NCBI GenBank assembly: GCA_913774715.1
Contig: CAJYHS010000041.1
Coordinates: forward strand, 1 to 64,000
Length of the DNA stretch: 64,000 bases
From: an uncultured Siphonobacter sp.
GTDB lineage: Bacteria > Bacteroidota > Bacteroidia > Cytophagales > Spirosomataceae
Direction: 5' to 3'
How positions within the stretch are numbered: position 1 is the first letter of the stretch; each line of letters begins with the position of its first letter. This document shows positions 1 to 64,000 of this stretch, piece after piece. The notes beneath the pieces are model-generated. The model was not told the origin of the DNA and did not search any database. It saw nothing but the letters and a program-made list of their open reading frames with translations. Made by a program: the position numbers and the translations under genes.

Positions 1-97
1 CAAGTAATTAGGATATTTTCACAGAATACGGAATAGATGATCCGGATGATTTGGCTTTTCGCGAGGCAGATGATCCGGATTTCTTTTTGCGTTTACC

Positions 98-1225
98 TCA
101 CCAAATCAGAAAACCCGTGAGGGGTAAAGAGGCTGAAATCAAACTAAAAATCGTAAACAGGATTTGTGTGGGCCAGCCGTAAATCCGACCCGTGTGTAAA
201 TCCAGATTGGAATTTCGCCACTTCATCGCCAGCGGTTTCTTGTGGTGGTCAATGCGGTCGAAAAATTCACCCGTTTTACTGTCAAAAAAGAAGTAACTGA
301 AACCCCGCCAGCCGTCTTGATTATGGTTGAGAATGGCGTAACACTGCATGGGTTTGTCGGCTTTATCGCTGAAGTAAATACCAATAAGTTTATAACTATT
401 CGGCACGTACTGCTGAATTTGAGCGAAAGCAAGATCTTCTGCTGGAGCCAGCGGTTGATGGAGCGAAGGCGTTTTGTATTCGCGGGCAAAGTTAGGTTTC
501 TCTTTCGCCCCTAATATCCGGTAAATACCCCCTTCCCACCACTTGAAAGACCACACCAGGCCGGTAATGGCGATGAATAACAGGAGGGGTAAGGCATAAA
601 AACCCAAGGTGTTGTGCAGGTCGTAATTCGTCCGTTTCCAGTGTCCATTCCATTTGATGGTTAACCGACTCCTCAGATTTCTGATCTGTCGGGGTAACCA
701 GAGAATAAAACCCGTTAGTAGCATAAGAATAAAAATCAGCGTGGAGCCACCAACGATGAAACTGCCGATGGGTTTGGAAAGTAACAAGTGCTGATGAATT
801 TGCCGATCTACATTGAAAAACTCGTATTTCCGATTGACTACACCTAGAACTTTTCCCTGATACGGGTCCACGAATACGTCATTCCAGTAATCTACCTGAG
901 AAAAATAGGTAAGGCTTACTTTCTCCTTAGGCGTCACTTTCTGAGCGGAGAAGATATAAGGTTCAGCCGCATCCCCGGAAATTTCCACCGATGTGAGTTT
1001 CTTTCCGGGGATGGCCTGAGCCGCTAGCGTTCTTAACTGCGATAGATTCAAAGGCTTCCCCAAGGGTTTCACCCGATATAATTCCGAGTGAAAGACTCTG
1101 AAAAGCTCTTCTTCGAATACGTAAACCGTACCAGTAATGGAGACGATGAAAACCACCAGTCCCGTGAAGAGGCCGAGCCATAAGTGAACGACTCTGGTGG
1201 CTGCTTTGAATCTACCTTTTGCCAT
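98..1225 (-). CDS. PepSY-associated TM helix domain protein (possible siderophore-iron reductase)
   Basis: ORF 98..1306; likely start is internal ATG at 1225 (MAKGRFKAATRVVHLWLGLFTGLVVFIVSITGTVYVFEEE), overlapping the upstream TonB receptor stop as TAATG. PepSY_TM-like N-terminus and several hydrophobic segments. Confidence 0.85.
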   Translation of the reverse strand: MAKGRFKAATRVVHLWLGLFTGLVVFIVSITGTVYVFEEELFRVFHSELYRVKPLGKPLNLSQLRTLAAQAIPGKKLTSVEISGDAAEPYIFSAQKVTPKEKVSLTYFSQVDYWNDVFVDPYQGKVLGVVNRKYEFFNVDRQIHQHLLLSKPIGSFIVGGSTLIFILMLLTGFILWLPRQIRNLRSRLTIKWNGHWKRTNYDLHNTLGFYALPLLLFIAITGLVWSFKWWEGGIYRILGAKEKPNFAREYKTPSLHQPLAPAEDLAFAQIQQYVPNSYKLIGIYFSDKADKPMQCYAILNHNQDGWRGFSYFFFDSKTGEFFDRIDHHKKPLAMKWRNSNLDLHTGRIYGWPTQILFTIFSLISASLPLTGFLIW

Positions 1226-3708
1226 TAGAACGTATAATTTATCGTTAACAGCGAATTGGATGGAGCACCGGGGAAGAGGCGGATGTAATCGTAACCACCT
1301 ACCCAATACGTTTTATTGGTAATATTATTCAGGTTATACTGAAGCTGAACCTTACCCACATTGTAATACACCGCCGCGTTAAACAGCAGGTACGAAGGAA
1401 TCGTCTGAGCGAGGTTAATGGAAAGATTACGCTTATCCACAAAATTGGTACCCAGACCAATCCCCAGCCCTTTGAAGGTCCCATTTGCGATAGAGTAGCG
1501 GGTCCAGAAATTTGCTAGGTTGCGGGGAGCGTTGGGTTTCTGAATGTTACGCTCGGACTCAATCAGCGTTTCGGTAATTTGAGCTTTATTATACGCATAA
1601 GAGGCAATCACACTCCAGTTAGGCAGAATCCGTCCGATGATGTCAAATTCGACCCCGCGGGAAACCTCTGCACCTACCTGACGTAATAAATCAGGATTCT
1701 GAGCATCATTGGCGTTATAGAGTGTGTTCCTTTGTTTGATTTGATAGATCGCAAAAGAACCCGTCAGACGATCTTCGAGCCAGCTTGTTTTTGCTCCGAA
1801 TTCAGCCATGTTGCTTTCCATGGGATCAAAGGGACCGCCAGCATTAGGGTTGGCAATCGTAGAAGCCGTTTGTGGATTATACCCCTGTACATAGGTACCA
1901 TAGAGGTTAATATTTGAGTTAGCCGTAAATACTAAGCCAAAACGAGGTAACCACACAGACTGATTCGTTTTCTTCTCCGTAGCCATTTTATATGCGGCAA
2001 AGTCTGTATAGTTTTCATACCGAACCCCTAGCAATGCCTGGAATCGACCAATCTTAAGTTGCTCCTGAATGTATCCAGCATTGAGATAGTAATACGTAGG
2101 ATCAAATGAACGCTGGGCATAGAATAACTTGCTATCATCCTGAATGCGTTGTGAATTCAGAATAGCACTCAGATCAAAATGAGGGACATTGGGCACTGGA
2201 TTTCCACTGGCATCAAGTAAGTATCGGGATTTATTAGCCGGGTTATATGTAGCAATGAATCCGTTATTAGCCGCATTTCGGTAGCCACTGGCCTGCAATT
2301 GCGAACCACCCACGGGTAGTTTTTCACTGCCATAGTCATAGCCCACCACTAAACGATGTTCGAGGGGGCCCGTAGAACCTTCCACATTGAAGTAACCTGA
2401 GAAATTATCAATATATCGGTTTCTTTTTCGCAGGAATACCTGCATGGCCACTTTGTCGGGTAGAGCGGCTCCTGCCGCATCCACGCCGTAAGCATTGGCG
2501 GAGCGGTGTTCGTACAGATCTTCCGAATACCCGGTTCTCATATAGGCCGCATTGAAACTAAGCCAGTTGGTTAGTTTCCGATTGAGCGACAACGATACAT
2601 TGTACGTCTGCTCATTCAGGTAATCATTACCTGTACTCAAAGACAGAGAAGTAGGCGTAGAATACAAATCGTTCGTACCCATAACCGACTGCCCACGATC
2701 CAATCGACTTCTGGAATCATTATACACCAGGTCAAAATTGATACGGGTTTTGTCATTCGGCACGAAGGAAAACGATGGAGCAATAATTAGATTTTTATCA
2801 AATTGTAGATCGCGAAACGACTGCGTATTTTCATATCCCAGATTCAGACGATATAATAGTGTACTGTCCTTGTTGGCGGGGCCAGTAAAGTCGGCAAGAG
2901 CACGGAAATTATTAAAACTCCCCAGCGAAAAACTTAATGATTTACGATTTTCATCCAGTGGTTTTTTCGTTACCCGGTTTACCGTACCTCCAGGGCTGGC
3001 GTTACCGAACAGAGCTGAAGAGGGCCCTTTTAGTACTTCCACGCGTTCCAGGTAATTCGCCAGGGGTTGTTTCCAAAATCCTGTACTGGTACGTAGACCA
3101 TTGATTAATTGGGTATTAGATTGACCATTAATGCGGAATCCACGTATAGTCAGATCATCGTAAAAAGTAAATTGAGTAACACCGCTGAAGTTTTTCACTA
3201 CTTCACCAACTCGCATCAAGCCCTGGTCAGCGATAAGTTCTTTACTAGCGTAGGAAACCGACTGAGGAATATCCTTAATGTCTGTGGCTGACTTACTCCC
3301 AATAAAGGTGGTCGACGTTTTATAAGTCGTTTCTTTTCTGCCAATAATTTCTACCTGCTGTAAAGAAGTACTACTGGAACTTAAGGTAAAAGTGTATTCT
3401 AGTCCTCCTGAAGTGGATGTTTTGATCTGATGGGAACCAGGTTCGTAACCAACAATGGAAAGATTTAGTGTATAGGATTTCCCTGGTTCAAGGGCTAGTT
3501 GAAAATGACCTTTTTCATCAGTAGTTGTTCCTGATTTCGAAGGAGAAACCATCACGTGTACGCCTTCAAGGCTTTCACCAGCAGCAGTTTTGATGATGCC
3601 TTGGATAGTTCCAGGAGTTAGGTCAGCATTCTTTTTCTGCGAAAAGGCTGCATTTGACCAAAGTAATAAGCTCAAGTAAACAAATGGGAGATAGAACTTC
3701 TTATACAT
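1225..3708 (-). CDS. TonB-dependent siderophore receptor with CarboxypepD_reg-like N-terminal domain
   Basis: 827 aa, signal peptide, plug motifs (SVSYASKELIADQGLMRVGEVVKNFSGV; RVEVLKGPSSALFGNASPGGTVNRVTKKP), C-terminal aromatic residue (NYTF). Confidence 0.92.
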   Translation of the reverse strand: MYKKFYLPFVYLSLLLWSNAAFSQKKNADLTPGTIQGIIKTAAGESLEGVHVMVSPSKSGTTTDEKGHFQLALEPGKSYTLNLSIVGYEPGSHQIKTSTSGGLEYTFTLSSSSTSLQQVEIIGRKETTYKTSTTFIGSKSATDIKDIPQSVSYASKELIADQGLMRVGEVVKNFSGVTQFTFYDDLTIRGFRINGQSNTQLINGLRTSTGFWKQPLANYLERVEVLKGPSSALFGNASPGGTVNRVTKKPLDENRKSLSFSLGSFNNFRALADFTGPANKDSTLLYRLNLGYENTQSFRDLQFDKNLIIAPSFSFVPNDKTRINFDLVYNDSRSRLDRGQSVMGTNDLYSTPTSLSLSTGNDYLNEQTYNVSLSLNRKLTNWLSFNAAYMRTGYSEDLYEHRSANAYGVDAAGAALPDKVAMQVFLRKRNRYIDNFSGYFNVEGSTGPLEHRLVVGYDYGSEKLPVGGSQLQASGYRNAANNGFIATYNPANKSRYLLDASGNPVPNVPHFDLSAILNSQRIQDDSKLFYAQRSFDPTYYYLNAGYIQEQLKIGRFQALLGVRYENYTDFAAYKMATEKKTNQSVWLPRFGLVFTANSNINLYGTYVQGYNPQTASTIANPNAGGPFDPMESNMAEFGAKTSWLEDRLTGSFAIYQIKQRNTLYNANDAQNPDLLRQVGAEVSRGVEFDIIGRILPNWSVIASYAYNKAQITETLIESERNIQKPNAPRNLANFWTRYSIANGTFKGLGIGLGTNFVDKRNLSINLAQTIPSYLLFNAAVYYNVGKVQLQYNLNNITNKTYWVGGYDYIRLFPGAPSNSLLTINYTF

Positions 3709-3834
3709 AGAATTTAATTAATTTAGATTAATTAAAAACAAAGGTATATGTGTTCATTCTTTCTAAATATAAGTTAACCTACTAACCCCAATCTTTTAAT
3801 CTCATTTTAATAATTGAGTACTGTTACTTAATGA

Positions 3835-3868
3835 AAAAGGTCGTGCATTACCTAATGCACGACCTTTT
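3835..3868 (-). terminator. Rho-independent terminator downstream of sppA
   Basis: Perfect 16-bp inverted repeat AAAAGGTCGTGCATTA-CC-TAATGCACGACCTTTT between sppA stop and the TonB receptor. Confidence 0.8.
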
Positions 3869-3886
3869 ATTAAATGAACCGTAGTA

Positions 3887-5659
3887 TTAACGAATGTTGA
3901 TTTCGTAAGGTAAACGAGCCTGTAAACCGTTCATCGTCTGTAGTTTCTTCAGTTTCTGAACGTAAGGAACCAGATCTCCGAAGGTTGAATTCATAAGGCG
4001 AGCTTCCTGCTCGGCATCTACGGTATCAAATAAGGTTTCGAAGAATTCTTTTTTAGCGGGATAACGAACCCGGTATTCACCCGTTTTCAGTTTTGCCTCG
4101 GAAGCAGCTATTGAAATAGCTTTATCCAAGCCACCCAGTTCGTCAACCAGACCGTTTTGTTTGCCTTCTAAGCCCGACCATACGCGACCGCCAGCAATGG
4201 CTCTGAGCTGTTCAACGGGCATTTTACGACCCTGAGCGGCTTTGTTAGTAAATACCTCATAGAAGCGATCCGTTGAACGCTGGAAGTGAGCTTTTTCAAA
4301 ATCATCCATCTCACGAGTCAGCGTTGGATAATCCGAATGAGCGTTGGTATTCACACGGTCAAAGGTGATCCCTAACTTATTTTTCGTGAATTCATCGATG
4401 CGGAAAAACAGAGAGAAAACGCCAATGGAACCCGTAATGGTGGTAGGCTGAGCCACAATTTTGTTACAACCCATTGCCAGATAATACCCACCCGAAGCGG
4501 CATAATTGGACATGGAGGCAATCACTGGTTTTTTCTCACGAGCCAGTTGAATTTCCCGCCACATTACTTCCGAAGCCAGGCCAGAACCACCGGGGGAGTT
4601 AATACGTAAGACAATGGCCTTTACATTCTTGTCTTTACGAGCCTTACGAATTTCAGCGGCTGTTTTTTCAGAAGCAATCTGTCCGTCGCTATTGTCACTG
4701 CCATCGACAATGCTACCTTCAGCTACGATCACGGCAATTTTGTTATCGGTATTGGGAGAATCCGTATCGGAAATCGTTTTCAGGTACTTATCCAGGCTTA
4801 CGTAATTAACTTTTTTATCATCCTCGATTTTCAGAACCTTATGGATTGCAGTATCAAACTCATCGTAATATCCGACGTTGGTAACCATCTTATTCTTCAG
4901 AGCATCGGTAGGCTCATAAGCTTTGAGCGAATCAGCGATGCTTTTCAATTCCATAACTGAAATTCCACGACTTTTAGAAACTTCATCCAATACCTGATTA
5001 TAAATGGAATTCAAGAAAGATTTGGTCTGCTCGCGGTTTTCTTCGCTCATATTTTCGCGAAGGAAAGGTTCCACGGCACTTTTATAATTACCCACACGGA
5101 AAACTACGGGCTTAATATCAAGCTTATCGAAAGTGCCTTTATAAAATTCGTATTCGGCATTTAATCCATTAAAATCAATACCACCGGATGGATTGAGGTA
5201 AATCTTATCGGCTACGGAAGAAAGGTAATACCCTTGTTCGCTGTAAGTTTCACCGTAAGAATAAACGAATTTGCCTGATTTTTTGAAGTCGATCAGAGCA
5301 TTACGAACTTCTTCGAGAACGGCCCATCCCGTGCTGGGAGAATTCGCTTTCAGATAGATACCTTTGACTTTCGCATCCGTTTTAGCGTAGGCCAGGGCTT
5401 GCTTTAACTGAACGACTCCCACCTGACTTTTGCTACTCATGAAAGGTCCACTCAAATCAGACAAAGGATTGGACACATTATCGTGTTCAGTAAAACTTTT
5501 GTTTAAATCCAGTTTTAATACGGAATTGTCATCAAGGGTTACGTTTTCACTAGCCGAGCCAACGGCTGAGGCAATGCCAAAGATTATGAAAAACGCAACG
5601 ACCGAAAAGAGTACCAGTCCTACAAGGGTAGCAAGTACATATTTCAGAAACTGTAGCAT
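3887..5659 (-). CDS. sppA: Signal peptide peptidase SppA, 67K type
   Basis: 590 aa; N-terminal TM; two S49 domains; catalytic context NYAASGGYYLAMGCNKIVAQPTTITGSIGVF. Confidence 0.93.
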   Translation of the reverse strand: MLQFLKYVLATLVGLVLFSVVAFFIIFGIASAVGSASENVTLDDNSVLKLDLNKSFTEHDNVSNPLSDLSGPFMSSKSQVGVVQLKQALAYAKTDAKVKGIYLKANSPSTGWAVLEEVRNALIDFKKSGKFVYSYGETYSEQGYYLSSVADKIYLNPSGGIDFNGLNAEYEFYKGTFDKLDIKPVVFRVGNYKSAVEPFLRENMSEENREQTKSFLNSIYNQVLDEVSKSRGISVMELKSIADSLKAYEPTDALKNKMVTNVGYYDEFDTAIHKVLKIEDDKKVNYVSLDKYLKTISDTDSPNTDNKIAVIVAEGSIVDGSDNSDGQIASEKTAAEIRKARKDKNVKAIVLRINSPGGSGLASEVMWREIQLAREKKPVIASMSNYAASGGYYLAMGCNKIVAQPTTITGSIGVFSLFFRIDEFTKNKLGITFDRVNTNAHSDYPTLTREMDDFEKAHFQRSTDRFYEVFTNKAAQGRKMPVEQLRAIAGGRVWSGLEGKQNGLVDELGGLDKAISIAASEAKLKTGEYRVRYPAKKEFFETLFDTVDAEQEARLMNSTFGDLVPYVQKLKKLQTMNGLQARLPYEINIR

Positions 5660-5725
5660 AAGGTATGATATGGTGTGTTTTGGAAAAGTAGTATAAGCTA
5701 ATGCTGTTGTATTCTATAAAAATAA

Positions 5726-5749
5726 CAAGCCCGTCTTGCAACGGGCTTG
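5726..5749 (-). terminator. Hairpin terminator downstream of ppa
   Basis: CAAGCCCGT-CTTGCA-ACGGGCTTG in the ppa-sppA gap. Confidence 0.55.
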
Positions 5750-5803
5750 AAATAAGTCTGAGCGGGATTTCCCGCGGATGAAAGGACGTCAGAAAGGTTC
5801 TCC

Positions 5804-6433
5804 TTAGATAAGGGCCGTTTTAGACGTTAGAGTTTGGTAATCCTGACGGCTCTTGCGAATGACTTCATGAGCTACGTCACGACCATATACGCTATCGATT
5901 TCGATAATCGCTTTGGCTTCACCCGGAATATTTTTGTACGTCAGGAAGTAGTGAACCAGACGATTTAATACGCTTTTAGGGCAATCGTTCAGATCAGTCC
6001 AGCTACCGTAAACGGCATCGTTTTTCAGAACGGCGATGATTTTATCATCCGCTTCGCCTTTGTCGATCAGGCGAATACCACCGATGGGGATGGCCTGAAG
6101 GATAATGTTACCGTGAGGGATGGTTTTTTCTGCCCATACACAAATGTCCAGCGGATCTCCATCACCTTCAGGAATGTCACGACCTGACTGCTCCGTAGCG
6201 TACTGAGCGATGGCGTCGCCGCAGTAGGTTTGGGGCAAAAAGCCGTACAGACAAGGCATATAGTTAGAGAAAAGCTGAGGACGGTCAATTTTCAAAAAGC
6301 CCGTTTCTTTGTCAATTTCATATTTAACCGTATCCGTGGGTACAATCTCAATGAAGGCGGTAACAACTTCGGGGGCATTTTCCCCGATGGGGACCCCGTG
6401 CCAGGGGTGTGCAATTTGGGTCGAAAAACTCAT
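5804..6433 (-). CDS. ppa: Inorganic pyrophosphatase
   Basis: 209 aa; EGDGDPLDICV signature and family I layout. Confidence 0.92.
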   Translation of the reverse strand: MSFSTQIAHPWHGVPIGENAPEVVTAFIEIVPTDTVKYEIDKETGFLKIDRPQLFSNYMPCLYGFLPQTYCGDAIAQYATEQSGRDIPEGDGDPLDICVWAEKTIPHGNIILQAIPIGGIRLIDKGEADDKIIAVLKNDAVYGSWTDLNDCPKSVLNRLVHYFLTYKNIPGEAKAIIEIDSVYGRDVAHEVIRKSRQDYQTLTSKTALI

Positions 6434-6522
6434 AGGATAATAACCGATTTAATGCGGCTTGACAGACAATAGTCGCTAAAATTAATTAATTATATGTTAT
6501 AAATGACTCAGTATTAGAACGG

Positions 6523-7503
6523 TTACACTTTTTCTTCCATTCCTACTTTTTCCCGAAGCTTGTATTCCGTCGTTCGTTCGGCATTGGAGGCCATTAATTC
6601 ACCGAGAAAACCGGCCAGAAATAATTGCGAACCAACAATGATAGCCGTAAGGGCCAGGAAAAATTTCGGATCGTCGGTTAAGTTACGGAATTTATGACCC
6701 GCAGCAATGCTGTAAACCTTGTCAATGCCCAGCCAGGCTGTCGCAACAAAGCCAAGTAAAAACGAAATTACTCCAAAAGTACCAAATAAGTGCATCGGCC
6801 GCTTTCCAAAACGGTTGACGAACACAATGGTGAGCATATCCAGCAGTCCGTATATAAAACGCTCTAAACCGAATTTGGTTTTGCCATATTTCCGGGCCCG
6901 GTGCTGAACGACTTTTTCTCCAATTTTTGAAAAGCCGTTCCATTTGGCCAGAATGGGGATATTCCGGTGCATCTCGCCGTATAAACGTACGGATTTTGCC
7001 ACAGGAGCGTCGTAAGCTTTCAGTCCGCAATTGAAGTCATGCAACTGAACGCCCGAAACCCAGCGAGAAACGGCATTAAATAATTTCGTTGGAAGAGTTT
7101 TGGTCAGGGGATCGTACCGCTTCTGTTTCCAGCCCGAAATAAGGTCGTATTCTTCTTCAGTGATGAGACGATATAATTCAGGAATTTCGTCGGGACTGTC
7201 CTGTAAGTCAGCGTCCATCGTAATAATTACCTGGCCTGACGCTGCCTGAAAACCGGTATATAACGCGGCTGACTTACCGTAATTTCGACTGAAACGCATA
7301 CCCCGAATGTGCGGATTCTGGAGGGAAAGCTGGCGAATCACCCGCCAGGAGTGATCGTTACTACCGTCATCCACCAGAATGATTTCATACGTAAACAGAT
7401 GTTCATTCATTACCCGTTCAATCCAGGCACAAAGTTCAGGAAGTGATTCCTCTTCATTGTACAGGGGGATGACAATGGATAACTGATAAAGGTATGGTGG
7501 CAT
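6523..7503 (-). CDS. Family 2 glycosyltransferase (DPM1/GtrB-like) with C-terminal TM helices
   Basis: 326 aa; SIVIPLYNEEESLPEL, ITMDADLQDSPDEIPEL, DFNCGLKAY; two C-terminal hydrophobic segments. Confidence 0.9.
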   Translation of the reverse strand: MPPYLYQLSIVIPLYNEEESLPELCAWIERVMNEHLFTYEIILVDDGSNDHSWRVIRQLSLQNPHIRGMRFSRNYGKSAALYTGFQAASGQVIITMDADLQDSPDEIPELYRLITEEEYDLISGWKQKRYDPLTKTLPTKLFNAVSRWVSGVQLHDFNCGLKAYDAPVAKSVRLYGEMHRNIPILAKWNGFSKIGEKVVQHRARKYGKTKFGLERFIYGLLDMLTIVFVNRFGKRPMHLFGTFGVISFLLGFVATAWLGIDKVYSIAAGHKFRNLTDDPKFFLALTAIIVGSQLFLAGFLGELMASNAERTTEYKLREKVGMEEKV

Positions 7504-7607
7504 TCTCGTAATATCCTGTGAATGAAAGTTTTCTATATAAACTCAGCGAAAATGCAGATATAGAGTAACGTGAATAGATACAAATTTGATCTACGCTGAG
7601 GGTTTAT

Positions 7608-8330
7608 TTAGAAAATCAGGTAATAATCTTTTAGCAAATTTACGAATTCCGGCGTGTACTCGTCCGCTTCGTTGCGGATACAAAGCATTTCCGGGGTAAT
7701 TTCTTTCGGGCTTTGAGATTTGCTGAAGGTAGAAACCATCCGAAACGGAGCTTTAGCGGGTGCGTTTTTCAGGATTAGCTGTTCCTGCAAATGAAGATCG
7801 AACGAAGCTAATTCCTTACTTAATAATTCGGTTTCAAAAACGGGTAATAAGACCGTAAATCTTCCCGCTGGTAATAGATGTCTTTCAACAGCCTGAGCTA
7901 ATTCCGGAAAACTCAAACGTTCGTCGTGAGCGGCTCGATTTCTTCCTTCTTTTGGCGAACGTAAGGAATTCTGAAAAAAGGGAGGGTTGGAAATAATTAA
8001 CTCATATTTTTTGTCAGCCTCTACCTCCTGAATGGCTGCTTCAATCACGCGGATCTGAGCTGAAAATGGACTCTGAGCAATGTTCTGACGAGCCTGTTCG
8101 GCGGAATGGGCGTCAATTTCTACAGCGTCAATCTGATACTCTGATTCCTGAATTCGTTGGGCGAGCATGAGAGGTAACAAACCCGTGCCGGTACCAATAT
8201 CCAGGATTTTACGCGTATCCGTAACCTTGGTCCAGGCTCCCAGCACGCAAGCATCCGTGCATACTTTCATGGAAGTCTGCTCCTGATGAATGGTAAATTG
8301 CTTGAATTGGAAAAAAGAGTTACGCGGCAT
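7608..8330 (-). CDS. tRNA1(Val) (adenine(37)-N6)-methyltransferase-like protein
   Basis: ORF 7608..8384, likely start at internal ATG 8330 (MPRNSFFQFKQFTIHQEQTSMKVCTDACVLGAW); SAM motif ILDIGTGTGLLPLMLAQ and catalytic ISNPPFF. Confidence 0.88.
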   Translation of the reverse strand: MPRNSFFQFKQFTIHQEQTSMKVCTDACVLGAWTKVTDTRKILDIGTGTGLLPLMLAQRIQESEYQIDAVEIDAHSAEQARQNIAQSPFSAQIRVIEAAIQEVEADKKYELIISNPPFFQNSLRSPKEGRNRAAHDERLSFPELAQAVERHLLPAGRFTVLLPVFETELLSKELASFDLHLQEQLILKNAPAKAPFRMVSTFSKSQSPKEITPEMLCIRNEADEYTPEFVNLLKDYYLIF

Positions 8331-8352
8331 GCTGTAATGAATCAGACGGAAG

Positions 8353-8985
8353 TTACTTACGACCAAAATCAGCGGGATTTTCACCCCAATATTCGGTTTC
8401 CCATTTTAACACCCGGGTTGTGTACGTATTATTTTTTAACCAGGTTTCAGCCCGGTCAATTAACTCGAAAAGGACCTTGTTCGCTTCTGTTTCGGGAAGT
8501 TTGGTGTTCGCAAGCTTATTACGAACCCAGCTAATAGCCGTTTTGGAATCAGAGTAGAGGGGCAGCTGACTATTTACTTTTTTGAGATGAGCCAAGCCGT
8601 GAACGATGGCCAGAAACTCGCCGACGTTATTGGTGCCATCCGCAAAAGGGCCCATTCTGAAAATCAGGGTACCGGACGGATATTCAACACCCTGATATTC
8701 CATCACGCCAGTGGAGGTATTCCAGGCTGCATCAACGGCTAGGGAAGGGGTAATGGGTTTACCTACGAGAGCCGAATGCTTAGGAGTGGTTACGGCTTTC
8801 TTTGCCGTACCGATGTACTTGCCAGGCCCATCCCTAAGGGCCATGACGGCCTGTTGTTTGTCTTCAAAAGATTTATACTGAGCTCCATTGAAGCCCTCAA
8901 TCTGGGCTTTGGCGTCATCCCAGTGCTCAAAAATTCCGGTATGCCGTCCCTTCCAGACTACGTAATATTTGGTTTTCTTACTCAC
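8353..8985 (-). CDS. rnhA: Ribonuclease H1 with N-terminal viroplasmin/hybrid-binding domain
   Basis: 210 aa; KKTKYYVVWKGRHTGIFEHWDDAKAQIEGF...KYIG plus RNase H residues (VDAAWN, NVGEF, YSDSK, NPADF). Confidence 0.9.
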   Translation of the reverse strand: MSKKTKYYVVWKGRHTGIFEHWDDAKAQIEGFNGAQYKSFEDKQQAVMALRDGPGKYIGTAKKAVTTPKHSALVGKPITPSLAVDAAWNTSTGVMEYQGVEYPSGTLIFRMGPFADGTNNVGEFLAIVHGLAHLKKVNSQLPLYSDSKTAISWVRNKLANTKLPETEANKVLFELIDRAETWLKNNTYTTRVLKWETEYWGENPADFGRK

Positions 8986-9135
8986 GAGGGCAAAAATACG
9001 ATAGAGTTTGGAGTTAAGGGTTTTGAGGGTAGAGTTTTCTACTTCTTAGCGTTGATTACTACTGTTTCCTCATCTGCCCCGGGACAGCAGAAATTAAAGC
9101 ATTCTAAAAAGAAATGGCTGGTGCAAACACCAGCC

Positions 9136-9261
9136 ATAACCCTAAACTCATAACCCTAAACTCATAACCCTAAACTCATAACCCTAAACTCATAACCCTA
9201 AACTCATAACCCTAAACTCATAACCCTAAACTCATAACCCTAAACTCATAACCCTAAACTC
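9136..9261. repeat. Minisatellite: 9 tandem copies of the 14-mer ATAACCCTAAACTC
   Basis: Copies at 9136, 9150, 9164, 9178, 9192, 9206, 9220, 9234, 9248; last copy touches the stop codon of the ABC exporter gene. Confidence 0.98.
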
Positions 9262-11021
9262 TACACTAACTCTTTATACTGCATCCGGTGTAGATTGGCG
9301 TAATGGCCTTCTTTCATTAGTAACTCTTCATGGTTTCCCGCTTCGACGATCTTGCCTTTCTCCAGTACCAGAATCTGATCGGCGTTTTGAATTGTGCTAA
9401 GGCGGTGGGCAATGACAATAGCGGTCCGGCCCTTCATAAGTTTAGTAATGGCATTCTGAATCAGTTCTTCGGTTTCGGTATCGACAGAAGCCGTGGCTTC
9501 ATCCAAAATCAGAATGCGGGGATTACGTACGAGTGCCCGAACGAATGAAATCAGCTGCCGCTGACCCACTGAAAGGGTAGCTCCGCGTTCCATAACGTTA
9601 TAACTGTAAGTGCCTGGTAACTTCTGAATAAATTCATCAGCCCCCACCAGCTTGGCTGCTTCGATTACCTGTTCACGGGTAATGTTCGGATCACCAAGAG
9701 TTATATTACGTTCGATGGTATCTGAAAACAGAAAAACATCCTGTAGCACTACACCAATACGGCTCCTCAACCAGCCTAACTCATAATTTTTCAGATCGAC
9801 ATCATCAATCAGAATTTGGCCTTTCTGAATTTCGTAGAAACGGCTCAACAGGTTAATCGTCGATGATTTTCCTGCTCCCGTAGCTCCCACTAATGCGATG
9901 GTTTTTCCTGCAGCGACGGTGAAATTGATGTCTTTCAGAACGAATTCCGGTTCATTATAAGCAAACCACACGTTCTTGAATTCTACTTTTCCATGCAGTT
10001 CTTCGGGCGTGTAGGTACCTTCATTCTGCGTATATTCATCTGAATCCAGCAGTTTCAAAATCCGATCCGTACTTACTACGCCCATTTGCAGGGTATTAAA
10101 GCGATCCGCCAGCATACGAATGGGGCGGAAGAACAGGTTAATGAACATGATGAAGGCCGTAATCGTACCGTAACTCGTCGTTAGGCCAATCACTTCTTTC
10201 GCTCCGTACCAGACAATCAGACCCGTTGCCATAGCCGAGATTACTTCTGCCACCGGATAGTATACCGAATAGTAAAGAATAGACTTGACATTCGCATCTT
10301 TATGTTCTTTATTCAAAGCCTCAAACTTCTGGTGCTCAATGGGTTCGGCACTGAAAATCTGCACGATACTCATGCCCGTGATGTGCTCCTGAACAAACGA
10401 GTTCAGGTTAGAAACGGCAGTTCGAACGATATTGAAAGACTTTTTGACCTTCTCTTTAAAGATGTAGGTCGAAACCAGCATGAGAGGAACGGTGCTCAAA
10501 CTGATTAAGGAAAGCCGCCAGTCTGTATAAAACATGACGCTGATAATCAGAACTAACTGAAGAATATCACCAGCGATATTGGCAAGGCCTTCCGAAAATA
10601 CGTCAGCCAGGGTTTCAATATCAGAAATAGTACGAGTGACAAGTCGGCCAATGGGCGTATCGTCAAAAAACTTTAAACGTAGGTAAAGGATTTTTTCATA
10701 GAGTTGAACCCGAATGTCTCGAATAATAGTCTGACCTAACCAGCCCGAAAGGTAACTGTTGGCAAATTGAGCAATACCCTGAACCACCAATACGACAATC
10801 ATGAGGGCCATCATAGTAGTTAAGCCCGCGTGATCGTTCGTAGTAATGTGATGATCAATGGTATAGCGAATCAAAAGTGGAGTTAAAGGAGCCAGAATTG
10901 CTCCCAATAATATCAGAACCACCAAGCTGATAAATTTCGTTTGATAAGGCTTGATAAACTGAAACAATCGTTTGATGATGTCCCAGTCAACGATCTTACC
11001 ACTAACTTTTTCTTCCGTCAC
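9261..11021 (-). CDS. ABC exporter, fused permease/ATPase (MsbA/MDR-like)
   Basis: 586 aa; 6-TM domain, Walker A GATGAGKSS, signature LSVGQRQL, Walker B ILILDEATAS, H-loop AHRLST. Confidence 0.93.
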   Translation of the reverse strand: MTEEKVSGKIVDWDIIKRLFQFIKPYQTKFISLVVLILLGAILAPLTPLLIRYTIDHHITTNDHAGLTTMMALMIVVLVVQGIAQFANSYLSGWLGQTIIRDIRVQLYEKILYLRLKFFDDTPIGRLVTRTISDIETLADVFSEGLANIAGDILQLVLIISVMFYTDWRLSLISLSTVPLMLVSTYIFKEKVKKSFNIVRTAVSNLNSFVQEHITGMSIVQIFSAEPIEHQKFEALNKEHKDANVKSILYYSVYYPVAEVISAMATGLIVWYGAKEVIGLTTSYGTITAFIMFINLFFRPIRMLADRFNTLQMGVVSTDRILKLLDSDEYTQNEGTYTPEELHGKVEFKNVWFAYNEPEFVLKDINFTVAAGKTIALVGATGAGKSSTINLLSRFYEIQKGQILIDDVDLKNYELGWLRSRIGVVLQDVFLFSDTIERNITLGDPNITREQVIEAAKLVGADEFIQKLPGTYSYNVMERGATLSVGQRQLISFVRALVRNPRILILDEATASVDTETEELIQNAITKLMKGRTAIVIAHRLSTIQNADQILVLEKGKIVEAGNHEELLMKEGHYANLHRMQYKELV

Positions 11022-11200
11022 GTTGAGAAAAGATTATTTTTACTCCTATTAATACTGGTGATACCGGCAAAAGTACTTTGCTAAATTAACAATTAATAGC
11101 AGTAAAGCAGGCGGAAGAAACCGACCGCTCTGTATGATTTTTTACGTATGCAACCAGGGATATAGCTACAATCACATTGCTATCATAAAAGTTTCAGCGA

Positions 11201-12433
11201 ATGAATTCCAATTGGGTTTTGATTATCAGCAGCAGCTTGATTCTGATATCGTATCTGTTCAATTTTATTACCAAGAAAACTAACATTCCATCGGTATTAT
11301 TACTGATTGGCCTGGGCATAGGGATGCGTCTGTTTGCGGATGGCAGAGGATTTAAGCTAGGTAGAATCAACGATATTCTGCCCATTCTGGGAACGGTTGG
11401 GCTGATTCTGATTGTGCTGGAAGGAGCGATGGAGCTGGAGCTCGACCGTAAGAAAAGTAAACTGATCTGGCAATCGCTGGCCGCGGCTCTGGGCATTTTG
11501 CTGGCTACGGCTTTTACAATGGCGACACCGTTGGCCATTGCTTACGGCGATTTTCATCGCGGGTTACTCAATGCCGTACCTCTGGCAGTTATCAGTAGTG
11601 CCATTGCCATTCCCAGTGTGGCTCACCTAACGGACCCTCATAAGAAGGAGTTTATTACTTACGAAAGCTCTTTCTCGGATATACTGGGTATTATGCTGTT
11701 CAATTTCGTATTGGTTAACGACGATTTTACCTGGGGGTCTTTGGGGCACTTTCTGGGCGAAGTCGTGTTAATTCTGGTGATGTGTACGCTGGGATGTATC
11801 GTTCTGGTGTACCTGATGAGTCGCATTACCCAGCACGTTAAATTCTTTTTGATTATCGCTCTTTTGATTCTGGTCTATTCGCTGGCCAAGCTCTTTCACC
11901 TTTCGCCATTATTACTGATTTTGGCTTTTGGACTGATGATGAACAATATTAATCTGGTGATTCCACCGTTCCTGCAGAAATACCTGGTTCAGGAAAAACT
12001 AGAGGAAGAGTTACCCATTTTTAAATCCATTACGGCGGAAAGTGCCTTCCTGATTCGGACTTATTTTTTCGTTCTCTTTGGTTTTTCTATTGATCTGGCT
12101 TCACTCACTAACCCCAAAGTCTGGTTGATTGGCGGTATTATGGTCGTCTGTTTGTACACCATGCGGGCTATGTACCTGAAGTGGATACTAAATATCCCTT
12201 TGTTACCCGAAGTATTTATCGCTCCCCGGGGGCTGATTACCGTATTAATATTCTTCGGTATTCCGGCAACGATGATTTTACCCGACTTCAGTGGCGTGTT
12301 ACTATTTACAATCATAGCCACGAACATCATCATGTCGGGTGGACTTATCCTGTATGGTCGGCAAACGGGTAAAGTTATTGCCCCGCCCGAATTGTCGGAT
12401 ACCAGCGATTTACCCGCCGTAGGTGAGCAATAG
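11201..12433 (+). CDS. Cation:proton antiporter (CPA1/NhaP-like)
   Basis: 410 aa polytopic protein; FITKKTNIPSVLLLIGLGIGM and repeated hydrophobic segments. Confidence 0.85.
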   Translation: MNSNWVLIISSSLILISYLFNFITKKTNIPSVLLLIGLGIGMRLFADGRGFKLGRINDILPILGTVGLILIVLEGAMELELDRKKSKLIWQSLAAALGILLATAFTMATPLAIAYGDFHRGLLNAVPLAVISSAIAIPSVAHLTDPHKKEFITYESSFSDILGIMLFNFVLVNDDFTWGSLGHFLGEVVLILVMCTLGCIVLVYLMSRITQHVKFFLIIALLILVYSLAKLFHLSPLLLILAFGLMMNNINLVIPPFLQKYLVQEKLEEELPIFKSITAESAFLIRTYFFVLFGFSIDLASLTNPKVWLIGGIMVVCLYTMRAMYLKWILNIPLLPEVFIAPRGLITVLIFFGIPATMILPDFSGVLLFTIIATNIIMSGGLILYGRQTGKVIAPPELSDTSDLPAVGEQ

Positions 12434-12449
12434 AAATCTACTGTACTAT

Positions 12450-12490
12450 AAAAAAAAGCCTCAGCTACTTCAAGTAACTGAGGCCTTTTT
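12450..12490. terminator. Bidirectional terminator between convergent genes
   Basis: AAAAAAA-GCCTCAG-cTACTTcAAGTAa-CTGAGGC-CTTTTT hairpin. Confidence 0.85.
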
Positions 12491-12504
12491 GAATCTTTAT
12501 GTAC

Positions 12505-13563
12505 CTATTCGCTTAGATAATTACCATAGCCTACGATCATAACAGAAAGGATAATGACCCCAATGCCCGTTAAAATCGTCCGGAAGGTAGCCGGACGAAC
12601 CCCTTTCCATTCTTGCAGGTATAAGCCCCAAAGGTTGGAAATGATAATGATACTGGCCGTATGTAAAATCCAGGAACTGGCTCCATTACCCAGTTTGCTT
12701 TCGCCCATGCCGTAGAAGAAAAACTGTAAAAACCAGGTAATACCTGCCAGAGCCGAGAAAATGTAATTATTCAGTAGAGGCGTTTTAGCATCCGTATAAT
12801 TACCGTAGGTTTTATTACGAATATTCAGCAGGACGGACCAGAGCAGGTTAGTGGTTAAACCGCCCCAAAGTACAACTACGAAAATGACGTTATTTTGAAA
12901 CAGGGGGTTACAACCTGCCGCAACGGCTTGCAGAGCCATGGGTTTTCCGGCTTCGATACCAAAGTTGAAACAGGCACTCAGAATACCCGAGAAGGTAGCA
13001 ACGATCAGTCCCGTCCAGAGGTTAAATTCCTGAACACTGGCTTTCTTTTCTTCTTCGGAAAGCTCGCCTTCCTTCATTATTCCAGCCTTCCCGCAAATGA
13101 TAATACCGATCACACAAACCAGCACACCTAATAACACGACCTGACCGCCCGTCGAGTTAATCATTTGTGTAATGGTACCCTCAGTACTGGAAGTAAAAAA
13201 GTCTCGATAAATGGGAGGAATCAGGGCACCGAAAACCGAACAGAAACCTAATACTACGGATTGTCCGAGTGATAAACCCAGGTAACGAACGGATAAGCCA
13301 AAGGTAAGTCCGCCGATGCCCCAGAGTAAACCCATCACGTAGGTCCATAAAAGCGTATCTGAATCGGTACGTTCAATGATCGACATAAAGTCGGGGATGG
13401 TAAGCCAGGCAGCTACGTAAGGAGCTATTAACCAGGAAAATAAGCCACCGATGATCCAGTAACTTTCCCAGGCCCAGGCTTTAACTCGTTTGAAAGGAAT
13501 GTAAAAACTACCGGAAGCGAAACCGCCAATGAAGTGAAATATAACACCTAAGAGAGCCTGCAT
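12505..13563 (-). CDS. L-rhamnose/proton symporter RhaT-like transporter
   Basis: ORF 12505..13707, likely start at ATG 13563 (MQALLGVIFHFIGGFASGSFYIPFKRVKAWAWESYWIIGGLFSW), about 10 TM segments. Confidence 0.85.
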   Translation of the reverse strand: MQALLGVIFHFIGGFASGSFYIPFKRVKAWAWESYWIIGGLFSWLIAPYVAAWLTIPDFMSIIERTDSDTLLWTYVMGLLWGIGGLTFGLSVRYLGLSLGQSVVLGFCSVFGALIPPIYRDFFTSSTEGTITQMINSTGGQVVLLGVLVCVIGIIICGKAGIMKEGELSEEEKKASVQEFNLWTGLIVATFSGILSACFNFGIEAGKPMALQAVAAGCNPLFQNNVIFVVVLWGGLTTNLLWSVLLNIRNKTYGNYTDAKTPLLNNYIFSALAGITWFLQFFFYGMGESKLGNGASSWILHTASIIIISNLWGLYLQEWKGVRPATFRTILTGIGVIILSVMIVGYGNYLSE

Positions 13564-13908
13564 AAAGTCAAATGTAGAGGTATACTTAATTCCCAAAGCT
13601 AGGGAAGTTCCCGGATTTTCACCATCCCGTACTGTCAGGGAAATAGGGTTTTTCGTGTGTAAGGTTGAATTTTTTGAGTAATGAAAAATGCCACTTATCA
13701 GGAACAAGTGGCATTCTGACGAACCTTCAACCTTTTTCTATACTTCACGCAAAACGAATACGTGGATTTGCACCAGAAAAAATACTAATGTGCAAACTAT
13801 AGTAAGAACGCGTAGGAAGGTAAAAAGTAGTATATAGGGTTTAAGGGAATAGATAGAGACGTAACAAAAAGGGATGAATAACTGCAAAACGTAGAAATCG
13901 GCTTGTGT

Positions 13909-14850
13909 TTAGCCGAATAAAAGCTCATAGCTGTGTTTGACGGACTCCATGGCTCCGAGATTTTTCTTGAAGCGAATTAACCCCTCATTACGAATGCCGT
14001 TTTCAGTCGAAATCCCCAGATCCAAAAGCTGGAATCGATGATTTTGACAATAGGTATAGATTCCGGCATTGACGAGAATGAGTGGGCTTAAGGATAAAAA
14101 TTCGGGATTATCAGCAGGATATAGCGTGTACAGAATGCGGTCATTAATGCGAACCGTTACCGTCAAAGCGGCCAGTTTTCCCGATATGCGAGCCGTAAAT
14201 ACCTGAAAAATACCAGGTAGCTGAGTTACGGAAGCTTGCAGGGTTTCCAGCGACATGGTCATGGGGCGTTGCTTGCGTTTGCGGGCAGCGGCAATGAAGG
14301 CGTGAACTTCTGTCCAGTCTGGGCTTTGCCATTCTTCAAAAACTAAACCTTCCCGAAGGCTTTTCTGTAAGCGACGACGAGTAGAGTCGTGGAGATTGAT
14401 GTTCTGCTGGCCTACGTCAAGGTGTTGATTCAGCTCAGTGCTGGTAACGGTGAAGCCTGCCTGAAGGTAAGCCTGGTGCAGTACACGGGCTAAAGCTGGG
14501 TTTAATCCTTCTGGAAATGATCTGATTACCAGGCGGGCAAGTCCTTTGCTTCGTAACTTATTCACCGCTTCCTGAAGAAAAAACTGGAGAGCTTTCGCCG
14601 GAATATCCGGGTAACTTTCAACGCCTCCGAAGGTAGCTCGTCTGGGACTCATTCCCTGATCAGTAGCGATGAAAACGGTTAGTCTGGCATGGGTGTAGTC
14701 ATCTTTTCGCAACAGAAACGTCAGTATCTCATCACCGGGTTGTGCCTGTCCCTTAATGTGATGCGTTTCATTGAAAAGAAATCGCTCGAACAGTGGCGAA
14801 GGAATGGTTTGAGGAAGTTGAAGTAGTTGAACGGTGTAATGGTCATTCAT
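13909..14850 (-). CDS. FemAB/GNAT-like acyltransferase of unknown specificity
   Basis: 313 aa; repeated GNAT-like fold hints (HDSTRRRLQKSLREGLVFEEW..., GKLAALTVTVRINDRILYTLYPADNPEFLSLSPLILVNAGIYTYCQ). Confidence 0.6.
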   Translation of the reverse strand: MNDHYTVQLLQLPQTIPSPLFERFLFNETHHIKGQAQPGDEILTFLLRKDDYTHARLTVFIATDQGMSPRRATFGGVESYPDIPAKALQFFLQEAVNKLRSKGLARLVIRSFPEGLNPALARVLHQAYLQAGFTVTSTELNQHLDVGQQNINLHDSTRRRLQKSLREGLVFEEWQSPDWTEVHAFIAAARKRKQRPMTMSLETLQASVTQLPGIFQVFTARISGKLAALTVTVRINDRILYTLYPADNPEFLSLSPLILVNAGIYTYCQNHRFQLLDLGISTENGIRNEGLIRFKKNLGAMESVKHSYELLFG

Positions 14851-14871
14851 AGAAGCAAGATAAGCAGAAGC

Positions 14872-15495
14872 TTAGCCTTTTTTACTAACGAAAGCATTAT
14901 TCCTGATGTAAAAGCGGTAAGGCAATTCTACCCCCACCTTAATACCAATACGGGTGGTCTGTACGACTTCAAAATCAGTAAGGACGGAGGGCTCAATACT
15001 GAGCGGGCTATCCTGAATCATCCAATAATTCATTTCTTTATGAATCCCCATGGCGTGCACCAGGCTCGCCGGGCCTTTGCATAACTCCGTAGGCTTTAGT
15101 GTTCGCTCTGCGTACGTTTTTCCGAAAAACTGCTGAATGCGTTGCTGAGCGGCAATGCGGCGGGCTGCCATTAAATCCAGTCCCTCCGTAGGTTGCAGAG
15201 CCCGGATTAAAACGGCTTCTCCGATATTTTCGCCGCCGCTGGAAATATTTACGCAGTAATACTGACCGTAAATCTGATACACATAAATCATCCCTACGGG
15301 ACCAAACATGGGAGCATTTCGCGTAGTTTTATTACGATAGGCATGGCAAGCCGGATCGCCAGTAAGGTACGCTTCTGTTTCAACAATAATACCTGCGGTA
15401 CGACCTTCCGGACTTTCATGAATCAGGACGCAACCCAGTAGATTCCGGGCTAACTCCAATGAAGGTTGTTCGTAAAATTCGGTTGACAGCGGCAT
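14872..15495 (-). CDS. mpg: DNA-3-methyladenine glycosylase (AAG/MPG family)
   Basis: 207 aa; ARNLLGCVLIH, ETEAYLTGDPACHAYRNKTTRNAPMFGPVGMIYVYQIYGQYYCVNI. Confidence 0.92.
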   Translation of the reverse strand: MPLSTEFYEQPSLELARNLLGCVLIHESPEGRTAGIIVETEAYLTGDPACHAYRNKTTRNAPMFGPVGMIYVYQIYGQYYCVNISSGGENIGEAVLIRALQPTEGLDLMAARRIAAQQRIQQFFGKTYAERTLKPTELCKGPASLVHAMGIHKEMNYWMIQDSPLSIEPSVLTDFEVVQTTRIGIKVGVELPYRFYIRNNAFVSKKG

Positions 15496-15526
15496 AACAG
15501 ATACTTAGAAATAGGGCTAAAAGAAA

Positions 15527-15561
15527 ACGCGGAGTAAGGAATAAAATTCCGTACCCCGCGT
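15527..15561 (-). terminator. Hairpin terminator downstream of yicC
   Basis: ACGCGGaGTAaGGAA-taaaa-TTCCgTACcCCGCGT. Confidence 0.55.
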
Positions 15562-15576
15562 CAGTAGATGTTGGGC

Positions 15577-16455
15577 TTATAATACGTTAGCCGTCTGCTC
15601 TTTTATTTTTTCGAGATCGTCTTTCATCCCTACGACCAGTCGCTGAATGGTTGCATCGTTGGCTTTGGAACCAATGGTATTAATTTCCCGCCCAATTTCC
15701 TGAGCCATGAAGCCAAGCTTTTTGCCATTTCCTTCTTTTAGGACTTCCCGGAAATAGTCCAGGTGCGTCTGAAGGCGGACTTTCTCTTCGGCGATGTCGT
15801 ATTTTTCTACATAATACACCAATTCCTGCTCAAAGCGGTTTTTGTCGAAGCCATCTTCTCCCAGTAAATCGGTGATACTTTTCATTAATCGCTCGCGAAC
15901 GGCTGGAATCCGAAGGCCATCCTGTTGAGCTACCTGCTTCAGACCATTTTCTATACCGTTGATACAGTCACCAAAGATGGTGGTCAAGACCTGACCTTCG
16001 CGGTTTCTGAATTCCTGACATTCCGCTAAAGCCGTGCGAACCGCCTGGATAACCAATTGCCACTCCGCCTCCGATGATTCGCTTACCGTTTCGGTATTTA
16101 AAGCATTAGGCCAGGACATGGCTATTTTAAACATTTCCAAATCATCGAACGATTCCGTAATGTGGTAAAAACTTTCCCGTAAATCCTGGAAGTAGGTTTT
16201 TACTAAAGGACGATTTACTGAAACGGAAGCTTCGGCCTGAGCCGTTTTAACGACCTGTACTGAAAGTTCCAGCTTACCACGCTCGAGTTCCGTAGACAAG
16301 AGGTTTCGTAGTTCAATTTCCCGACTGGAAAAGCTACGAGGTAATCGGCAAAAAATATCTAATCCCTTTGAATTGAGAGTTTTAATTTCGGCAGTAACCT
16401 GTAAGCCATCCGCTTCAAGCACGCCCCGGCCAAAACCGGTCATGGATTTTAACAT
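15577..16455 (-). CDS. yicC: YicC/YloC-family endoribonuclease-like protein
   Basis: 292 aa; MLKSMTGFGRG start, C-terminal GKKLGFMAQEIGREINTIGSKANDATIQRLVVGMKDDLEKIKEQTANVL. Confidence 0.93.
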   Translation of the reverse strand: MLKSMTGFGRGVLEADGLQVTAEIKTLNSKGLDIFCRLPRSFSSREIELRNLLSTELERGKLELSVQVVKTAQAEASVSVNRPLVKTYFQDLRESFYHITESFDDLEMFKIAMSWPNALNTETVSESSEAEWQLVIQAVRTALAECQEFRNREGQVLTTIFGDCINGIENGLKQVAQQDGLRIPAVRERLMKSITDLLGEDGFDKNRFEQELVYYVEKYDIAEEKVRLQTHLDYFREVLKEGNGKKLGFMAQEIGREINTIGSKANDATIQRLVVGMKDDLEKIKEQTANVL

Positions 16456-16482
16456 AACAAAACGGGTAGTAACGGGAACAAC

Positions 16483-18273
16483 TTATGCTTCGGGGTTCTC
16501 GTCTGTTTTAGGTTTAGGTGGCGTTTTGGCAAACAACAGCGACTGAGAAATCTCCAGCAATTTCCGCTGGGTTTCTTCGGGCGTTTCCTGATTTCGTTGC
16601 TGACCCTGTTTAGGTTGCTGCTGACGAGGAGCTTCCCGTCGTTCCTGACGGTTTTGCGGTTCTTCGCGTCGTTCCTGATTGTTTGCGTTACGCTGGAAGC
16701 GATTGTTGCGATTCTGATTCTGACGATCTTCCCGACGTGGACGTTCACGGGGTTGTTGCGAGTCGTCTGAATTGCTAGCTGCTGGTTGCGAAGGCTGCTC
16801 CTGGCGATTGGGGCGATCTTCGCGTCGTTCCTGATTATTATTATTACGCTGGAAGCGATTGTTCCGGTTTTGACGATCTTCCCGGCGAGGCCGATCATTC
16901 TGGCGGTCTTCTCGACGGGGCTGTTGCTCCGGTGAAGGCTGTTCGTCAACCGGGCTTTCGGTTAGCTCAGGTAAGGTTTCAATAACTTCAGAAATGGTTG
17001 GCTGAGTTACCTCAATGACCACTTCTTCTGAAGCAACGATTGATTCCTCTTCCTGTGGCTGCTCTTCTCTTTTCGGACGATCCTCTCGACTGGGTTTCTC
17101 CTCTCTATTCGGACGATTATCCCGACGGCGATCTTCCCGGTTTTGTGGACGTTCGCGAGGCTGCTCATTACCCAGTTTCGGATCACGTTCCTGTTGGGTC
17201 GGAATCTCGATTACGGGAGGCGTGGCGTTCGCCCGTTCGGCTTTGTCCGCTTCAATTTCATCCCATTGCTCCCGGTTACGCACAATGTCCAGAGCCGTGT
17301 AAATGGCGTGTAACATTGAGCTATGATCGGCCAGATTTTTTCCGGCAATGTCATACGCCGTCCCGTGATCGGGGCTGGTGCGAACAATGGACAATCCCGA
17401 AGTGAAGTTTACTCCATCTTCAAAGGCCAACATTTTAAAGGGCATCAGACCCTGATCATGATACATGGCCAGAATGGCGTCGAATTTCTTCCAGTTATTG
17501 GCTCCGAAGAATCCATCGGCCGGGAAGGGTCCGTATACCAGATGGTTATTCTTGCGGTATTGATCAATTACGGGGATAATCACTTCTTTCTCTTCGTTAC
17601 CCAAAAGCCCGTCTTCGCCCGCGTGTGGATTCAACCCAAGCACGGCAATGCGAGGTTTATTAATACCAAAATCTTTATGTAAAGACTTGATAATCTGATT
17701 CAGTTTCTTGGAAACGGCCTCCTGACTGATGTTGGAACGCACCCGGCCCAGCGGAACGTGACCCGTCACCACACCAATTTTCAAACGTTCCGAAACCATA
17801 AACATCAGATATTCGGAGGACTGGAAAGCTTCGGCCAGATACTCGGTATGTCCGGGAAATTTAAATTCCTCAGACTGAATGTTGTACTTATTGATTGGAG
17901 CTGTTACCAGTGCCGAAATCAAACCCGCTTTGAGGTCTTCTACGGCTTTGGCCAAGCTTTGAAAGGCTGCCTGACCGGCTTCGGGATGCACTTTACCAGG
18001 TTCGACGTTAGTCTGGCTGTCATCAAAACAGGTAATCACGTTTACCATCTTATGATTCAACTGATCGGCTGAGGGAGCCGGGTTCAGTTGCCAGTCTTTC
18101 ATATCGTACAAATGTTTGTAACGATTCAGAACCCGCATGGATCCGTAGATCACGGGTGTAAAGTGTTTATTGAGGTGATTTCCGTGTAAGGCCTTGAGAA
18201 TTACCTCCGGGCCAATGCCGTTGTAATCACCCATACTGATGCCAATTATCGGCTTTTGTGCTTGCTCGCTCAT
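16483..18273 (-). CDS. pdxA: 4-hydroxythreonine-4-phosphate dehydrogenase PdxA with a ~250-aa Arg/Asn/Gln/Glu-rich C-terminal extension
   Basis: 596 aa; PdxA core to about residue 345 (GISMGDYNGIGPEVILKAL, GHTEYLAE, LGLNPHAGEDGLLG, MYHDQGLMPFKM, RTSPDHGTAYDIAGK), then low-complexity RREDRQNRNNRFQRNNNNQERRED repeats in the same frame. Confidence 0.92.
   Translation of the reverse strand: MSEQAQKPIIGISMGDYNGIGPEVILKALHGNHLNKHFTPVIYGSMRVLNRYKHLYDMKDWQLNPAPSADQLNHKMVNVITCFDDSQTNVEPGKVHPEAGQAAFQSLAKAVEDLKAGLISALVTAPINKYNIQSEEFKFPGHTEYLAEAFQSSEYLMFMVSERLKIGVVTGHVPLGRVRSNISQEAVSKKLNQIIKSLHKDFGINKPRIAVLGLNPHAGEDGLLGNEEKEVIIPVIDQYRKNNHLVYGPFPADGFFGANNWKKFDAILAMYHDQGLMPFKMLAFEDGVNFTSGLSIVRTSPDHGTAYDIAGKNLADHSSMLHAIYTALDIVRNREQWDEIEADKAERANATPPVIEIPTQQERDPKLGNEQPRERPQNREDRRRDNRPNREEKPSREDRPKREEQPQEEESIVASEEVVIEVTQPTISEVIETLPELTESPVDEQPSPEQQPRREDRQNDRPRREDRQNRNNRFQRNNNNQERREDRPNRQEQPSQPAASNSDDSQQPRERPRREDRQNQNRNNRFQRNANNQERREEPQNRQERREAPRQQQPKQGQQRNQETPEETQRKLLEISQSLLFAKTPPKPKTDENPEA
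16661..16890. repeat. Internal direct duplication, 156-bp offset, within the pdxA tail
   Basis: tcttcgcgtcgttcctgatt at 16661-16680 and 16817-16836, each followed by NNNNNNNttacgctggaagcgattgtt in register. Confidence 0.8.
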
Positions 18274-18728
18274 ATCATTTCATCGGGTCAGCAATTTCGG
18301 TTTACTGACGTAAATAAGCAGTTCGTGAAGCGAAGTTACACCATCCACCCAAGAATTAGACCAGTTCGCGGATTTTTCGGAAATTCTAAGTCGAATAAAG
18401 GGTGTGGGGGTGGATTTCGAGGAGGTTTGATTAGTGTTTGAAAGTTTGATAATTTAGATAAGGTCAGGGCTGGCGGAGTTATGCTATTTAACAGTAGAAG
18501 GGCTATTCGGTAATAATAGGGTTACTGCGTAATTTTTCAAACCTTCTTAACTTTTCAAACGCCACTCAAACCTTCAAACGATATCCAACGATTCAAACCC
18601 AGTCCTGCGTGTGGTTTTTTTATAAAATCAAGCGAACTTTGGAGATTAGTATTAGGGTTATCCTAAGCAGGCACAATTACTTTTTTGAATGCTATGAAAG
18701 CTCAGCTCAGCGACTGGGCCCCTTTACC

Positions 18729-19667
18729 ATGAAGAAAATTTTCATTTGCGATGAGATGCACCCCAGTCTGTTCGAAATGCTCGAAACGGCGGGGCTTGAC
18801 TATAGCTATCAACCCAAAGCCAAACGTGAAGAAATTCTGGAGCAGATCGGTTCTTATGAAGGACTGATGATCCGTAATAAAACGCGGATAGATGAAGCCT
18901 TTTTACAGGCCGCTCCCAAGCTGGAATTTATTGGAAGAGCCGGAGCAGGACTGGATTTGATTGATAAAGAAGCCTGTGACCGGCATAAGGTTCGTCTCTT
19001 TGCTGCCAATGCGGGTAATATGGATGCTGTTGGCGAGCATGCCATGGGCATGTTACTGGCTCTGATGAACCACATTCACACGGCTGACCGGGAAGTACGT
19101 CAGAAAATCTGGTTACGCGAAGCCAATCGTGGGACCGAGCTGGGCGGTAAAACGGTGGGATTGATTGGCTATGGACATAACGGTTCGGCCTTTGCCAAAC
19201 GCCTGAGTAGCTTTAATGTGAAGGTGCTGGCGTATGACAAATACCGCGACAACTATTCCGATGCCTACGCCGAGCAGGCTACGATGGAGCAGATTTTTGA
19301 AGAAGCCGATGTTTTAAGCCTGCATATCCCGCTGACGGAAGAGACGAATTATCTGGTGAAAGAAGAATTTATTGCTCAATTCAAAAAGCCTTTTTACCTG
19401 ATCAACTGCTCGCGGGGCGAAATTGTGAAACTGGCGGCGGTACTCAAAGGACTGCAATCGGGAGCGGTCTTGGGAGCGTGTCTGGATGTGCTGGAAAATG
19501 AAAAACTGCACCAGTTACCCGATGGCCCGGACGAAGTTTTTGATACTTTGATTCAGTTACCCAACGTCATTTTTACTCCGCACGTAGCCGGATGGACACA
19601 TGAAAGTTACGTGAGAATCAACGAAGTGCTGGTACGGCAGATTGCTGATTCAGTTTTGAATAATTGA
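18729..19667 (+). CDS. D-isomer-specific 2-hydroxyacid dehydrogenase (SerA-like)
   Basis: ORF 18609..19667, likely start ATG 18729 (MKKIFICDEMHP); FIGRAGAGLDLID, TVGLIGYGHNGSAFAKRL, NCSRGEIV, TPHVAGWTHES. Confidence 0.9.
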   Translation: MKKIFICDEMHPSLFEMLETAGLDYSYQPKAKREEILEQIGSYEGLMIRNKTRIDEAFLQAAPKLEFIGRAGAGLDLIDKEACDRHKVRLFAANAGNMDAVGEHAMGMLLALMNHIHTADREVRQKIWLREANRGTELGGKTVGLIGYGHNGSAFAKRLSSFNVKVLAYDKYRDNYSDAYAEQATMEQIFEEADVLSLHIPLTEETNYLVKEEFIAQFKKPFYLINCSRGEIVKLAAVLKGLQSGAVLGACLDVLENEKLHQLPDGPDEVFDTLIQLPNVIFTPHVAGWTHESYVRINEVLVRQIADSVLNN

Positions 19668-19703
19668 GTGAGAGAATGATTGAATAAAATAACTACTTAA
19701 GCG

Positions 19704-20837
19704 ATGCTTCATTCCTTAGAAATTAAAAACTACCGAAACCTACGTCATCTGGTTATTCCGAAATTAGGTCGGGTTAATCTGGTGATTGGAAAGAATAATA
19801 CGGGGAAGAGTAGTTTGTTGGAGGCGGTAGCGATATATATTATTTTCGGAAGTAATAATTTTTTTATTAGACTTATTAATTTCCAAATGATTAGAGGAGA
19901 AATTGATTTTTCTTCTGATTTGAAAATTATTAATGAAGCTAGTAACAATCCTCAAATAGTATTTAACAAACTTAATGAAATTCATTTTTTGTCTTTGTTT
20001 TATAACAGAGAAATAGATAAATATTTGAAAGATGGGAAAAGTATATTTATTAGTTCAAATAGAGGTATTTTTGAATTAAATATAGTTAAATCGTATTTTA
20101 ACGAAAATAATGAATTTAAAATAGCCTCAAAAAAAGACGAAATTCCAGGACTATCATTTTCAACTGAGGTATTTGCTGGATTGAGAGTAGGGAAAGATAT
20201 AGATTATATGGCTCTACCTATCAGTGGTAATACTAATTATGGGCAAAGATCAGAAATTAATAAAAAGTTAAATAATACATGCGGGTTTGTGTCATCCAGT
20301 TTTAATCCGTTATCTGAGTCTTCAGACAGAATACATTGGGGAGCAATTGTTTTAACTGAAAAAGAGAAGTATGTAATTGATGCATTAAAAATAGTAGAAC
20401 CAAGAATAGAACAACTATCATATGCAGGTGACAATCTTGGAAAACCCTATGTTAGATTAAAAAATGAATCAATGCCAGTACCACTTCGGAGTATGGGAGA
20501 TGGTATTAATAGAGTATTGAAAATCATTCTTTCAATGGTCGTCTGTGAGAATGGAACATTTATAATCGACGAATTTGAAAATGGTTTACATTATTCCGTT
20601 CAGGAAAAACTGTGGGAGATTATTTTTCAATTAGCCGATAAATTAAATATTCAGGTTTTTGCTACTACGCATAGTAATGATACAATTAAATCATTTGAAT
20701 CTATTGTAAATAGTAATGAAAGCTATAAAGATAGCCAGTTGATTAAGCTAATAAATGTAGATGGAGATATCAAACAGGAAACTGCCGATGCAGAAGATTT
20801 GGAAATAATTGTTGACGGCAATATCGATCCTCGTTAA
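19704..20837 (+). CDS. AAA family ATPase, OLD/RecF/ABC-ATPase-like (AAA_15/AAA_21 type); putative defence ATPase
   Basis: 377 aa; MLHSLEIKNYRNLRHLVI, Walker A GKNNTGKSSLLEA, signature-like RSMGDGINRVLKI, Walker B TFIIDEFENGLHYSVQ, H-switch VFATTHSND. AT-rich versus neighbours. Confidence 0.88.
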   Translation: MLHSLEIKNYRNLRHLVIPKLGRVNLVIGKNNTGKSSLLEAVAIYIIFGSNNFFIRLINFQMIRGEIDFSSDLKIINEASNNPQIVFNKLNEIHFLSLFYNREIDKYLKDGKSIFISSNRGIFELNIVKSYFNENNEFKIASKKDEIPGLSFSTEVFAGLRVGKDIDYMALPISGNTNYGQRSEINKKLNNTCGFVSSSFNPLSESSDRIHWGAIVLTEKEKYVIDALKIVEPRIEQLSYAGDNLGKPYVRLKNESMPVPLRSMGDGINRVLKIILSMVVCENGTFIIDEFENGLHYSVQEKLWEIIFQLADKLNIQVFATTHSNDTIKSFESIVNSNESYKDSQLIKLINVDGDIKQETADAEDLEIIVDGNIDPR

Positions 20838-21496
20838 TGAAAATAGAAGAGAAATTTAATCAGAAATTATTAGTTGAAGGGAACGATGATCAACATGTAA
20901 TTTGGTCTATCTGTGATAAAAATAAAGTTACTGAAAGTTTTGATATTATCGATTGCGGAAGTGATTCTCAATTATTAAGACAATTATCAAGAAGAATTAG
21001 ATTTAACGCTGATAAGGTCAAAGCGATTGGAATATTACTCGATGCAGATACAAGTTTGCAGAAAAGATGGAATGAGATAAAAAAACAAGTCAAGGATTTA
21101 GGTTATGCTTTACCTGATGTTCCAGACGCAAATGGCACCATTATTGAATCTTCCAGTTATTATCCACGTTTAGGCATATGGCTGATGCCTGATAACTTAC
21201 AAAGTTCTGGGATGCTGGAAGATTTCGCTAAAGTATTAATTCCAGAGCAGGATGAATTATTGATGGAGGTAGAGCAGGTATTGATTAAAATAGAAACTGC
21301 TCCCCGAAAAGCTATCTATAAAGATATTCACAAAGCAAAGGCTTTAATACATACCTGGTTAGCCTGGCAAGAAGATCCCGGAACGCCGATGAGTTTGGCT
21401 ATTACTAAATCGTATCTGAATCACAACCACGAATTAGCCATTCGTTTTGTAACCTGGCTAAATGCCCTTTTTAATCCAACAACAAACAACCAGTAA
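20837..21496 (+). CDS. DUF3226/TOPRIM-like protein, partner of the upstream AAA ATPase
   Basis: 219 aa; TOPRIM-like LLVEGNDDQHVIWSI and IGILLDADTSLQKRW (E...DxD), C-terminal HKAKALIHTWLAWQEDPGTPMSLAITKSYL. Start overlaps ATPase stop (TAATG). Confidence 0.8.
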   Translation: MKIEEKFNQKLLVEGNDDQHVIWSICDKNKVTESFDIIDCGSDSQLLRQLSRRIRFNADKVKAIGILLDADTSLQKRWNEIKKQVKDLGYALPDVPDANGTIIESSSYYPRLGIWLMPDNLQSSGMLEDFAKVLIPEQDELLMEVEQVLIKIETAPRKAIYKDIHKAKALIHTWLAWQEDPGTPMSLAITKSYLNHNHELAIRFVTWLNALFNPTTNNQ

Positions 21497-21513
21497 CAAA
21501 CAATTCAACTACG

Positions 21514-23976
21514 TTGCTTTATCCTAAAAACATAGAAGAAAAACTCGGATTCGACCGGATTCGTCAGATGCTTAGCGAGGCTTGTCTGTCTTCGCTGGGA
21601 CGGTCGTTTGTGGAGAAAATACGCTTTTCTGACCGCTTTGACCAGATTCAGAAGATGGTCGGGCAGGTGGCAGAAATGAAGGAAGTCGTGGCTCACGAGC
21701 CCGATTTTCCGCAGTCAAATTACATTGATGTTAACCAGCAAATTGCCAAAGCTCGTATTGAAGGGGCTTTTTTAACCGAAGAAGAATTCTTTGATCTTAA
21801 ATTATCGCTGCGAACGATTCAGAGTATCCAGCGATTTTTTGAGACGAAAGAAGAACCCAGTTTTCCGCATTTACGGGAGCTGACCACGCAGGCTTTTCAG
21901 GAACGCAAAACGGATGATGAGGACAAACCCCGTCGCAACAAGAGCGATGAATTGTCGCTGTTACTGAAAGAAATAGACCGGATTATTGATGATCGCGGTC
22001 GCCTGCGGGATAATGCGTCGGCGGAGTTGCAGCACATTCGCCGGGAGCTGATTTCCGAGCAAAGTCGCCTGCGGAAAACGCTGGATTCCATGCTACGGAC
22101 GGCTCAGCAAAATGGCTGGGTGCCCGAAGGGGCTACCATGACCGTACGGAATGGCCGGATGGTTATTCCGCTCGTGGCCGAGCACAAACGCAAAATTCGC
22201 GGCTTCGTGCAGGACGAATCAGATTCGGGAAAAACGGTCTTTCTGGAGCCTGCCGATGCCCTGGAGTCGAACAACGAAATCCGGGAACTGGAATCGCGAG
22301 AACGCCGGGAAATTGTACGGATCTTGATGGAATTAACTTCCAAAGTCCGGCCTCATACTGAAGAACTCAAGCGGGCGTATACCTTTCTGGGAATCGTCGA
22401 TTTTATCCGTGCCAAGGCAAAACTGGCTTTGGAAATGGACGCGAACGCCCCGCATTTTGTGCAAAAACCGCTGGTTGACTGGCACGGTGCCCGGCATCCT
22501 CTGTTACTGATGAGTTATCAGAAACAGGGCCGAAGTGTTGTGCCTTTGCACGTAAAGCTCGATCACGAAGAACGGATTTTGCTGGTTTCCGGCCCCAATG
22601 CCGGGGGGAAGTCCGTCATGCTGAAGACGATTGGTCTGATTCAATACATGTTCCAGTGCGGATTACTGGTTCCGGTCGATGATTTCTCGACGATTGGACT
22701 CTTCCGCAATCTGTTCATGGATATTGGTGATGAGCAAAGTCTGGAAAATGACCTTTCGACGTACTCGTCACACTTAACCAACATGAAGCACTTTCTGCTT
22801 CATTCGGATAAAAAAACGTTGTTCCTGATCGACGAATTTGGAACGGGAACGGAGCCCAGTTTGGGCGGAGCCATTGCTGAAAGTATTCTGAACGAAATCA
22901 ACCGTTCGGGAGCCTATGGTGTGATTAACACCCACTATTCCAACCTGAAAACCTTCGCTGACCGGACGGATGGACTCGTAAACGGGGCCATGCGTTTTGA
23001 CGCCGAACACCTGGAACCGCTCTATCAACTGGAGACGGGCAAGCCCGGCAGTTCGTTTGCCTTTGAAATTGGTCGGAAAATTGGCTTACCCAAGCCTGTA
23101 CTTGATGCGGCCCGTCAGAAGCTGGATCGGCATCAGGTCAATTTCGAGAAGCTTTCGAAAGAACTGGAAATTGAGAAAAAGGTATTTCAGGATCGAAATA
23201 CTCAGAATTTACAGCGGCAAAACGAACTGGATAAGTTAACCGAACAGTACCAGACGCTGAAGAACTACCTCGATACGGAGAAAAAACGCTTACTCAACGA
23301 AGCGAAAGCTCAGGCGAAGGAGTTGCTGCGGGAAGCGAATGCGAAGATCGAGAATACCATTCGGGAGATTCGCGAGCAGGGAGCCGAAAAACTGGCCACG
23401 AAAGAAATTCGTCAGCAGTTAACGGATTTCTCCAGCAAGCAACTCCAGCCAGAGGTTATCGCTCCACCGAAAGCGGCTCCCGTTAATGAGGTGGAAGTCG
23501 TAGGTGGCGTAATTACTACGGGTTCGCTGGTGCGGATAAAAGGCCAGAACACCGTAGGCGAGGTGCTGGAGCTGAAAGGCAAAGACGCCGTTATCGCTAT
23601 CGGTGATTTACGAACGACAATCAAAGTAAATCGCCTTGAAAAAGTTAGTCGCAAAGAATTCAAGGCTGCCACGGGTGAAGATAAACCGCGGGCTAAATTG
23701 ACCGGCGTTGATCTGAATGAGAAAGCGGTAAATTTCTCGTTCAATCTGGACATTCGCGGACGACGCGGCGAAGAAGCTATGGTGGAAGTCGATAATTTTA
23801 TGGATGATGCCATCATGCTGGGGTATCCTGAATTACGGATTGTCCACGGAAAAGGTGACGGGATTTTACGTCAACTTATTCGAAATCACCTGCGTAGTTA
23901 CTCGCAGGTTTCCCGCATGACCGACGAACACCCGGATCGGGGTGGAGCGGGAGTGACCATTGTTGAAATGAAATAA
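21514..23976 (+). CDS. mutS2: Endonuclease MutS2
   Basis: 820 aa; MutS ATPase (SGPNAGGKSVMLKTIG, TLFLIDEFGTGTEPSLGG, NTHYSNLK) and C-terminal Smr domain (LDIRGRRGEEAMVEVDNFMDDAIMLGYPELRIVHGKGDGILRQ). TTG start. Confidence 0.94.
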   Translation: MLYPKNIEEKLGFDRIRQMLSEACLSSLGRSFVEKIRFSDRFDQIQKMVGQVAEMKEVVAHEPDFPQSNYIDVNQQIAKARIEGAFLTEEEFFDLKLSLRTIQSIQRFFETKEEPSFPHLRELTTQAFQERKTDDEDKPRRNKSDELSLLLKEIDRIIDDRGRLRDNASAELQHIRRELISEQSRLRKTLDSMLRTAQQNGWVPEGATMTVRNGRMVIPLVAEHKRKIRGFVQDESDSGKTVFLEPADALESNNEIRELESRERREIVRILMELTSKVRPHTEELKRAYTFLGIVDFIRAKAKLALEMDANAPHFVQKPLVDWHGARHPLLLMSYQKQGRSVVPLHVKLDHEERILLVSGPNAGGKSVMLKTIGLIQYMFQCGLLVPVDDFSTIGLFRNLFMDIGDEQSLENDLSTYSSHLTNMKHFLLHSDKKTLFLIDEFGTGTEPSLGGAIAESILNEINRSGAYGVINTHYSNLKTFADRTDGLVNGAMRFDAEHLEPLYQLETGKPGSSFAFEIGRKIGLPKPVLDAARQKLDRHQVNFEKLSKELEIEKKVFQDRNTQNLQRQNELDKLTEQYQTLKNYLDTEKKRLLNEAKAQAKELLREANAKIENTIREIREQGAEKLATKEIRQQLTDFSSKQLQPEVIAPPKAAPVNEVEVVGGVITTGSLVRIKGQNTVGEVLELKGKDAVIAIGDLRTTIKVNRLEKVSRKEFKAATGEDKPRAKLTGVDLNEKAVNFSFNLDIRGRRGEEAMVEVDNFMDDAIMLGYPELRIVHGKGDGILRQLIRNHLRSYSQVSRMTDEHPDRGGAGVTIVEMK

Positions 23977-24264
23977 AGCTCTGATGACAAGTTCTGGGGG
24001 TGGGGTTATTTCCGAATAGAAATAACTCCGCCCCCTTTTATGTTTCATCCTGCCAGAGATTCGCAGGAAAATGCTATTTTGCGTCCCGACGATTGAAGTA
24101 CTGGTTCAGAATTTTTGATTAACTGGAGGATCCCTAAAAGAAATGAAAGAGTTAACCAAAGTGATTCATTTTAGTTACTTACACTAGAAGTGGAACACAC
24201 GCCAGTCGGTGATGCTATCTTTTTCATCCCAAACGATTCGTTTATTCATTTGCAGCCCATCCTT

Positions 24265-26244
24265 ATGGCGAAGTCAAGCACCAAACCTCAACCTCAGGAG
24301 AGTATTCCCGAAGTTTCGGCAGAAATACCTGTCATCTTTAAACCTGTAGAACCCATTAGCCGGTTTACAGAATTTGATATTCACCTGTTTGCTTCGGGCA
24401 AGCACTTTAAATTATACGAAAAACTCGGCTCGCACGTCATGCAACATGACGGAGTAACGGGAACATATTTCGCCGTTTGGGCACCAAACGCCCGTTACGT
24501 ATCGGTCATCGGGAATTTCAACTATTGGGATCGCGGAACGCATCGGTTATACGTTCGTCATGATAGTTCAGGCATTTGGGAGGGATGGATTCCGAACGTA
24601 GGAAATGGAGAAGTATATAAATATTTTATTGTTTCCAATTCTGGTGAAGAACTGGAGAAAGGCGATCCTTATGCGTTGCGTTGGGAAGAGCCACCCTCCA
24701 CGGCCAGCGTGGTTTGGGATACCTGGTACGAGTGGAATGATCATGAGTGGCTACAAATCCGGGGAGAAAAAAATAAACTGAATGCTCCTATTTCAGTCTA
24801 TGAAGTGCACTTGGGTTCCTGGTTGCGTGATCCTAATGATCCCGACCGTCGGTTGAAAATTCCTGAATTCGCGGACCGTCTCGTCGAGCACGTCAAGGAG
24901 TGTGGCTTTACGCACGTAGAGTTTATGCCTTTGATGCAACACCCATACGAACCTTCCTGGGGGTATCAGATTACCGGCTATTACGCGGCTAATACTAAGT
25001 ATGGCTCACCTCAGGACATTATGATGTTGATTGAAAAACTTCATCAGAATGACATTGGTGTGTTTCTGGACTGGGTGCCTAGCCATTTCCCCGGCGATTC
25101 CACGGGACTCTATCGATTTGATGGTTCCCATTTGTACGAGCATGCCGATCCCCGTCAGGGATATCATCCTGACTGGAAATCATACATCTTCAATTATGGT
25201 CGGAATGAGATCAGAAGCTTCCTTTTATCCAACGCTGTTTTCTGGCTGGATCGTTACCATGTGGACGGTCTTCGGGTAGATGCGGTGGCTTCGATGCTCT
25301 ATCTGGACTACTCACGAAATGCCGGAGAATGGGTTCCCAATATTCACGGCGGTCGTGAAAACCTGGAATCAATTTCTTTATTCAAGGAACTTAATACCAT
25401 CATTTACCGGGAATATCCTGATACCCAAACCATCGCGGAAGAATCAACCGCTTTTCCCGGCGTTTCCCGTCCTACGTATACGGGTGGTCTGGGTTTTGGT
25501 ATGAAATGGATGATGGGCTGGATGAACGATACGCTCAAGTATTTCGAAAAAGATCCTGCTTACCGCAAGTACCACCAGGATCAGTTTACGTTCAGCACGG
25601 TGTATGGCTTTACAGAAAACTTCATGTTACCGCTTTCGCACGATGAAGTGGTGTATGGCAAAAAGGCTCTGGTTTCTAAAATGCCTGGCGATGAGTGGCA
25701 GCGTTTTGCTAACCTTCGTCTGTTGTACACCTACATGTTTACTCACTCGGGAACGAAGCTGATTTTCATGGGTGGTGAATTCGGACAAACCAGTGAATGG
25801 AATTTTACTCAATCCCTCGATTGGCATTTATTACAGTATGCTCCGCATCAGGGCATGAAGAACCTGATTTCGGAAATTAATGCCCTCTACAAGAAAGAGC
25901 CAGCTTTATACGAGAAAAGCTTCACTGCCGACGGGTTTGAGTGGATTGATACACAGGATAAAGAGAATTCCGTAGTGATTTACTCACGGAAAGGTAATAG
26001 TCCTAAAGAAACGCTGGTGATCGCTCTGAACATGACACCCGTACCGAGAACTAATTATCGGATAGGGGTGCCCATGCAGGGAATGTATACCGAAATTTTC
26101 AACTCTGATTCTATTCGTTTCTGGGGTACGGGTCAGTATGAAAATGGAACGTATATGGCCGAAGAAATTGCCTGGCAAGGAAAAGCTTACTCCATCGGTA
26201 TCAACATTCCGCCTTTATCAGGGGTAGTGTTTAAAGTATGGTAA
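24265..26244 (+). CDS. glgB: 1,4-alpha-glucan branching enzyme
   Basis: ORF 24190..26244 (start may be 24190 or 24265); CBM48 GVTGTYFAVWAPNARYVSVIGNFNYWD, GH13 motifs DWVPSHFP, VDGLRVDAVASMLYLDYSR, IAEESTAFPGVSRP, LPLSHDEVVYGKKAL. Confidence 0.94.
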   Translation: MAKSSTKPQPQESIPEVSAEIPVIFKPVEPISRFTEFDIHLFASGKHFKLYEKLGSHVMQHDGVTGTYFAVWAPNARYVSVIGNFNYWDRGTHRLYVRHDSSGIWEGWIPNVGNGEVYKYFIVSNSGEELEKGDPYALRWEEPPSTASVVWDTWYEWNDHEWLQIRGEKNKLNAPISVYEVHLGSWLRDPNDPDRRLKIPEFADRLVEHVKECGFTHVEFMPLMQHPYEPSWGYQITGYYAANTKYGSPQDIMMLIEKLHQNDIGVFLDWVPSHFPGDSTGLYRFDGSHLYEHADPRQGYHPDWKSYIFNYGRNEIRSFLLSNAVFWLDRYHVDGLRVDAVASMLYLDYSRNAGEWVPNIHGGRENLESISLFKELNTIIYREYPDTQTIAEESTAFPGVSRPTYTGGLGFGMKWMMGWMNDTLKYFEKDPAYRKYHQDQFTFSTVYGFTENFMLPLSHDEVVYGKKALVSKMPGDEWQRFANLRLLYTYMFTHSGTKLIFMGGEFGQTSEWNFTQSLDWHLLQYAPHQGMKNLISEINALYKKEPALYEKSFTADGFEWIDTQDKENSVVIYSRKGNSPKETLVIALNMTPVPRTNYRIGVPMQGMYTEIFNSDSIRFWGTGQYENGTYMAEEIAWQGKAYSIGINIPPLSGVVFKVW

Positions 26245-26271
26245 TGGAGCTTAATGTTTTGAGTTGAATAA

Positions 26272-26306
26272 AAGAGAGGCTCGGTTTAAAAACCGAGCCT
26301 CTCTTT
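26272..26306 (+). terminator. Rho-independent terminator downstream of glgB
   Basis: AAAGAGAGGCTCGGTTT-AAA-AACCGAGCCTCTCTTTT near-perfect hairpin. Confidence 0.85.
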
Positions 26307-26310
26307 TATT

Positions 26311-26340
26311 GCCGTTGCCAGCTTTTCCGCTGGTAACGGC
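26311..26340. repeat. Second hairpin, GCCGTTGCCAGC-TTTTCC-GCTGGTAACGGC
   Basis: Inverted repeat immediately after the glgB terminator; core resembles the hairpin at 46740-46762. Confidence 0.7.
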
Positions 26341-26389
26341 CTGTAACTAAAAAACCATAAACTGAAGACTGACAACAGAAAACTGATAA

Positions 26390-27841
26390 CTACAAAGGAT
26401 TTTGCTTCAGATTCGGGTTCAGTACGATTTCCGATTCAGGAATTAAATGCACGACCTGTTTATCCGTGGGAGGAACCGTTTGCTGACCAGTTTGGGTGTT
26501 ATGATACCCCGGATAATTCCGCACCAGACTTCGGTTATTACGATACAGATCAAAAGCCCGGTGTCCTTCAAAAGCCAGTTCCAACCGACGTTCTTGCAAT
26601 ACTACGTCCAGAACGGTAGCTAAGCCTTTCAGGTTACCCGTGGTAAAAAGCTCGTTACCCGTCAGACCCGCCCGCGTGCGGATTTTATTAACGTCGGTGA
26701 GGGCCTGTTCATTCTGCCCTTTTTTTGCGTAGGCTTCCGCCCGGTTTAGATACATTTCCGATAAACGTAAGACGACGGGAGAGCTTAACGTAGGAATACC
26801 GCCCTGATTGGAAAACTTGGTAATGTAAACCTTATCAATCCCGTTTCGTTTTTCCTGAGCACCCGTTGAGGTTAACTTCCGAACCAGAAACGAACGACGT
26901 TTATCATTGGGAAATTGATTAATCAAATCCTGATACGCCTGTGAGGCATACACCTCTCCCCAACCTACACCGCCCGGCGAGGTATAATACATCGAACCGA
27001 TGGCACTCCAGGTTCGGTCATCCTTAAGGGTATGCGTTATTGCAAAAATAGTTTCTGGATTTTGCTGATTTTCAAGGGTATAATAATCAGGAACCTGCGT
27101 GGGAGTCGCCAGTGTATATTGGCCGCTGTTAATGACTAAATCCGCTTCCTGAATAGCCAGATCATTTTGGTTTTGATACAAATAAACCCTTGATAATAAG
27201 GCATGAGCTACTGCCGCCGAAGCATAACTACTGGTTTTATCAATCGTCATCAGTGTCGCCGCCTTCTTCAGGTCCGTTACAATAAAGTCGTAAACTTCTT
27301 TTACCGTTGCCCGACTGGCGTTATCATCCGGCGTTAAATCCGTTTTGATAATAACTCCGGGGTTACTTTCCGGGCTTTGGGTATAAGGTCTTCCGAAAAG
27401 CCGGACCAGGTCGAAATGAATCATGGCCCGCAGGAAAAGATTCTCCCCAAGAATCTGATCCGTTTCCTTCGCTTGCCCTTCGTTAATCGCTGTAATTACT
27501 TTATTACAGCCAATGATAGCAGCGTAGGCTTTTCGATAAATTTGCAGAGCATTTCCCTGATCAGACGTATGCCGATAGGTGTAAGTCAGAAACAGAGGGT
27601 CGGTCGTCGTTCCGCTGAGTGTGATATTATCCCCCTGATACTCATTCATGATGTACAGGTTCCTTGTGTAATCTTCCTGTTTGATAATGGAATAATTTCC
27701 ATCCGTTGCAGCCCGTAACCCCTGCGTGTTCGTTAATAACTCCGATTCTGAAAGACCATCGTAAGGCTTTTTGTCAATGCTGCACGAACCCAGCAGGATC
27801 AGACAAACGGGTAAAAATCGTAGGGTATGAAAAGTCTTCAT
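26390..27841 (-). CDS. RagB/SusD family nutrient-binding outer membrane lipoprotein
   Basis: ORF 26390..27847; lipobox LILLGSC; SusD pattern LRLSEMYLNRAEAYAKKGQNEQALTDVNKIRTRAGL; VLQERRLELAFEGHRAFDLYR. Confidence 0.93.
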   Translation of the reverse strand: MKTFHTLRFLPVCLILLGSCSIDKKPYDGLSESELLTNTQGLRAATDGNYSIIKQEDYTRNLYIMNEYQGDNITLSGTTTDPLFLTYTYRHTSDQGNALQIYRKAYAAIIGCNKVITAINEGQAKETDQILGENLFLRAMIHFDLVRLFGRPYTQSPESNPGVIIKTDLTPDDNASRATVKEVYDFIVTDLKKAATLMTIDKTSSYASAAVAHALLSRVYLYQNQNDLAIQEADLVINSGQYTLATPTQVPDYYTLENQQNPETIFAITHTLKDDRTWSAIGSMYYTSPGGVGWGEVYASQAYQDLINQFPNDKRRSFLVRKLTSTGAQEKRNGIDKVYITKFSNQGGIPTLSSPVVLRLSEMYLNRAEAYAKKGQNEQALTDVNKIRTRAGLTGNELFTTGNLKGLATVLDVVLQERRLELAFEGHRAFDLYRNNRSLVRNYPGYHNTQTGQQTVPPTDKQVVHLIPESEIVLNPNLKQNPL

Positions 27842-27847
27842 AGGCAA

Positions 27848-30775
27848 TTAGAAACTAAGTTGAATACCAAAGACAAACTTCTTGCTAAAGGGATATTTTG
27901 TTCCGACCTCGCCCGTTCCGGGAACATCGGGATCAATCCCGGAAAATTTAGTGATCGTAAACAGGTTATCCGCGGAGGCCGTCAGGCGAAGACCCGCGAG
28001 TTTGGCCTTCTGCATCACTTCCGAGGGGAAATCGTAGCTTAGGCTAATGTTACGCAGCCGGAGGTAATTCCCATTTTCAATAAACCGAGAAGAAGGCCGC
28101 TGTGAGTTATTATTACCACCCAGTACGTATTTGGGATGCGTGGCCACATCGCCTGGCTGCTGCCAGCGGGACCAGCCATTAGGAAGAGCCATTAAACTAT
28201 AGCGATCATAAGCCCCGTCACTGTCGAACAACTGACGGTCGCCGTTGTAAATCATGGCTCCCGCTGAATACGTAAAGAAGGCATTCAGTTCCAGATTTTT
28301 CCAGGTAAAAACCTCCCGAATACCACCAAAGAGTTTAGGGTTCGCATTCGTGCCGATGAACTGCAGGGTAGCTTCGTTATAATTAGTAGTTGAACTGGTG
28401 CTACCGTCCGTATTTAATTTTTCCCAGGTAGGGCTACCCGTTTGTGATTCTACGCCGAGCCAGCGGCGGGTATACCAGCTGTTTAGCGGCTGATCAAGAG
28501 CAAAGGGACGTAAGCCATTCGCCACAAACGTACGGTCTCCGTACAATTCGGTTAACTTGTTCCGGTTCATGCCGGCATTCACTTCCATGAGCCATTTGAA
28601 GTCCTTTTTCTGGATGATGTCGCCCGAGAGAACGATTTCCAAGCCCTGGTTACGAACGGCTCCGATGTTCTCGGTGATGTAGGCATACCCACTGGTTCCC
28701 TGCAAGGGCCGATTGAATAAAAGGTTATTCGTCAGTCGGTTGTAAATATCGGCGGTGATGGAAAGGCGTTTCCAGAGCGTCAGATCTACTCCCAGGTTAG
28801 CATTATTGGAAACTTCCCAGGACAGATTCGGATTTTCGATACGGGTAGGGTAGGCCGAGGGAATGCCCGCATACTGATCAGTCAGGTTATACAAACCCTG
28901 AGCGGCGTAATCGCTGATACCGTCGGCATTACCCGTAGTTCCATAACTGGCTCTAAATTTCAGTAAACTAATGGTTTGATTATTACTTAGAAAAGCCTCG
29001 TTACTGGCGTTCCAGGTTAAGCCCACCGCGTAGAAATTTCCGAATTTCTTACTCCGTCCAAACTTGGAAGAACCGTCCCGCCGGAACGAAGTCGTTACAA
29101 TGTACTTATCGTTATATCCGTAGTTAGCCTGAAAAAGATAGGAAGAAAAGGCGTTGTCAGTCTTGGTTCCTTCGATGCTTTCGGGTTGGGAGGTGGCATC
29201 CAGAATGTCGAGACCCGAGTAAATACCCTTACCCGTTGCTCCCAGCGATTGGTAATAGTAAGTCTGATACTCATAACCTGCTAGTCCGTCAATGCTATGT
29301 CCGCCAGCAAACTCATGTTTGAAGCGTAGCAAATTAGAGGTTAGTAACGTGTAATTTCGACTATTGAACTGACTTAGCCGGCCCTGCACGTCAGCCGCAC
29401 TATTACCCCGGGCATCCTGGCTACTTTCACTGTAATAAATGCTGGTCTGAGCCCGGTTGGTTGTTGAAAGCGTCAACCAGGGTAATAATTCATATTCAGC
29501 CTTAAAAAGCAGATCACCCGCCAAGGTGTTTTCATTGAATTTTTCAAACTGCTGGTTATAAATGAAGTTGGCATTGTCGCGTCCGAACCAGCGTTTGGCT
29601 CCGGTAACGGGGTTGTAAGGCTGTCCTTCGTAATAAGGATCGTCGTAAGGCAGATAGGTATACGCTCCGTACAGCGAACCACCGCTGTTGTCGTACCCAC
29701 GAGTATACGTTCCGGCAGCATTAACGGTGAAATGCAATTTATTTGTTACATCATGGTTGAAGTTCAGCCGGGCTCCAAAACGATCCAGTCCCGTTTCCTT
29801 CAGAATCCCTTCTTCCTGATAATAGTTACCGCTTACGAAAAACCGACTCTTCTCTGAGCCACCTGAGGCGTTGAGTTCGGCTAACGTATTAGAAGCCGTC
29901 CGAAAAGCCTGATCAAACCAGTTGGTATTCGCATTAGCTTCAGGAGTAGGCAGAAAGTCATTCACATTCTGACCGGGGCGGTCACGTTCAAAAGCCTGTT
30001 TTTGCAGAGCATATAATTCCGAGCCATTCATTAACCGAAAATTTCCCAGACTCAGCTGCCCCACGCCTTTATTGAAGCGGGCGGTTACTTTCGTTTTTCC
30101 CGCTGCTCCCCGTCGCGTTGTCACTACGATTACCCCGTTGGAAGCTCTGGCTCCGTACAACGCCGTTGCGGAAGCATCTTTCAATACGGTAATGGACTCA
30201 ATATCACTCGGATTGGGAATGCCTCCAATCACGCCATCCACTACGTAGAGCGGATCAGAACTGGCCGTAAGCGTACCCACGCCACGGATAATGATTTTAG
30301 GAGCACTTCGTGGATCGCCCGAGTTAGTACCTACCTGAACCCCCGCAGCTTTACCTTGTAACATTTGCGAAACACTGTTAGCCGTTACATCTTTCAGGTT
30401 CTTGGGCGTAATCGCCTGAGCCGAACCCGTCATGTTTTTCTGCGTCGTGGAGCTATATCCCATCACGACGACTTCGTTCAGCTGGGTATCTGATTTAAGT
30501 AGAGAAACATCCAGGGAGCTGCGGTTTTCAATGGCTACGGCTAAATTCTGATATCCTACTGAACTAAATTCCAACGTAGCTGTCGGACTTACCTGAAGGG
30601 TAAATTGACCATTGGCGTTGGTAGTCGTACCTTGAGTGGTGCCCCGAACTAGAATGTTTACACCTGGTAGCGGCTGTCCGGTATCATCTCGAACCGTTCC
30701 GGAGAGTGATAATTGCTGGGCGTAACTCCACAGACTTATCATCAGCCCAAGTAAAACAAGGGAGAATTGTTTCAT
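27848..30775 (-). CDS. SusC/RagA family TonB-linked outer membrane protein
   Basis: ORF 27848..30805, likely start ATG 30775 (MKQFSLVLLGLMISLWSYAQ); CarboxypepD_reg, plug GVGTLTASSDPLYVVDGVIGG, SITVLKDASATALYGARASNGVIVVTT. Confidence 0.94.
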   Translation of the reverse strand: MKQFSLVLLGLMISLWSYAQQLSLSGTVRDDTGQPLPGVNILVRGTTQGTTTNANGQFTLQVSPTATLEFSSVGYQNLAVAIENRSSLDVSLLKSDTQLNEVVVMGYSSTTQKNMTGSAQAITPKNLKDVTANSVSQMLQGKAAGVQVGTNSGDPRSAPKIIIRGVGTLTASSDPLYVVDGVIGGIPNPSDIESITVLKDASATALYGARASNGVIVVTTRRGAAGKTKVTARFNKGVGQLSLGNFRLMNGSELYALQKQAFERDRPGQNVNDFLPTPEANANTNWFDQAFRTASNTLAELNASGGSEKSRFFVSGNYYQEEGILKETGLDRFGARLNFNHDVTNKLHFTVNAAGTYTRGYDNSGGSLYGAYTYLPYDDPYYEGQPYNPVTGAKRWFGRDNANFIYNQQFEKFNENTLAGDLLFKAEYELLPWLTLSTTNRAQTSIYYSESSQDARGNSAADVQGRLSQFNSRNYTLLTSNLLRFKHEFAGGHSIDGLAGYEYQTYYYQSLGATGKGIYSGLDILDATSQPESIEGTKTDNAFSSYLFQANYGYNDKYIVTTSFRRDGSSKFGRSKKFGNFYAVGLTWNASNEAFLSNNQTISLLKFRASYGTTGNADGISDYAAQGLYNLTDQYAGIPSAYPTRIENPNLSWEVSNNANLGVDLTLWKRLSITADIYNRLTNNLLFNRPLQGTSGYAYITENIGAVRNQGLEIVLSGDIIQKKDFKWLMEVNAGMNRNKLTELYGDRTFVANGLRPFALDQPLNSWYTRRWLGVESQTGSPTWEKLNTDGSTSSTTNYNEATLQFIGTNANPKLFGGIREVFTWKNLELNAFFTYSAGAMIYNGDRQLFDSDGAYDRYSLMALPNGWSRWQQPGDVATHPKYVLGGNNNSQRPSSRFIENGNYLRLRNISLSYDFPSEVMQKAKLAGLRLTASADNLFTITKFSGIDPDVPGTGEVGTKYPFSKKFVFGIQLSF

Positions 30776-31130
30776 AGTTTGTAAATAAGTTAGTGAACGT
30801 AACAATCAGAAAATCAGGGTGTATTTTCCCTTTGAATCCACTCCTGAATGGATTCAGTATTGAAATTTTTGAGTACAACGGCGTGAATGCTGCAGTCAGT
30901 CAGCACCAAAGTGAAAGCGGAAATGATCAGCTACGATTAAGCTTTAGGGAACACTTCCGGAATTGATTAAATAAGGTTTAGAGTGAAGTGATTTCTGGAA
31001 TTAGTTTCGGGTGAATAATCAGGAAAATAATGGCGGCTATCAGGAGTTTCTGCTATGAAATTACGAAGCAAAAAGAGGAATGCAATAGGCTCTGAGAGCC
31101 TAGAAATGAAGAATTAAGGATACCGGGCAT

Positions 31131-31166
31131 GTGCAAACGGTTGTACTTCCCATAGCAAACGTTTGC
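31131..31166. promoter_or_regulatory. Two LacI-family-like operator palindromes
   Basis: GTGCAAACGGTTGTAC (31131-31146) and the perfect 12-bp palindrome GCAAACGTTTGC (31155-31166), centres 22 bp apart, in the susC/panD divergent intergenic region. Confidence 0.6.
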
Positions 31167-31496
31167 ACAAAAAATAATAATTTTTTAACAGCTTTCACTT
31201 TTACAGGCTTTAGGGTTACTATAATTAATAGTCTTGGCTGAGAGGTGAAATTATTTACCTATCAGAGCGACTAGTTCGAAATTATATTTTGTTAAATATA
31301 AACATTGATTACTTTTTAAATGGTATAAAGCGTTTTCTGTTAAAATAGGTCAGAACGGATAATAGTTTGGTTTAATTCAAGAGCACAGTCTTTTCTTCGG
31401 TGGAATGCATATTCCTGAAAAAACTTTCCCGAACTTTGCCGACCCCTGACGCGTTCGGGGGTTTGGAAACAAGATACACGAATGTTCCTGACTATT

Positions 31497-31832
31497 ATGA
31501 AATCAAAGCTTCACCGCGTTCGGGTAACGCAGGCGGAGCTGAATTACGTAGGTAGCATCACCATTGACGAAGACCTGATGGAGGCCGCTAACCTGCTGGA
31601 GAATGAAAAAGTACAGATTGTTAACAATAACAATGGCGAACGTTTTGAAACGTATGTAATTGTGGGCGAACGGGGTAGTGGTACGATTTGCCTTAACGGA
31701 GCCGCCGCTCGTCGGGCTCAGGTAGGTGATATCATCATTATCATGGCCTATGCCCTGATGACACCCGAGGAAGCAAAAGTACATAAGCCAACGGTAGTCT
31801 TCCCGGATGCTAACAATCGTCTGGTTAAATAG
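31497..31832 (+). CDS. panD: Aspartate 1-decarboxylase
   Basis: ORF 31482..31832; [75 protein letters not shown]. Confidence 0.95.
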
Positions 31833-31922
31833 AGTAGCTTTTCAGGAAGTAGCAGATCGGCGAAAAATGAAAAGAGCACAACAGTTTTAAGCAGAGGTGA
31901 TTCGGAAACGGGTCACCTCGTT

Positions 31923-31930
31923 TATTTTTG
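31923..31930 (+). promoter_or_regulatory. Possible Bacteroidota -7 element TATTTTTG (TAnnTTTG consensus)
   Basis: TATTTTTG 31 nt upstream of the 31961 start. Confidence 0.35.
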
Positions 31931-31960
31931 CCGGAAACCTATCGTTAGGAAGTAATAACA

Positions 31961-32962
31961 ATGAAGAAAACACTTCAATATTTAGTATTTATAGGTCTGG
32001 CTGTTGGTCTGATCTGGTTTGCCATTCATTCCGGTACGATTAATCCCATACAGCTATGGGCCGATGTATCACAGGCCAACTTTGGTTGGGTAGCCGTGAT
32101 GATTGCTTTAACCTTCGTCGCTCACGGGAGCAGGGCGGCCCGCTGGCGAATTCTGCTGGAACCGATGGGGTATACGCCTTCTTTTTTTCGTACCAACACG
32201 GCCGTATGGCTAGGATACTTTGCCAATAACCTGGTACCCCGACTAGGAGAAGTAACCCGGTGTAGCTCGCTTTACAAAAGTGACGGAATTCCCATTGAAA
32301 AGTCCCTGGGAACGGTTGTTACCGAACGAATTTTTGATGTAGTCTCATTGTTTTTGTTACTGGGCCTTAACCTGTTACTGGATTTTGACCGGTTACTAAC
32401 CTTTATTCAGGGATCAACTTCAGCCACTCCAAAATCAGATGCGGGTGTACCCGTATTAATCTGGATCGCCTTAGGAATCGTTGTAGCGGGAGGTTTAACC
32501 ATTTTCTTTCTTTGGGAACGACTGCTGCAATTGGCAATCGTTCAGAAATTAGCAAAGGCTGGGCAGGGTTTATTATCAGGATTGCTCAGCATTCGTAATC
32601 TGCGTCAGCCCGGCTGGTTTCTGTTTTATACGGCTATGATCTGGGGCATGTACTGGCTTATGGGTTACGTCTTGTTTTTTGCCATCCCTAAATTTGCCGA
32701 TCTTTCTCCGTTGGTTGCCTTAACTACCCTAACCGTCGGGGCGTTGGCCATGATTTTGCCCACACCGGGTGGCGTAGGCTCCTTCAACGCTTTTGTGGCG
32801 TTTGCGTTGCACTCCATTTACCAAATTCCCGAAGTGGACAGCGGCACACTGGCTACTTTTATTCAGAGCTCGCAAATGATCAGCACCTTGGCGATCGGAT
32901 TAGTTTTCCTGCTGGTTTCGCTGTTGACGAATCCCCGCCCGAAAACAATTGCCGAGGAATAG
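31961..32962 (+). CDS. Flippase-like / lysylphosphatidylglycerol synthase TM-region protein
   Basis: 333 aa, polytopic; WRILLEPMGYTPSFFRTNTAVWLGYFANNLVPRLGEVTRCSSLYKSDGIPIEKSLGTVVTERIFDVVSLFLL; LPTPGGVGSFNAFV. Confidence 0.88.
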   Translation: MKKTLQYLVFIGLAVGLIWFAIHSGTINPIQLWADVSQANFGWVAVMIALTFVAHGSRAARWRILLEPMGYTPSFFRTNTAVWLGYFANNLVPRLGEVTRCSSLYKSDGIPIEKSLGTVVTERIFDVVSLFLLLGLNLLLDFDRLLTFIQGSTSATPKSDAGVPVLIWIALGIVVAGGLTIFFLWERLLQLAIVQKLAKAGQGLLSGLLSIRNLRQPGWFLFYTAMIWGMYWLMGYVLFFAIPKFADLSPLVALTTLTVGALAMILPTPGGVGSFNAFVAFALHSIYQIPEVDSGTLATFIQSSQMISTLAIGLVFLLVSLLTNPRPKTIAEE

Positions 32963-33047
32963 TTATTGTAGAATTACTTAAGGAATAATAATCAGTACTT
33001 CAGGCAGTGATGTAATCCGCAAGTATTGTCCCTAGAAAACACACCTT

Positions 33048-33530
33048 ATGAATACCGCTTCCAAGATTAAAACCGTGGCCGAGGCCATTCCGCAATTAGT
33101 AGAATGGAAAACGAGCGGGCAGAAGATTGTCTTTACCAACGGTTGTTTTGATATCGTTCATTTAGGCCACGTAGATTACCTCGAAAAAGCCCGGGATCTG
33201 GGCGATCGGCTAGTGTTGGGATTGAACACCGATGCTTCGGTTTCACGCATTAAAGGACCGCTTCGTCCGGTAGTGAACGAATATGCCCGTGCCCGACTGA
33301 TCGCGTCGCTCGCTTTTGTTGATACTGTCATTTTGTTCGATGAACCCACGCCAAAAGAGCTGATTGAGGCCATAAATCCTGACATTTTGGTCAAAGGAGA
33401 CGACTATAGCATAGAAACAATTGTTGGTTCAGATTTTGTGTTAAATAATGGAGGAGAAGTGAAAACCATCCCTTTAGTACAAGGTTTTTCTACTTCTTCG
33501 TTAATTGAGAAAATCAAGAATAACTTTTGA
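33048..33530 (+). CDS. rfaE2: D-glycero-beta-D-manno-heptose 1-phosphate adenylyltransferase
   Basis: 160 aa; KIVFTNGCFDIVHLGHVDYLEKARDLGDRLVLGLNTDASVSRIKGPLRPV, VKGDDYSIETIVGSDFV. Confidence 0.93.
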   Translation: MNTASKIKTVAEAIPQLVEWKTSGQKIVFTNGCFDIVHLGHVDYLEKARDLGDRLVLGLNTDASVSRIKGPLRPVVNEYARARLIASLAFVDTVILFDEPTPKELIEAINPDILVKGDDYSIETIVGSDFVLNNGGEVKTIPLVQGFSTSSLIEKIKNNF

Positions 33531-33704
33531 TGAGTTTGAAGAAGTTTGATCGAATTCTGGATTTGATGTAGTTGGAGAAAGTATGATCTGATAACTTTTT
33601 ATGGTTGATTCAAAGGTTGTTACCATTAGAGTTAAACCATTTAAACTTCAAACAAAATCAAACCCTCAAACTCAAGCAGAGTAAGTTAATAAACTACTAT
33701 AACT

Positions 33705-34391
33705 ATGGCAGGAGCATATTTAATTGGTATAGTCGTCATGATCGTTAGCTCGCTAGTGAGCTGGCGTTTACGCAGTAAATTCACTGAATATTCGCAGGTA
33801 GGCTTGGCCAATGGCCTTTCGGGAAAAGAAATTGCCGAGAAGATGCTACACGATAACGGTATTTATGACGTACGGGTATTATCCGTAGAAGGCCAGTTAA
33901 CCGACCACTATAATCCAGCGGATAAAACGGTTAACTTAAGTAATGATGTTTATTACGGAAGAAGCGTTTCAGCCGCCGCCGTCGCTGCTCACGAATGCGG
34001 TCACGCCGTACAACACGCAACGGCTTATAGCTGGCTGCAATTCCGTAGCTCAATGGTGCCTTTCTTAAGCATCGCGTCCAGCTGGATGCAATGGATTATT
34101 TTGGCGGGTATCTTTTTGCTCAATACGACACCAATTCCCCTGGCTATTGGGGTGGCGTTATTTGCAGCGACCACATTATTCAGCTTCATTACCCTTCCCG
34201 TAGAATACGATGCATCCAATCGGGCTTTGGCCTGGATTGAACGCACCGGAACCGTAACGCGTGAGGAACACGTCATGGCGAAAGACGCTCTGAAGTGGGC
34301 AGCTCGTACTTACGTCGTAGCAGCCATCGGTTCTTTAGCTACGTTATTGTATTATGTTAGCCTACTAATGGGCGGTCGCCGGAGCGATTAA
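33705..34391 (+). CDS. Zinc metallopeptidase (YugP/Zn_peptidase_2 family), membrane-bound
   Basis: 228 aa; HECGHAVQH motif, AEKMLHDNGIYDVRVLSVEGQLTDHYNPADKTVNLSNDVYYGRSVSAAAVAAHE. Confidence 0.92.
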   Translation: MAGAYLIGIVVMIVSSLVSWRLRSKFTEYSQVGLANGLSGKEIAEKMLHDNGIYDVRVLSVEGQLTDHYNPADKTVNLSNDVYYGRSVSAAAVAAHECGHAVQHATAYSWLQFRSSMVPFLSIASSWMQWIILAGIFLLNTTPIPLAIGVALFAATTLFSFITLPVEYDASNRALAWIERTGTVTREEHVMAKDALKWAARTYVVAAIGSLATLLYYVSLLMGGRRSD

Positions 34392-34412
34392 TCCCTGATA
34401 TTGATACAATTG

Positions 34413-34443
34413 AAAAGTCTGACTGTTGCGAGTCAGACTTTTT
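34413..34443 (+). terminator. Rho-independent terminator
   Basis: AAAAGTCTGACT-GTTGCG-AGTCAGACTTTTTTT. Confidence 0.85.
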
Positions 34444-34559
34444 TTATGTATTATCGTCGATAAAAAGAGCTTTGGCATAGTATTTTAGGCATAGTTGGAA
34501 TACTATCAGGCGAGCTAGATACGTTCTTGATTGTATAACCATTCAATACCGTAAAAGCC

Positions 34560-34712
34560 ATGAATTATTCCTTCGCTACTCGTCGCTTATTTATCAAACT
34601 TGGTTTAGTTTTTAAACCAGTTCGAAACACATCAACTCTTCGTAAGCCCAGCTTACCGATGAGTGTTTCAGGAGATAAGTTCTTTAACGACTGGAAACTT
34701 CTAAACGGTTAA
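34560..34712 (+). CDS. Candidate 50-aa basic small protein
   Basis: ORF below the track cutoff: MNYSFATRRLFIKLGLVFKPVRNTSTLRKPSLPMSVSGDKFFNDWKLLNG*, lying between two terminators. Confidence 0.35.
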   Translation: MNYSFATRRLFIKLGLVFKPVRNTSTLRKPSLPMSVSGDKFFNDWKLLNG

Positions 34713-34760
34713 CGTGGGCTTTTGGTCTGAGCCAAAAGAAAGAAACTTATAAATTATAAA

Positions 34761-34793
34761 AGGGCGGCTGGGTTATTATCCAGCCGCCCTTTG
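34761..34793. terminator. Terminator, likely bidirectional
   Basis: AGGGCGGCTGG-GTTATTAT-CCAGCCGCCCTTTG. Confidence 0.8.
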
Positions 34794-34807
34794 TATTAAG
34801 TCCCTTC

Positions 34808-35251
34808 TTATTTCCTGCGAGCAGCGATTATGGTAATTTCTACACTGGCTCCGGCGGGTAAGTCCGCTACACCAACCGTTGTGCGAGCAGGGTAATTCTT
34901 ATGAAAATATTTTCCGTAAAGCGTATTGATTCGTTGAAAATCGGATAAGTCTTTGACGTAAATGGTAGTGTTAACAATGTCCGTGTAATCTAGTTTCGCT
35001 GCTTTCAAAATCGCTAAAATGTTTTCCATGATTTGAGGAACTTCAGCTTCTACACCACCCGATACCAGCTTTTTAGTGTTCGGGTGCATTCCAATTTGTC
35101 CAGCCACAAACACTAAGCCATTCGCTTCCACGGCCTGGCTATAAGGTCCAATAGGAGCCGGAGCCGTTTCCGAATGATAAATTTTCTTCTGAGCCCAAGT
35201 CAGGCTGGAACATCCGAGAATACTCGTAATTAGGAATAAGCGTCGAATCAT
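34808..35251 (-). CDS. RidA family protein with N-terminal signal peptide
   Basis: ORF 34808..35275, likely start ATG 35251; APIGPYSQAVEANGLVFVAGQIGMHPNT, NYPARTTVGVADLPAGASVEI. Confidence 0.9.
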   Translation of the reverse strand: MIRRLFLITSILGCSSLTWAQKKIYHSETAPAPIGPYSQAVEANGLVFVAGQIGMHPNTKKLVSGGVEAEVPQIMENILAILKAAKLDYTDIVNTTIYVKDLSDFQRINTLYGKYFHKNYPARTTVGVADLPAGASVEITIIAARRK

Positions 35252-35280
35252 ACAGTCAAAATTAATACTACTCATTAGTC

Positions 35281-36873
35281 TTACTTTGCCAGCTTCGAAT
35301 GTTGACGGCCGTAGCTAAAGTAAATCACCAGTCCAATAATCAGCCAGGCTACGAATGCTCCCCAGTTGAGGATGCCCAATTCAGTCATCAGGTACAGGTT
35401 CGTAAGAATACCTAAAACGGGAAGTAATGAAAAGTTATAACGATAACTCATCACGGAAAGCGTAGCGAAAACCAGCCAGAACACGAATAAGAGCGGTTTT
35501 TCTTCCATCGCCATTACATAATGATCGGAATAAATCGCAAAAGCCATAGCAATGACAAAACCAATTCCTACAATGTATTTTCCATTGACATAAGGTACCC
35601 GAAACTTAGAGTAACTACTCAGGCCCTGGTAGTCCATATACAAAACGCCGCCGCAAACCAGAATGAACGCGAAAAACGTACCTACGCTGGTCAGGTCGAT
35701 GAAGAAACCCATATCGAAGAACATGGAAGGAACCGCTACCACAATTCCGGTAACAATGGTAGCGAACGATGGCGTATGAAATTTAGGGTGAATTTTGGAG
35801 AACATCGGCCATAACAGACCGTCACGACTCATCGTCATCCAGATACGCGGCTGACCCAACTGATACACCAGCAAGGCACTGGTAATGGCAATAACAGCCG
35901 ATACCGAAATAACTCCGGCGATGAAATCGAACCCTACTTTATGGAATACATACGCTAGTGGATCATCAACGTTTAACTCTTTATAATGCACCATTCCCGT
36001 TAATACCAGCGTAATTAATACGTACATGATTGTACAGATAATCAGGCAGTAAATCATGGCCCTAGGCATGTCGCGTTGGGGGTTTTTACATTCTTCAGCG
36101 GTAGTCGAAATCGAGTCAAAACCAATAAAGGCAAAGAAAACGGCCGCTACGCCACTAAGTACGCCACTTACTCCATTCGGGGCAAAAGGTGACCAGTTTT
36201 CAGGTTTTACGTAAAAAGCACCTGCCCCAATCACTAACAGAATTACGGCCATTTTCAAGGCTACGAGCATATTACTCACGTTCTTGGATTCCTTGATGCC
36301 GATGTACACCAGAGCCGTTACTGATACTGTAATCAGACCAGCGGGAAGATCCAGAATCAGTTTAATACCACCAATCGTGGGGGCAGAGGCCTGAGCCGCC
36401 TCGCTGGCAGAAAAGGGATTGGACGTTAACCAGTCGGGGATATGAATACCGAAGCCCACCAGCATGGAGGAGAAGTATTCCGACCAGGAAATGGCTACTA
36501 CCATGTTGGATACCGCGTATTCCAGGATCAGGGCCCAGCCGATAATCCAGGCGAAAATCTCACCGAATGACACGTATGCATAGGTATACGCACTACCCGA
36601 AACCGGAACCGTAGACGCAAACTGAGCGTAACTCAGAGCCGTAAAGACGCAGGCAATAGCCGTAAATACGAAGAGTAAGGAGACCGCAGGACCGCCGTCA
36701 AAACTAGCCCGGCCGATGGTACTGAAAATCCCGGCACCGATAATGGCCGCAATACCCAGTGAAGTTAAATCCCGAACGCCAAGGATTTTGGTCAAGCCAT
36801 GCGACTCGCCCGTGGCGTCGTTAGAAAGAACTTGTTGAATTGATTTTTTACGAAAAAGGGAGTCGTTGGCCAC
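35281..36873 (-). CDS. Amino acid permease (APC superfamily)
   Basis: 530 aa; LGVRDLTSLGIAAIIGAGIFSTIG, GSAYTYAYVSFGEIFAWIIGWALILEYAV, FFAFIGFDSISTTAEECKNPQRDMPRAM. Confidence 0.92.
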   Translation of the reverse strand: MANDSLFRKKSIQQVLSNDATGESHGLTKILGVRDLTSLGIAAIIGAGIFSTIGRASFDGGPAVSLLFVFTAIACVFTALSYAQFASTVPVSGSAYTYAYVSFGEIFAWIIGWALILEYAVSNMVVAISWSEYFSSMLVGFGIHIPDWLTSNPFSASEAAQASAPTIGGIKLILDLPAGLITVSVTALVYIGIKESKNVSNMLVALKMAVILLVIGAGAFYVKPENWSPFAPNGVSGVLSGVAAVFFAFIGFDSISTTAEECKNPQRDMPRAMIYCLIICTIMYVLITLVLTGMVHYKELNVDDPLAYVFHKVGFDFIAGVISVSAVIAITSALLVYQLGQPRIWMTMSRDGLLWPMFSKIHPKFHTPSFATIVTGIVVAVPSMFFDMGFFIDLTSVGTFFAFILVCGGVLYMDYQGLSSYSKFRVPYVNGKYIVGIGFVIAMAFAIYSDHYVMAMEEKPLLFVFWLVFATLSVMSYRYNFSLLPVLGILTNLYLMTELGILNWGAFVAWLIIGLVIYFSYGRQHSKLAK

Positions 36874-37162
36874 GGCTGCTAAATGTGTTTCGTGATAAGG
36901 TATATGGGAGCACTCGACTGATTCAATGTTTTAGGGTCTAAAAATGAACCTATTCTTTCCAGAAAAAGTAGAAATCTGCTCGCGACGAAGTGAATATTCA
37001 GGTAAAAATAGGTAATCTCGTTAAGCATTCAAGGATGAAAGTCGACGAAATGCGGGGATATAGGGAATTGTAGAAAGATTATATCAGTTTTTCCGGGCTT
37101 CGCGTTTTACTTTGTGTCCATATTTGATTTAGAGAACATTTCATTCATCAGAGCCCTCTCGC

Positions 37163-37870
37163 GTGTCTATCCTTGTCAAAGACCTTACCAAAATATACGG
37201 TTCTCAAAAAGCCGTGGATCAGCTTAGTTTTGAAGTAAAGCCCGGCGAAATCGTCGGCTTTCTGGGACCTAACGGAGCCGGGAAATCCACAACCATGAAA
37301 ATAGCAACGGGTTATCTGCATCCCACCAGTGGAACCGTGGAAGTGGCGGGCTATGACGTTACGCAGCATTCCATGGACGTTCGGAAGCATTTGGGATACC
37401 TGCCCGAGCATAATCCGCTGTACCTGGATATGTACGTAAAAGAGTTTCTGCGGTTTGTTGGCGAAATGTACGGATTGAAAGGAGAGGTACTGACGCACCA
37501 GGTAAAAGATGTAATTGAGCAGGTAGGCCTGGGGCAGGAGCAGCATAAACGCATCGGGCAGCTCTCGAAAGGCTATCGACAACGGGTAGGGCTGGCTCAG
37601 GCTCTGGTACATAATCCGCAGGTATTAATTCTGGATGAACCCACAACGGGATTGGATCCGAATCAGCTCGTTGAAATTAGGTCAGTTATCAAGGCCATTG
37701 GTCGGGAAAAAACGGTATTGTTCTCGACGCATATCATGCAGGAAGTAGAAGCCATCTGCGACCGAGCCATTATTCTGAAACGTGGAAAACTCGTTGCCAA
37801 TGACACGATCCAGTCCTTAACGCAGACGGGAAAACCCCTGGAAGCTTTGTTTAGGGATTTAACAGTTTAG
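37163..37870 (+). CDS. ABC transporter ATP-binding protein, GldA-like
   Basis: 235 aa, GTG start; SILVKDLTKIYGSQKAVDQLSFEVKPGEIVGFLGPNGAGKSTTMKIATGYL, LSKGYRQRVGLAQAL, LILDEPTTGLDPNQ. Confidence 0.88.
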   Translation: MSILVKDLTKIYGSQKAVDQLSFEVKPGEIVGFLGPNGAGKSTTMKIATGYLHPTSGTVEVAGYDVTQHSMDVRKHLGYLPEHNPLYLDMYVKEFLRFVGEMYGLKGEVLTHQVKDVIEQVGLGQEQHKRIGQLSKGYRQRVGLAQALVHNPQVLILDEPTTGLDPNQLVEIRSVIKAIGREKTVLFSTHIMQEVEAICDRAIILKRGKLVANDTIQSLTQTGKPLEALFRDLTV

Positions 37871-37891
37871 TACAATATTTATTTACTTTCC

Positions 37892-37929
37892 AAAAAGCCT
37901 TTCCTACAACATGAAAAGGCTTTTTTTAT
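37892..37929 (+). terminator. Rho-independent terminator
   Basis: AAAAAGCCTTTcctacaacatgAAAAGGCTTTTTTT. Confidence 0.7.
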
Positions 37930-38409
37930 TGGAAGATGCACAGGTGTGTAATTTATAAATTATGAAATAAAAAACGATTTTTTAAAGTATATAAGTTAAT
38001 ATATGTATAATTTATAGTTTTAATTAACCTTAAAGTGTATTAAATTTATTATTTTGGATAATGATTTAATTTAAAATTTTATATAAGTGTATGGTGTTAT
38101 TTATTAATATATGTACTGTAGTATTGGGTTTAATATGGTTTAATTATAGGTAAAATACATATTTTGTAAAATATTATTTGAAAATAGTATATGTTATTGT
38201 AATATTGGCTTAAGGTTCTGATGATATTTTCTTCAGGACTCCTTTCTTCCCGTTTATACTTAACCAAAATTATATAACAAATGAATACTACTTCACTGTC
38301 TCTTCCGAGTTAGGCTTCTCTTCTTTTTTGTTTTCAATTCCTGATTCTGCTTCTACTGCAAGAGGCGGACTGACTCCTTATTATCCACTTAAAACGAGTA
38401 GCATACACC

Positions 38410-41400
38410 ATGAAGAAACGTTTATCTTTTCTAGTATTTCTGCTGACGAGTTTCTGGCTGCACGTATCCGCTCAGGATCGGCAGTTGACGGGGGTGGTTA
38501 CCTCGACGGAAGATGGTCAGCCTTTACCCGGCGTTTCGATTTCGGTGAAGGGAACGGCTAAGGGAACCACGACGAACGCAAACGGAGCCTATCAGATCAA
38601 TGTTAGTGCCGGAAATGTTCTGGTCTTCAGTTACGTGGGCTTTATTACTAAGGAAATTACGCTGGGCAATGAAAGCGAGTTAAACATACCTCTGCAAATG
38701 AGTGCCAGCAGCTTGAGCGAAGTCGTAGTAACCGCTTTGGGGATTACGCGGGAAAAGAAAGCGTTAGGTTACTCGGTACAGGAAATTGGTGGAAAACAGT
38801 TAACTCAGGCCCGTGAAACAAATTTAGTGAATGCCCTCTCAGGAAAAATTGCCGGGGTTCAGGTAACCAATTCCAACGGTGCTCCGGGAGCGTCGTCGCG
38901 GATGTTGATTCGCGGGGCCAACTCCATTGGCAGTAATAATCAGCCATTGTTCGTGGTGGACGGTGTGCCGATTGATAACAGTAACTACGGTTCCGGCACG
39001 GGCGTGGACTACGGAAATGGTGCTGGTGCATTGAACCCGGACGATATCGAGTCGATGAGCGTCTTGAAAGGCCCCAGTGCGGCGGCATTATACGGTTCGC
39101 GGGGAGCCAATGGTGTAGTGCTTATTACCATGAAAAGTGGAAAAGGCACCAAGGGAATTGGCGTTTCGGTGAATTCAAATACCAGCTTCGATACGCCTTT
39201 TCGAATGCCCGAATGGCAAAACGAGTACGGTCAGGGAGCGAAAGGGCTGTTTAAATTCGTAGATGGTCGCGGAGCAGGCGTGAACGATGGCGTCGATGAG
39301 AGCTGGGGTCCACGCCTCGATGGTCGCCTGATCGAGCAGTTTGATTCGCCGGTGGTGAATGGCGTTCGTACGGCTACGCCCTGGGTGGCTCATCCCGATA
39401 ACGTCAAACAATTTTTTGAAACGGGTCGCACCTATACTAATAACGTATCTCTGACGGGAGCAAGCGATAAAGGGGACTTTCGCCTTTCTCTGACCGATCT
39501 GAATCAGTCTGGTATTCTGCCTTTTACCGATTATAAACGTAAAACGATTTCCCTGAATGCGGGTTGGAATCTAACGCCGAAACTGAACATCCGGGCTACG
39601 GGTAACTACGTTAAAGACGGTAGTGATAACCGTACCAACTGGGGCTTGTATTACATCTGGTTTGGTCGGCAGGTCAATATGGAAAGTCTGGAAAACTACA
39701 CGGCCCCGGGCAGTATTTATCAGAATAACTGGAACTATAACTATTGGACGAACCCGTATTACCAGCTGGCCAATAGCAAGCGTCAGAACGAAAAAGATCG
39801 TTTGTATGGCAACATTGCAGCGACGTATAAATTCAATAACTGGCTTTCGCTGATGGCTCGTACCGGAACGGATTTTTACGCGGATCGCCGGAAAACTAAA
39901 AATGCCGCCCGGACTTCCAATCTGTTCGACAGTTATAACGAAGAGCAAATTTTCGTTCAGGAATCGAACTCTGACTTTCTGCTGAACGCGACGCATAAAA
40001 TCAATGATTTTGACATTACGGCCAATATTGGTGGAAACCATCGCCGCAATTTCTACCAGCGGGATTATATGTCGGCTGCTGAACTGGCCATTCCCCGCGT
40101 CTGGAACATGGGTAACTCCCGTTTGCGTCCGGTAACGGAAAACTCCATCAGCGAGAAGGTCGTAAACAGTTTGTATGCTTCGGCCAACATTGGTTTCCGG
40201 AATTACCTGTTCGTTGATATAACGGCTCGTAACGACTGGTCGAGTGCATTACCTGCCAATAATCGTTCGTATTTCTATCCTTCGGCGGCCGTTAGTGCGG
40301 TACTTTCCGACATGTTCAATATGCAGTCAAGGGTACTTTCGTTTGCGAAGGTGCGGGCGGGTATCGCCCGGGTGGGTAATGATACCGATCCTTATAATCT
40401 GATGCAAACCTACGAATACGCCAATGCCTGGGGTAGTCTGGCTTCGCTGAAAGAAAGTAATGGCCTATTAAATGCTGAACTGAAGCCGGAGTTAACGAGC
40501 TCGTACGAAGTAGGAGCAGATCTGAAATTTTTCAATAATCGCCTCGGTCTGGATCTGACGTATTATGACAAACAATCCTATAACCAGATTTTGAAAGTAG
40601 ATGTGTCCAATGCAACGGGCTTCTCTTCCAAACTTCTGAACGCAGGGCGTTTACAAAACCGAGGCATTGAAATTCAGTTAACCGGAACCGCCGTGAAGAC
40701 CAGTAGTTTTAAATGGGACGTGGCCCTGAACTGGGCTCGGAACCAGAACAAAGTGGTCGAATTAGCTCAGGGCTTAACTACGTATACCTTAGGAACCGTT
40801 CGGGGTATGGGTGTAGAAGCCCGCGTAGGACAGCCGTATGGAACCTTCTTCGGACAAGGCTTTATGCGGGCTCCCGATGGGCAGATTGTCTATGATCAAA
40901 GCGGTTACCCCGTGATTGACCCCGTTCGTCGGGTGCTGGGTAACTTCACGCCGAAGTGGATTGGTGGTTTACAGAACACGTTTACTTACAAGAATCTCTC
41001 GCTCAGCACGCTGATTGACATGAAGCAGGGCGGCGATATTTTCTCACAAACCATCAATATTGGCCGGTACACGGGCGTACTGAAAGAAACGACCTTAGGC
41101 CGGGAAACGGGTATTGTCGGAGCGGGCGTGGTGAATGCAGGTACAGCGGCCAATCCCGAATACGTACCGAACACCAAGAACATTTCTTCCGAAGAATGGC
41201 ACCACAAGTATTACCTGCTGACGAATAACGAAGAAACCATTTTCAACGGAAGCTACGTAAAGCTTCGCGAAGTACGTCTGACTTACGTGTTCCCCGGCAA
41301 AGTGTTCAAGCGGTTACCCTTCCGCGACATTACTCTTTCGGCCGTGGGCCGGAACCTGGCTTTGCTGCACAGTAACATTCCTCACATCGATCCTGAAACC

Positions 41401-41493
41401 AGCTATTATAACGATGGTAACCTTCAGGGAATCGAAAACGGTCAGATTCCTACCACTCGCTCCATTGGTTTTAACATCAGCCTGAACTTGTAA
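38410..41493 (+). CDS. SusC/RagA family TonB-linked outer membrane protein
   Basis: 1027 aa; signal peptide, GVVTSTEDGQPLPGVSISVKGTAKGTTTNANGAYQI, SMLIRGANSIGSNNQPLFVVDGVPIDNS, SMSVLKGPSAAALYGSRGANGVVLITMKSG (first residue of the anchor helix approximate). Confidence 0.95.
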   Translation: MKKRLSFLVFLLTSFWLHVSAQDRQLTGVVTSTEDGQPLPGVSISVKGTAKGTTTNANGAYQINVSAGNVLVFSYVGFITKEITLGNESELNIPLQMSASSLSEVVVTALGITREKKALGYSVQEIGGKQLTQARETNLVNALSGKIAGVQVTNSNGAPGASSRMLIRGANSIGSNNQPLFVVDGVPIDNSNYGSGTGVDYGNGAGALNPDDIESMSVLKGPSAAALYGSRGANGVVLITMKSGKGTKGIGVSVNSNTSFDTPFRMPEWQNEYGQGAKGLFKFVDGRGAGVNDGVDESWGPRLDGRLIEQFDSPVVNGVRTATPWVAHPDNVKQFFETGRTYTNNVSLTGASDKGDFRLSLTDLNQSGILPFTDYKRKTISLNAGWNLTPKLNIRATGNYVKDGSDNRTNWGLYYIWFGRQVNMESLENYTAPGSIYQNNWNYNYWTNPYYQLANSKRQNEKDRLYGNIAATYKFNNWLSLMARTGTDFYADRRKTKNAARTSNLFDSYNEEQIFVQESNSDFLLNATHKINDFDITANIGGNHRRNFYQRDYMSAAELAIPRVWNMGNSRLRPVTENSISEKVVNSLYASANIGFRNYLFVDITARNDWSSALPANNRSYFYPSAAVSAVLSDMFNMQSRVLSFAKVRAGIARVGNDTDPYNLMQTYEYANAWGSLASLKESNGLLNAELKPELTSSYEVGADLKFFNNRLGLDLTYYDKQSYNQILKVDVSNATGFSSKLLNAGRLQNRGIEIQLTGTAVKTSSFKWDVALNWARNQNKVVELAQGLTTYTLGTVRGMGVEARVGQPYGTFFGQGFMRAPDGQIVYDQSGYPVIDPVRRVLGNFTPKWIGGLQNTFTYKNLSLSTLIDMKQGGDIFSQTINIGRYTGVLKETTLGRETGIVGAGVVNAGTAANPEYVPNTKNISSEEWHHKYYLLTNNEETIFNGSYVKLREVRLTYVFPGKVFKRLPFRDITLSAVGRNLALLHSNIPHIDPETSYYNDGNLQGIENGQIPTTRSIGFNISLNL

Positions 41494-41507
41494 TCTTCCG
41501 AATACAC

Positions 41508-42968
41508 ATGAAGCGTAATTTCTATTCGTTCCGATATAAAGCCGTACTGGCGTTCGTGCTGGCGGGATTATCTGCCTGTACGGGTAAATTTGATGAAATT
41601 AATACCAACCCTAATAACCCGACAACGGCTTCAGCTGAGCTGTTTTTACCCCACGGCATTCAGACCGCTGTCGATGCCTATTGGGGTGGGTCTTTAGGCA
41701 TGGATGTAGGTAACCTCGTACCGCAGCACTGGGCCCGGATTCAGTATACCGATGTGGATCAGTATACGACTTCCAATGACGTGGCTAATGCGGGCTGGAG
41801 CAACTTCTACATCGAAGCCATCGCCGATTACCAGCGGATTAATAAAATTGCCCAGGAAACGGGTAATACGAACTACCAGGCTGTAGCCACCATTCTTCGC
41901 AGCTGGGTTTTTACCTTACTAACGGATGTCTACGGCGATGTGCCATATTCGGATGCAGTGAAGGGAATGGAAGGCATTCTTCAGCCGAAATACGATGCTC
42001 AGAAGGATATTTATGCGGCTTTGGTTGCAGAATTGAAAACGGCGGGAGAAATGATTGACGTGGCCGATAAATCGAAAGTCATTGCTGGTGATATTCTGTT
42101 TAACGGTGATCTGACGAAATGGAAAAAATTTGCGAATTCCCAAAGCTTACGGATTCTGAACCGAATGCTAGGCAAAGCCGATGCACCAATCAATGTCACT
42201 GCCGAAATCGAACGTATTCTGAAGGATCCGACGAAGTATCCGGTACTGGCTTCCAATGCGGATAACGTTCAGTTAGTCTATCTCAACGCGGCTCCCAGTA
42301 ATAACCCCGTCAACGAGAATCGTAAAACGCGGGATGATCATCGGGTAAGTGCTACGCTGGTTGACAAATTGAAAGCATTAGAAGACACACGACTAGCGAT
42401 CTATGCTAATGCTCCGGCGGATGGCGGCGATTTTAAAGGCGTTCCGAATGGATTATCTGCCTCGGATGCGAATGCGTTAGGTTTGTCGAAAACCTCGAAA
42501 GTAGGAAATTACTTCGTAGCGTCTACGGCCCCCGGTGTTATTATGAGTTATGCTGAGCTATTATTTATCAAAGCCGAATTTGCGTATAAAGGCATTGCCG
42601 CGGCAGGTACAGCAGCGACCTTATATAGCGATGCCATCAAAGCCTCCCACGCTCAATATGGACTAACTGCTTCGGACGCGTACCTGACGACTAATGCGTT
42701 TAAAAGCGGAGCAGCGGGCTATACCCAGTTAATGGAGCAGAAGTGGATTGCCTTATATGGTCAGGGCGTGGAAGCCTGGACGGAATACCGCCGGACGGGG
42801 ATCCCCGTATTGACAGCTCCGGCCCTGAATACCAATGGAGGAGTGATTCCTACGCGATTACCTTATCCGGGATCGGAAGAATCGCTGAATTATAGCAACT
42901 TCAATGAGGCTCTGAAACGGCAGGGAGGGGCGAATGACAAAAAAATGAAGCTTTGGTTTGCTAAGTAA
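41508..42968 (+). CDS. SusD/RagB family lipoprotein (SusD-like_2 type)
   Basis: 486 aa; lipobox LAGLSAC, FDEINTNPNNPTTASAELFLP, MSYAELLFIKAEFAYKG, QKWIALYGQGVEAWTEYRRTG. Confidence 0.93.
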   Translation: MKRNFYSFRYKAVLAFVLAGLSACTGKFDEINTNPNNPTTASAELFLPHGIQTAVDAYWGGSLGMDVGNLVPQHWARIQYTDVDQYTTSNDVANAGWSNFYIEAIADYQRINKIAQETGNTNYQAVATILRSWVFTLLTDVYGDVPYSDAVKGMEGILQPKYDAQKDIYAALVAELKTAGEMIDVADKSKVIAGDILFNGDLTKWKKFANSQSLRILNRMLGKADAPINVTAEIERILKDPTKYPVLASNADNVQLVYLNAAPSNNPVNENRKTRDDHRVSATLVDKLKALEDTRLAIYANAPADGGDFKGVPNGLSASDANALGLSKTSKVGNYFVASTAPGVIMSYAELLFIKAEFAYKGIAAAGTAATLYSDAIKASHAQYGLTASDAYLTTNAFKSGAAGYTQLMEQKWIALYGQGVEAWTEYRRTGIPVLTAPALNTNGGVIPTRLPYPGSEESLNYSNFNEALKRQGGANDKKMKLWFAK

Positions 42969-43008
42969 TCATTTGAAAGGTAACTAAAGTAATTCTGATT
43001 GTTGAACC

Positions 43009-43040
43009 TCGAAGCCCGGCCAGTATGGTCGGGCTTCGAG
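43009..43040. terminator. Bidirectional terminator between convergent susD and panC
   Basis: CTCGAAGCCCGGCC-AGTAT-GGTCGGGCTTCGAG. Confidence 0.7.
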
Positions 43041-43043
43041 TAT

Positions 43044-43892
43044 TTAAACGTTTAGTAATACATTATCAATCAGTCGAACCTTTCCTAAATGGGCCGCCAG
43101 ACACAAAGCAGCGGCCTGACCGGCTTCATATTCTTCCAGCGGAAGCAGATTTTCAGTATCCGCAATTTCAAAATATTCCAGACTAAAGGCTGATTGACCC
43201 GCAAAGGCATTCAGTAACTCCGCTTTGACCTGTGGTACGGTTAAACCCGCTTCTAAAGCAGCTTTCGCTTTCTGTAACTCGGCCTGAATAAAGGGAGCCA
43301 AAGCTCTTTCTTCGTCCGTCAGGTTACGGTTGCGGGAAGACATGGCCAATCCGTCGGCTTCCCGAACGGTAGGAGCAATGATTAACTCAATCGGAAAACT
43401 CAGGTCGTTAATCAGTCGCCGAACGATGAGGCATTGCTGCAAATCCTTCTGACCGAAATACGCCCGGGTAGGTTGTACTAAATGGAATAGCTTGGAAACG
43501 ACAATACCCACGCCATTGAAGTGACCGGGGCGAAAGGCCCCTTCCAGTACTCGTTCCAGCGGACCAAAGTCAAAAGTCATAACTGGAGCGGAGGGATACA
43601 TTTCCTCGGCTGAGGGAGCGAAAATGACATCGCATCCGGCGGCTTCCAGCAAGGCAGAATCCTGCTCCAGAGTGCGGGGGTAACGGGCTAAATCGTCAGC
43701 GTTATTAAACTGAATGGGGTTTACAAAAATGCTACAAACCACCCGTTCATTTTCCGCCCGGGCTTTTCGGATTAATTGTAAATGTCCTTCGTGTAGAGCT
43801 CCCATGGTGGGCACAAATCCGATGGATTGGGGCTGCTGGGCGAGAAAGGAACGTAACTCGGCAATAGTAGTAAAGAGATGCATGGACTGCAA
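43044..43892 (-). CDS. panC: Pantoate--beta-alanine ligase
   Basis: 282 aa; IGFVPTMGALHEGHLQLIRKARAENERVVCSIFVNPIQFNNADDLARYPR, YFGQKDLQQCLIVRRL, MSSRNRNL. Confidence 0.95.
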   Translation of the reverse strand: MQSMHLFTTIAELRSFLAQQPQSIGFVPTMGALHEGHLQLIRKARAENERVVCSIFVNPIQFNNADDLARYPRTLEQDSALLEAAGCDVIFAPSAEEMYPSAPVMTFDFGPLERVLEGAFRPGHFNGVGIVVSKLFHLVQPTRAYFGQKDLQQCLIVRRLINDLSFPIELIIAPTVREADGLAMSSRNRNLTDEERALAPFIQAELQKAKAALEAGLTVPQVKAELLNAFAGQSAFSLEYFEIADTENLLPLEEYEAGQAAALCLAAHLGKVRLIDNVLLNV

Positions 43893-44042
43893 TAAATTTC
43901 AAAAGTGCGTATGCCTGAAGTCCTGAGAGTCAGGTTTAATGAAGAAGTGAACTCATGAACAGGGTACAAAAGTTCAGCTCGTCAAAAACTTGCAAGTATA
44001 GTTTTTTCTAAATTAATTCATGGATTTTAGGCGTTTTTTTTA

Positions 44043-44050
44043 TATTTTTG
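44043..44050 (+). promoter_or_regulatory. Possible Bacteroidota -7 element TATTTTTG
   Basis: TATTTTTG about 50 nt upstream of the 44100 start. Confidence 0.35.
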
Positions 44051-44099
44051 CAAGCGAATTTGGAATATCCTTACCCATTTCGTAAACTCTTGAAGCCCC

Positions 44100-44909
44100 A
44101 TGAGTAAACTCCGGATTTTGTACGTTGCCAGTGAGATCAATCCCTTTCTTCAAATCACAGACGTTGCCGAATACGTGCGAAAACTTCCCCAGGCTATGCA
44201 GGAGCGGGGTATGGAAATCCGAATACTGGTTCCCCGTTTTGGACTGATCAATGAGCGTAAAAATCGCCTCCATGAAGTCGTTCGTCTCTCCGGAATCAAT
44301 ATTTCGGTAGGCGACGATGAGAAACCACTGGTGATCAAAGTAGCGTCCGTACCAAGTGCCAAGTTGCAGGTCTACTTTATTGACAACGAAGACTATTTCC
44401 ACCGGAAATCAGTGTTCTTCGATAAAGATGAGAAATTCTACGAAGATAACGACGAACGTGCCATTTTCTTTTGCAAAGGCGTCATTGAAACCGTTCGTAA
44501 ATTAGGCTGGTCGCCCGATATCGTTCACTGTAACGACTGGATGACGGCTCTGATTCCATTATATCTGAAAACAACGTATCGTAAAGATCCGATGTTTAAA
44601 GATACCAAGTCAGTATTCTCGGTTTATAATAATTCATTCAATTATAAATTTACCGAAGAATTACTCGACAAAGTAAAAGCTCTCGACATTAATGACGATA
44701 TGCTTTTAAGTCTTAGCTCTTTAGATTACGATGGCTTTATTAAAATCGGGGTTCAATACGCCGATGTAGTGATTAAAGCCGTTGAAGATTACAGCGAAAG
44801 CGTTAATCAAATTCTGAACGATATTCCTGATAAGAAGGTAGAATTACCCGAAGAGCAGGAAGAAATGTCGGACAAGTTTTATTCACTCTATACGGAGTTG
44901 ATGAGCTAG
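44100..44909 (+). CDS. Glycogen/starch synthase-like protein (GT5 N-terminal domain only)
   Basis: 269 aa; KLRILYVASEINPFLQITDVAEYVRKLPQAMQERGMEIRILVPRFG, PDIVHCNDWMTALIPLYLKTTY; no C-terminal GT1-type domain. Confidence 0.85.
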   Translation: MSKLRILYVASEINPFLQITDVAEYVRKLPQAMQERGMEIRILVPRFGLINERKNRLHEVVRLSGINISVGDDEKPLVIKVASVPSAKLQVYFIDNEDYFHRKSVFFDKDEKFYEDNDERAIFFCKGVIETVRKLGWSPDIVHCNDWMTALIPLYLKTTYRKDPMFKDTKSVFSVYNNSFNYKFTEELLDKVKALDINDDMLLSLSSLDYDGFIKIGVQYADVVIKAVEDYSESVNQILNDIPDKKVELPEEQEEMSDKFYSLYTELMS

Positions 44910-44937
44910 CAAGAAGGGTTGATCTCCTATACAGGCA

Positions 44938-44974
44938 AAGCCGCCCGTCGTCACGAACGACGGGCGGCTTTTTT
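44938..44974 (+). terminator. Rho-independent terminator
   Basis: AAAGCCGCCCGTCGT-CACGA-ACGACGGGCGGCTTTTTT. Confidence 0.88.
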
Positions 44975-45069
44975 ATGCAATCAAATCCGGTGCTTCGGCT
45001 AAGTATTGGTCTTTTTGTATCTTGCCTCTTTCGCTTTATTCAGATTTCCACTTGAGCACTTTATCACGC

Positions 45070-46713
45070 ATGATTAAAAAAATCGTTGGGCTGTTCAGTT
45101 GCGTTCTTTCGCTGACGGCTTCCGCCCAGATTCCTGAATCTATTTTAAAAGACCTTTCGAGTGTTGATTCCAACCGCATCAAAGCCCACGTAGCGTACCT
45201 GGCCGATGACAAATTATTAGGCCGAAAGGCCGGATCGCCGGGGTATAAAATGGCCGTGGATTACGTTGTAGAGCAGTATAAGAAAATGGGTTTACAGCCC
45301 GCCGGAGAAAACGGGGGGTACCTTCAGGAGGTATATCTGCGTAACTCAAAGATCAATCCTGAAACGGCTTCCTTAACCCTTACTTTACCTTCGGGCGAAC
45401 AAAAGCAGTTACAATGGGGCGTTGATTATGTATTCACCCCACACCCCGAAAAAGAATCCGTGGATTTCAACGCTCCGCTGGTTTTTGTTGGGGCTGGTTT
45501 TGATACGCCGCAAATCAATTTTGAGGATTACCGGAATATTGATGTCAAAGGAAAGATCGTGGTTGTGTTGCGGAAAATACCGGAAGACGCGGCGGCTAAT
45601 GTGAAGCTTCACCTGAACTATCCAGCTACGGCTCAAACCTTTGCGGCTAAACACGGAGCCATTGGCGTGCTGGTTTGTAACTATACCAACAGCCCGGTCG
45701 TTTTCAAAACTTCGGCCACTAATTACAGTCTCAATGGGATTAATGCCTCGGTTTCCAAATCTGGCGAGCGGGTTAGTTCGGCGGCGGCTCTGGGTGGAAA
45801 AATCCAGGTGGCCGGAGGACTCTCCGTGCAGGCTTTGCAACAATTAATGCAGGCCGAAAACATTGCCCTGGATGAACTCTGGCTGAAACTGGAACGGGGT
45901 GAATACGTCAGTCGACCGTTGAAAAGTAAAGTAAAAGGCCATTACGAAAGCAAGTTTACGAATCTGCTGAGCTATAATGTTATTGGCAAAATAGAAGGTT
46001 CGGATGCGAAGCTGAAGAAGGAATACGTCATTCATTCCGCTCACCTGGATCACCTCGGCGTAGGCAAACCCGTTGATGGCGACTCCATTTATAACGGTGC
46101 TCACGATAACGCTTCAGGCGTAGCCTGTGCTCTGGAAATGGCCCGCACGTACGCGAACCTGAAAGAGAAACCCAAGCGTTCCTTACTGTTTTTAATGGTA
46201 ACGGCAGAAGAAATGGGCTTACTGGGTTCGGGTTATTTTACGGCGTTCCCAACTGTGCCTAAGAAACAAATCGTGGCGGATATCAACACCGATATGCCTA
46301 CGTTGCTGGCTCCCCTGGAATCGGTTGCTCCGCTGGGAGCCGAGCATAGCAGCTTATTGAAAGCCGTAGAAAATGCCGCTCAGGCTCTGCATTTGGAGGT
46401 GGAAACCGATCCCGATCCTAGTGAGGGACGTTTCGTACGAAGCGATCAGTATAACTTCGTGAAAGCGGGCATTCCGGCTTTACACATTAAATACGGTTAT
46501 GCCAAGGCGAATCCGGCACTGAATCTGGCCGAAAAAGTAAAAATCTGGCGGGACGCGAATTACCACAAAGTGTCGGATAACCTGAACGATTCTTTTGTCT
46601 GGTCGGCTGGTGTTACCTACGTCCGGGTTAATTTCCTCGTGAGTTACCAAATTGCTCAAAACCCGGCTCGTCCGGCCTGGAACAAGGGAGACTTTTTTGA
46701 AGTAAAAAAATAA
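45070..46713 (+). CDS. M28 family metallopeptidase, secreted
   Basis: ORF 45022..46713, likely start ATG 45070 (MIKKIVGLFSCVLSLTASAQ); YVIHSAHLDHLG, NGAHDNASGVACALEMAR, LMVTAEEMGLLGSGYF, QYNFVKAGIPALHI. Confidence 0.92.
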   Translation: MIKKIVGLFSCVLSLTASAQIPESILKDLSSVDSNRIKAHVAYLADDKLLGRKAGSPGYKMAVDYVVEQYKKMGLQPAGENGGYLQEVYLRNSKINPETASLTLTLPSGEQKQLQWGVDYVFTPHPEKESVDFNAPLVFVGAGFDTPQINFEDYRNIDVKGKIVVVLRKIPEDAAANVKLHLNYPATAQTFAAKHGAIGVLVCNYTNSPVVFKTSATNYSLNGINASVSKSGERVSSAAALGGKIQVAGGLSVQALQQLMQAENIALDELWLKLERGEYVSRPLKSKVKGHYESKFTNLLSYNVIGKIEGSDAKLKKEYVIHSAHLDHLGVGKPVDGDSIYNGAHDNASGVACALEMARTYANLKEKPKRSLLFLMVTAEEMGLLGSGYFTAFPTVPKKQIVADINTDMPTLLAPLESVAPLGAEHSSLLKAVENAAQALHLEVETDPDPSEGRFVRSDQYNFVKAGIPALHIKYGYAKANPALNLAEKVKIWRDANYHKVSDNLNDSFVWSAGVTYVRVNFLVSYQIAQNPARPAWNKGDFFEVKK

Positions 46714-46739
46714 TCTTGAAATTGATACAGTAAGTGCTC

Positions 46740-46762
46740 GCTGCCAGCTTTTTGCTGGCAGC
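46740..46762. repeat. Hairpin GCTGCCAGC-TTTTT-GCTGGCAGC
   Basis: Perfect 9-bp stem; core similar to 26311-26340. Confidence 0.7.
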
Positions 46763-46923
46763 ATTAGTTTATAGGGATTTATTAAAACAGTCAATGAATA
46801 ATCTTACTAATAATTATTTGAAAGAGGTTCGTTAACCTTTTCTGATCAACTCTATATAACACTAATGCCAAGTCATTCACTGGTCTGATCTTTTCCATTT
46901 TTTTTCGTAAAATCTGACCTGTT

Positions 46924-47607
46924 ATGATCGAATGGACGACTGTAGTTCTACGCATTGCCATAGCGGCTCTTTGCGGTGGACTGGTGGGTATCGAACGCGA
47001 ACGTAAAGAATGGGCCGCTGGCTTACGCACCCACATGATGGTTTGTGTGGGTTCATGTCTGGCCATGATAGTGTCTACCTATGGCTTTGAAGAGGTTCGT
47101 GGAACCGAGCACGTTTCAGTGGATCCCTCCCGGGTAGCGGCTCAGGTAGTGAGTGGAATAGGGTTCATCGGAGCGGGGACTATTCTGTTTCTGAGAAATG
47201 AAATTATTCGCGGATTGACTACTGCGGCAGGATTATGGACGGTTTCAGCCGTAGGCTTAGCCGCCGGAGGGGGAATGTACTTTGCCGCATTTGTAACAAC
47301 GCTTACCATATTGTTCATCCTGATGGGATTGAAACCCATTGGAAAAATCTTTTTCAAACCTAATCATCATCAGGTCATCAAGGTGAAAGCAGAGGCCGGG
47401 CAGGAATTATTTACGACACTTCAACAGATTTTACAGGATAAAGGGGTGATGATCTCATACGTCAGTACTGAAAAAAAATCAAAAGACGTGGTAATTTATC
47501 TTAAAATCAAACCGCTTAATGCGGAGCAAGACATGCTAAGCCTGATCCAACAAATTCAGTTACTGCCTGCAGTAAAAGATATCGTCTGGCATGAAAACCG
47601 AACCTGA
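46924..47607 (+). CDS. MgtC/SapB family protein
   Basis: 227 aa; RIAIAALCGGLVGIERERKEWAAGLRTHMMVCVGSCLAMIVS, GIGFIGAGTILF, RGLTTAAGLWTVSAVGLAAGGGMY. Confidence 0.92.
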   Translation: MIEWTTVVLRIAIAALCGGLVGIERERKEWAAGLRTHMMVCVGSCLAMIVSTYGFEEVRGTEHVSVDPSRVAAQVVSGIGFIGAGTILFLRNEIIRGLTTAAGLWTVSAVGLAAGGGMYFAAFVTTLTILFILMGLKPIGKIFFKPNHHQVIKVKAEAGQELFTTLQQILQDKGVMISYVSTEKKSKDVVIYLKIKPLNAEQDMLSLIQQIQLLPAVKDIVWHENRT

Positions 47608-47690
47608 GTAAACTCAAAAATTTAAAATCAAACCAACAAATACTGAACCTCATACGTTGATTCTATACCGAACATCCCTTCCTTCACTCT

Positions 47691-49124
47691 ATGAAAATTC
47701 ATTCATTAGCTCTTTTTATTTTATTGGGAATAACCCCCCGCGTTGATACCTGCACTAATTCTTCCGAACAAACCACTCAATATACGGCAGCTACTTTTCA
47801 GCCCATTCAAGCCTTACGACTAACCAAGTTAAGTTTATCGGAAATTCCTGATTTCACCATGCCCCAGGGGTCTTTCTGGGCTGCGATGAAACTTGCTCCT
47901 GATCAAGTAGAACGGCAGCGGGAATTCGTATTAAAAGGAAATACTTTCTTTCCAATCCGGACGCTTGTTGAAAAAGAAGCGTATCAGCAAATTACCAACG
48001 CTCAGGCCCGGGCTTTTTTGAAGACCCTTCCAGCTGGAACGGGCCTATACGAAATGCTAGGGGATGATGATTTAAACAAAACGCAGGGACCCCTGCACGG
48101 CCTGTGGACGAATCCGGTAACGGTAACCCCCGTTGACGTGAAGAATTACCTTCGGGGCTGGTGGTCTTCCCGAGCGGAGAACTACGGATGGGGTAATGCC
48201 AAAATCATGTTCGATCTCGATTTGGAAAGCTTTCCGGCGGCCTGGAAAAATAACCAGGTGCTGGCTGAAGGAGTGAGGTTATTACGTCAGGAGCATCCTA
48301 ACATTGAGTTTGGAATGTACGCTTCCGGGATGGCGAATTTATACCCTGAAGGAAATGGCGGTCCGAACGAGCCGTATGGTCAGTTAGGCGGCACGTCCCG
48401 TTATAATCTTTATAAGCAAAATGGCTTTACTTATTTCGAAATGATGCCTTATGCCCACTATGAAGAGGTATTGATTGGAGAAGGAAAGCCTTACGCTAAC
48501 TTTCAGGATTACGCTCAGCGGAGTAGTTTACACGTTAAAAAATGTCTGGAATGGCTCGACCAGCGAGCTCAGTACGCTTCCAGTAAAGATTACCGGGGCT
48601 TTAGCTGGGTAATGACACGTTACGAAGGGGGCGGGCTGGAAATGATTGCTCCGCACATCTGTGAATCGTTACCTTTGTTGATGTTAGTAAGTGGAGCCGC
48701 CCGCTCCGGTGGTGGACTATGTAACTGGAATCCTGGGGTAGCTCTCAATGCTGCTGATTATGCTCTGGAAGCTGGAAAATGGCGAGCCTCGCAGTTTAAT
48801 AAGTTCTGGGAGAATCCGAAAACGGAATATAATCTGCATATCGAATTCTCGCTGGATAATGGCGAAACCTGGACCAATGACGTTGAAAACTGGCAGGCCA
48901 AAGCTCAGAAACTGGGCATAAGCTGGTTTGATTATATGTATAAAGACCCTAACCCCATGGGCGTTCGGGCGGCTATGCTGGATAATAAACTGGTAGTGGT
49001 AGCGGCCCATCGTCCTGGACTGGAAGAGGGCAAAGTCCAGAATATTCTCTGTCGGTATAAAGACAAAACCTGGAAAATGAGCCTGCCGTATCATCAGGTC
49101 GTTGCTGGAACGGTGACGCTGTAG
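47691..49124 (+). CDS. Secreted protein of unknown family
   Basis: 477 aa intact ORF with N-terminal hydrophobic leader; no family I recognise with confidence. Confidence 0.7.
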   Translation: MKIHSLALFILLGITPRVDTCTNSSEQTTQYTAATFQPIQALRLTKLSLSEIPDFTMPQGSFWAAMKLAPDQVERQREFVLKGNTFFPIRTLVEKEAYQQITNAQARAFLKTLPAGTGLYEMLGDDDLNKTQGPLHGLWTNPVTVTPVDVKNYLRGWWSSRAENYGWGNAKIMFDLDLESFPAAWKNNQVLAEGVRLLRQEHPNIEFGMYASGMANLYPEGNGGPNEPYGQLGGTSRYNLYKQNGFTYFEMMPYAHYEEVLIGEGKPYANFQDYAQRSSLHVKKCLEWLDQRAQYASSKDYRGFSWVMTRYEGGGLEMIAPHICESLPLLMLVSGAARSGGGLCNWNPGVALNAADYALEAGKWRASQFNKFWENPKTEYNLHIEFSLDNGETWTNDVENWQAKAQKLGISWFDYMYKDPNPMGVRAAMLDNKLVVVAAHRPGLEEGKVQNILCRYKDKTWKMSLPYHQVVAGTVTL

Positions 49125-49256
49125 GGTTTTAAAAGAGAACTCGTATAGTATGAAATCTAATGAGGGTTACTTCTTCGCCATGTTGCCCGCCAAGGGTGGT
49201 GTCTTCACTAACCACGGCGTAGATTTGTTTTGAATAACCCCAGCAGAGTTTACTAT

Positions 49257-49287
49257 GAAAAACCCCGGGTGACAACCTGGGGTTTTC
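49257..49287 (+). terminator. Rho-independent terminator
   Basis: AAAAACCCCgGGTgacaACCtGGGGTTTTCTTTT. Confidence 0.7.
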
Positions 49288-49543
49288 TTTTGGAAAAAGT
49301 TAATCGGCATCGAAAATGCTAACAAGCTGGGAGCATCCATCCAAAAGAACAGGCGTTTGAAAGCTATCAAACGTATTTTTCAACCAATTTATAGTAAGGT
49401 TACCACAAATACATTTGGGTCTCTTCCAATAGACCGTAATAAAAAATGGTAAAGTGAAAATCATACGGAACTTTCGGGCGGCGGCAGGTCTTGTATAAAG
49501 AGCCTCCCAACATTTTATACCTTCAGATTACTCCTTTGTTTCC

Positions 49544-51151
49544 ATGGAAATACTTGAACCTATCCTCATTCTAATGGCTATTCTGGCAGGTCTGTCAGCT
49601 CTGGCTCCCAAACTGAAAGTTCCTTACCCGATTTTACTGGTTATTGGAGGGTTACTGGTGGGAATCACACCCAGCCTGCCCAACGTTCGCCTCGAACCAG
49701 ACGTCGTTTTTCTGATCTTTTTGCCGCCTTTATTATACGAAGCCAGCTGGAAAATCTCCTGGCAGGAATTGAAAACTCACCGAAAACCCGTTTCTAGGTT
49801 AGCCATCGGTCTGGTTTTTCTAACTACCTCGGTTATTGCCGTCGTGGCTCATTACTGCATTCCCGGGTTTAGCTGGCCCCTGGCTTTTGTTCTCGGAGCT
49901 ATCGTTTCTCCACCCGATGCCGTAGCCGCTACGAGTGCTACCAAAGGCTTAGGCTTACCTCGCCGAACGACGACGATTCTGGAAGGTGAAAGTCTGGTAA
50001 ATGATGCCTCGGCTCTGATTGCCTATAGATATGCCGTTGTCGCCGTTGCCAGTGGAACCTTTGTTCTCTGGCAAGCTAGTATTCAGTTTTTTATTCTGGC
50101 TATTGGTGGCGTTTTAGCGGGTCTGGCTATTGGGTATGCTTTTGTGTGGGCGTTGCGAAAAGTGCAGGGCAATGCAACAGTGGAGGCCAGTTTAAATATC
50201 ATGATTCCCTTCGTTTCGTACCTTTTTGCAGAGCACATCAAGGTTTCCGGGGTATTATCAGTAGTGGCAACGGGCCTGTTTGTTTCCTGGCGTGCTTCAG
50301 AAGTGTTTTCTTTTCAGGGACGTATCCTGAGTAATAACTTCTGGGAATTACTAGGCTTCCTGCTGAATGGATTTGTCTTCATTCTGATTGGACTACAGTT
50401 ACCTTGGATTTTACAGGATATTCCTAATCAATCGCTGGGCACGCTGATTCTTTACGGGTTATTAGTCAGTGCCGCTGCAATTTTCATTCGCATGGCCTGG
50501 CTGTTTGTTATTGCCAAATTTCCCTTTGAATTTGGGTATCGTAATGGAGCCAGGCAAAGTAAAGGTGAGTTATTCATCATTGGCTGGGCTGGTATGCGGG
50601 GGGTGGTGTCGCTGGCAACGGCTCTGGCTTTACCTTTAACATTAGCAAATGGAGATCCTTTCCCTAATCGTAATATTATCCTCTTCATTACCTTCATTGT
50701 GATTCTGGTAACGCTGGTTTTACAGGGATTGACTTTGCCTTATTTTGTGAAGCGGTTGAAAGTCAGTGAAGATCCGGATAAGGAAGCGGCTCTGGAGCGA
50801 AAACTTCGGTTGTTTATGGCTCGTTCGTCCATTCAGTTTATTGAAGACGAGTTGCCTAAACTCATCGATCAGGAAGAAATTGGTGCCGGATTACGAAATC
50901 GTTTTGAACAGCAGATTCGTTACCTGTACGGCTCCATTCCGACGGATGGTATTGAACCATCGCTCAAGGAAAAGCGGGAAAAATTCAAGAAGTATATTTT
51001 CGGTGAACTGGAGGTAATCAATTTTCAGCGAAACCAGATGGTGGAGCTCATCAAAGAAAATAAGTTTCCCGAAGAGCTGGTTCGAAAGCTGGAAGGCGAG
51101 CTCGACGTCTGGAATGTTTCCGTTCAGAGCCGATTGAAGATTATGAAGTAG
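49544..51151 (+). CDS. Na+/H+ antiporter, CPA1 family
   Basis: 535 aa; PDVVFLIFLPPLLYEASWKISWQELK, GAIVSPPDAVAATSATKGLGLPRRTTTILEGESLVNDASALIAYRYAV, GWAGMRGVVSLATALALPL. Confidence 0.94.
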   Translation: MEILEPILILMAILAGLSALAPKLKVPYPILLVIGGLLVGITPSLPNVRLEPDVVFLIFLPPLLYEASWKISWQELKTHRKPVSRLAIGLVFLTTSVIAVVAHYCIPGFSWPLAFVLGAIVSPPDAVAATSATKGLGLPRRTTTILEGESLVNDASALIAYRYAVVAVASGTFVLWQASIQFFILAIGGVLAGLAIGYAFVWALRKVQGNATVEASLNIMIPFVSYLFAEHIKVSGVLSVVATGLFVSWRASEVFSFQGRILSNNFWELLGFLLNGFVFILIGLQLPWILQDIPNQSLGTLILYGLLVSAAAIFIRMAWLFVIAKFPFEFGYRNGARQSKGELFIIGWAGMRGVVSLATALALPLTLANGDPFPNRNIILFITFIVILVTLVLQGLTLPYFVKRLKVSEDPDKEAALERKLRLFMARSSIQFIEDELPKLIDQEEIGAGLRNRFEQQIRYLYGSIPTDGIEPSLKEKREKFKKYIFGELEVINFQRNQMVELIKENKFPEELVRKLEGELDVWNVSVQSRLKIMK

Positions 51152-51174
51152 TACGTATGATTTCATCTCCTTTA

Positions 51175-51210
51175 ACTTCCCGAAAGCTTGAAACTTTCGG
51201 GAAGTTTTTA
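51175..51210 (+). terminator. Rho-independent terminator
   Basis: ACTTCCCGAAAG-CTTGAAA-CTTTCGGGAAGTTTTT. Confidence 0.85.
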
Positions 51211-51299
51211 TATATATACAGGTAATTTACAAATTTAGAAACCTATCAAGTTGGGCAACCGTCTTTAGTAAGAATCATGGAACCCATCAGACCCCAAAC

Positions 51300-51352
51300 G
51301 TTACTCTAATCCAAGGGAAGATGCTTCGCTCCGTTCTGAAGGACAGAGTAAC
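51300..51352. repeat. REP-like intergenic element with GTTACTCT...AGAGTAAC termini
   Basis: Terminal inverted repeat 51300-51307 / 51345-51352; interior GATGCTTCGCTCCGTTCTGAAGGACAGAG resembles widely seen intergenic repeats of the form CTCTGTCCTTCAGAACGGAGCGAAGCATC. Confidence 0.5.
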
Positions 51353-51534
51353 AAAATAGTAACCGCCTCCACCAAATGGCTACTCCTGTCCTATCGACCG
51401 AAGGGAAAAACCTTACTTGTGAGGCGAAGTTTGGGTTAAGCAAGTGCTCTCCAGCCCCAATGCATTAACTTACGTTAGCTAACGTTACTTATGCTGAATA
51501 ACAGTAAAACTATAAGAATTTGATACAAAACAGT

Positions 51535-51563
51535 AAACGCCCCCAGCAAGGCCGGAGGCGTTT
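51535..51563 (-). terminator. Terminator downstream of the OMP gene
   Basis: AAACGCCcCC...GGaGGCGTTT. Confidence 0.6.
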
Positions 51564-51592
51564 GACATCAAACTCTATGTATAAAAAAACGA

Positions 51593-54232
51593 CTATTGTT
51601 TGGGCGTAGAAGCGGCAGGTTTGTTTCCTGCGGGAGCACCCCCTGATGGAGCGGCTCCGCTGCTGCCTGAACCCTGAGTATTGTTCATATCCGCACCGCC
51701 GCCGTCGCCTTTCACGTCGTCGTTTTGAATCGACTTCGTTTTCTTCCGGGGAGACTGGATATTCATTTTGCCAATTTTGTAACTGAACGTTAACCGAACG
51801 CCACGGTTGTACATGTACATGTTGCTAACCTGCGTAAACTGAGGCGAAGTAAGTTCCGTCCGCATCCGAATGTTGGAGGTAAGGAAATTTTCTGCTGCGA
51901 CACCGATGCTTCCTTTTTTGTTGGCGAAGTCTTTCTTCAATCCTAAAGAGTAGAAGCCAAAACCACCCATGCGACCCTGTAATTGCACCTGAGGCCCTTT
52001 CATCATCCCGAAGGCCTGCAAGCCCCATCCATTCTTAAGTGTACTTTGAATACGACCTCCAACATCGAAGTTGACCCCTGAATTTTTTACGTCAAGTGAT
52101 AATCCATCTACACCCGTGGTCGTACCTTTTAATTGGGTGTAAAAGGTATTGGTAAATAAATCGAAGCTGAATTTGGAGCTTACATCATACTTGGCAAAAA
52201 GGTTAATACCAGCCGCGTGTTCCGAACCAATGTTCTGATACGTTGTTAGAATGGCACCCGCGAGCGTGTCCAGTGGGGTACGAACCTGCGTGATGGAGTT
52301 ATTCGTTACCCGGCCAAACAAAGCTGCATTGATGTAAGCTTTATTAATCGTTTTGCTCAAAGCCAGCTCTACATTATCCGTTAATTCTGGACGAAGCAAG
52401 GGATTACCCATGGTTACGTTCTGAGGGTTAGCCGCGTTGAAGTTGGGGTTCAGCTGCTGAATACCCGGACGCTGAATCCGGCGGTTGTACGCCAGTTTGA
52501 TCATCGAATTATCTTTCAGCATTTTAGAAATATTCAAACTCGGAACGAAATTGCTGTAGTTAGGAATGGCGATGCTGGAACTGGTATTCGACTGAGCATC
52601 AATGATGGTGTGCTCGAAACGGGTACCGGCTTTAATTGTGATTTTATTCCGGGTTGTATAAGTATAAGAAGCGTAACCGGCGGCAATATTCTGACTGTAG
52701 TCGAGGAATCCAGCGGGATTATTTTCCTGTTGATAATAACCACCCGTCGGACCCGCCAGCAGGTATTCGTAGTTACTGTTTACCTTACGCATGATGCCTT
52801 TCAAGCCAAACTCCAGCATCTGATTTTTCTTAATTGGGGTCTGATAATCCGTTTGTAACGTGAATTCCTGGTTAAGGTTATCGTTCAGGTTTCGCTGGCG
52901 GCCCGTTAATTCACCGACGCTTAATAAGTTAGCATCAAAGTTGTTAATCAGGTCGTTACGGCTATACAAAGCAGAGATACTCCATTCCTGCTGCGGTTTG
53001 AACGTATGGATATAATCCAGGTTCATATCAATCGTACCCGAATTATTTTTTGAGGTAACATCGCGGTTCGATTCCGTTCCTGCCACGCCGTTCGTAAAGA
53101 TCTGAGTCAGGTAATCCTGTTGGGTCGTTCGATTCCGAACGCCGTAGTTAATACCCGCTGAAATGCTCTGGTTCTTTGAGATATCAAAATCCCAGCCCAG
53201 GTTATAACGGCCCATTAAGCCACGGTTCGTACCATCGCCCGTCTGGCGGGTCAGGATTGAGTTATTATCAACAATACTGGTCTGATCCAGCGAAGAGCGG
53301 GTTTTGACATTATACTCTGCCCGACCAAAACCGCCGAGGGTAAAGCCCATTTTGCCCGAACGATAGTTCCCGCGTAAGCCCAGCATGGAGCCCCGGTTAC
53401 CCACGCCTGTATCCAGATTCAGGTTAAAGCCCTGAAGGTTATTTTTCTTAGTGATGATGTTGATAATACCACCAGAGCCTTCAGCATCATATTTGGCGGA
53501 AGGTGAAGTAATTACTTCCACCGAGGCAATTTCATCGGAAGGAATTTGCTTCAAAGCGTCAGCTACGCTACCCGCTACGATGGTTGAAGGTTTGTTATTA
53601 ATCAACACCCGAATATTGCTGCTTCCCCGCATGGAAACGTTACCATCCAGATCGACCGATAACATGGGGACTTTCCGTAAAATGTCGGAAGCGTCGCCCC
53701 CTTTCGAGGTAATGTCTTTCTCCGCATTGTAGACCAGACGGTCTACTTTTTCTTCAATCAAAGCTTTCTGGGCCGTCACGGTTACTTCCTGTAAGGTCTT
53801 CGAATCAGATGTTAACTTAATAACTCCCAACTCCAGCGGACCGCTAACGGTAACAGGATCAATTCGTTTACTTTCGTAACCAACAAAAGTTACCTCCAGA
53901 CGATATTTTCCGGGGGTAACATTGCTAATGGCAAACTGGCCTTTACCGTCAGCTACCGTACCGGTTACCAACTGGTTAGTCTGCTTATTATAAAGAGCAA
54001 CACTTGCAAATTCAACGGCTTTACCTGAAGTAGAATCCACCAGAAAACCCGTTACCGTTGGATTGGTCGCCACCACTGGAGCAGGGGTTGCCGTCGGTAT
54101 CGAATCTTGAGTAAGAGGAATGGTTTTTAGCGAATCAGGGGCTGGACTTACCACCTGAGCGAAACTCTGACTGGAACCCGCAAGTCCGAGTAGAGCCGAG
54201 AGTAAGATTGAAGAAATATAATATCGTTTCAT
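51593..54232 (-). CDS. Outer membrane beta-barrel protein, TonB receptor-like (CarboxypepD_reg + OMP_b-brl_3 type)
   Basis: ORF 51593..54247, likely start ATG 54232 (MKRYYISSILLSALLGLAGSSQSFAQ); VSMRGSSNIRVLINNKPSTI, ASVEVITSPSAKYDAEGSGGIINIITKKN; Pro/Gly/Ala-rich C-terminal tail. Confidence 0.9.
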   Translation of the reverse strand: MKRYYISSILLSALLGLAGSSQSFAQVVSPAPDSLKTIPLTQDSIPTATPAPVVATNPTVTGFLVDSTSGKAVEFASVALYNKQTNQLVTGTVADGKGQFAISNVTPGKYRLEVTFVGYESKRIDPVTVSGPLELGVIKLTSDSKTLQEVTVTAQKALIEEKVDRLVYNAEKDITSKGGDASDILRKVPMLSVDLDGNVSMRGSSNIRVLINNKPSTIVAGSVADALKQIPSDEIASVEVITSPSAKYDAEGSGGIINIITKKNNLQGFNLNLDTGVGNRGSMLGLRGNYRSGKMGFTLGGFGRAEYNVKTRSSLDQTSIVDNNSILTRQTGDGTNRGLMGRYNLGWDFDISKNQSISAGINYGVRNRTTQQDYLTQIFTNGVAGTESNRDVTSKNNSGTIDMNLDYIHTFKPQQEWSISALYSRNDLINNFDANLLSVGELTGRQRNLNDNLNQEFTLQTDYQTPIKKNQMLEFGLKGIMRKVNSNYEYLLAGPTGGYYQQENNPAGFLDYSQNIAAGYASYTYTTRNKITIKAGTRFEHTIIDAQSNTSSSIAIPNYSNFVPSLNISKMLKDNSMIKLAYNRRIQRPGIQQLNPNFNAANPQNVTMGNPLLRPELTDNVELALSKTINKAYINAALFGRVTNNSITQVRTPLDTLAGAILTTYQNIGSEHAAGINLFAKYDVSSKFSFDLFTNTFYTQLKGTTTGVDGLSLDVKNSGVNFDVGGRIQSTLKNGWGLQAFGMMKGPQVQLQGRMGGFGFYSLGLKKDFANKKGSIGVAAENFLTSNIRMRTELTSPQFTQVSNMYMYNRGVRLTFSYKIGKMNIQSPRKKTKSIQNDDVKGDGGGADMNNTQGSGSSGAAPSGGAPAGNKPAASTPKQ

Positions 54233-54335
54233 CGCTTTGTCGTACAAGAAAAAGAACTATACAAAAGTGCTTCCAAACCTGAGATCTGCGAAACGAAACT
54301 TTCCGAGTGCCCAATAAGTAGCGACGAATGACGAG

Positions 54336-54391
54336 TTTTGGGTTTTGGGTTTTGGGTTTTGGGTTTTGGGTTTTGGGTTTTGGGTTTTGGG
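54336..54391. repeat. Minisatellite: 8 tandem copies of TTTTGGG
   Basis: Copies at 54336, 54343, 54350, 54357, 54364, 54371, 54378, 54385 in the divergent OMP/response-regulator intergenic region. Confidence 0.98.
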
Positions 54392-54551
54392 TTGAAAAGG
54401 AAAATCCGTAAAGGTAGGGAGGAATAGGACGAGGGTTAGTGCCTGCCATGTCATCAAATACTGAAAAACAGCCAACCAAAAACTGAAAACCAAACTGACA
54501 GATTTTAAACAGAATTGCTTTGTTACTTCGTCCTTTAGAAATTGAACGACT

Positions 54552-55247
54552 ATGAAAATTCTACTGGTTGAGGACGAAAAGTTACTTTCCGACAGCATTC
54601 GTTCGGCGTTGGTTCAGGAAGGTTTCTCCTGCGAAACAGCTTTGTCCTTTCTGGAGGCCCGGGAAAAACTGACGGATAAAAGCTATGACGTAGTCGTCCT
54701 GGATATAAATCTGCCGGGTGGCCTGGGTTTTGATCTTTTCGCTGATATACAGAGTATGGATTCGCATCCTGGCGTGCTCATTATTTCGGTGCGAAACAGC
54801 CTCGATGACAAATTAAAAGGACTTAATCTGGGAGCGGATGATTACCTCGTGAAACCTTTTCACCTAGATGAATTAATCGCCCGGATTCGGAGTATCATTC
54901 GCCGTCGGCACCCGCAGGAAGAAGAGGAAATGGTGTATTACAACCTGTCTTACGACCTGATGAGTAACCAGGTGAAAGTCAACGGACAGGAGTTGAAACT
55001 GACCCACAGCCAGCTTCGAATTCTGTATTATTTACTGATGAACAAAAACCGCACGGTTTCTAAAGAATCCCTGTCGGATTACGTACTGAAGGATAATATC
55101 GACATGGTTGATTCCTTCGATTACATTTATACTCACATCAAAAATCTTCGTCAGAAGCTAAAGAAAGAAGGTTGCGAAGTGAGTATTGTGACCATGTACG
55201 GAATGGGTTATACCTTAAAAAAAGCAGATGGCAACCAGTCAGTATAG
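54552..55247 (+). CDS. Response regulator transcription factor, OmpR/PhoB family
   Basis: 231 aa; KILLVEDEKLLSDSIRSAL, VVVLDINLPGGLGFDLF, LGADDYLVKPFHLDELIARIRSIIRR, C-terminal winged helix. Confidence 0.93.
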   Translation: MKILLVEDEKLLSDSIRSALVQEGFSCETALSFLEAREKLTDKSYDVVVLDINLPGGLGFDLFADIQSMDSHPGVLIISVRNSLDDKLKGLNLGADDYLVKPFHLDELIARIRSIIRRRHPQEEEEMVYYNLSYDLMSNQVKVNGQELKLTHSQLRILYYLLMNKNRTVSKESLSDYVLKDNIDMVDSFDYIYTHIKNLRQKLKKEGCEVSIVTMYGMGYTLKKADGNQSV

Positions 55248-56571
55248 CAAGCGTTTCATTACCAAAATCAAGAAGGTTTACGTCGTTGCCCTGCCCTTGC
55301 TGCTGGTGGTGACTATTCTGTTTAACAACTATGTTATTGACGTATATTACCGGGTTTTTTATCGAATTCGGTTTAAAAATCAGGTTGAGGTTATTGCTAG
55401 TACGGTAAAGCAGACCGGGAAATTACCCATTCGGGATGGCGTTGCGTATCAGTTACTACCCCCCGATGCCAAGCCGTATTCTTACTTTACCTATCAGTTT
55501 TACGATCTGGAAGATGTAAACAATACTTTTAATTTCTGGACGATTTTTTCGCTGAATCAGCATCTGAATAACAAGCGAATTAAAGAATATATCCGCACGA
55601 TTCCAGTGAAGGATCGGCTATATGAAGTAACGATTACGGAGGTAACCATGAACGAGCCGGGCGGTCCCGAGAGTGAGGCGGTGATCTTTGCTGTAGCCTT
55701 CAGTCTGGTTCTGTTTTTTATTCTTAACTGGGCCTTTTTTCAGATTAACCTCAATCGGGTTTCGTATAATCTCTGGCGACCTTTTTATAATAACCTCCGC
55801 CGGATCAAGTCCTATAATATTCGGAACAAAGAGCCTTTGGTTTTGCTGAAAACCAACGTTCGGGAGTTTGAATTATTCAATCAGGCCGTGCTTGATTTTA
55901 CGAATAAAACGCAATCCGCTTATAACCAGCTACGGGAATTTACGGAGAATACCGCCCATGAATTACAAACGCCGCTGAGCATATTACTCGCTAAAGTCGA
56001 GCTGATTCTGAAGCGAACGGGACTCGAATCTGAAGAGCGGAAAGAGTTAGTGGACATTAAAAAAACCATCGTTCGATTATCGGGAATTCATAAAGGGCTA
56101 AACCTGCTTTCTCGCATTCGGAGCATTCAATATGCCGGGAAGATCGCTAGGATGGAACTTAATATTAATGAAATCATCAGCGAAAGTCTGGAGACGTATG
56201 AAGAGTTAATCGAGTATCGGAATATCGAAGTTCAGTATGAAAGCAGCATTCAGCACCGAATTTCCTCGAATGAAGAACTGGTTCGAATCATGGTTGATAA
56301 CCTGCTCCGAAATGCTATCCAGCATAATATCAACGATGGGCAAATTTTGATCATGTATCAACCCCATGGCTTCGAGATTAGTAACACGGGCGTAAGTAGT
56401 GAGGTAACGGGTGAAGATATTTTTTCCAGATATCATACAAAATCAGCCGACAATGGCCGACTAGGATTAGGTTTGGCTATTGTCGAGGCTATTTGTGAGA
56501 CGCTGGAGTTTTCCTGTGTCTATCAGTATCAGCATTCACAGCACTGCATTCGGATTAGTTGGAAAAAATGA
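55228..56571 (+). CDS. Sensor histidine kinase
   Basis: 447 aa; H-box FTENTAHELQTPLSILLAKVELIL, N-box VDNLLRNAIQHN, G-box GLGLAIVEAIC; overlaps the RR gene by 20 nt. Confidence 0.93.
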   Translation: MATSQYSKRFITKIKKVYVVALPLLLVVTILFNNYVIDVYYRVFYRIRFKNQVEVIASTVKQTGKLPIRDGVAYQLLPPDAKPYSYFTYQFYDLEDVNNTFNFWTIFSLNQHLNNKRIKEYIRTIPVKDRLYEVTITEVTMNEPGGPESEAVIFAVAFSLVLFFILNWAFFQINLNRVSYNLWRPFYNNLRRIKSYNIRNKEPLVLLKTNVREFELFNQAVLDFTNKTQSAYNQLREFTENTAHELQTPLSILLAKVELILKRTGLESEERKELVDIKKTIVRLSGIHKGLNLLSRIRSIQYAGKIARMELNINEIISESLETYEELIEYRNIEVQYESSIQHRISSNEELVRIMVDNLLRNAIQHNINDGQILIMYQPHGFEISNTGVSSEVTGEDIFSRYHTKSADNGRLGLGLAIVEAICETLEFSCVYQYQHSQHCIRISWKK

Positions 56572-56621
56572 AACGGTAGTTTACTGAAAATTAATACGTA
56601 AGCAAAATCTGTTCAGAAACG

Positions 56622-56657
56622 CAAAATCCGTCAGAATCTCGACAGATTTTGTTTTTT
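56622..56657 (+). terminator. Rho-independent terminator
   Basis: CAAAATCcGTC-AGAATCTC-GACaGATTTTGTTTTTTT. Confidence 0.7.
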
Positions 56658-56769
56658 TATTTGAACGCTGAAATCACCGAAAACTAGTTTTAGCCGACCT
56701 GACGAAACAAATTTCAAAGACGCTCGGTTGTAGATCACAGAATAATACAAGTTTAATAGCCGAAGAGTA

Positions 56770-57960
56770 ATGCATTTTATCCCATTTCGATCGCCATTTT
56801 CAACCCGTAGGATTGCTGCAAGCATGGGTCTGTTTATGTTGGTTTTTGCTTTTTCCTGCGGAAAAAAAGACGAAAAACAGCAGGCCGCTCAACAGCCTCC
56901 CGCCCCTAAAGAATATCCCGTAATGACCGTTGAGGCTCGTGCAACGGATATTTACACGGATTATCCCGCCACTTTACAAGGCCAGGAAAACGTAGAAATT
57001 CGCCCCCGCGTGGACGGATACATTGAACGCATCTTCGTGGATGAAGGAGCATTAGTACGCAAAGGTCAGGTATTGTTCCAGATCAGTGCTCCCCAGTACG
57101 AGCAGGATTTGCGGACGGCTCAAGCCAGCATCAAAATTGCCGAAGCCGACGTGAACGCCGCTCAGATGCAGGTGAATAAAGTGAAGCCGCTGGTGGAAAA
57201 AGACATCATCAGTCATTACGAACTGGAATCGGCCGAATATACGCTTCAATCGAAGCAGGCAGCTCTGGCTCAGGCGAAAGCGACGCTGGCTAATGCCAAA
57301 ATCAACATTGGCTATACCCGGGTCGTGAGTCCTGTGAATGGAGTAATTGGTTTATTACCGCTGAAGCTGGGAAGTCTGGTAAGTCAGTCTACTACTACGC
57401 CCCTGACGACGGTAGCCAATATTGGTAACGTATACGCTTATTTCTCGCTTAACGAAAAACAACTACTTGATTTCTTTCGGGATACCAAAGGCAATACCCT
57501 CCAGCAAAAGCTGGCGACCTTACCCAGTGTGTCACTCGTACTTTCCGATGGATCCGTGTATTCAAAACCCGGTCGTGTTGAAACGGCTAGTGGTTTGATT
57601 AGTACCGAAACCGGGTCGGCCAATTTCCGGGCGACGTTCCCCAATACAGACGGCTTTCTGCGGAGCGGTAGCACGGGTCAGGTTCGAATTTCTTCCCACA
57701 TTGAAAACGCCTTGATTATTCCTCAGAAATCTACTTATGAGTTACAGGGAAAACGCCTGACGTATGTGGTAGCTGAAGGTAACAAAGTGAAAAGCGTAGA
57801 AATCCAGGTGAAACCAACCACCAATGGGAAATCTTTCATTGTTACTCAGGGTTTGAAAGCGGGCGATAAAATCGTAGTAGAAGGCATTGCTGCTCTTCGG
57901 GATGACATGGAAATTAAGCCGGGAGCCGTGAAAGCAGATACCACTGCTAACGCTCAGTAA
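56770..57960 (+). CDS. RND efflux periplasmic adaptor subunit (MFP), lipoprotein
   Basis: 396 aa; lipobox FAFSC; VEIRPRVDGYIERIFVDEGALVRKGQVLFQI, TRVVSPVNGVIGLLPLKLGSLVS. Confidence 0.93.
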   Translation: MHFIPFRSPFSTRRIAASMGLFMLVFAFSCGKKDEKQQAAQQPPAPKEYPVMTVEARATDIYTDYPATLQGQENVEIRPRVDGYIERIFVDEGALVRKGQVLFQISAPQYEQDLRTAQASIKIAEADVNAAQMQVNKVKPLVEKDIISHYELESAEYTLQSKQAALAQAKATLANAKINIGYTRVVSPVNGVIGLLPLKLGSLVSQSTTTPLTTVANIGNVYAYFSLNEKQLLDFFRDTKGNTLQQKLATLPSVSLVLSDGSVYSKPGRVETASGLISTETGSANFRATFPNTDGFLRSGSTGQVRISSHIENALIIPQKSTYELQGKRLTYVVAEGNKVKSVEIQVKPTTNGKSFIVTQGLKAGDKIVVEGIAALRDDMEIKPGAVKADTTANAQ

Positions 57961-58013
57961 GGTTAGGAGGTAAAGGGAATTCCCTGGCTAATAAGCCCAA
58001 AATCAACATTTTT

Positions 58014-61000
58014 ATGCTTAAGAGATTTATTGAACGGCCGGTATTATCCACCGTTATATCCATCATTATTGTCATGCTGGGGATATTGGGGCTGGTAACG
58101 CTACCCGTTTCTCAATATCCTGAAATTGCTCCTCCGACGGTTCAGGTGCAGGCAACCTACACCGGAGCCAATGCGAGTGTAGTATTGAGTAGTGTGATTG
58201 TACCGCTCGAAGAGCAGATCAACGGGGTAGAGGACATGACTTACATGACTTCTACGGCCGCTAACGACGGTACCGCTACGATTACGATTTTCTTCAAGCT
58301 GGGTACAAACCCTGATTTGGCGGCGGTAAACGTGCAGAACCGCGTGTCGCGGGCCACGAGTTTATTACCGCAGGAAGTAACCCGGGCGGGGGTGATTACC
58401 AGCAAGCGTCAGAGTAGTAACGTATTGATTTTCACGCTGTATAGTGAAAATAAAGCCTACGAACAGACCTTCCTGCAAAACTACGCTAACATTAACATCG
58501 TCCCTCAACTAAAACGGGTAACCGGGGTGGGGGATGCAAGTGCGTTTGGTCTTCGCGATTACGCCATGCGGATCTGGCTGAAACCTGATGTGATGGCTAC
58601 GTACGGTCTGATTCCCGACGACGTTTCGGCGGCTCTGGCGGAACAAAACGTCGAAGCAGCTCCGGGTCAGTTTGGCGAAAGCAGCGATCAGTCTTTCCAG
58701 TATATCATCAAATATCCCGGTCGTCTGAAAGATCCGGCGGAGTTTGAAAACATGATCATCCGTTCAACGCCCGGCGGTCAGGTCTTACGTCTGCGAGACA
58801 TTGCCCGGGTGGAATTGGGAGCTCAGAGTTATGCCAGTATTTCCACCTCACAGGGATACCCATCGGTAGCACTGGCCATTAACCAGACGGCGGGTTCGAA
58901 TGCTCAGGAGGTAATCGAGAATTCATTGAAAGTAATTAAGGAAGCCGAAAAATCTTTCCCTCCTGGGGTGCATTACGCCGAGCTGCTGAATGCTAATAAC
59001 TTCCTGGATGCCTCGATTGAAAAAGTAATTCACACCCTGATTGAAGCCTTCATTCTGGTATTCATCGTGGTGTTCATCTTCCTTCAGGATTTCCGTTCGA
59101 CGCTGATTCCCGCCATTGCGGTTCCGGTAGCCATTGTCGGGACGTTCTTCTTCCTGAACCTGTTCGGTTTTACGATCAACCTGCTGACGCTGTTCGCCTT
59201 AGTACTGGCGATTGGTATCGTAGTCGATGATGCCATCGTCGTAGTAGAGGCAGTGCACGCCAAGCTGGATGAGGGATATACCTCCGCCCGTAAAGCATCG
59301 ATTGATGCCATGGGAGAAATCAGCGGTGCCATCATTTCGATTACACTGGTAATGGCAGCGGTATTCGTTCCGGTAAGTTTCATCAGTGGCTCGACCGGGG
59401 TGTTCTACAAACAGTTTGGTCTGACGCTGGCAATTTCCATTATCCTGTCGGCCATCAACGCCCTAACGCTAAGTCCGGCCCTTTGTGCGATCTTCCTGAA
59501 ACCTCACGATAAGGAGCACAAAAAAGGATTCATGCAGCGGTTTTACACGGCCTTCAACACAGGTTTTGATGCCGTAACGACTAAATACTCCCGCTCGGTA
59601 ACCTTCCTTTCGGGTAAAAAATGGATGGCCCTGGGAGCTATTGCAATATCTGCCGGAGTTTTCGTCTGGTTACTTCGTACCACGCCTTCCGGTTTCGTAC
59701 CCAACGAAGATCAGGGAACCATCTTTGCCAACATCACTTTACCCCCTGCTTCGTCCGTAGAACGGACCACGGCTATTGCGAATGAAGTAGATAAGATTGC
59801 CCGAGAAATGCCCGCCGTTCGGTTCACGACGCGTCTGGCAGGGCGGAGTATCATCAGTGGTAACGGTAGCTCATATGGGATGGTAATCATCGGTTTGAAA
59901 GACTGGAAAGAACGCCCTGATCAGGATATTAACGCCGTTATTCGGGATCTTTTCGCAAAAACCGCTCACATTCGCGGAGCTGAAATTGTCTTCTTCTCGC
60001 CGCCAACCATTCAGGGTTTTGGTACCAGTAACGGTTTTGAATTACAGTTACAAGATCGGGCCGGTGGAACGATTGACCGACTTTTTGAAGTGGAAAAAGA
60101 CTTCATGGCGGCTTTATTACAACGTCCTGAGATCCAGTTTGCTACGACGACGTTCAACCCGACATTCCCTCAATATATGGTGAATGTAAACGTGGCCCGG
60201 ACGAAAGAAGCAGGACTGACGGTTAATGCCGTGTTAAGTGCTTTACAAGGGTATTTCGGTGGAGTGTACGCGTCCAACTTCAACCAGTTTGGTAAGCAGT
60301 ATCGGGTGATGATTCAGGCCGATCCCGCCTACCGGGCCAGTCCTTCCAGTCTGAACTCCGTATACATCAGGAACGCCAACGGAACGATGGCTCCCATCTC
60401 GGAATTCGTGACGATGGACCGGGTATATGGACCAGAAACCATCACTCGATTCAACCTCTTTACTTCAGTGTCCATCACGGGTACGCCGAAAGCAGGGTTT
60501 AGTTCCGGGGATGCGATTAAGGCTATTCAGGAAGTGGCGGCTGAGAAGTTACCAGCCGGTTATGGATACGAATTTTCGGGTATGACGCGGGAAGAAATCC
60601 AGAGTGGTGGGCAGACCATTTACATCTTTATGCTTTGTCTGGCCTTCGTTTACTTCCTGTTGAGTGCTCAGTATGAGAGTTATATTCTGCCCTGGGCGGT
60701 ATTACTTTCTTTACCTATCGGTCTGGCTGGTACGTTCATCTTTGCCCGGATTTTCGGCATTGATAATAACATCTATCTGCAAATTACGATTATTATGTTG
60801 ATTGGTCTGCTGGCTAAAAATGCCATCCTTATCGTAGAATACGCCGTTGAACGACGACGACACGGGATGGACATTGTGAAGGCTGCCGTCGATGGTGCCG
60901 AAGCTCGTCTGCGACCCATTTTGATGACTTCCTTCGCCTTTATTCTGGGTCTGGTGCCACTGATGCTTTCGTCTGGTGCAGGTGCTTTAGGTAACCGTTC

Positions 61001-61175
61001 CATTGGTACGGGTGCCGTTGGGGGGATGTTGATTGGTACGCTGCTTGGGGTATTTATTATCCCGGTACTATTCATCATCTTCCAGACTTTGCAGGAGAAA
61101 ATCAGCGGCTCACCCAAGCAATTGCAAACCGAGGACAAATCACATGCAGATCTGATGGCCGGCCAGGGTCGTTAA
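58014..61175 (+). CDS. RND efflux permease subunit (HAE1/AcrB-like)
   Basis: 1053 aa; MLKRFIERPVLSTVISIIIVMLGILGLVTLPVSQYPEIAPPTVQVQATYTGANA, ALVLAIGIVVDDAIVVVEAV. Confidence 0.95.
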   Translation: MLKRFIERPVLSTVISIIIVMLGILGLVTLPVSQYPEIAPPTVQVQATYTGANASVVLSSVIVPLEEQINGVEDMTYMTSTAANDGTATITIFFKLGTNPDLAAVNVQNRVSRATSLLPQEVTRAGVITSKRQSSNVLIFTLYSENKAYEQTFLQNYANINIVPQLKRVTGVGDASAFGLRDYAMRIWLKPDVMATYGLIPDDVSAALAEQNVEAAPGQFGESSDQSFQYIIKYPGRLKDPAEFENMIIRSTPGGQVLRLRDIARVELGAQSYASISTSQGYPSVALAINQTAGSNAQEVIENSLKVIKEAEKSFPPGVHYAELLNANNFLDASIEKVIHTLIEAFILVFIVVFIFLQDFRSTLIPAIAVPVAIVGTFFFLNLFGFTINLLTLFALVLAIGIVVDDAIVVVEAVHAKLDEGYTSARKASIDAMGEISGAIISITLVMAAVFVPVSFISGSTGVFYKQFGLTLAISIILSAINALTLSPALCAIFLKPHDKEHKKGFMQRFYTAFNTGFDAVTTKYSRSVTFLSGKKWMALGAIAISAGVFVWLLRTTPSGFVPNEDQGTIFANITLPPASSVERTTAIANEVDKIAREMPAVRFTTRLAGRSIISGNGSSYGMVIIGLKDWKERPDQDINAVIRDLFAKTAHIRGAEIVFFSPPTIQGFGTSNGFELQLQDRAGGTIDRLFEVEKDFMAALLQRPEIQFATTTFNPTFPQYMVNVNVARTKEAGLTVNAVLSALQGYFGGVYASNFNQFGKQYRVMIQADPAYRASPSSLNSVYIRNANGTMAPISEFVTMDRVYGPETITRFNLFTSVSITGTPKAGFSSGDAIKAIQEVAAEKLPAGYGYEFSGMTREEIQSGGQTIYIFMLCLAFVYFLLSAQYESYILPWAVLLSLPIGLAGTFIFARIFGIDNNIYLQITIIMLIGLLAKNAILIVEYAVERRRHGMDIVKAAVDGAEARLRPILMTSFAFILGLVPLMLSSGAGALGNRSIGTGAVGGMLIGTLLGVFIIPVLFIIFQTLQEKISGSPKQLQTEDKSHADLMAGQGR

Positions 61176-61254
61176 CAGGAATGAGAAGCAGGTGAGGCAA
61201 CGATTGAGGAAATGAAAACCCTGCTTTTCCGTCAACCATTGACATTTAATACAT

Positions 61255-62646
61255 ATGAATAGGAAACTTTTGTGGCAGTCGTTCGCGGTGTTGATTCTTC
61301 TGCAAGGACTTGCTGCCTGCAAAATAACACAGAACTATAATCAGCCTAAGGTAAACTCCGATGGGCTGTATCGGGACGGAAGTACGGATACTACCAGCAT
61401 GGCAAATATGCCCTGGCGGAATATGTTTTCCGATACCACCTTACAAAGTCTGATTCAGGAAGGGTTGAATAAGAACCTGAACCTGAAGTCAGCCATTACC
61501 CGAATCGAAGTGGCGGAAGCGAATCTGTATCAAAGTGAAATGAACTTCTTCCCGAATGTAACTGGTAATGGAACGGGTTCATTTGCCAAGGTACCTAACG
61601 TACCAAGTGCGGCAACGGGCTTCGCCAGACGTCAGTTTCAGTTATACGCCAATGCGAGCTGGGAAGCTGATATCTGGGGTAAGTTAAGAAGTGCGAAGCG
61701 TTCGAATCTGGCTTTATTACTGCAAAGCGAAGCTTCGAAACGAGCCGTACAAACGCAGCTAATCGCTGATATTGCGAATGCGTATTATTCGCTTTTAGCT
61801 TTAGATGCTCAGCTGGCCATTACGCAGAGAAACGTAGACATCTGGGTATCGAATGTGGAGACGATGAAGGATTTGAAAGAAGCCGCGGTAGTAACCGGAG
61901 CAGCCGTCGTGCAAAGCGAAGCCAGCCAGTACGCGGCGGAAGTAACGATTCCTACGTTAAAGCAAACCATTCGCGAAACAGAAAATGCATTAAGCATATT
62001 ACTGGCTCGTGCTCCTGGAGCGATTACTCGTACGACGCTGGAAGCCCAGGTACCGATGGAGAGATTATCAACCGGAGTATCAGCTCAGTTACTGAGTAAC
62101 CGCCCCGATGTGCAGGCAGCGGAATATGCGTATCGCAGTGCCTTCGAAGTTACAAATGTAGCCCGGACTTACTTTTATCCAGCCTTAACCCTTACTGCAA
62201 ACGGCGGGCTTTCGGCTCTTACCTTAGGAGGCTTGTTCTCAACTACATCCATCTTTGGTAACCTGGCAGCGGGTATAGCTCAGCCAATCTTTGCTCGCGG
62301 GACTAACAAAGTACGTCTACGCATAGCCAAAGCAGACCAGGAAAATGCTTTACTGAATTTTCAGGGGAGTTTATTAAACGCAGGTCAGGAAGTATCTAAT
62401 GCCCTTTTTGCCTACCAGACCGCTACTGAACGGGCCATGATTCGTGGTCGTCAGTTGAATTCGCTGCAAAAATCAGTAGATTTCACGAAAGAGCTCTTGA
62501 AGTATAGCTCTGCTAATTACACGGAGGTTCTGGTCGCTCAGCAAAGTCTGTTGTCGGCGGAATTGAGCAGTGTAAGTGACCGTCTACAGCAGCTACAATC
62601 GGTCGTATCATTATACCGGGCGTTAGGCGGTGGCTGGAAAGAATAA
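61255..62646 (+). CDS. Efflux outer membrane factor (NodT/OprM family lipoprotein)
   Basis: 463 aa; lipobox GLAAC; ANASWEADIWGKLRSAKRSNLALLLQSEA; RLSTGVSAQLLSNRPDVQAAEYAYRSA. Confidence 0.94.
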   Translation: MNRKLLWQSFAVLILLQGLAACKITQNYNQPKVNSDGLYRDGSTDTTSMANMPWRNMFSDTTLQSLIQEGLNKNLNLKSAITRIEVAEANLYQSEMNFFPNVTGNGTGSFAKVPNVPSAATGFARRQFQLYANASWEADIWGKLRSAKRSNLALLLQSEASKRAVQTQLIADIANAYYSLLALDAQLAITQRNVDIWVSNVETMKDLKEAAVVTGAAVVQSEASQYAAEVTIPTLKQTIRETENALSILLARAPGAITRTTLEAQVPMERLSTGVSAQLLSNRPDVQAAEYAYRSAFEVTNVARTYFYPALTLTANGGLSALTLGGLFSTTSIFGNLAAGIAQPIFARGTNKVRLRIAKADQENALLNFQGSLLNAGQEVSNALFAYQTATERAMIRGRQLNSLQKSVDFTKELLKYSSANYTEVLVAQQSLLSAELSSVSDRLQQLQSVVSLYRALGGGWKE

Positions 62647-62670
62647 TATTAGTTTTATAGGTGTATAGAT

Positions 62671-62703
62671 AAAGGTCTGGTGGTTTCCGCCGGACTTTTT
62701 TTA
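62671..62703 (+). terminator. Terminator downstream of the RND operon
   Basis: GGTCTGGTGG-TTT-CCGCCGGACTTTTTTT (with G-U pairs). Confidence 0.6.
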
Positions 62704-62793
62704 TAAACGAAGACGAATAAGGCATAGGCGGGGCTTAACAACGTCTGAGGATTCGCAGTTCGTCCATACGACAACTGTAAACGCCCTGACGTA

Positions 62794-63330
62794 CTAAACG
62801 AACTCACTCTTTAGCTTTGAATACACCACAATATCTACGTACACTCCATGAAGAAATTCAGCCTGGCGAGCAATGCCCTCTTTAGTGAAGCCGAGACGCT
62901 CAGGAACGGCCTGACTTTTTGTATTACCTATCGCACACTTGAGCTCAATGCGATTCAGTTTTAACTCTTCAAAACCAAAGGTTAACAACCGCTGGGTTGC
63001 CTGCGTGATCAGACCTTTGCCCTGGTTGGAAGAACTAATCCAATAGCCGATTTCTCCGATGTGGTTCTGCGTATCGATCTTATAAAGTCCGATTCGTCCT
63101 ACTATTGTATCGTTCTCTTTTATAACAAAGGCAAACTCTCCACCATGTTTTCGACGCAGTTGAGAAGCATCTGCGTAGTTGTCAAAAAACGAAGGAGCCC
63201 GTACCAATCCAACCCAGGGTAACCAGGGGCTGAGGTACGCCTGATCTTCTATAACTAATTGAAAGATAGAATTACTATGCGTACGATCCAGCGTATGGAG
63301 CGAAAGGTGATCATTGATCGAAAGAATCAT
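62794..63330 (-). CDS. GNAT N-acetyltransferase, RimJ/RimL-like
   Basis: 178 aa; IGEIGYWISSSNQGKGLITQATQRLLTFGFEELKLNRIELKCAIGNTKSQAVPERLGFTKEGIARQAEFLHGVYVDIVVYS. Confidence 0.92.
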   Translation of the reverse strand: MILSINDHLSLHTLDRTHSNSIFQLVIEDQAYLSPWLPWVGLVRAPSFFDNYADASQLRRKHGGEFAFVIKENDTIVGRIGLYKIDTQNHIGEIGYWISSSNQGKGLITQATQRLLTFGFEELKLNRIELKCAIGNTKSQAVPERLGFTKEGIARQAEFLHGVYVDIVVYSKLKSEFV

Positions 63331-63426
63331 GGGCAGTAGGTTTCAAAAAAGTATCCGGTTGGAATGTAATTTCTGATGGTAATAAGTGAAGAAAAAAGGA
63401 TACCTAAACCTACGATTTTAGCCGGA

Positions 63427-64000
63427 TTAACGACCCAACCAGTTCTTGAAATCAGTAATACGATCACCACTAACGAATACTTCCGCCCGTGCTTCGGGGG
63501 TTAACTCTAATTTCAGCTTTCCCGCTGAATAGGTATGGATGGAGTCAATGGATTGAAAAGCCACCAGAAACTGACGGTTCACCCGAAAGAATCGGGAAGG
63601 ATCGGTTACCTGCGTTAGTTTATCAAGGCTTAGTTCCAAGGGTAACTTCTGACCGTCGTGGGTAACTAGAAAGGTGATTTTTTCTTCCGAAAAAAAGTAC
63701 GCAATCTGATTGATTTCAATGCTATGAATTTTCGTACCAATGGAAACCATGAACCGCGTTTTATATTCTGTTTCCTGCGGTTTCTGAATTAGGTGAAGGA
63801 TATCCTTCAAATCGGGAGCGGGTTGACGCAACGATTTGAATTTATCAAGAGCCGCTTTTAATTCCTCAAAATCAATGGGTTTTAATAAGTAGTCTACGCT
63901 ATTGACTTTGAAAGCCTGAATAGTGTATTCGTCGTATGCCGTCGTGAAAATGATCGGAACTTTCAGCGAAATTTGATCGAAAATGGCGAAAGCAAGCCCG
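63427..64000 (-). CDS. LytTR-family response regulator (5' end beyond window)
   Basis: LytTR domain (IAYFFSEEKITFLVTHDGQKLPLELSLDKLTQVTDPSRFFRVNRQFLVAFQSIDSI) continues upstream in frame into a receiver domain (...KVPIIFTTAYDEYTIQAFKVNSVDYLLKPIDFEELKAALDKFKS). Confidence 0.88.
   Translation of the reverse strand, partial: GLAFAIFDQISLKVPIIFTTAYDEYTIQAFKVNSVDYLLKPIDFEELKAALDKFKSLRQPAPDLKDILHLIQKPQETEYKTRFMVSIGTKIHSIEINQIAYFFSEEKITFLVTHDGQKLPLELSLDKLTQVTDPSRFFRVNRQFLVAFQSIDSIHTYSAGKLKLELTPEARAEVFVSGDRITDFKNWLGR

Follow-up and report, generated by a model that had tools for sequence, protein, structure and literature searches.

The ATPase of a two-gene locus in a Siphonobacter-like genome contains a segment, amino acids ~45–255 and here called the arm, that is an exchangeable cassette, swapped independently of the effector encoded by the second gene. 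The locus lies in a 64,000-nucleotide stretch of DNA, which as a whole is called the window; the nearest named relatives of its source are Siphonobacter. Both genes match full-length the PADLOC "phage defense candidate" PDC-M38, so the pair is already catalogued, and it very probably forms the anti-virus system listed there with the status of a candidate. Arm swaps were found in at least five lineages, a number judged from the lineages and not counted formally. We consider it reasonably likely that PDC-M38 is a mobile two-gene split ATPase/TOPRIM defense module in which the arm would sense a phage trigger and the outcome would be a PARIS-like abortive infection. The parts of the locus are as follows.

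19649..21478, + strand: segment without counterpart in G001 and G004, sister species in which this site is empty (the flanks align at 78–83% on both sides)
19704..20837, + strand: ATPase gene, PDC-M38A (377 aa; predicted ABC/Rad50-type)
19704..19835, + strand: conserved N lobe of the ATPase (aa 1–44) with Walker A, GKNNTGKSS, at 19788–19814
19836..20468, + strand: exchangeable arm cassette (aa ~45–255), proposed trigger sensor, marked by low identity between conserved flanks and by its GC3
20469..20834, + strand: conserved C part of the ATPase (aa 256–377) with the GDG signature region, Walker B (20559–20591), H-switch (20661–20681) and an invariant C-terminal Arg
20800..21130, + strand: second exchanged segment, found against G002, covering the last ~10 ATPase residues and the TOPRIM catalytic half of the partner
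20837..21496, + strand: DUF3226 TOPRIM partner, PDC-M38B (219 aa), putative nuclease effector
20876..20890, + strand: E14 and D18, proposed metal ligands (E400 and E404 of Bp OLD), 99% and 95% conserved, with +4 spacing as in OLD
21041..21049, + strand: D69-A-D71, the DxD motif (D455/D457 of OLD), D69 99% conserved
21218..21220, + strand: E128, located in a helix and proposed to bind metal B (E508 of OLD, an equivalence taken from order and spacing), 98% conserved

The stop codon of the ATPase gene (TAA, 20835–20837) and the start codon of the partner (ATG, 20837–20839) have one base in common. A first-pass annotation of this DNA had given the coordinates of both open reading frames, their overlap, the Walker A, Walker B and H-switch motifs and the partner motifs LLVEGNDD and LLDADTS; all of these are exact and, given the Pfam matches and the conservation, far beyond chance. 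The pair is flanked on its 5' side by a D-3-phosphoglycerate-dehydrogenase-like gene (18609–19667) and on its 3' side by mutS2 (21514–23976), both named from sequence. In G001 and G004 the equivalents of window positions 19648 and 21479 are separated by just 18 bases, 1.83 kb being absent, and the GC content of the pair is 0.28–0.34 vs 0.45–0.50 outside it. A promoter scan gave no excess over the shuffled expectation. Further upstream, on the reverse strand (16483–18273), a PdxA-like dehydrogenase open reading frame carries a low-complexity C-terminal tail of ~250 aa rich in Arg, Asn, Gln and Glu, and an open reading frame of equal length occupies the same place in G002 (L035:4652-6436). In G002 the mutS2 gene beside the pair is broken into two frames near residue 163 (G002:C28:264759-265843; L154, L155), through either an assembly error or a frameshift.

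Arm exchange is recognized by close pairs of loci in which the ATPase parts on either side of the arm and the partner are 75–98% identical (77–98% for the partner) and the arms only 20–38%, with abrupt breakpoints in DNA whose surroundings are colinear. At the same site in G003, identity to the window is 98% over the first 362 aa of MutS2, 100% in the N lobe, 83% in the C part and 85% in the partner, but only ~20% in the arm (aa 45–255); DNA identity drops from 93% to 40–47% between ~19834 and ~20493 and then recovers. Spirosoma luteum and S. spitsbergense have 94% identical partners and 20% identical arms, with 659 unmatched bases inside 9.5 kb of 86–88% identical DNA, and in two other Spirosoma the partners are 98% and the arms 22% identical. 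The same kind of swap occurs in Chloroflexota-type loci (L134 vs L141/L145) and in rumen loci (L077/L079). The latter have 77% identical partners on records from Erysipelotrichaceae and Prevotellaceae, reflecting cross-phylum transfer or a misbinned contig. Some loci derive from metagenome bins; the key exchange pairs include isolates. Across the family, clustering at 40% identity gave 67 groups for the arm, as opposed to 13 for the partner and one for the core. The N lobe is 68–100% identical among close relatives, those with different arms included, and the arm ranges from 164 to 215 aa (5–95%) with the remaining parts almost fixed in length. Base composition also sets the arm apart, with a GC3 of 0.16 in the window vs 0.43 in the N lobe; in 94 of 112 loci, which are not independent of one another, the arm has a lower GC3 than the remainder of the gene that contains it.

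Fast evolution in place, or an artefact of alignment or assembly, would be another source of such divergence, and it draws on two observations: conservation of the arm across the family is poor (majority residue ~0.2 per column), and a few pairs with 60–75% identical partners show intermediate arms of 45–70%. We nevertheless judge it improbable. Where partners are at least 75% identical, in a set in which some rows are duplicate genomes, arms are below 45% in ten pairs, above 70% in twelve, and between 45% and 70% in none. At the arm edges DNA identity goes from ~90% to 40–47% within 100–200 bases and then back, and isolates are involved (S. luteum/S. spitsbergense and S. lacussanchae/S. sordidisoli).

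The last of these pairs shows the reverse exchange and also tells against divergence in place, arms of 95% identity lying beside partners of 46%; a near-identical arm with a different partner in another lineage, which speaks for exchange, was met this once. In S. lacussanchae and S. sordidisoli the N lobes are 98% identical, the replaced DNA takes in the last part of the ATPase gene and the greater part of the gene for the partner, and the surroundings are 91–93% identical. Between the window and G002 the ATPases are all but identical, and the partners differ in their first half; DNA identity runs from 97–100% to 52–56% across the second exchanged segment and returns to 96–100%. The three Siphonobacter loci (window, G002, and G003) are therefore mosaics: arm A is combined with TOPRIM A in one and with TOPRIM B in another, and arm B goes with TOPRIM A in the third, whose partner is broken. 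Co-exchange of the ATPase tail with the partner comes from L070/L131 and, marginally, from the window and G002; globally, covariation between the C-terminal tail and the partner was unsupported (partial r 0.29 given the core vs 0.45 for the arm). Since repeated replacement is expected of a segment that recognizes changing phage molecules, the arm is probably the trigger-sensing part of the ATPase.

In the ATPase, Walker A occupies aa 29–37, Walker B (FIIDEFENGLH) aa 286–296, and the H-switch (ATTHSND) aa 320–326. Across 101 ATPases there is little or no variation at G29, N31, G34, K35, D289, E290, H296, Q317, H323, and R377, the last of these, at the C terminus, being invariant in all 101 sequences. 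Pfam assigns the protein to AAA_15 (1e-24) and also to AAA_21. The AlphaFold (AF2) model has a pLDDT of 86.5, with its minimum in aa 45–210, and the top Foldseek matches are Septu PtuA, retron Eco8, and the heads of Rad50 and SMC, which is why we class the protein, on its modeled fold, as an ABC-type (Rad50/SMC-head) ATPase. The earlier label "AAA-ATPase" thus holds as a Pfam name (AAA_15/AAA_21) and not for the fold.

The partner, which matches only DUF3226 in Pfam (4.7e-72), was modeled with high confidence (AF2 pLDDT 93.6). Its best PDB matches in Foldseek are the C-terminal TOPRIM regions of the Xanthomonas and Burkholderia OLD proteins (E 3.9e-4 to 1.5e-2, probability 0.92–1.00), with TM scores of 0.37–0.43 that denote a partial fold match; AriB ranks later (0.083), and the same search among viral proteins gave no significant match. 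Weak OLD-like_TOPRIM matches occur in 5 of 70 relatives of the partner and a weak DUF4435 match (0.01) in one of the 70. The structure prediction thus bears out the TOPRIM fold proposed at first pass and identifies the partner as a TOPRIM protein. In OLD, two metals are coordinated by E400, E404, D455, D457, T506, and E508, an arrangement common to RNase M5 (PMC6755086). The motifs LVEGNDD (E14, D18) and LLDADTS (D69, D71), together with E128, follow this order, and across ~98 relatives conservation appears to extend to each of the five positions that would match metal ligands of the OLD/RNase M5 two-metal site, the equivalence being drawn from order and spacing; the D71 position holds D in 70 of 98 sequences and N in 26. 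The uncharacterized family DUF3226 can now be given a probable fold and active site.

The pairing itself is nearly constant, the ATPase lying directly upstream of the partner, the two genes overlapping or standing apart by a few bases, in all but 5 of ~112 distinct loci (two of the five exceptions end at a contig edge). Hosts include Bacteroidota, Chloroflexota, Pseudomonadota, Planctomycetes, Acidobacteria, Nitrospirota, and others. Occurrence is patchy: three of six genomes of the genus, 23 of 223 of the family (10%), and 17 of 396 of the phylum Bacteroidota (4%), a rate similar to that of DUF4435/PARIS in the phylum (20/396). Patchy presence, the empty site, low GC, plasmid copies, and a Plesiomonas copy by phage tail genes mark the pair as mobile and horizontally spread. 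That copy is in a plasmid region (L156; NZ_CP027853.1, 1–8621) downstream of genes for tail protein X and a gpD-like protein, a setting that resembles the spots where P2-like prophages hold defense cargo. A 4071-bp ColRNAI plasmid of Klebsiella pneumoniae (L157; NZ_CP070094.1) consists of the ATPase–DUF3226 pair, replication genes, and little else. A phage collection contained no copy of the pair, and viral contigs two only; E. coli yielded no copies with the Klebsiella or Plesiomonas queries, an earlier query having matched the plasmid backbone only. Recurrent association in defense islands had been anticipated for the pair: its recurrence is borne out (~112 loci), but its neighbors are no richer in defense genes than controls. 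Matches to PADLOC families at 1e-10 numbered 66 and 78 among 143 and 148 neighbor proteins vs 69 among 145 control proteins, which is no clear enrichment in a comparison that is crude because families rather than distinct proteins were counted.

A housekeeping role in DNA repair or RNA processing, with a RecF/Rad50-like ATPase and an RNase M5/OLD-like TOPRIM enzyme, would suit the fold similarity to Rad50/RecF/SMC heads and to TOPRIM enzymes, and the archaeal OLD relative Cran1 does have a cell-cycle role (PMC12796447). It is nonetheless very improbable for a pair that is present in 10% of a family and 4% of a phylum, leaves an empty site in sister species, has low GC and a hypervariable arm, and is disrupted in its partner gene in two genomes. 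In those two (G003:C5:184831-185486, L198; Runella G035:C63, L214) the partner is interrupted by stops, in G003 also by a frame change, and the ATPase is open. The idea that the effector is lost more readily because it is toxic was considered and set aside, since G003 and G035 fit and one genome shows the opposite, too few cases to go by.

The pair could instead be a selfish element of the toxin–antitoxin or addiction type, or act against plasmids, with arm variation serving to avoid cross-talk between co-resident copies rather than to sense phages. The small K. pneumoniae plasmid with the pair and little else would suit such an element, as would the two or more copies carried by several genomes (G338, G356, and G262), and PARIS itself has been described as a toxin–antitoxin system (PMC11455837). 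An arm devoted to self-recognition should, however, track its partner, and arms change beside 94–98% identical partners, as partners do beside conserved arms; moreover, the majority of copies are on records not identified as plasmids. We therefore regard this explanation as unlikely, though less so than a housekeeping function.

The defense reading that we prefer starts from computed features, namely the TOPRIM fold of the partner and its conserved catalytic residues, the near-constant pairing of the two genes, their horizontal, patchy spread, and exchange of both arm and effector. No PDC-M38 member has, to our knowledge, been linked to a phage or plasmid phenotype. In the PARIS system the TOPRIM toxin is kept sequestered by a hexamer of the ATPase and is let go once a phage protein binds (PMC11455837); anti-restriction proteins act as the trigger, and the freed AriB cleaves tRNA (PMC9122126, PMC12409363). 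By analogy, PARIS logic most likely fits the present pair as well, and we infer from it the oligomer, the inhibition and release, the substrate, and the abortive infection. A Rad50/PtuA-like ABC ATPase, probably oligomeric, would keep the small TOPRIM protein in check, and the arm, which is inserted after Walker A and before the signature region, would bind a phage-encoded trigger. Binding and ATP turnover would then free or activate the TOPRIM protein, which, as a predicted two-metal nuclease, may cut tRNA or DNA and so stop the infected cell. Because the arm is proposed to set trigger specificity, it would be replaced by recombination between near-identical systems, and the effector could be replaced separately.

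It is possible, though we hold this broader idea more tentatively, that PDC-M38 is a combinatorial immune receptor, with a standard ABC chassis on which the sensor arm and, separately from it, the TOPRIM effector can be exchanged, populations reassorting both by homologous recombination in the conserved parts, in a manner likened to specificity-domain exchange in type I restriction systems. Recognition of infection by ATPase/TOPRIM systems is little understood beyond PARIS, and natural swaps of a ~200-residue segment point to a likely sensor; matched natural pairs, such as two Spirosoma type strains, offer material for relating the arm to phage range and triggers.

Among known systems, PARIS shares with the window pair the split two-gene layout and an AAA_15/AAA_21 ABC ATPase beside a TOPRIM effector. 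AriA models match all 69 related ATPases, and there is a weak similarity to AriB. The partner of the window is a DUF3226 protein (~210 aa) and AriB a DUF4435 protein (~300 aa), the very distinction drawn at first pass, and the ATPase has 377 aa vs 464 aa for AriA in the PDB; two close AriA/AriB pairs, a weak control, showed no arm exchange. OLD nucleases of classes 1–3, including Gabija GajA and Retron-Eco8, likewise combine an ABC ATPase with a TOPRIM domain, in which the proposed metal ligands of the partner have counterparts in the same order, but in one chain rather than two open reading frames. A fused relative of this kind was seen at L065:6255-7880, where one 541-aa open reading frame has ABC ATPase motifs followed by VLVEG...VVDGDD. 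Unlike Gabija and Retron-Eco8, the window pair has no adjoining UvrD-like helicase or reverse transcriptase, the next gene on the 3' side being mutS2 and not GajB. The split ATPase/TOPRIM architecture and the PARIS/OLD-like reading first proposed are both supported.

The AbiLi model of AbiL matches the ATPase full-length (7e-54) as well as 69 of 69 relatives, but AbiLii matches neither the partner nor the partners of those relatives. Septu PtuA is the best Foldseek match of the ATPase; the Septu effector is an HNH nuclease, PtuB, and not a TOPRIM protein. In PADLOC the ATPase is closest to PDC-M38A (3.5e-83) and AbiLi rather than to AriA (7e-25), and the partner matches PDC-M38B (1.9e-58, aa 6–213). 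The first-pass annotation is thus partly supported: it was right on the kind of system and missed the catalogue entry, the closeness to PDC-M38A and AbiLi, and the exchangeable ATPase arm. Both proteins match the A and B models of PADLOC-DB 2.0.0 full-length (ATPase aa 1–375 on a 383-position model), as do all 69 related ATPases and all 70 partners tested, and structurally PDC-M38 does not differ from the window pair. Open-access papers make no mention of PDC-M38 or DUF3226, a study in the subscription literature being possible, and the catalogue entry, as far as we found, carries no function, mechanism, fold, or arm exchange. The family is therefore catalogued yet, as far as we found, uncharacterized, and the exchangeable, sensor-like arm is its new part.
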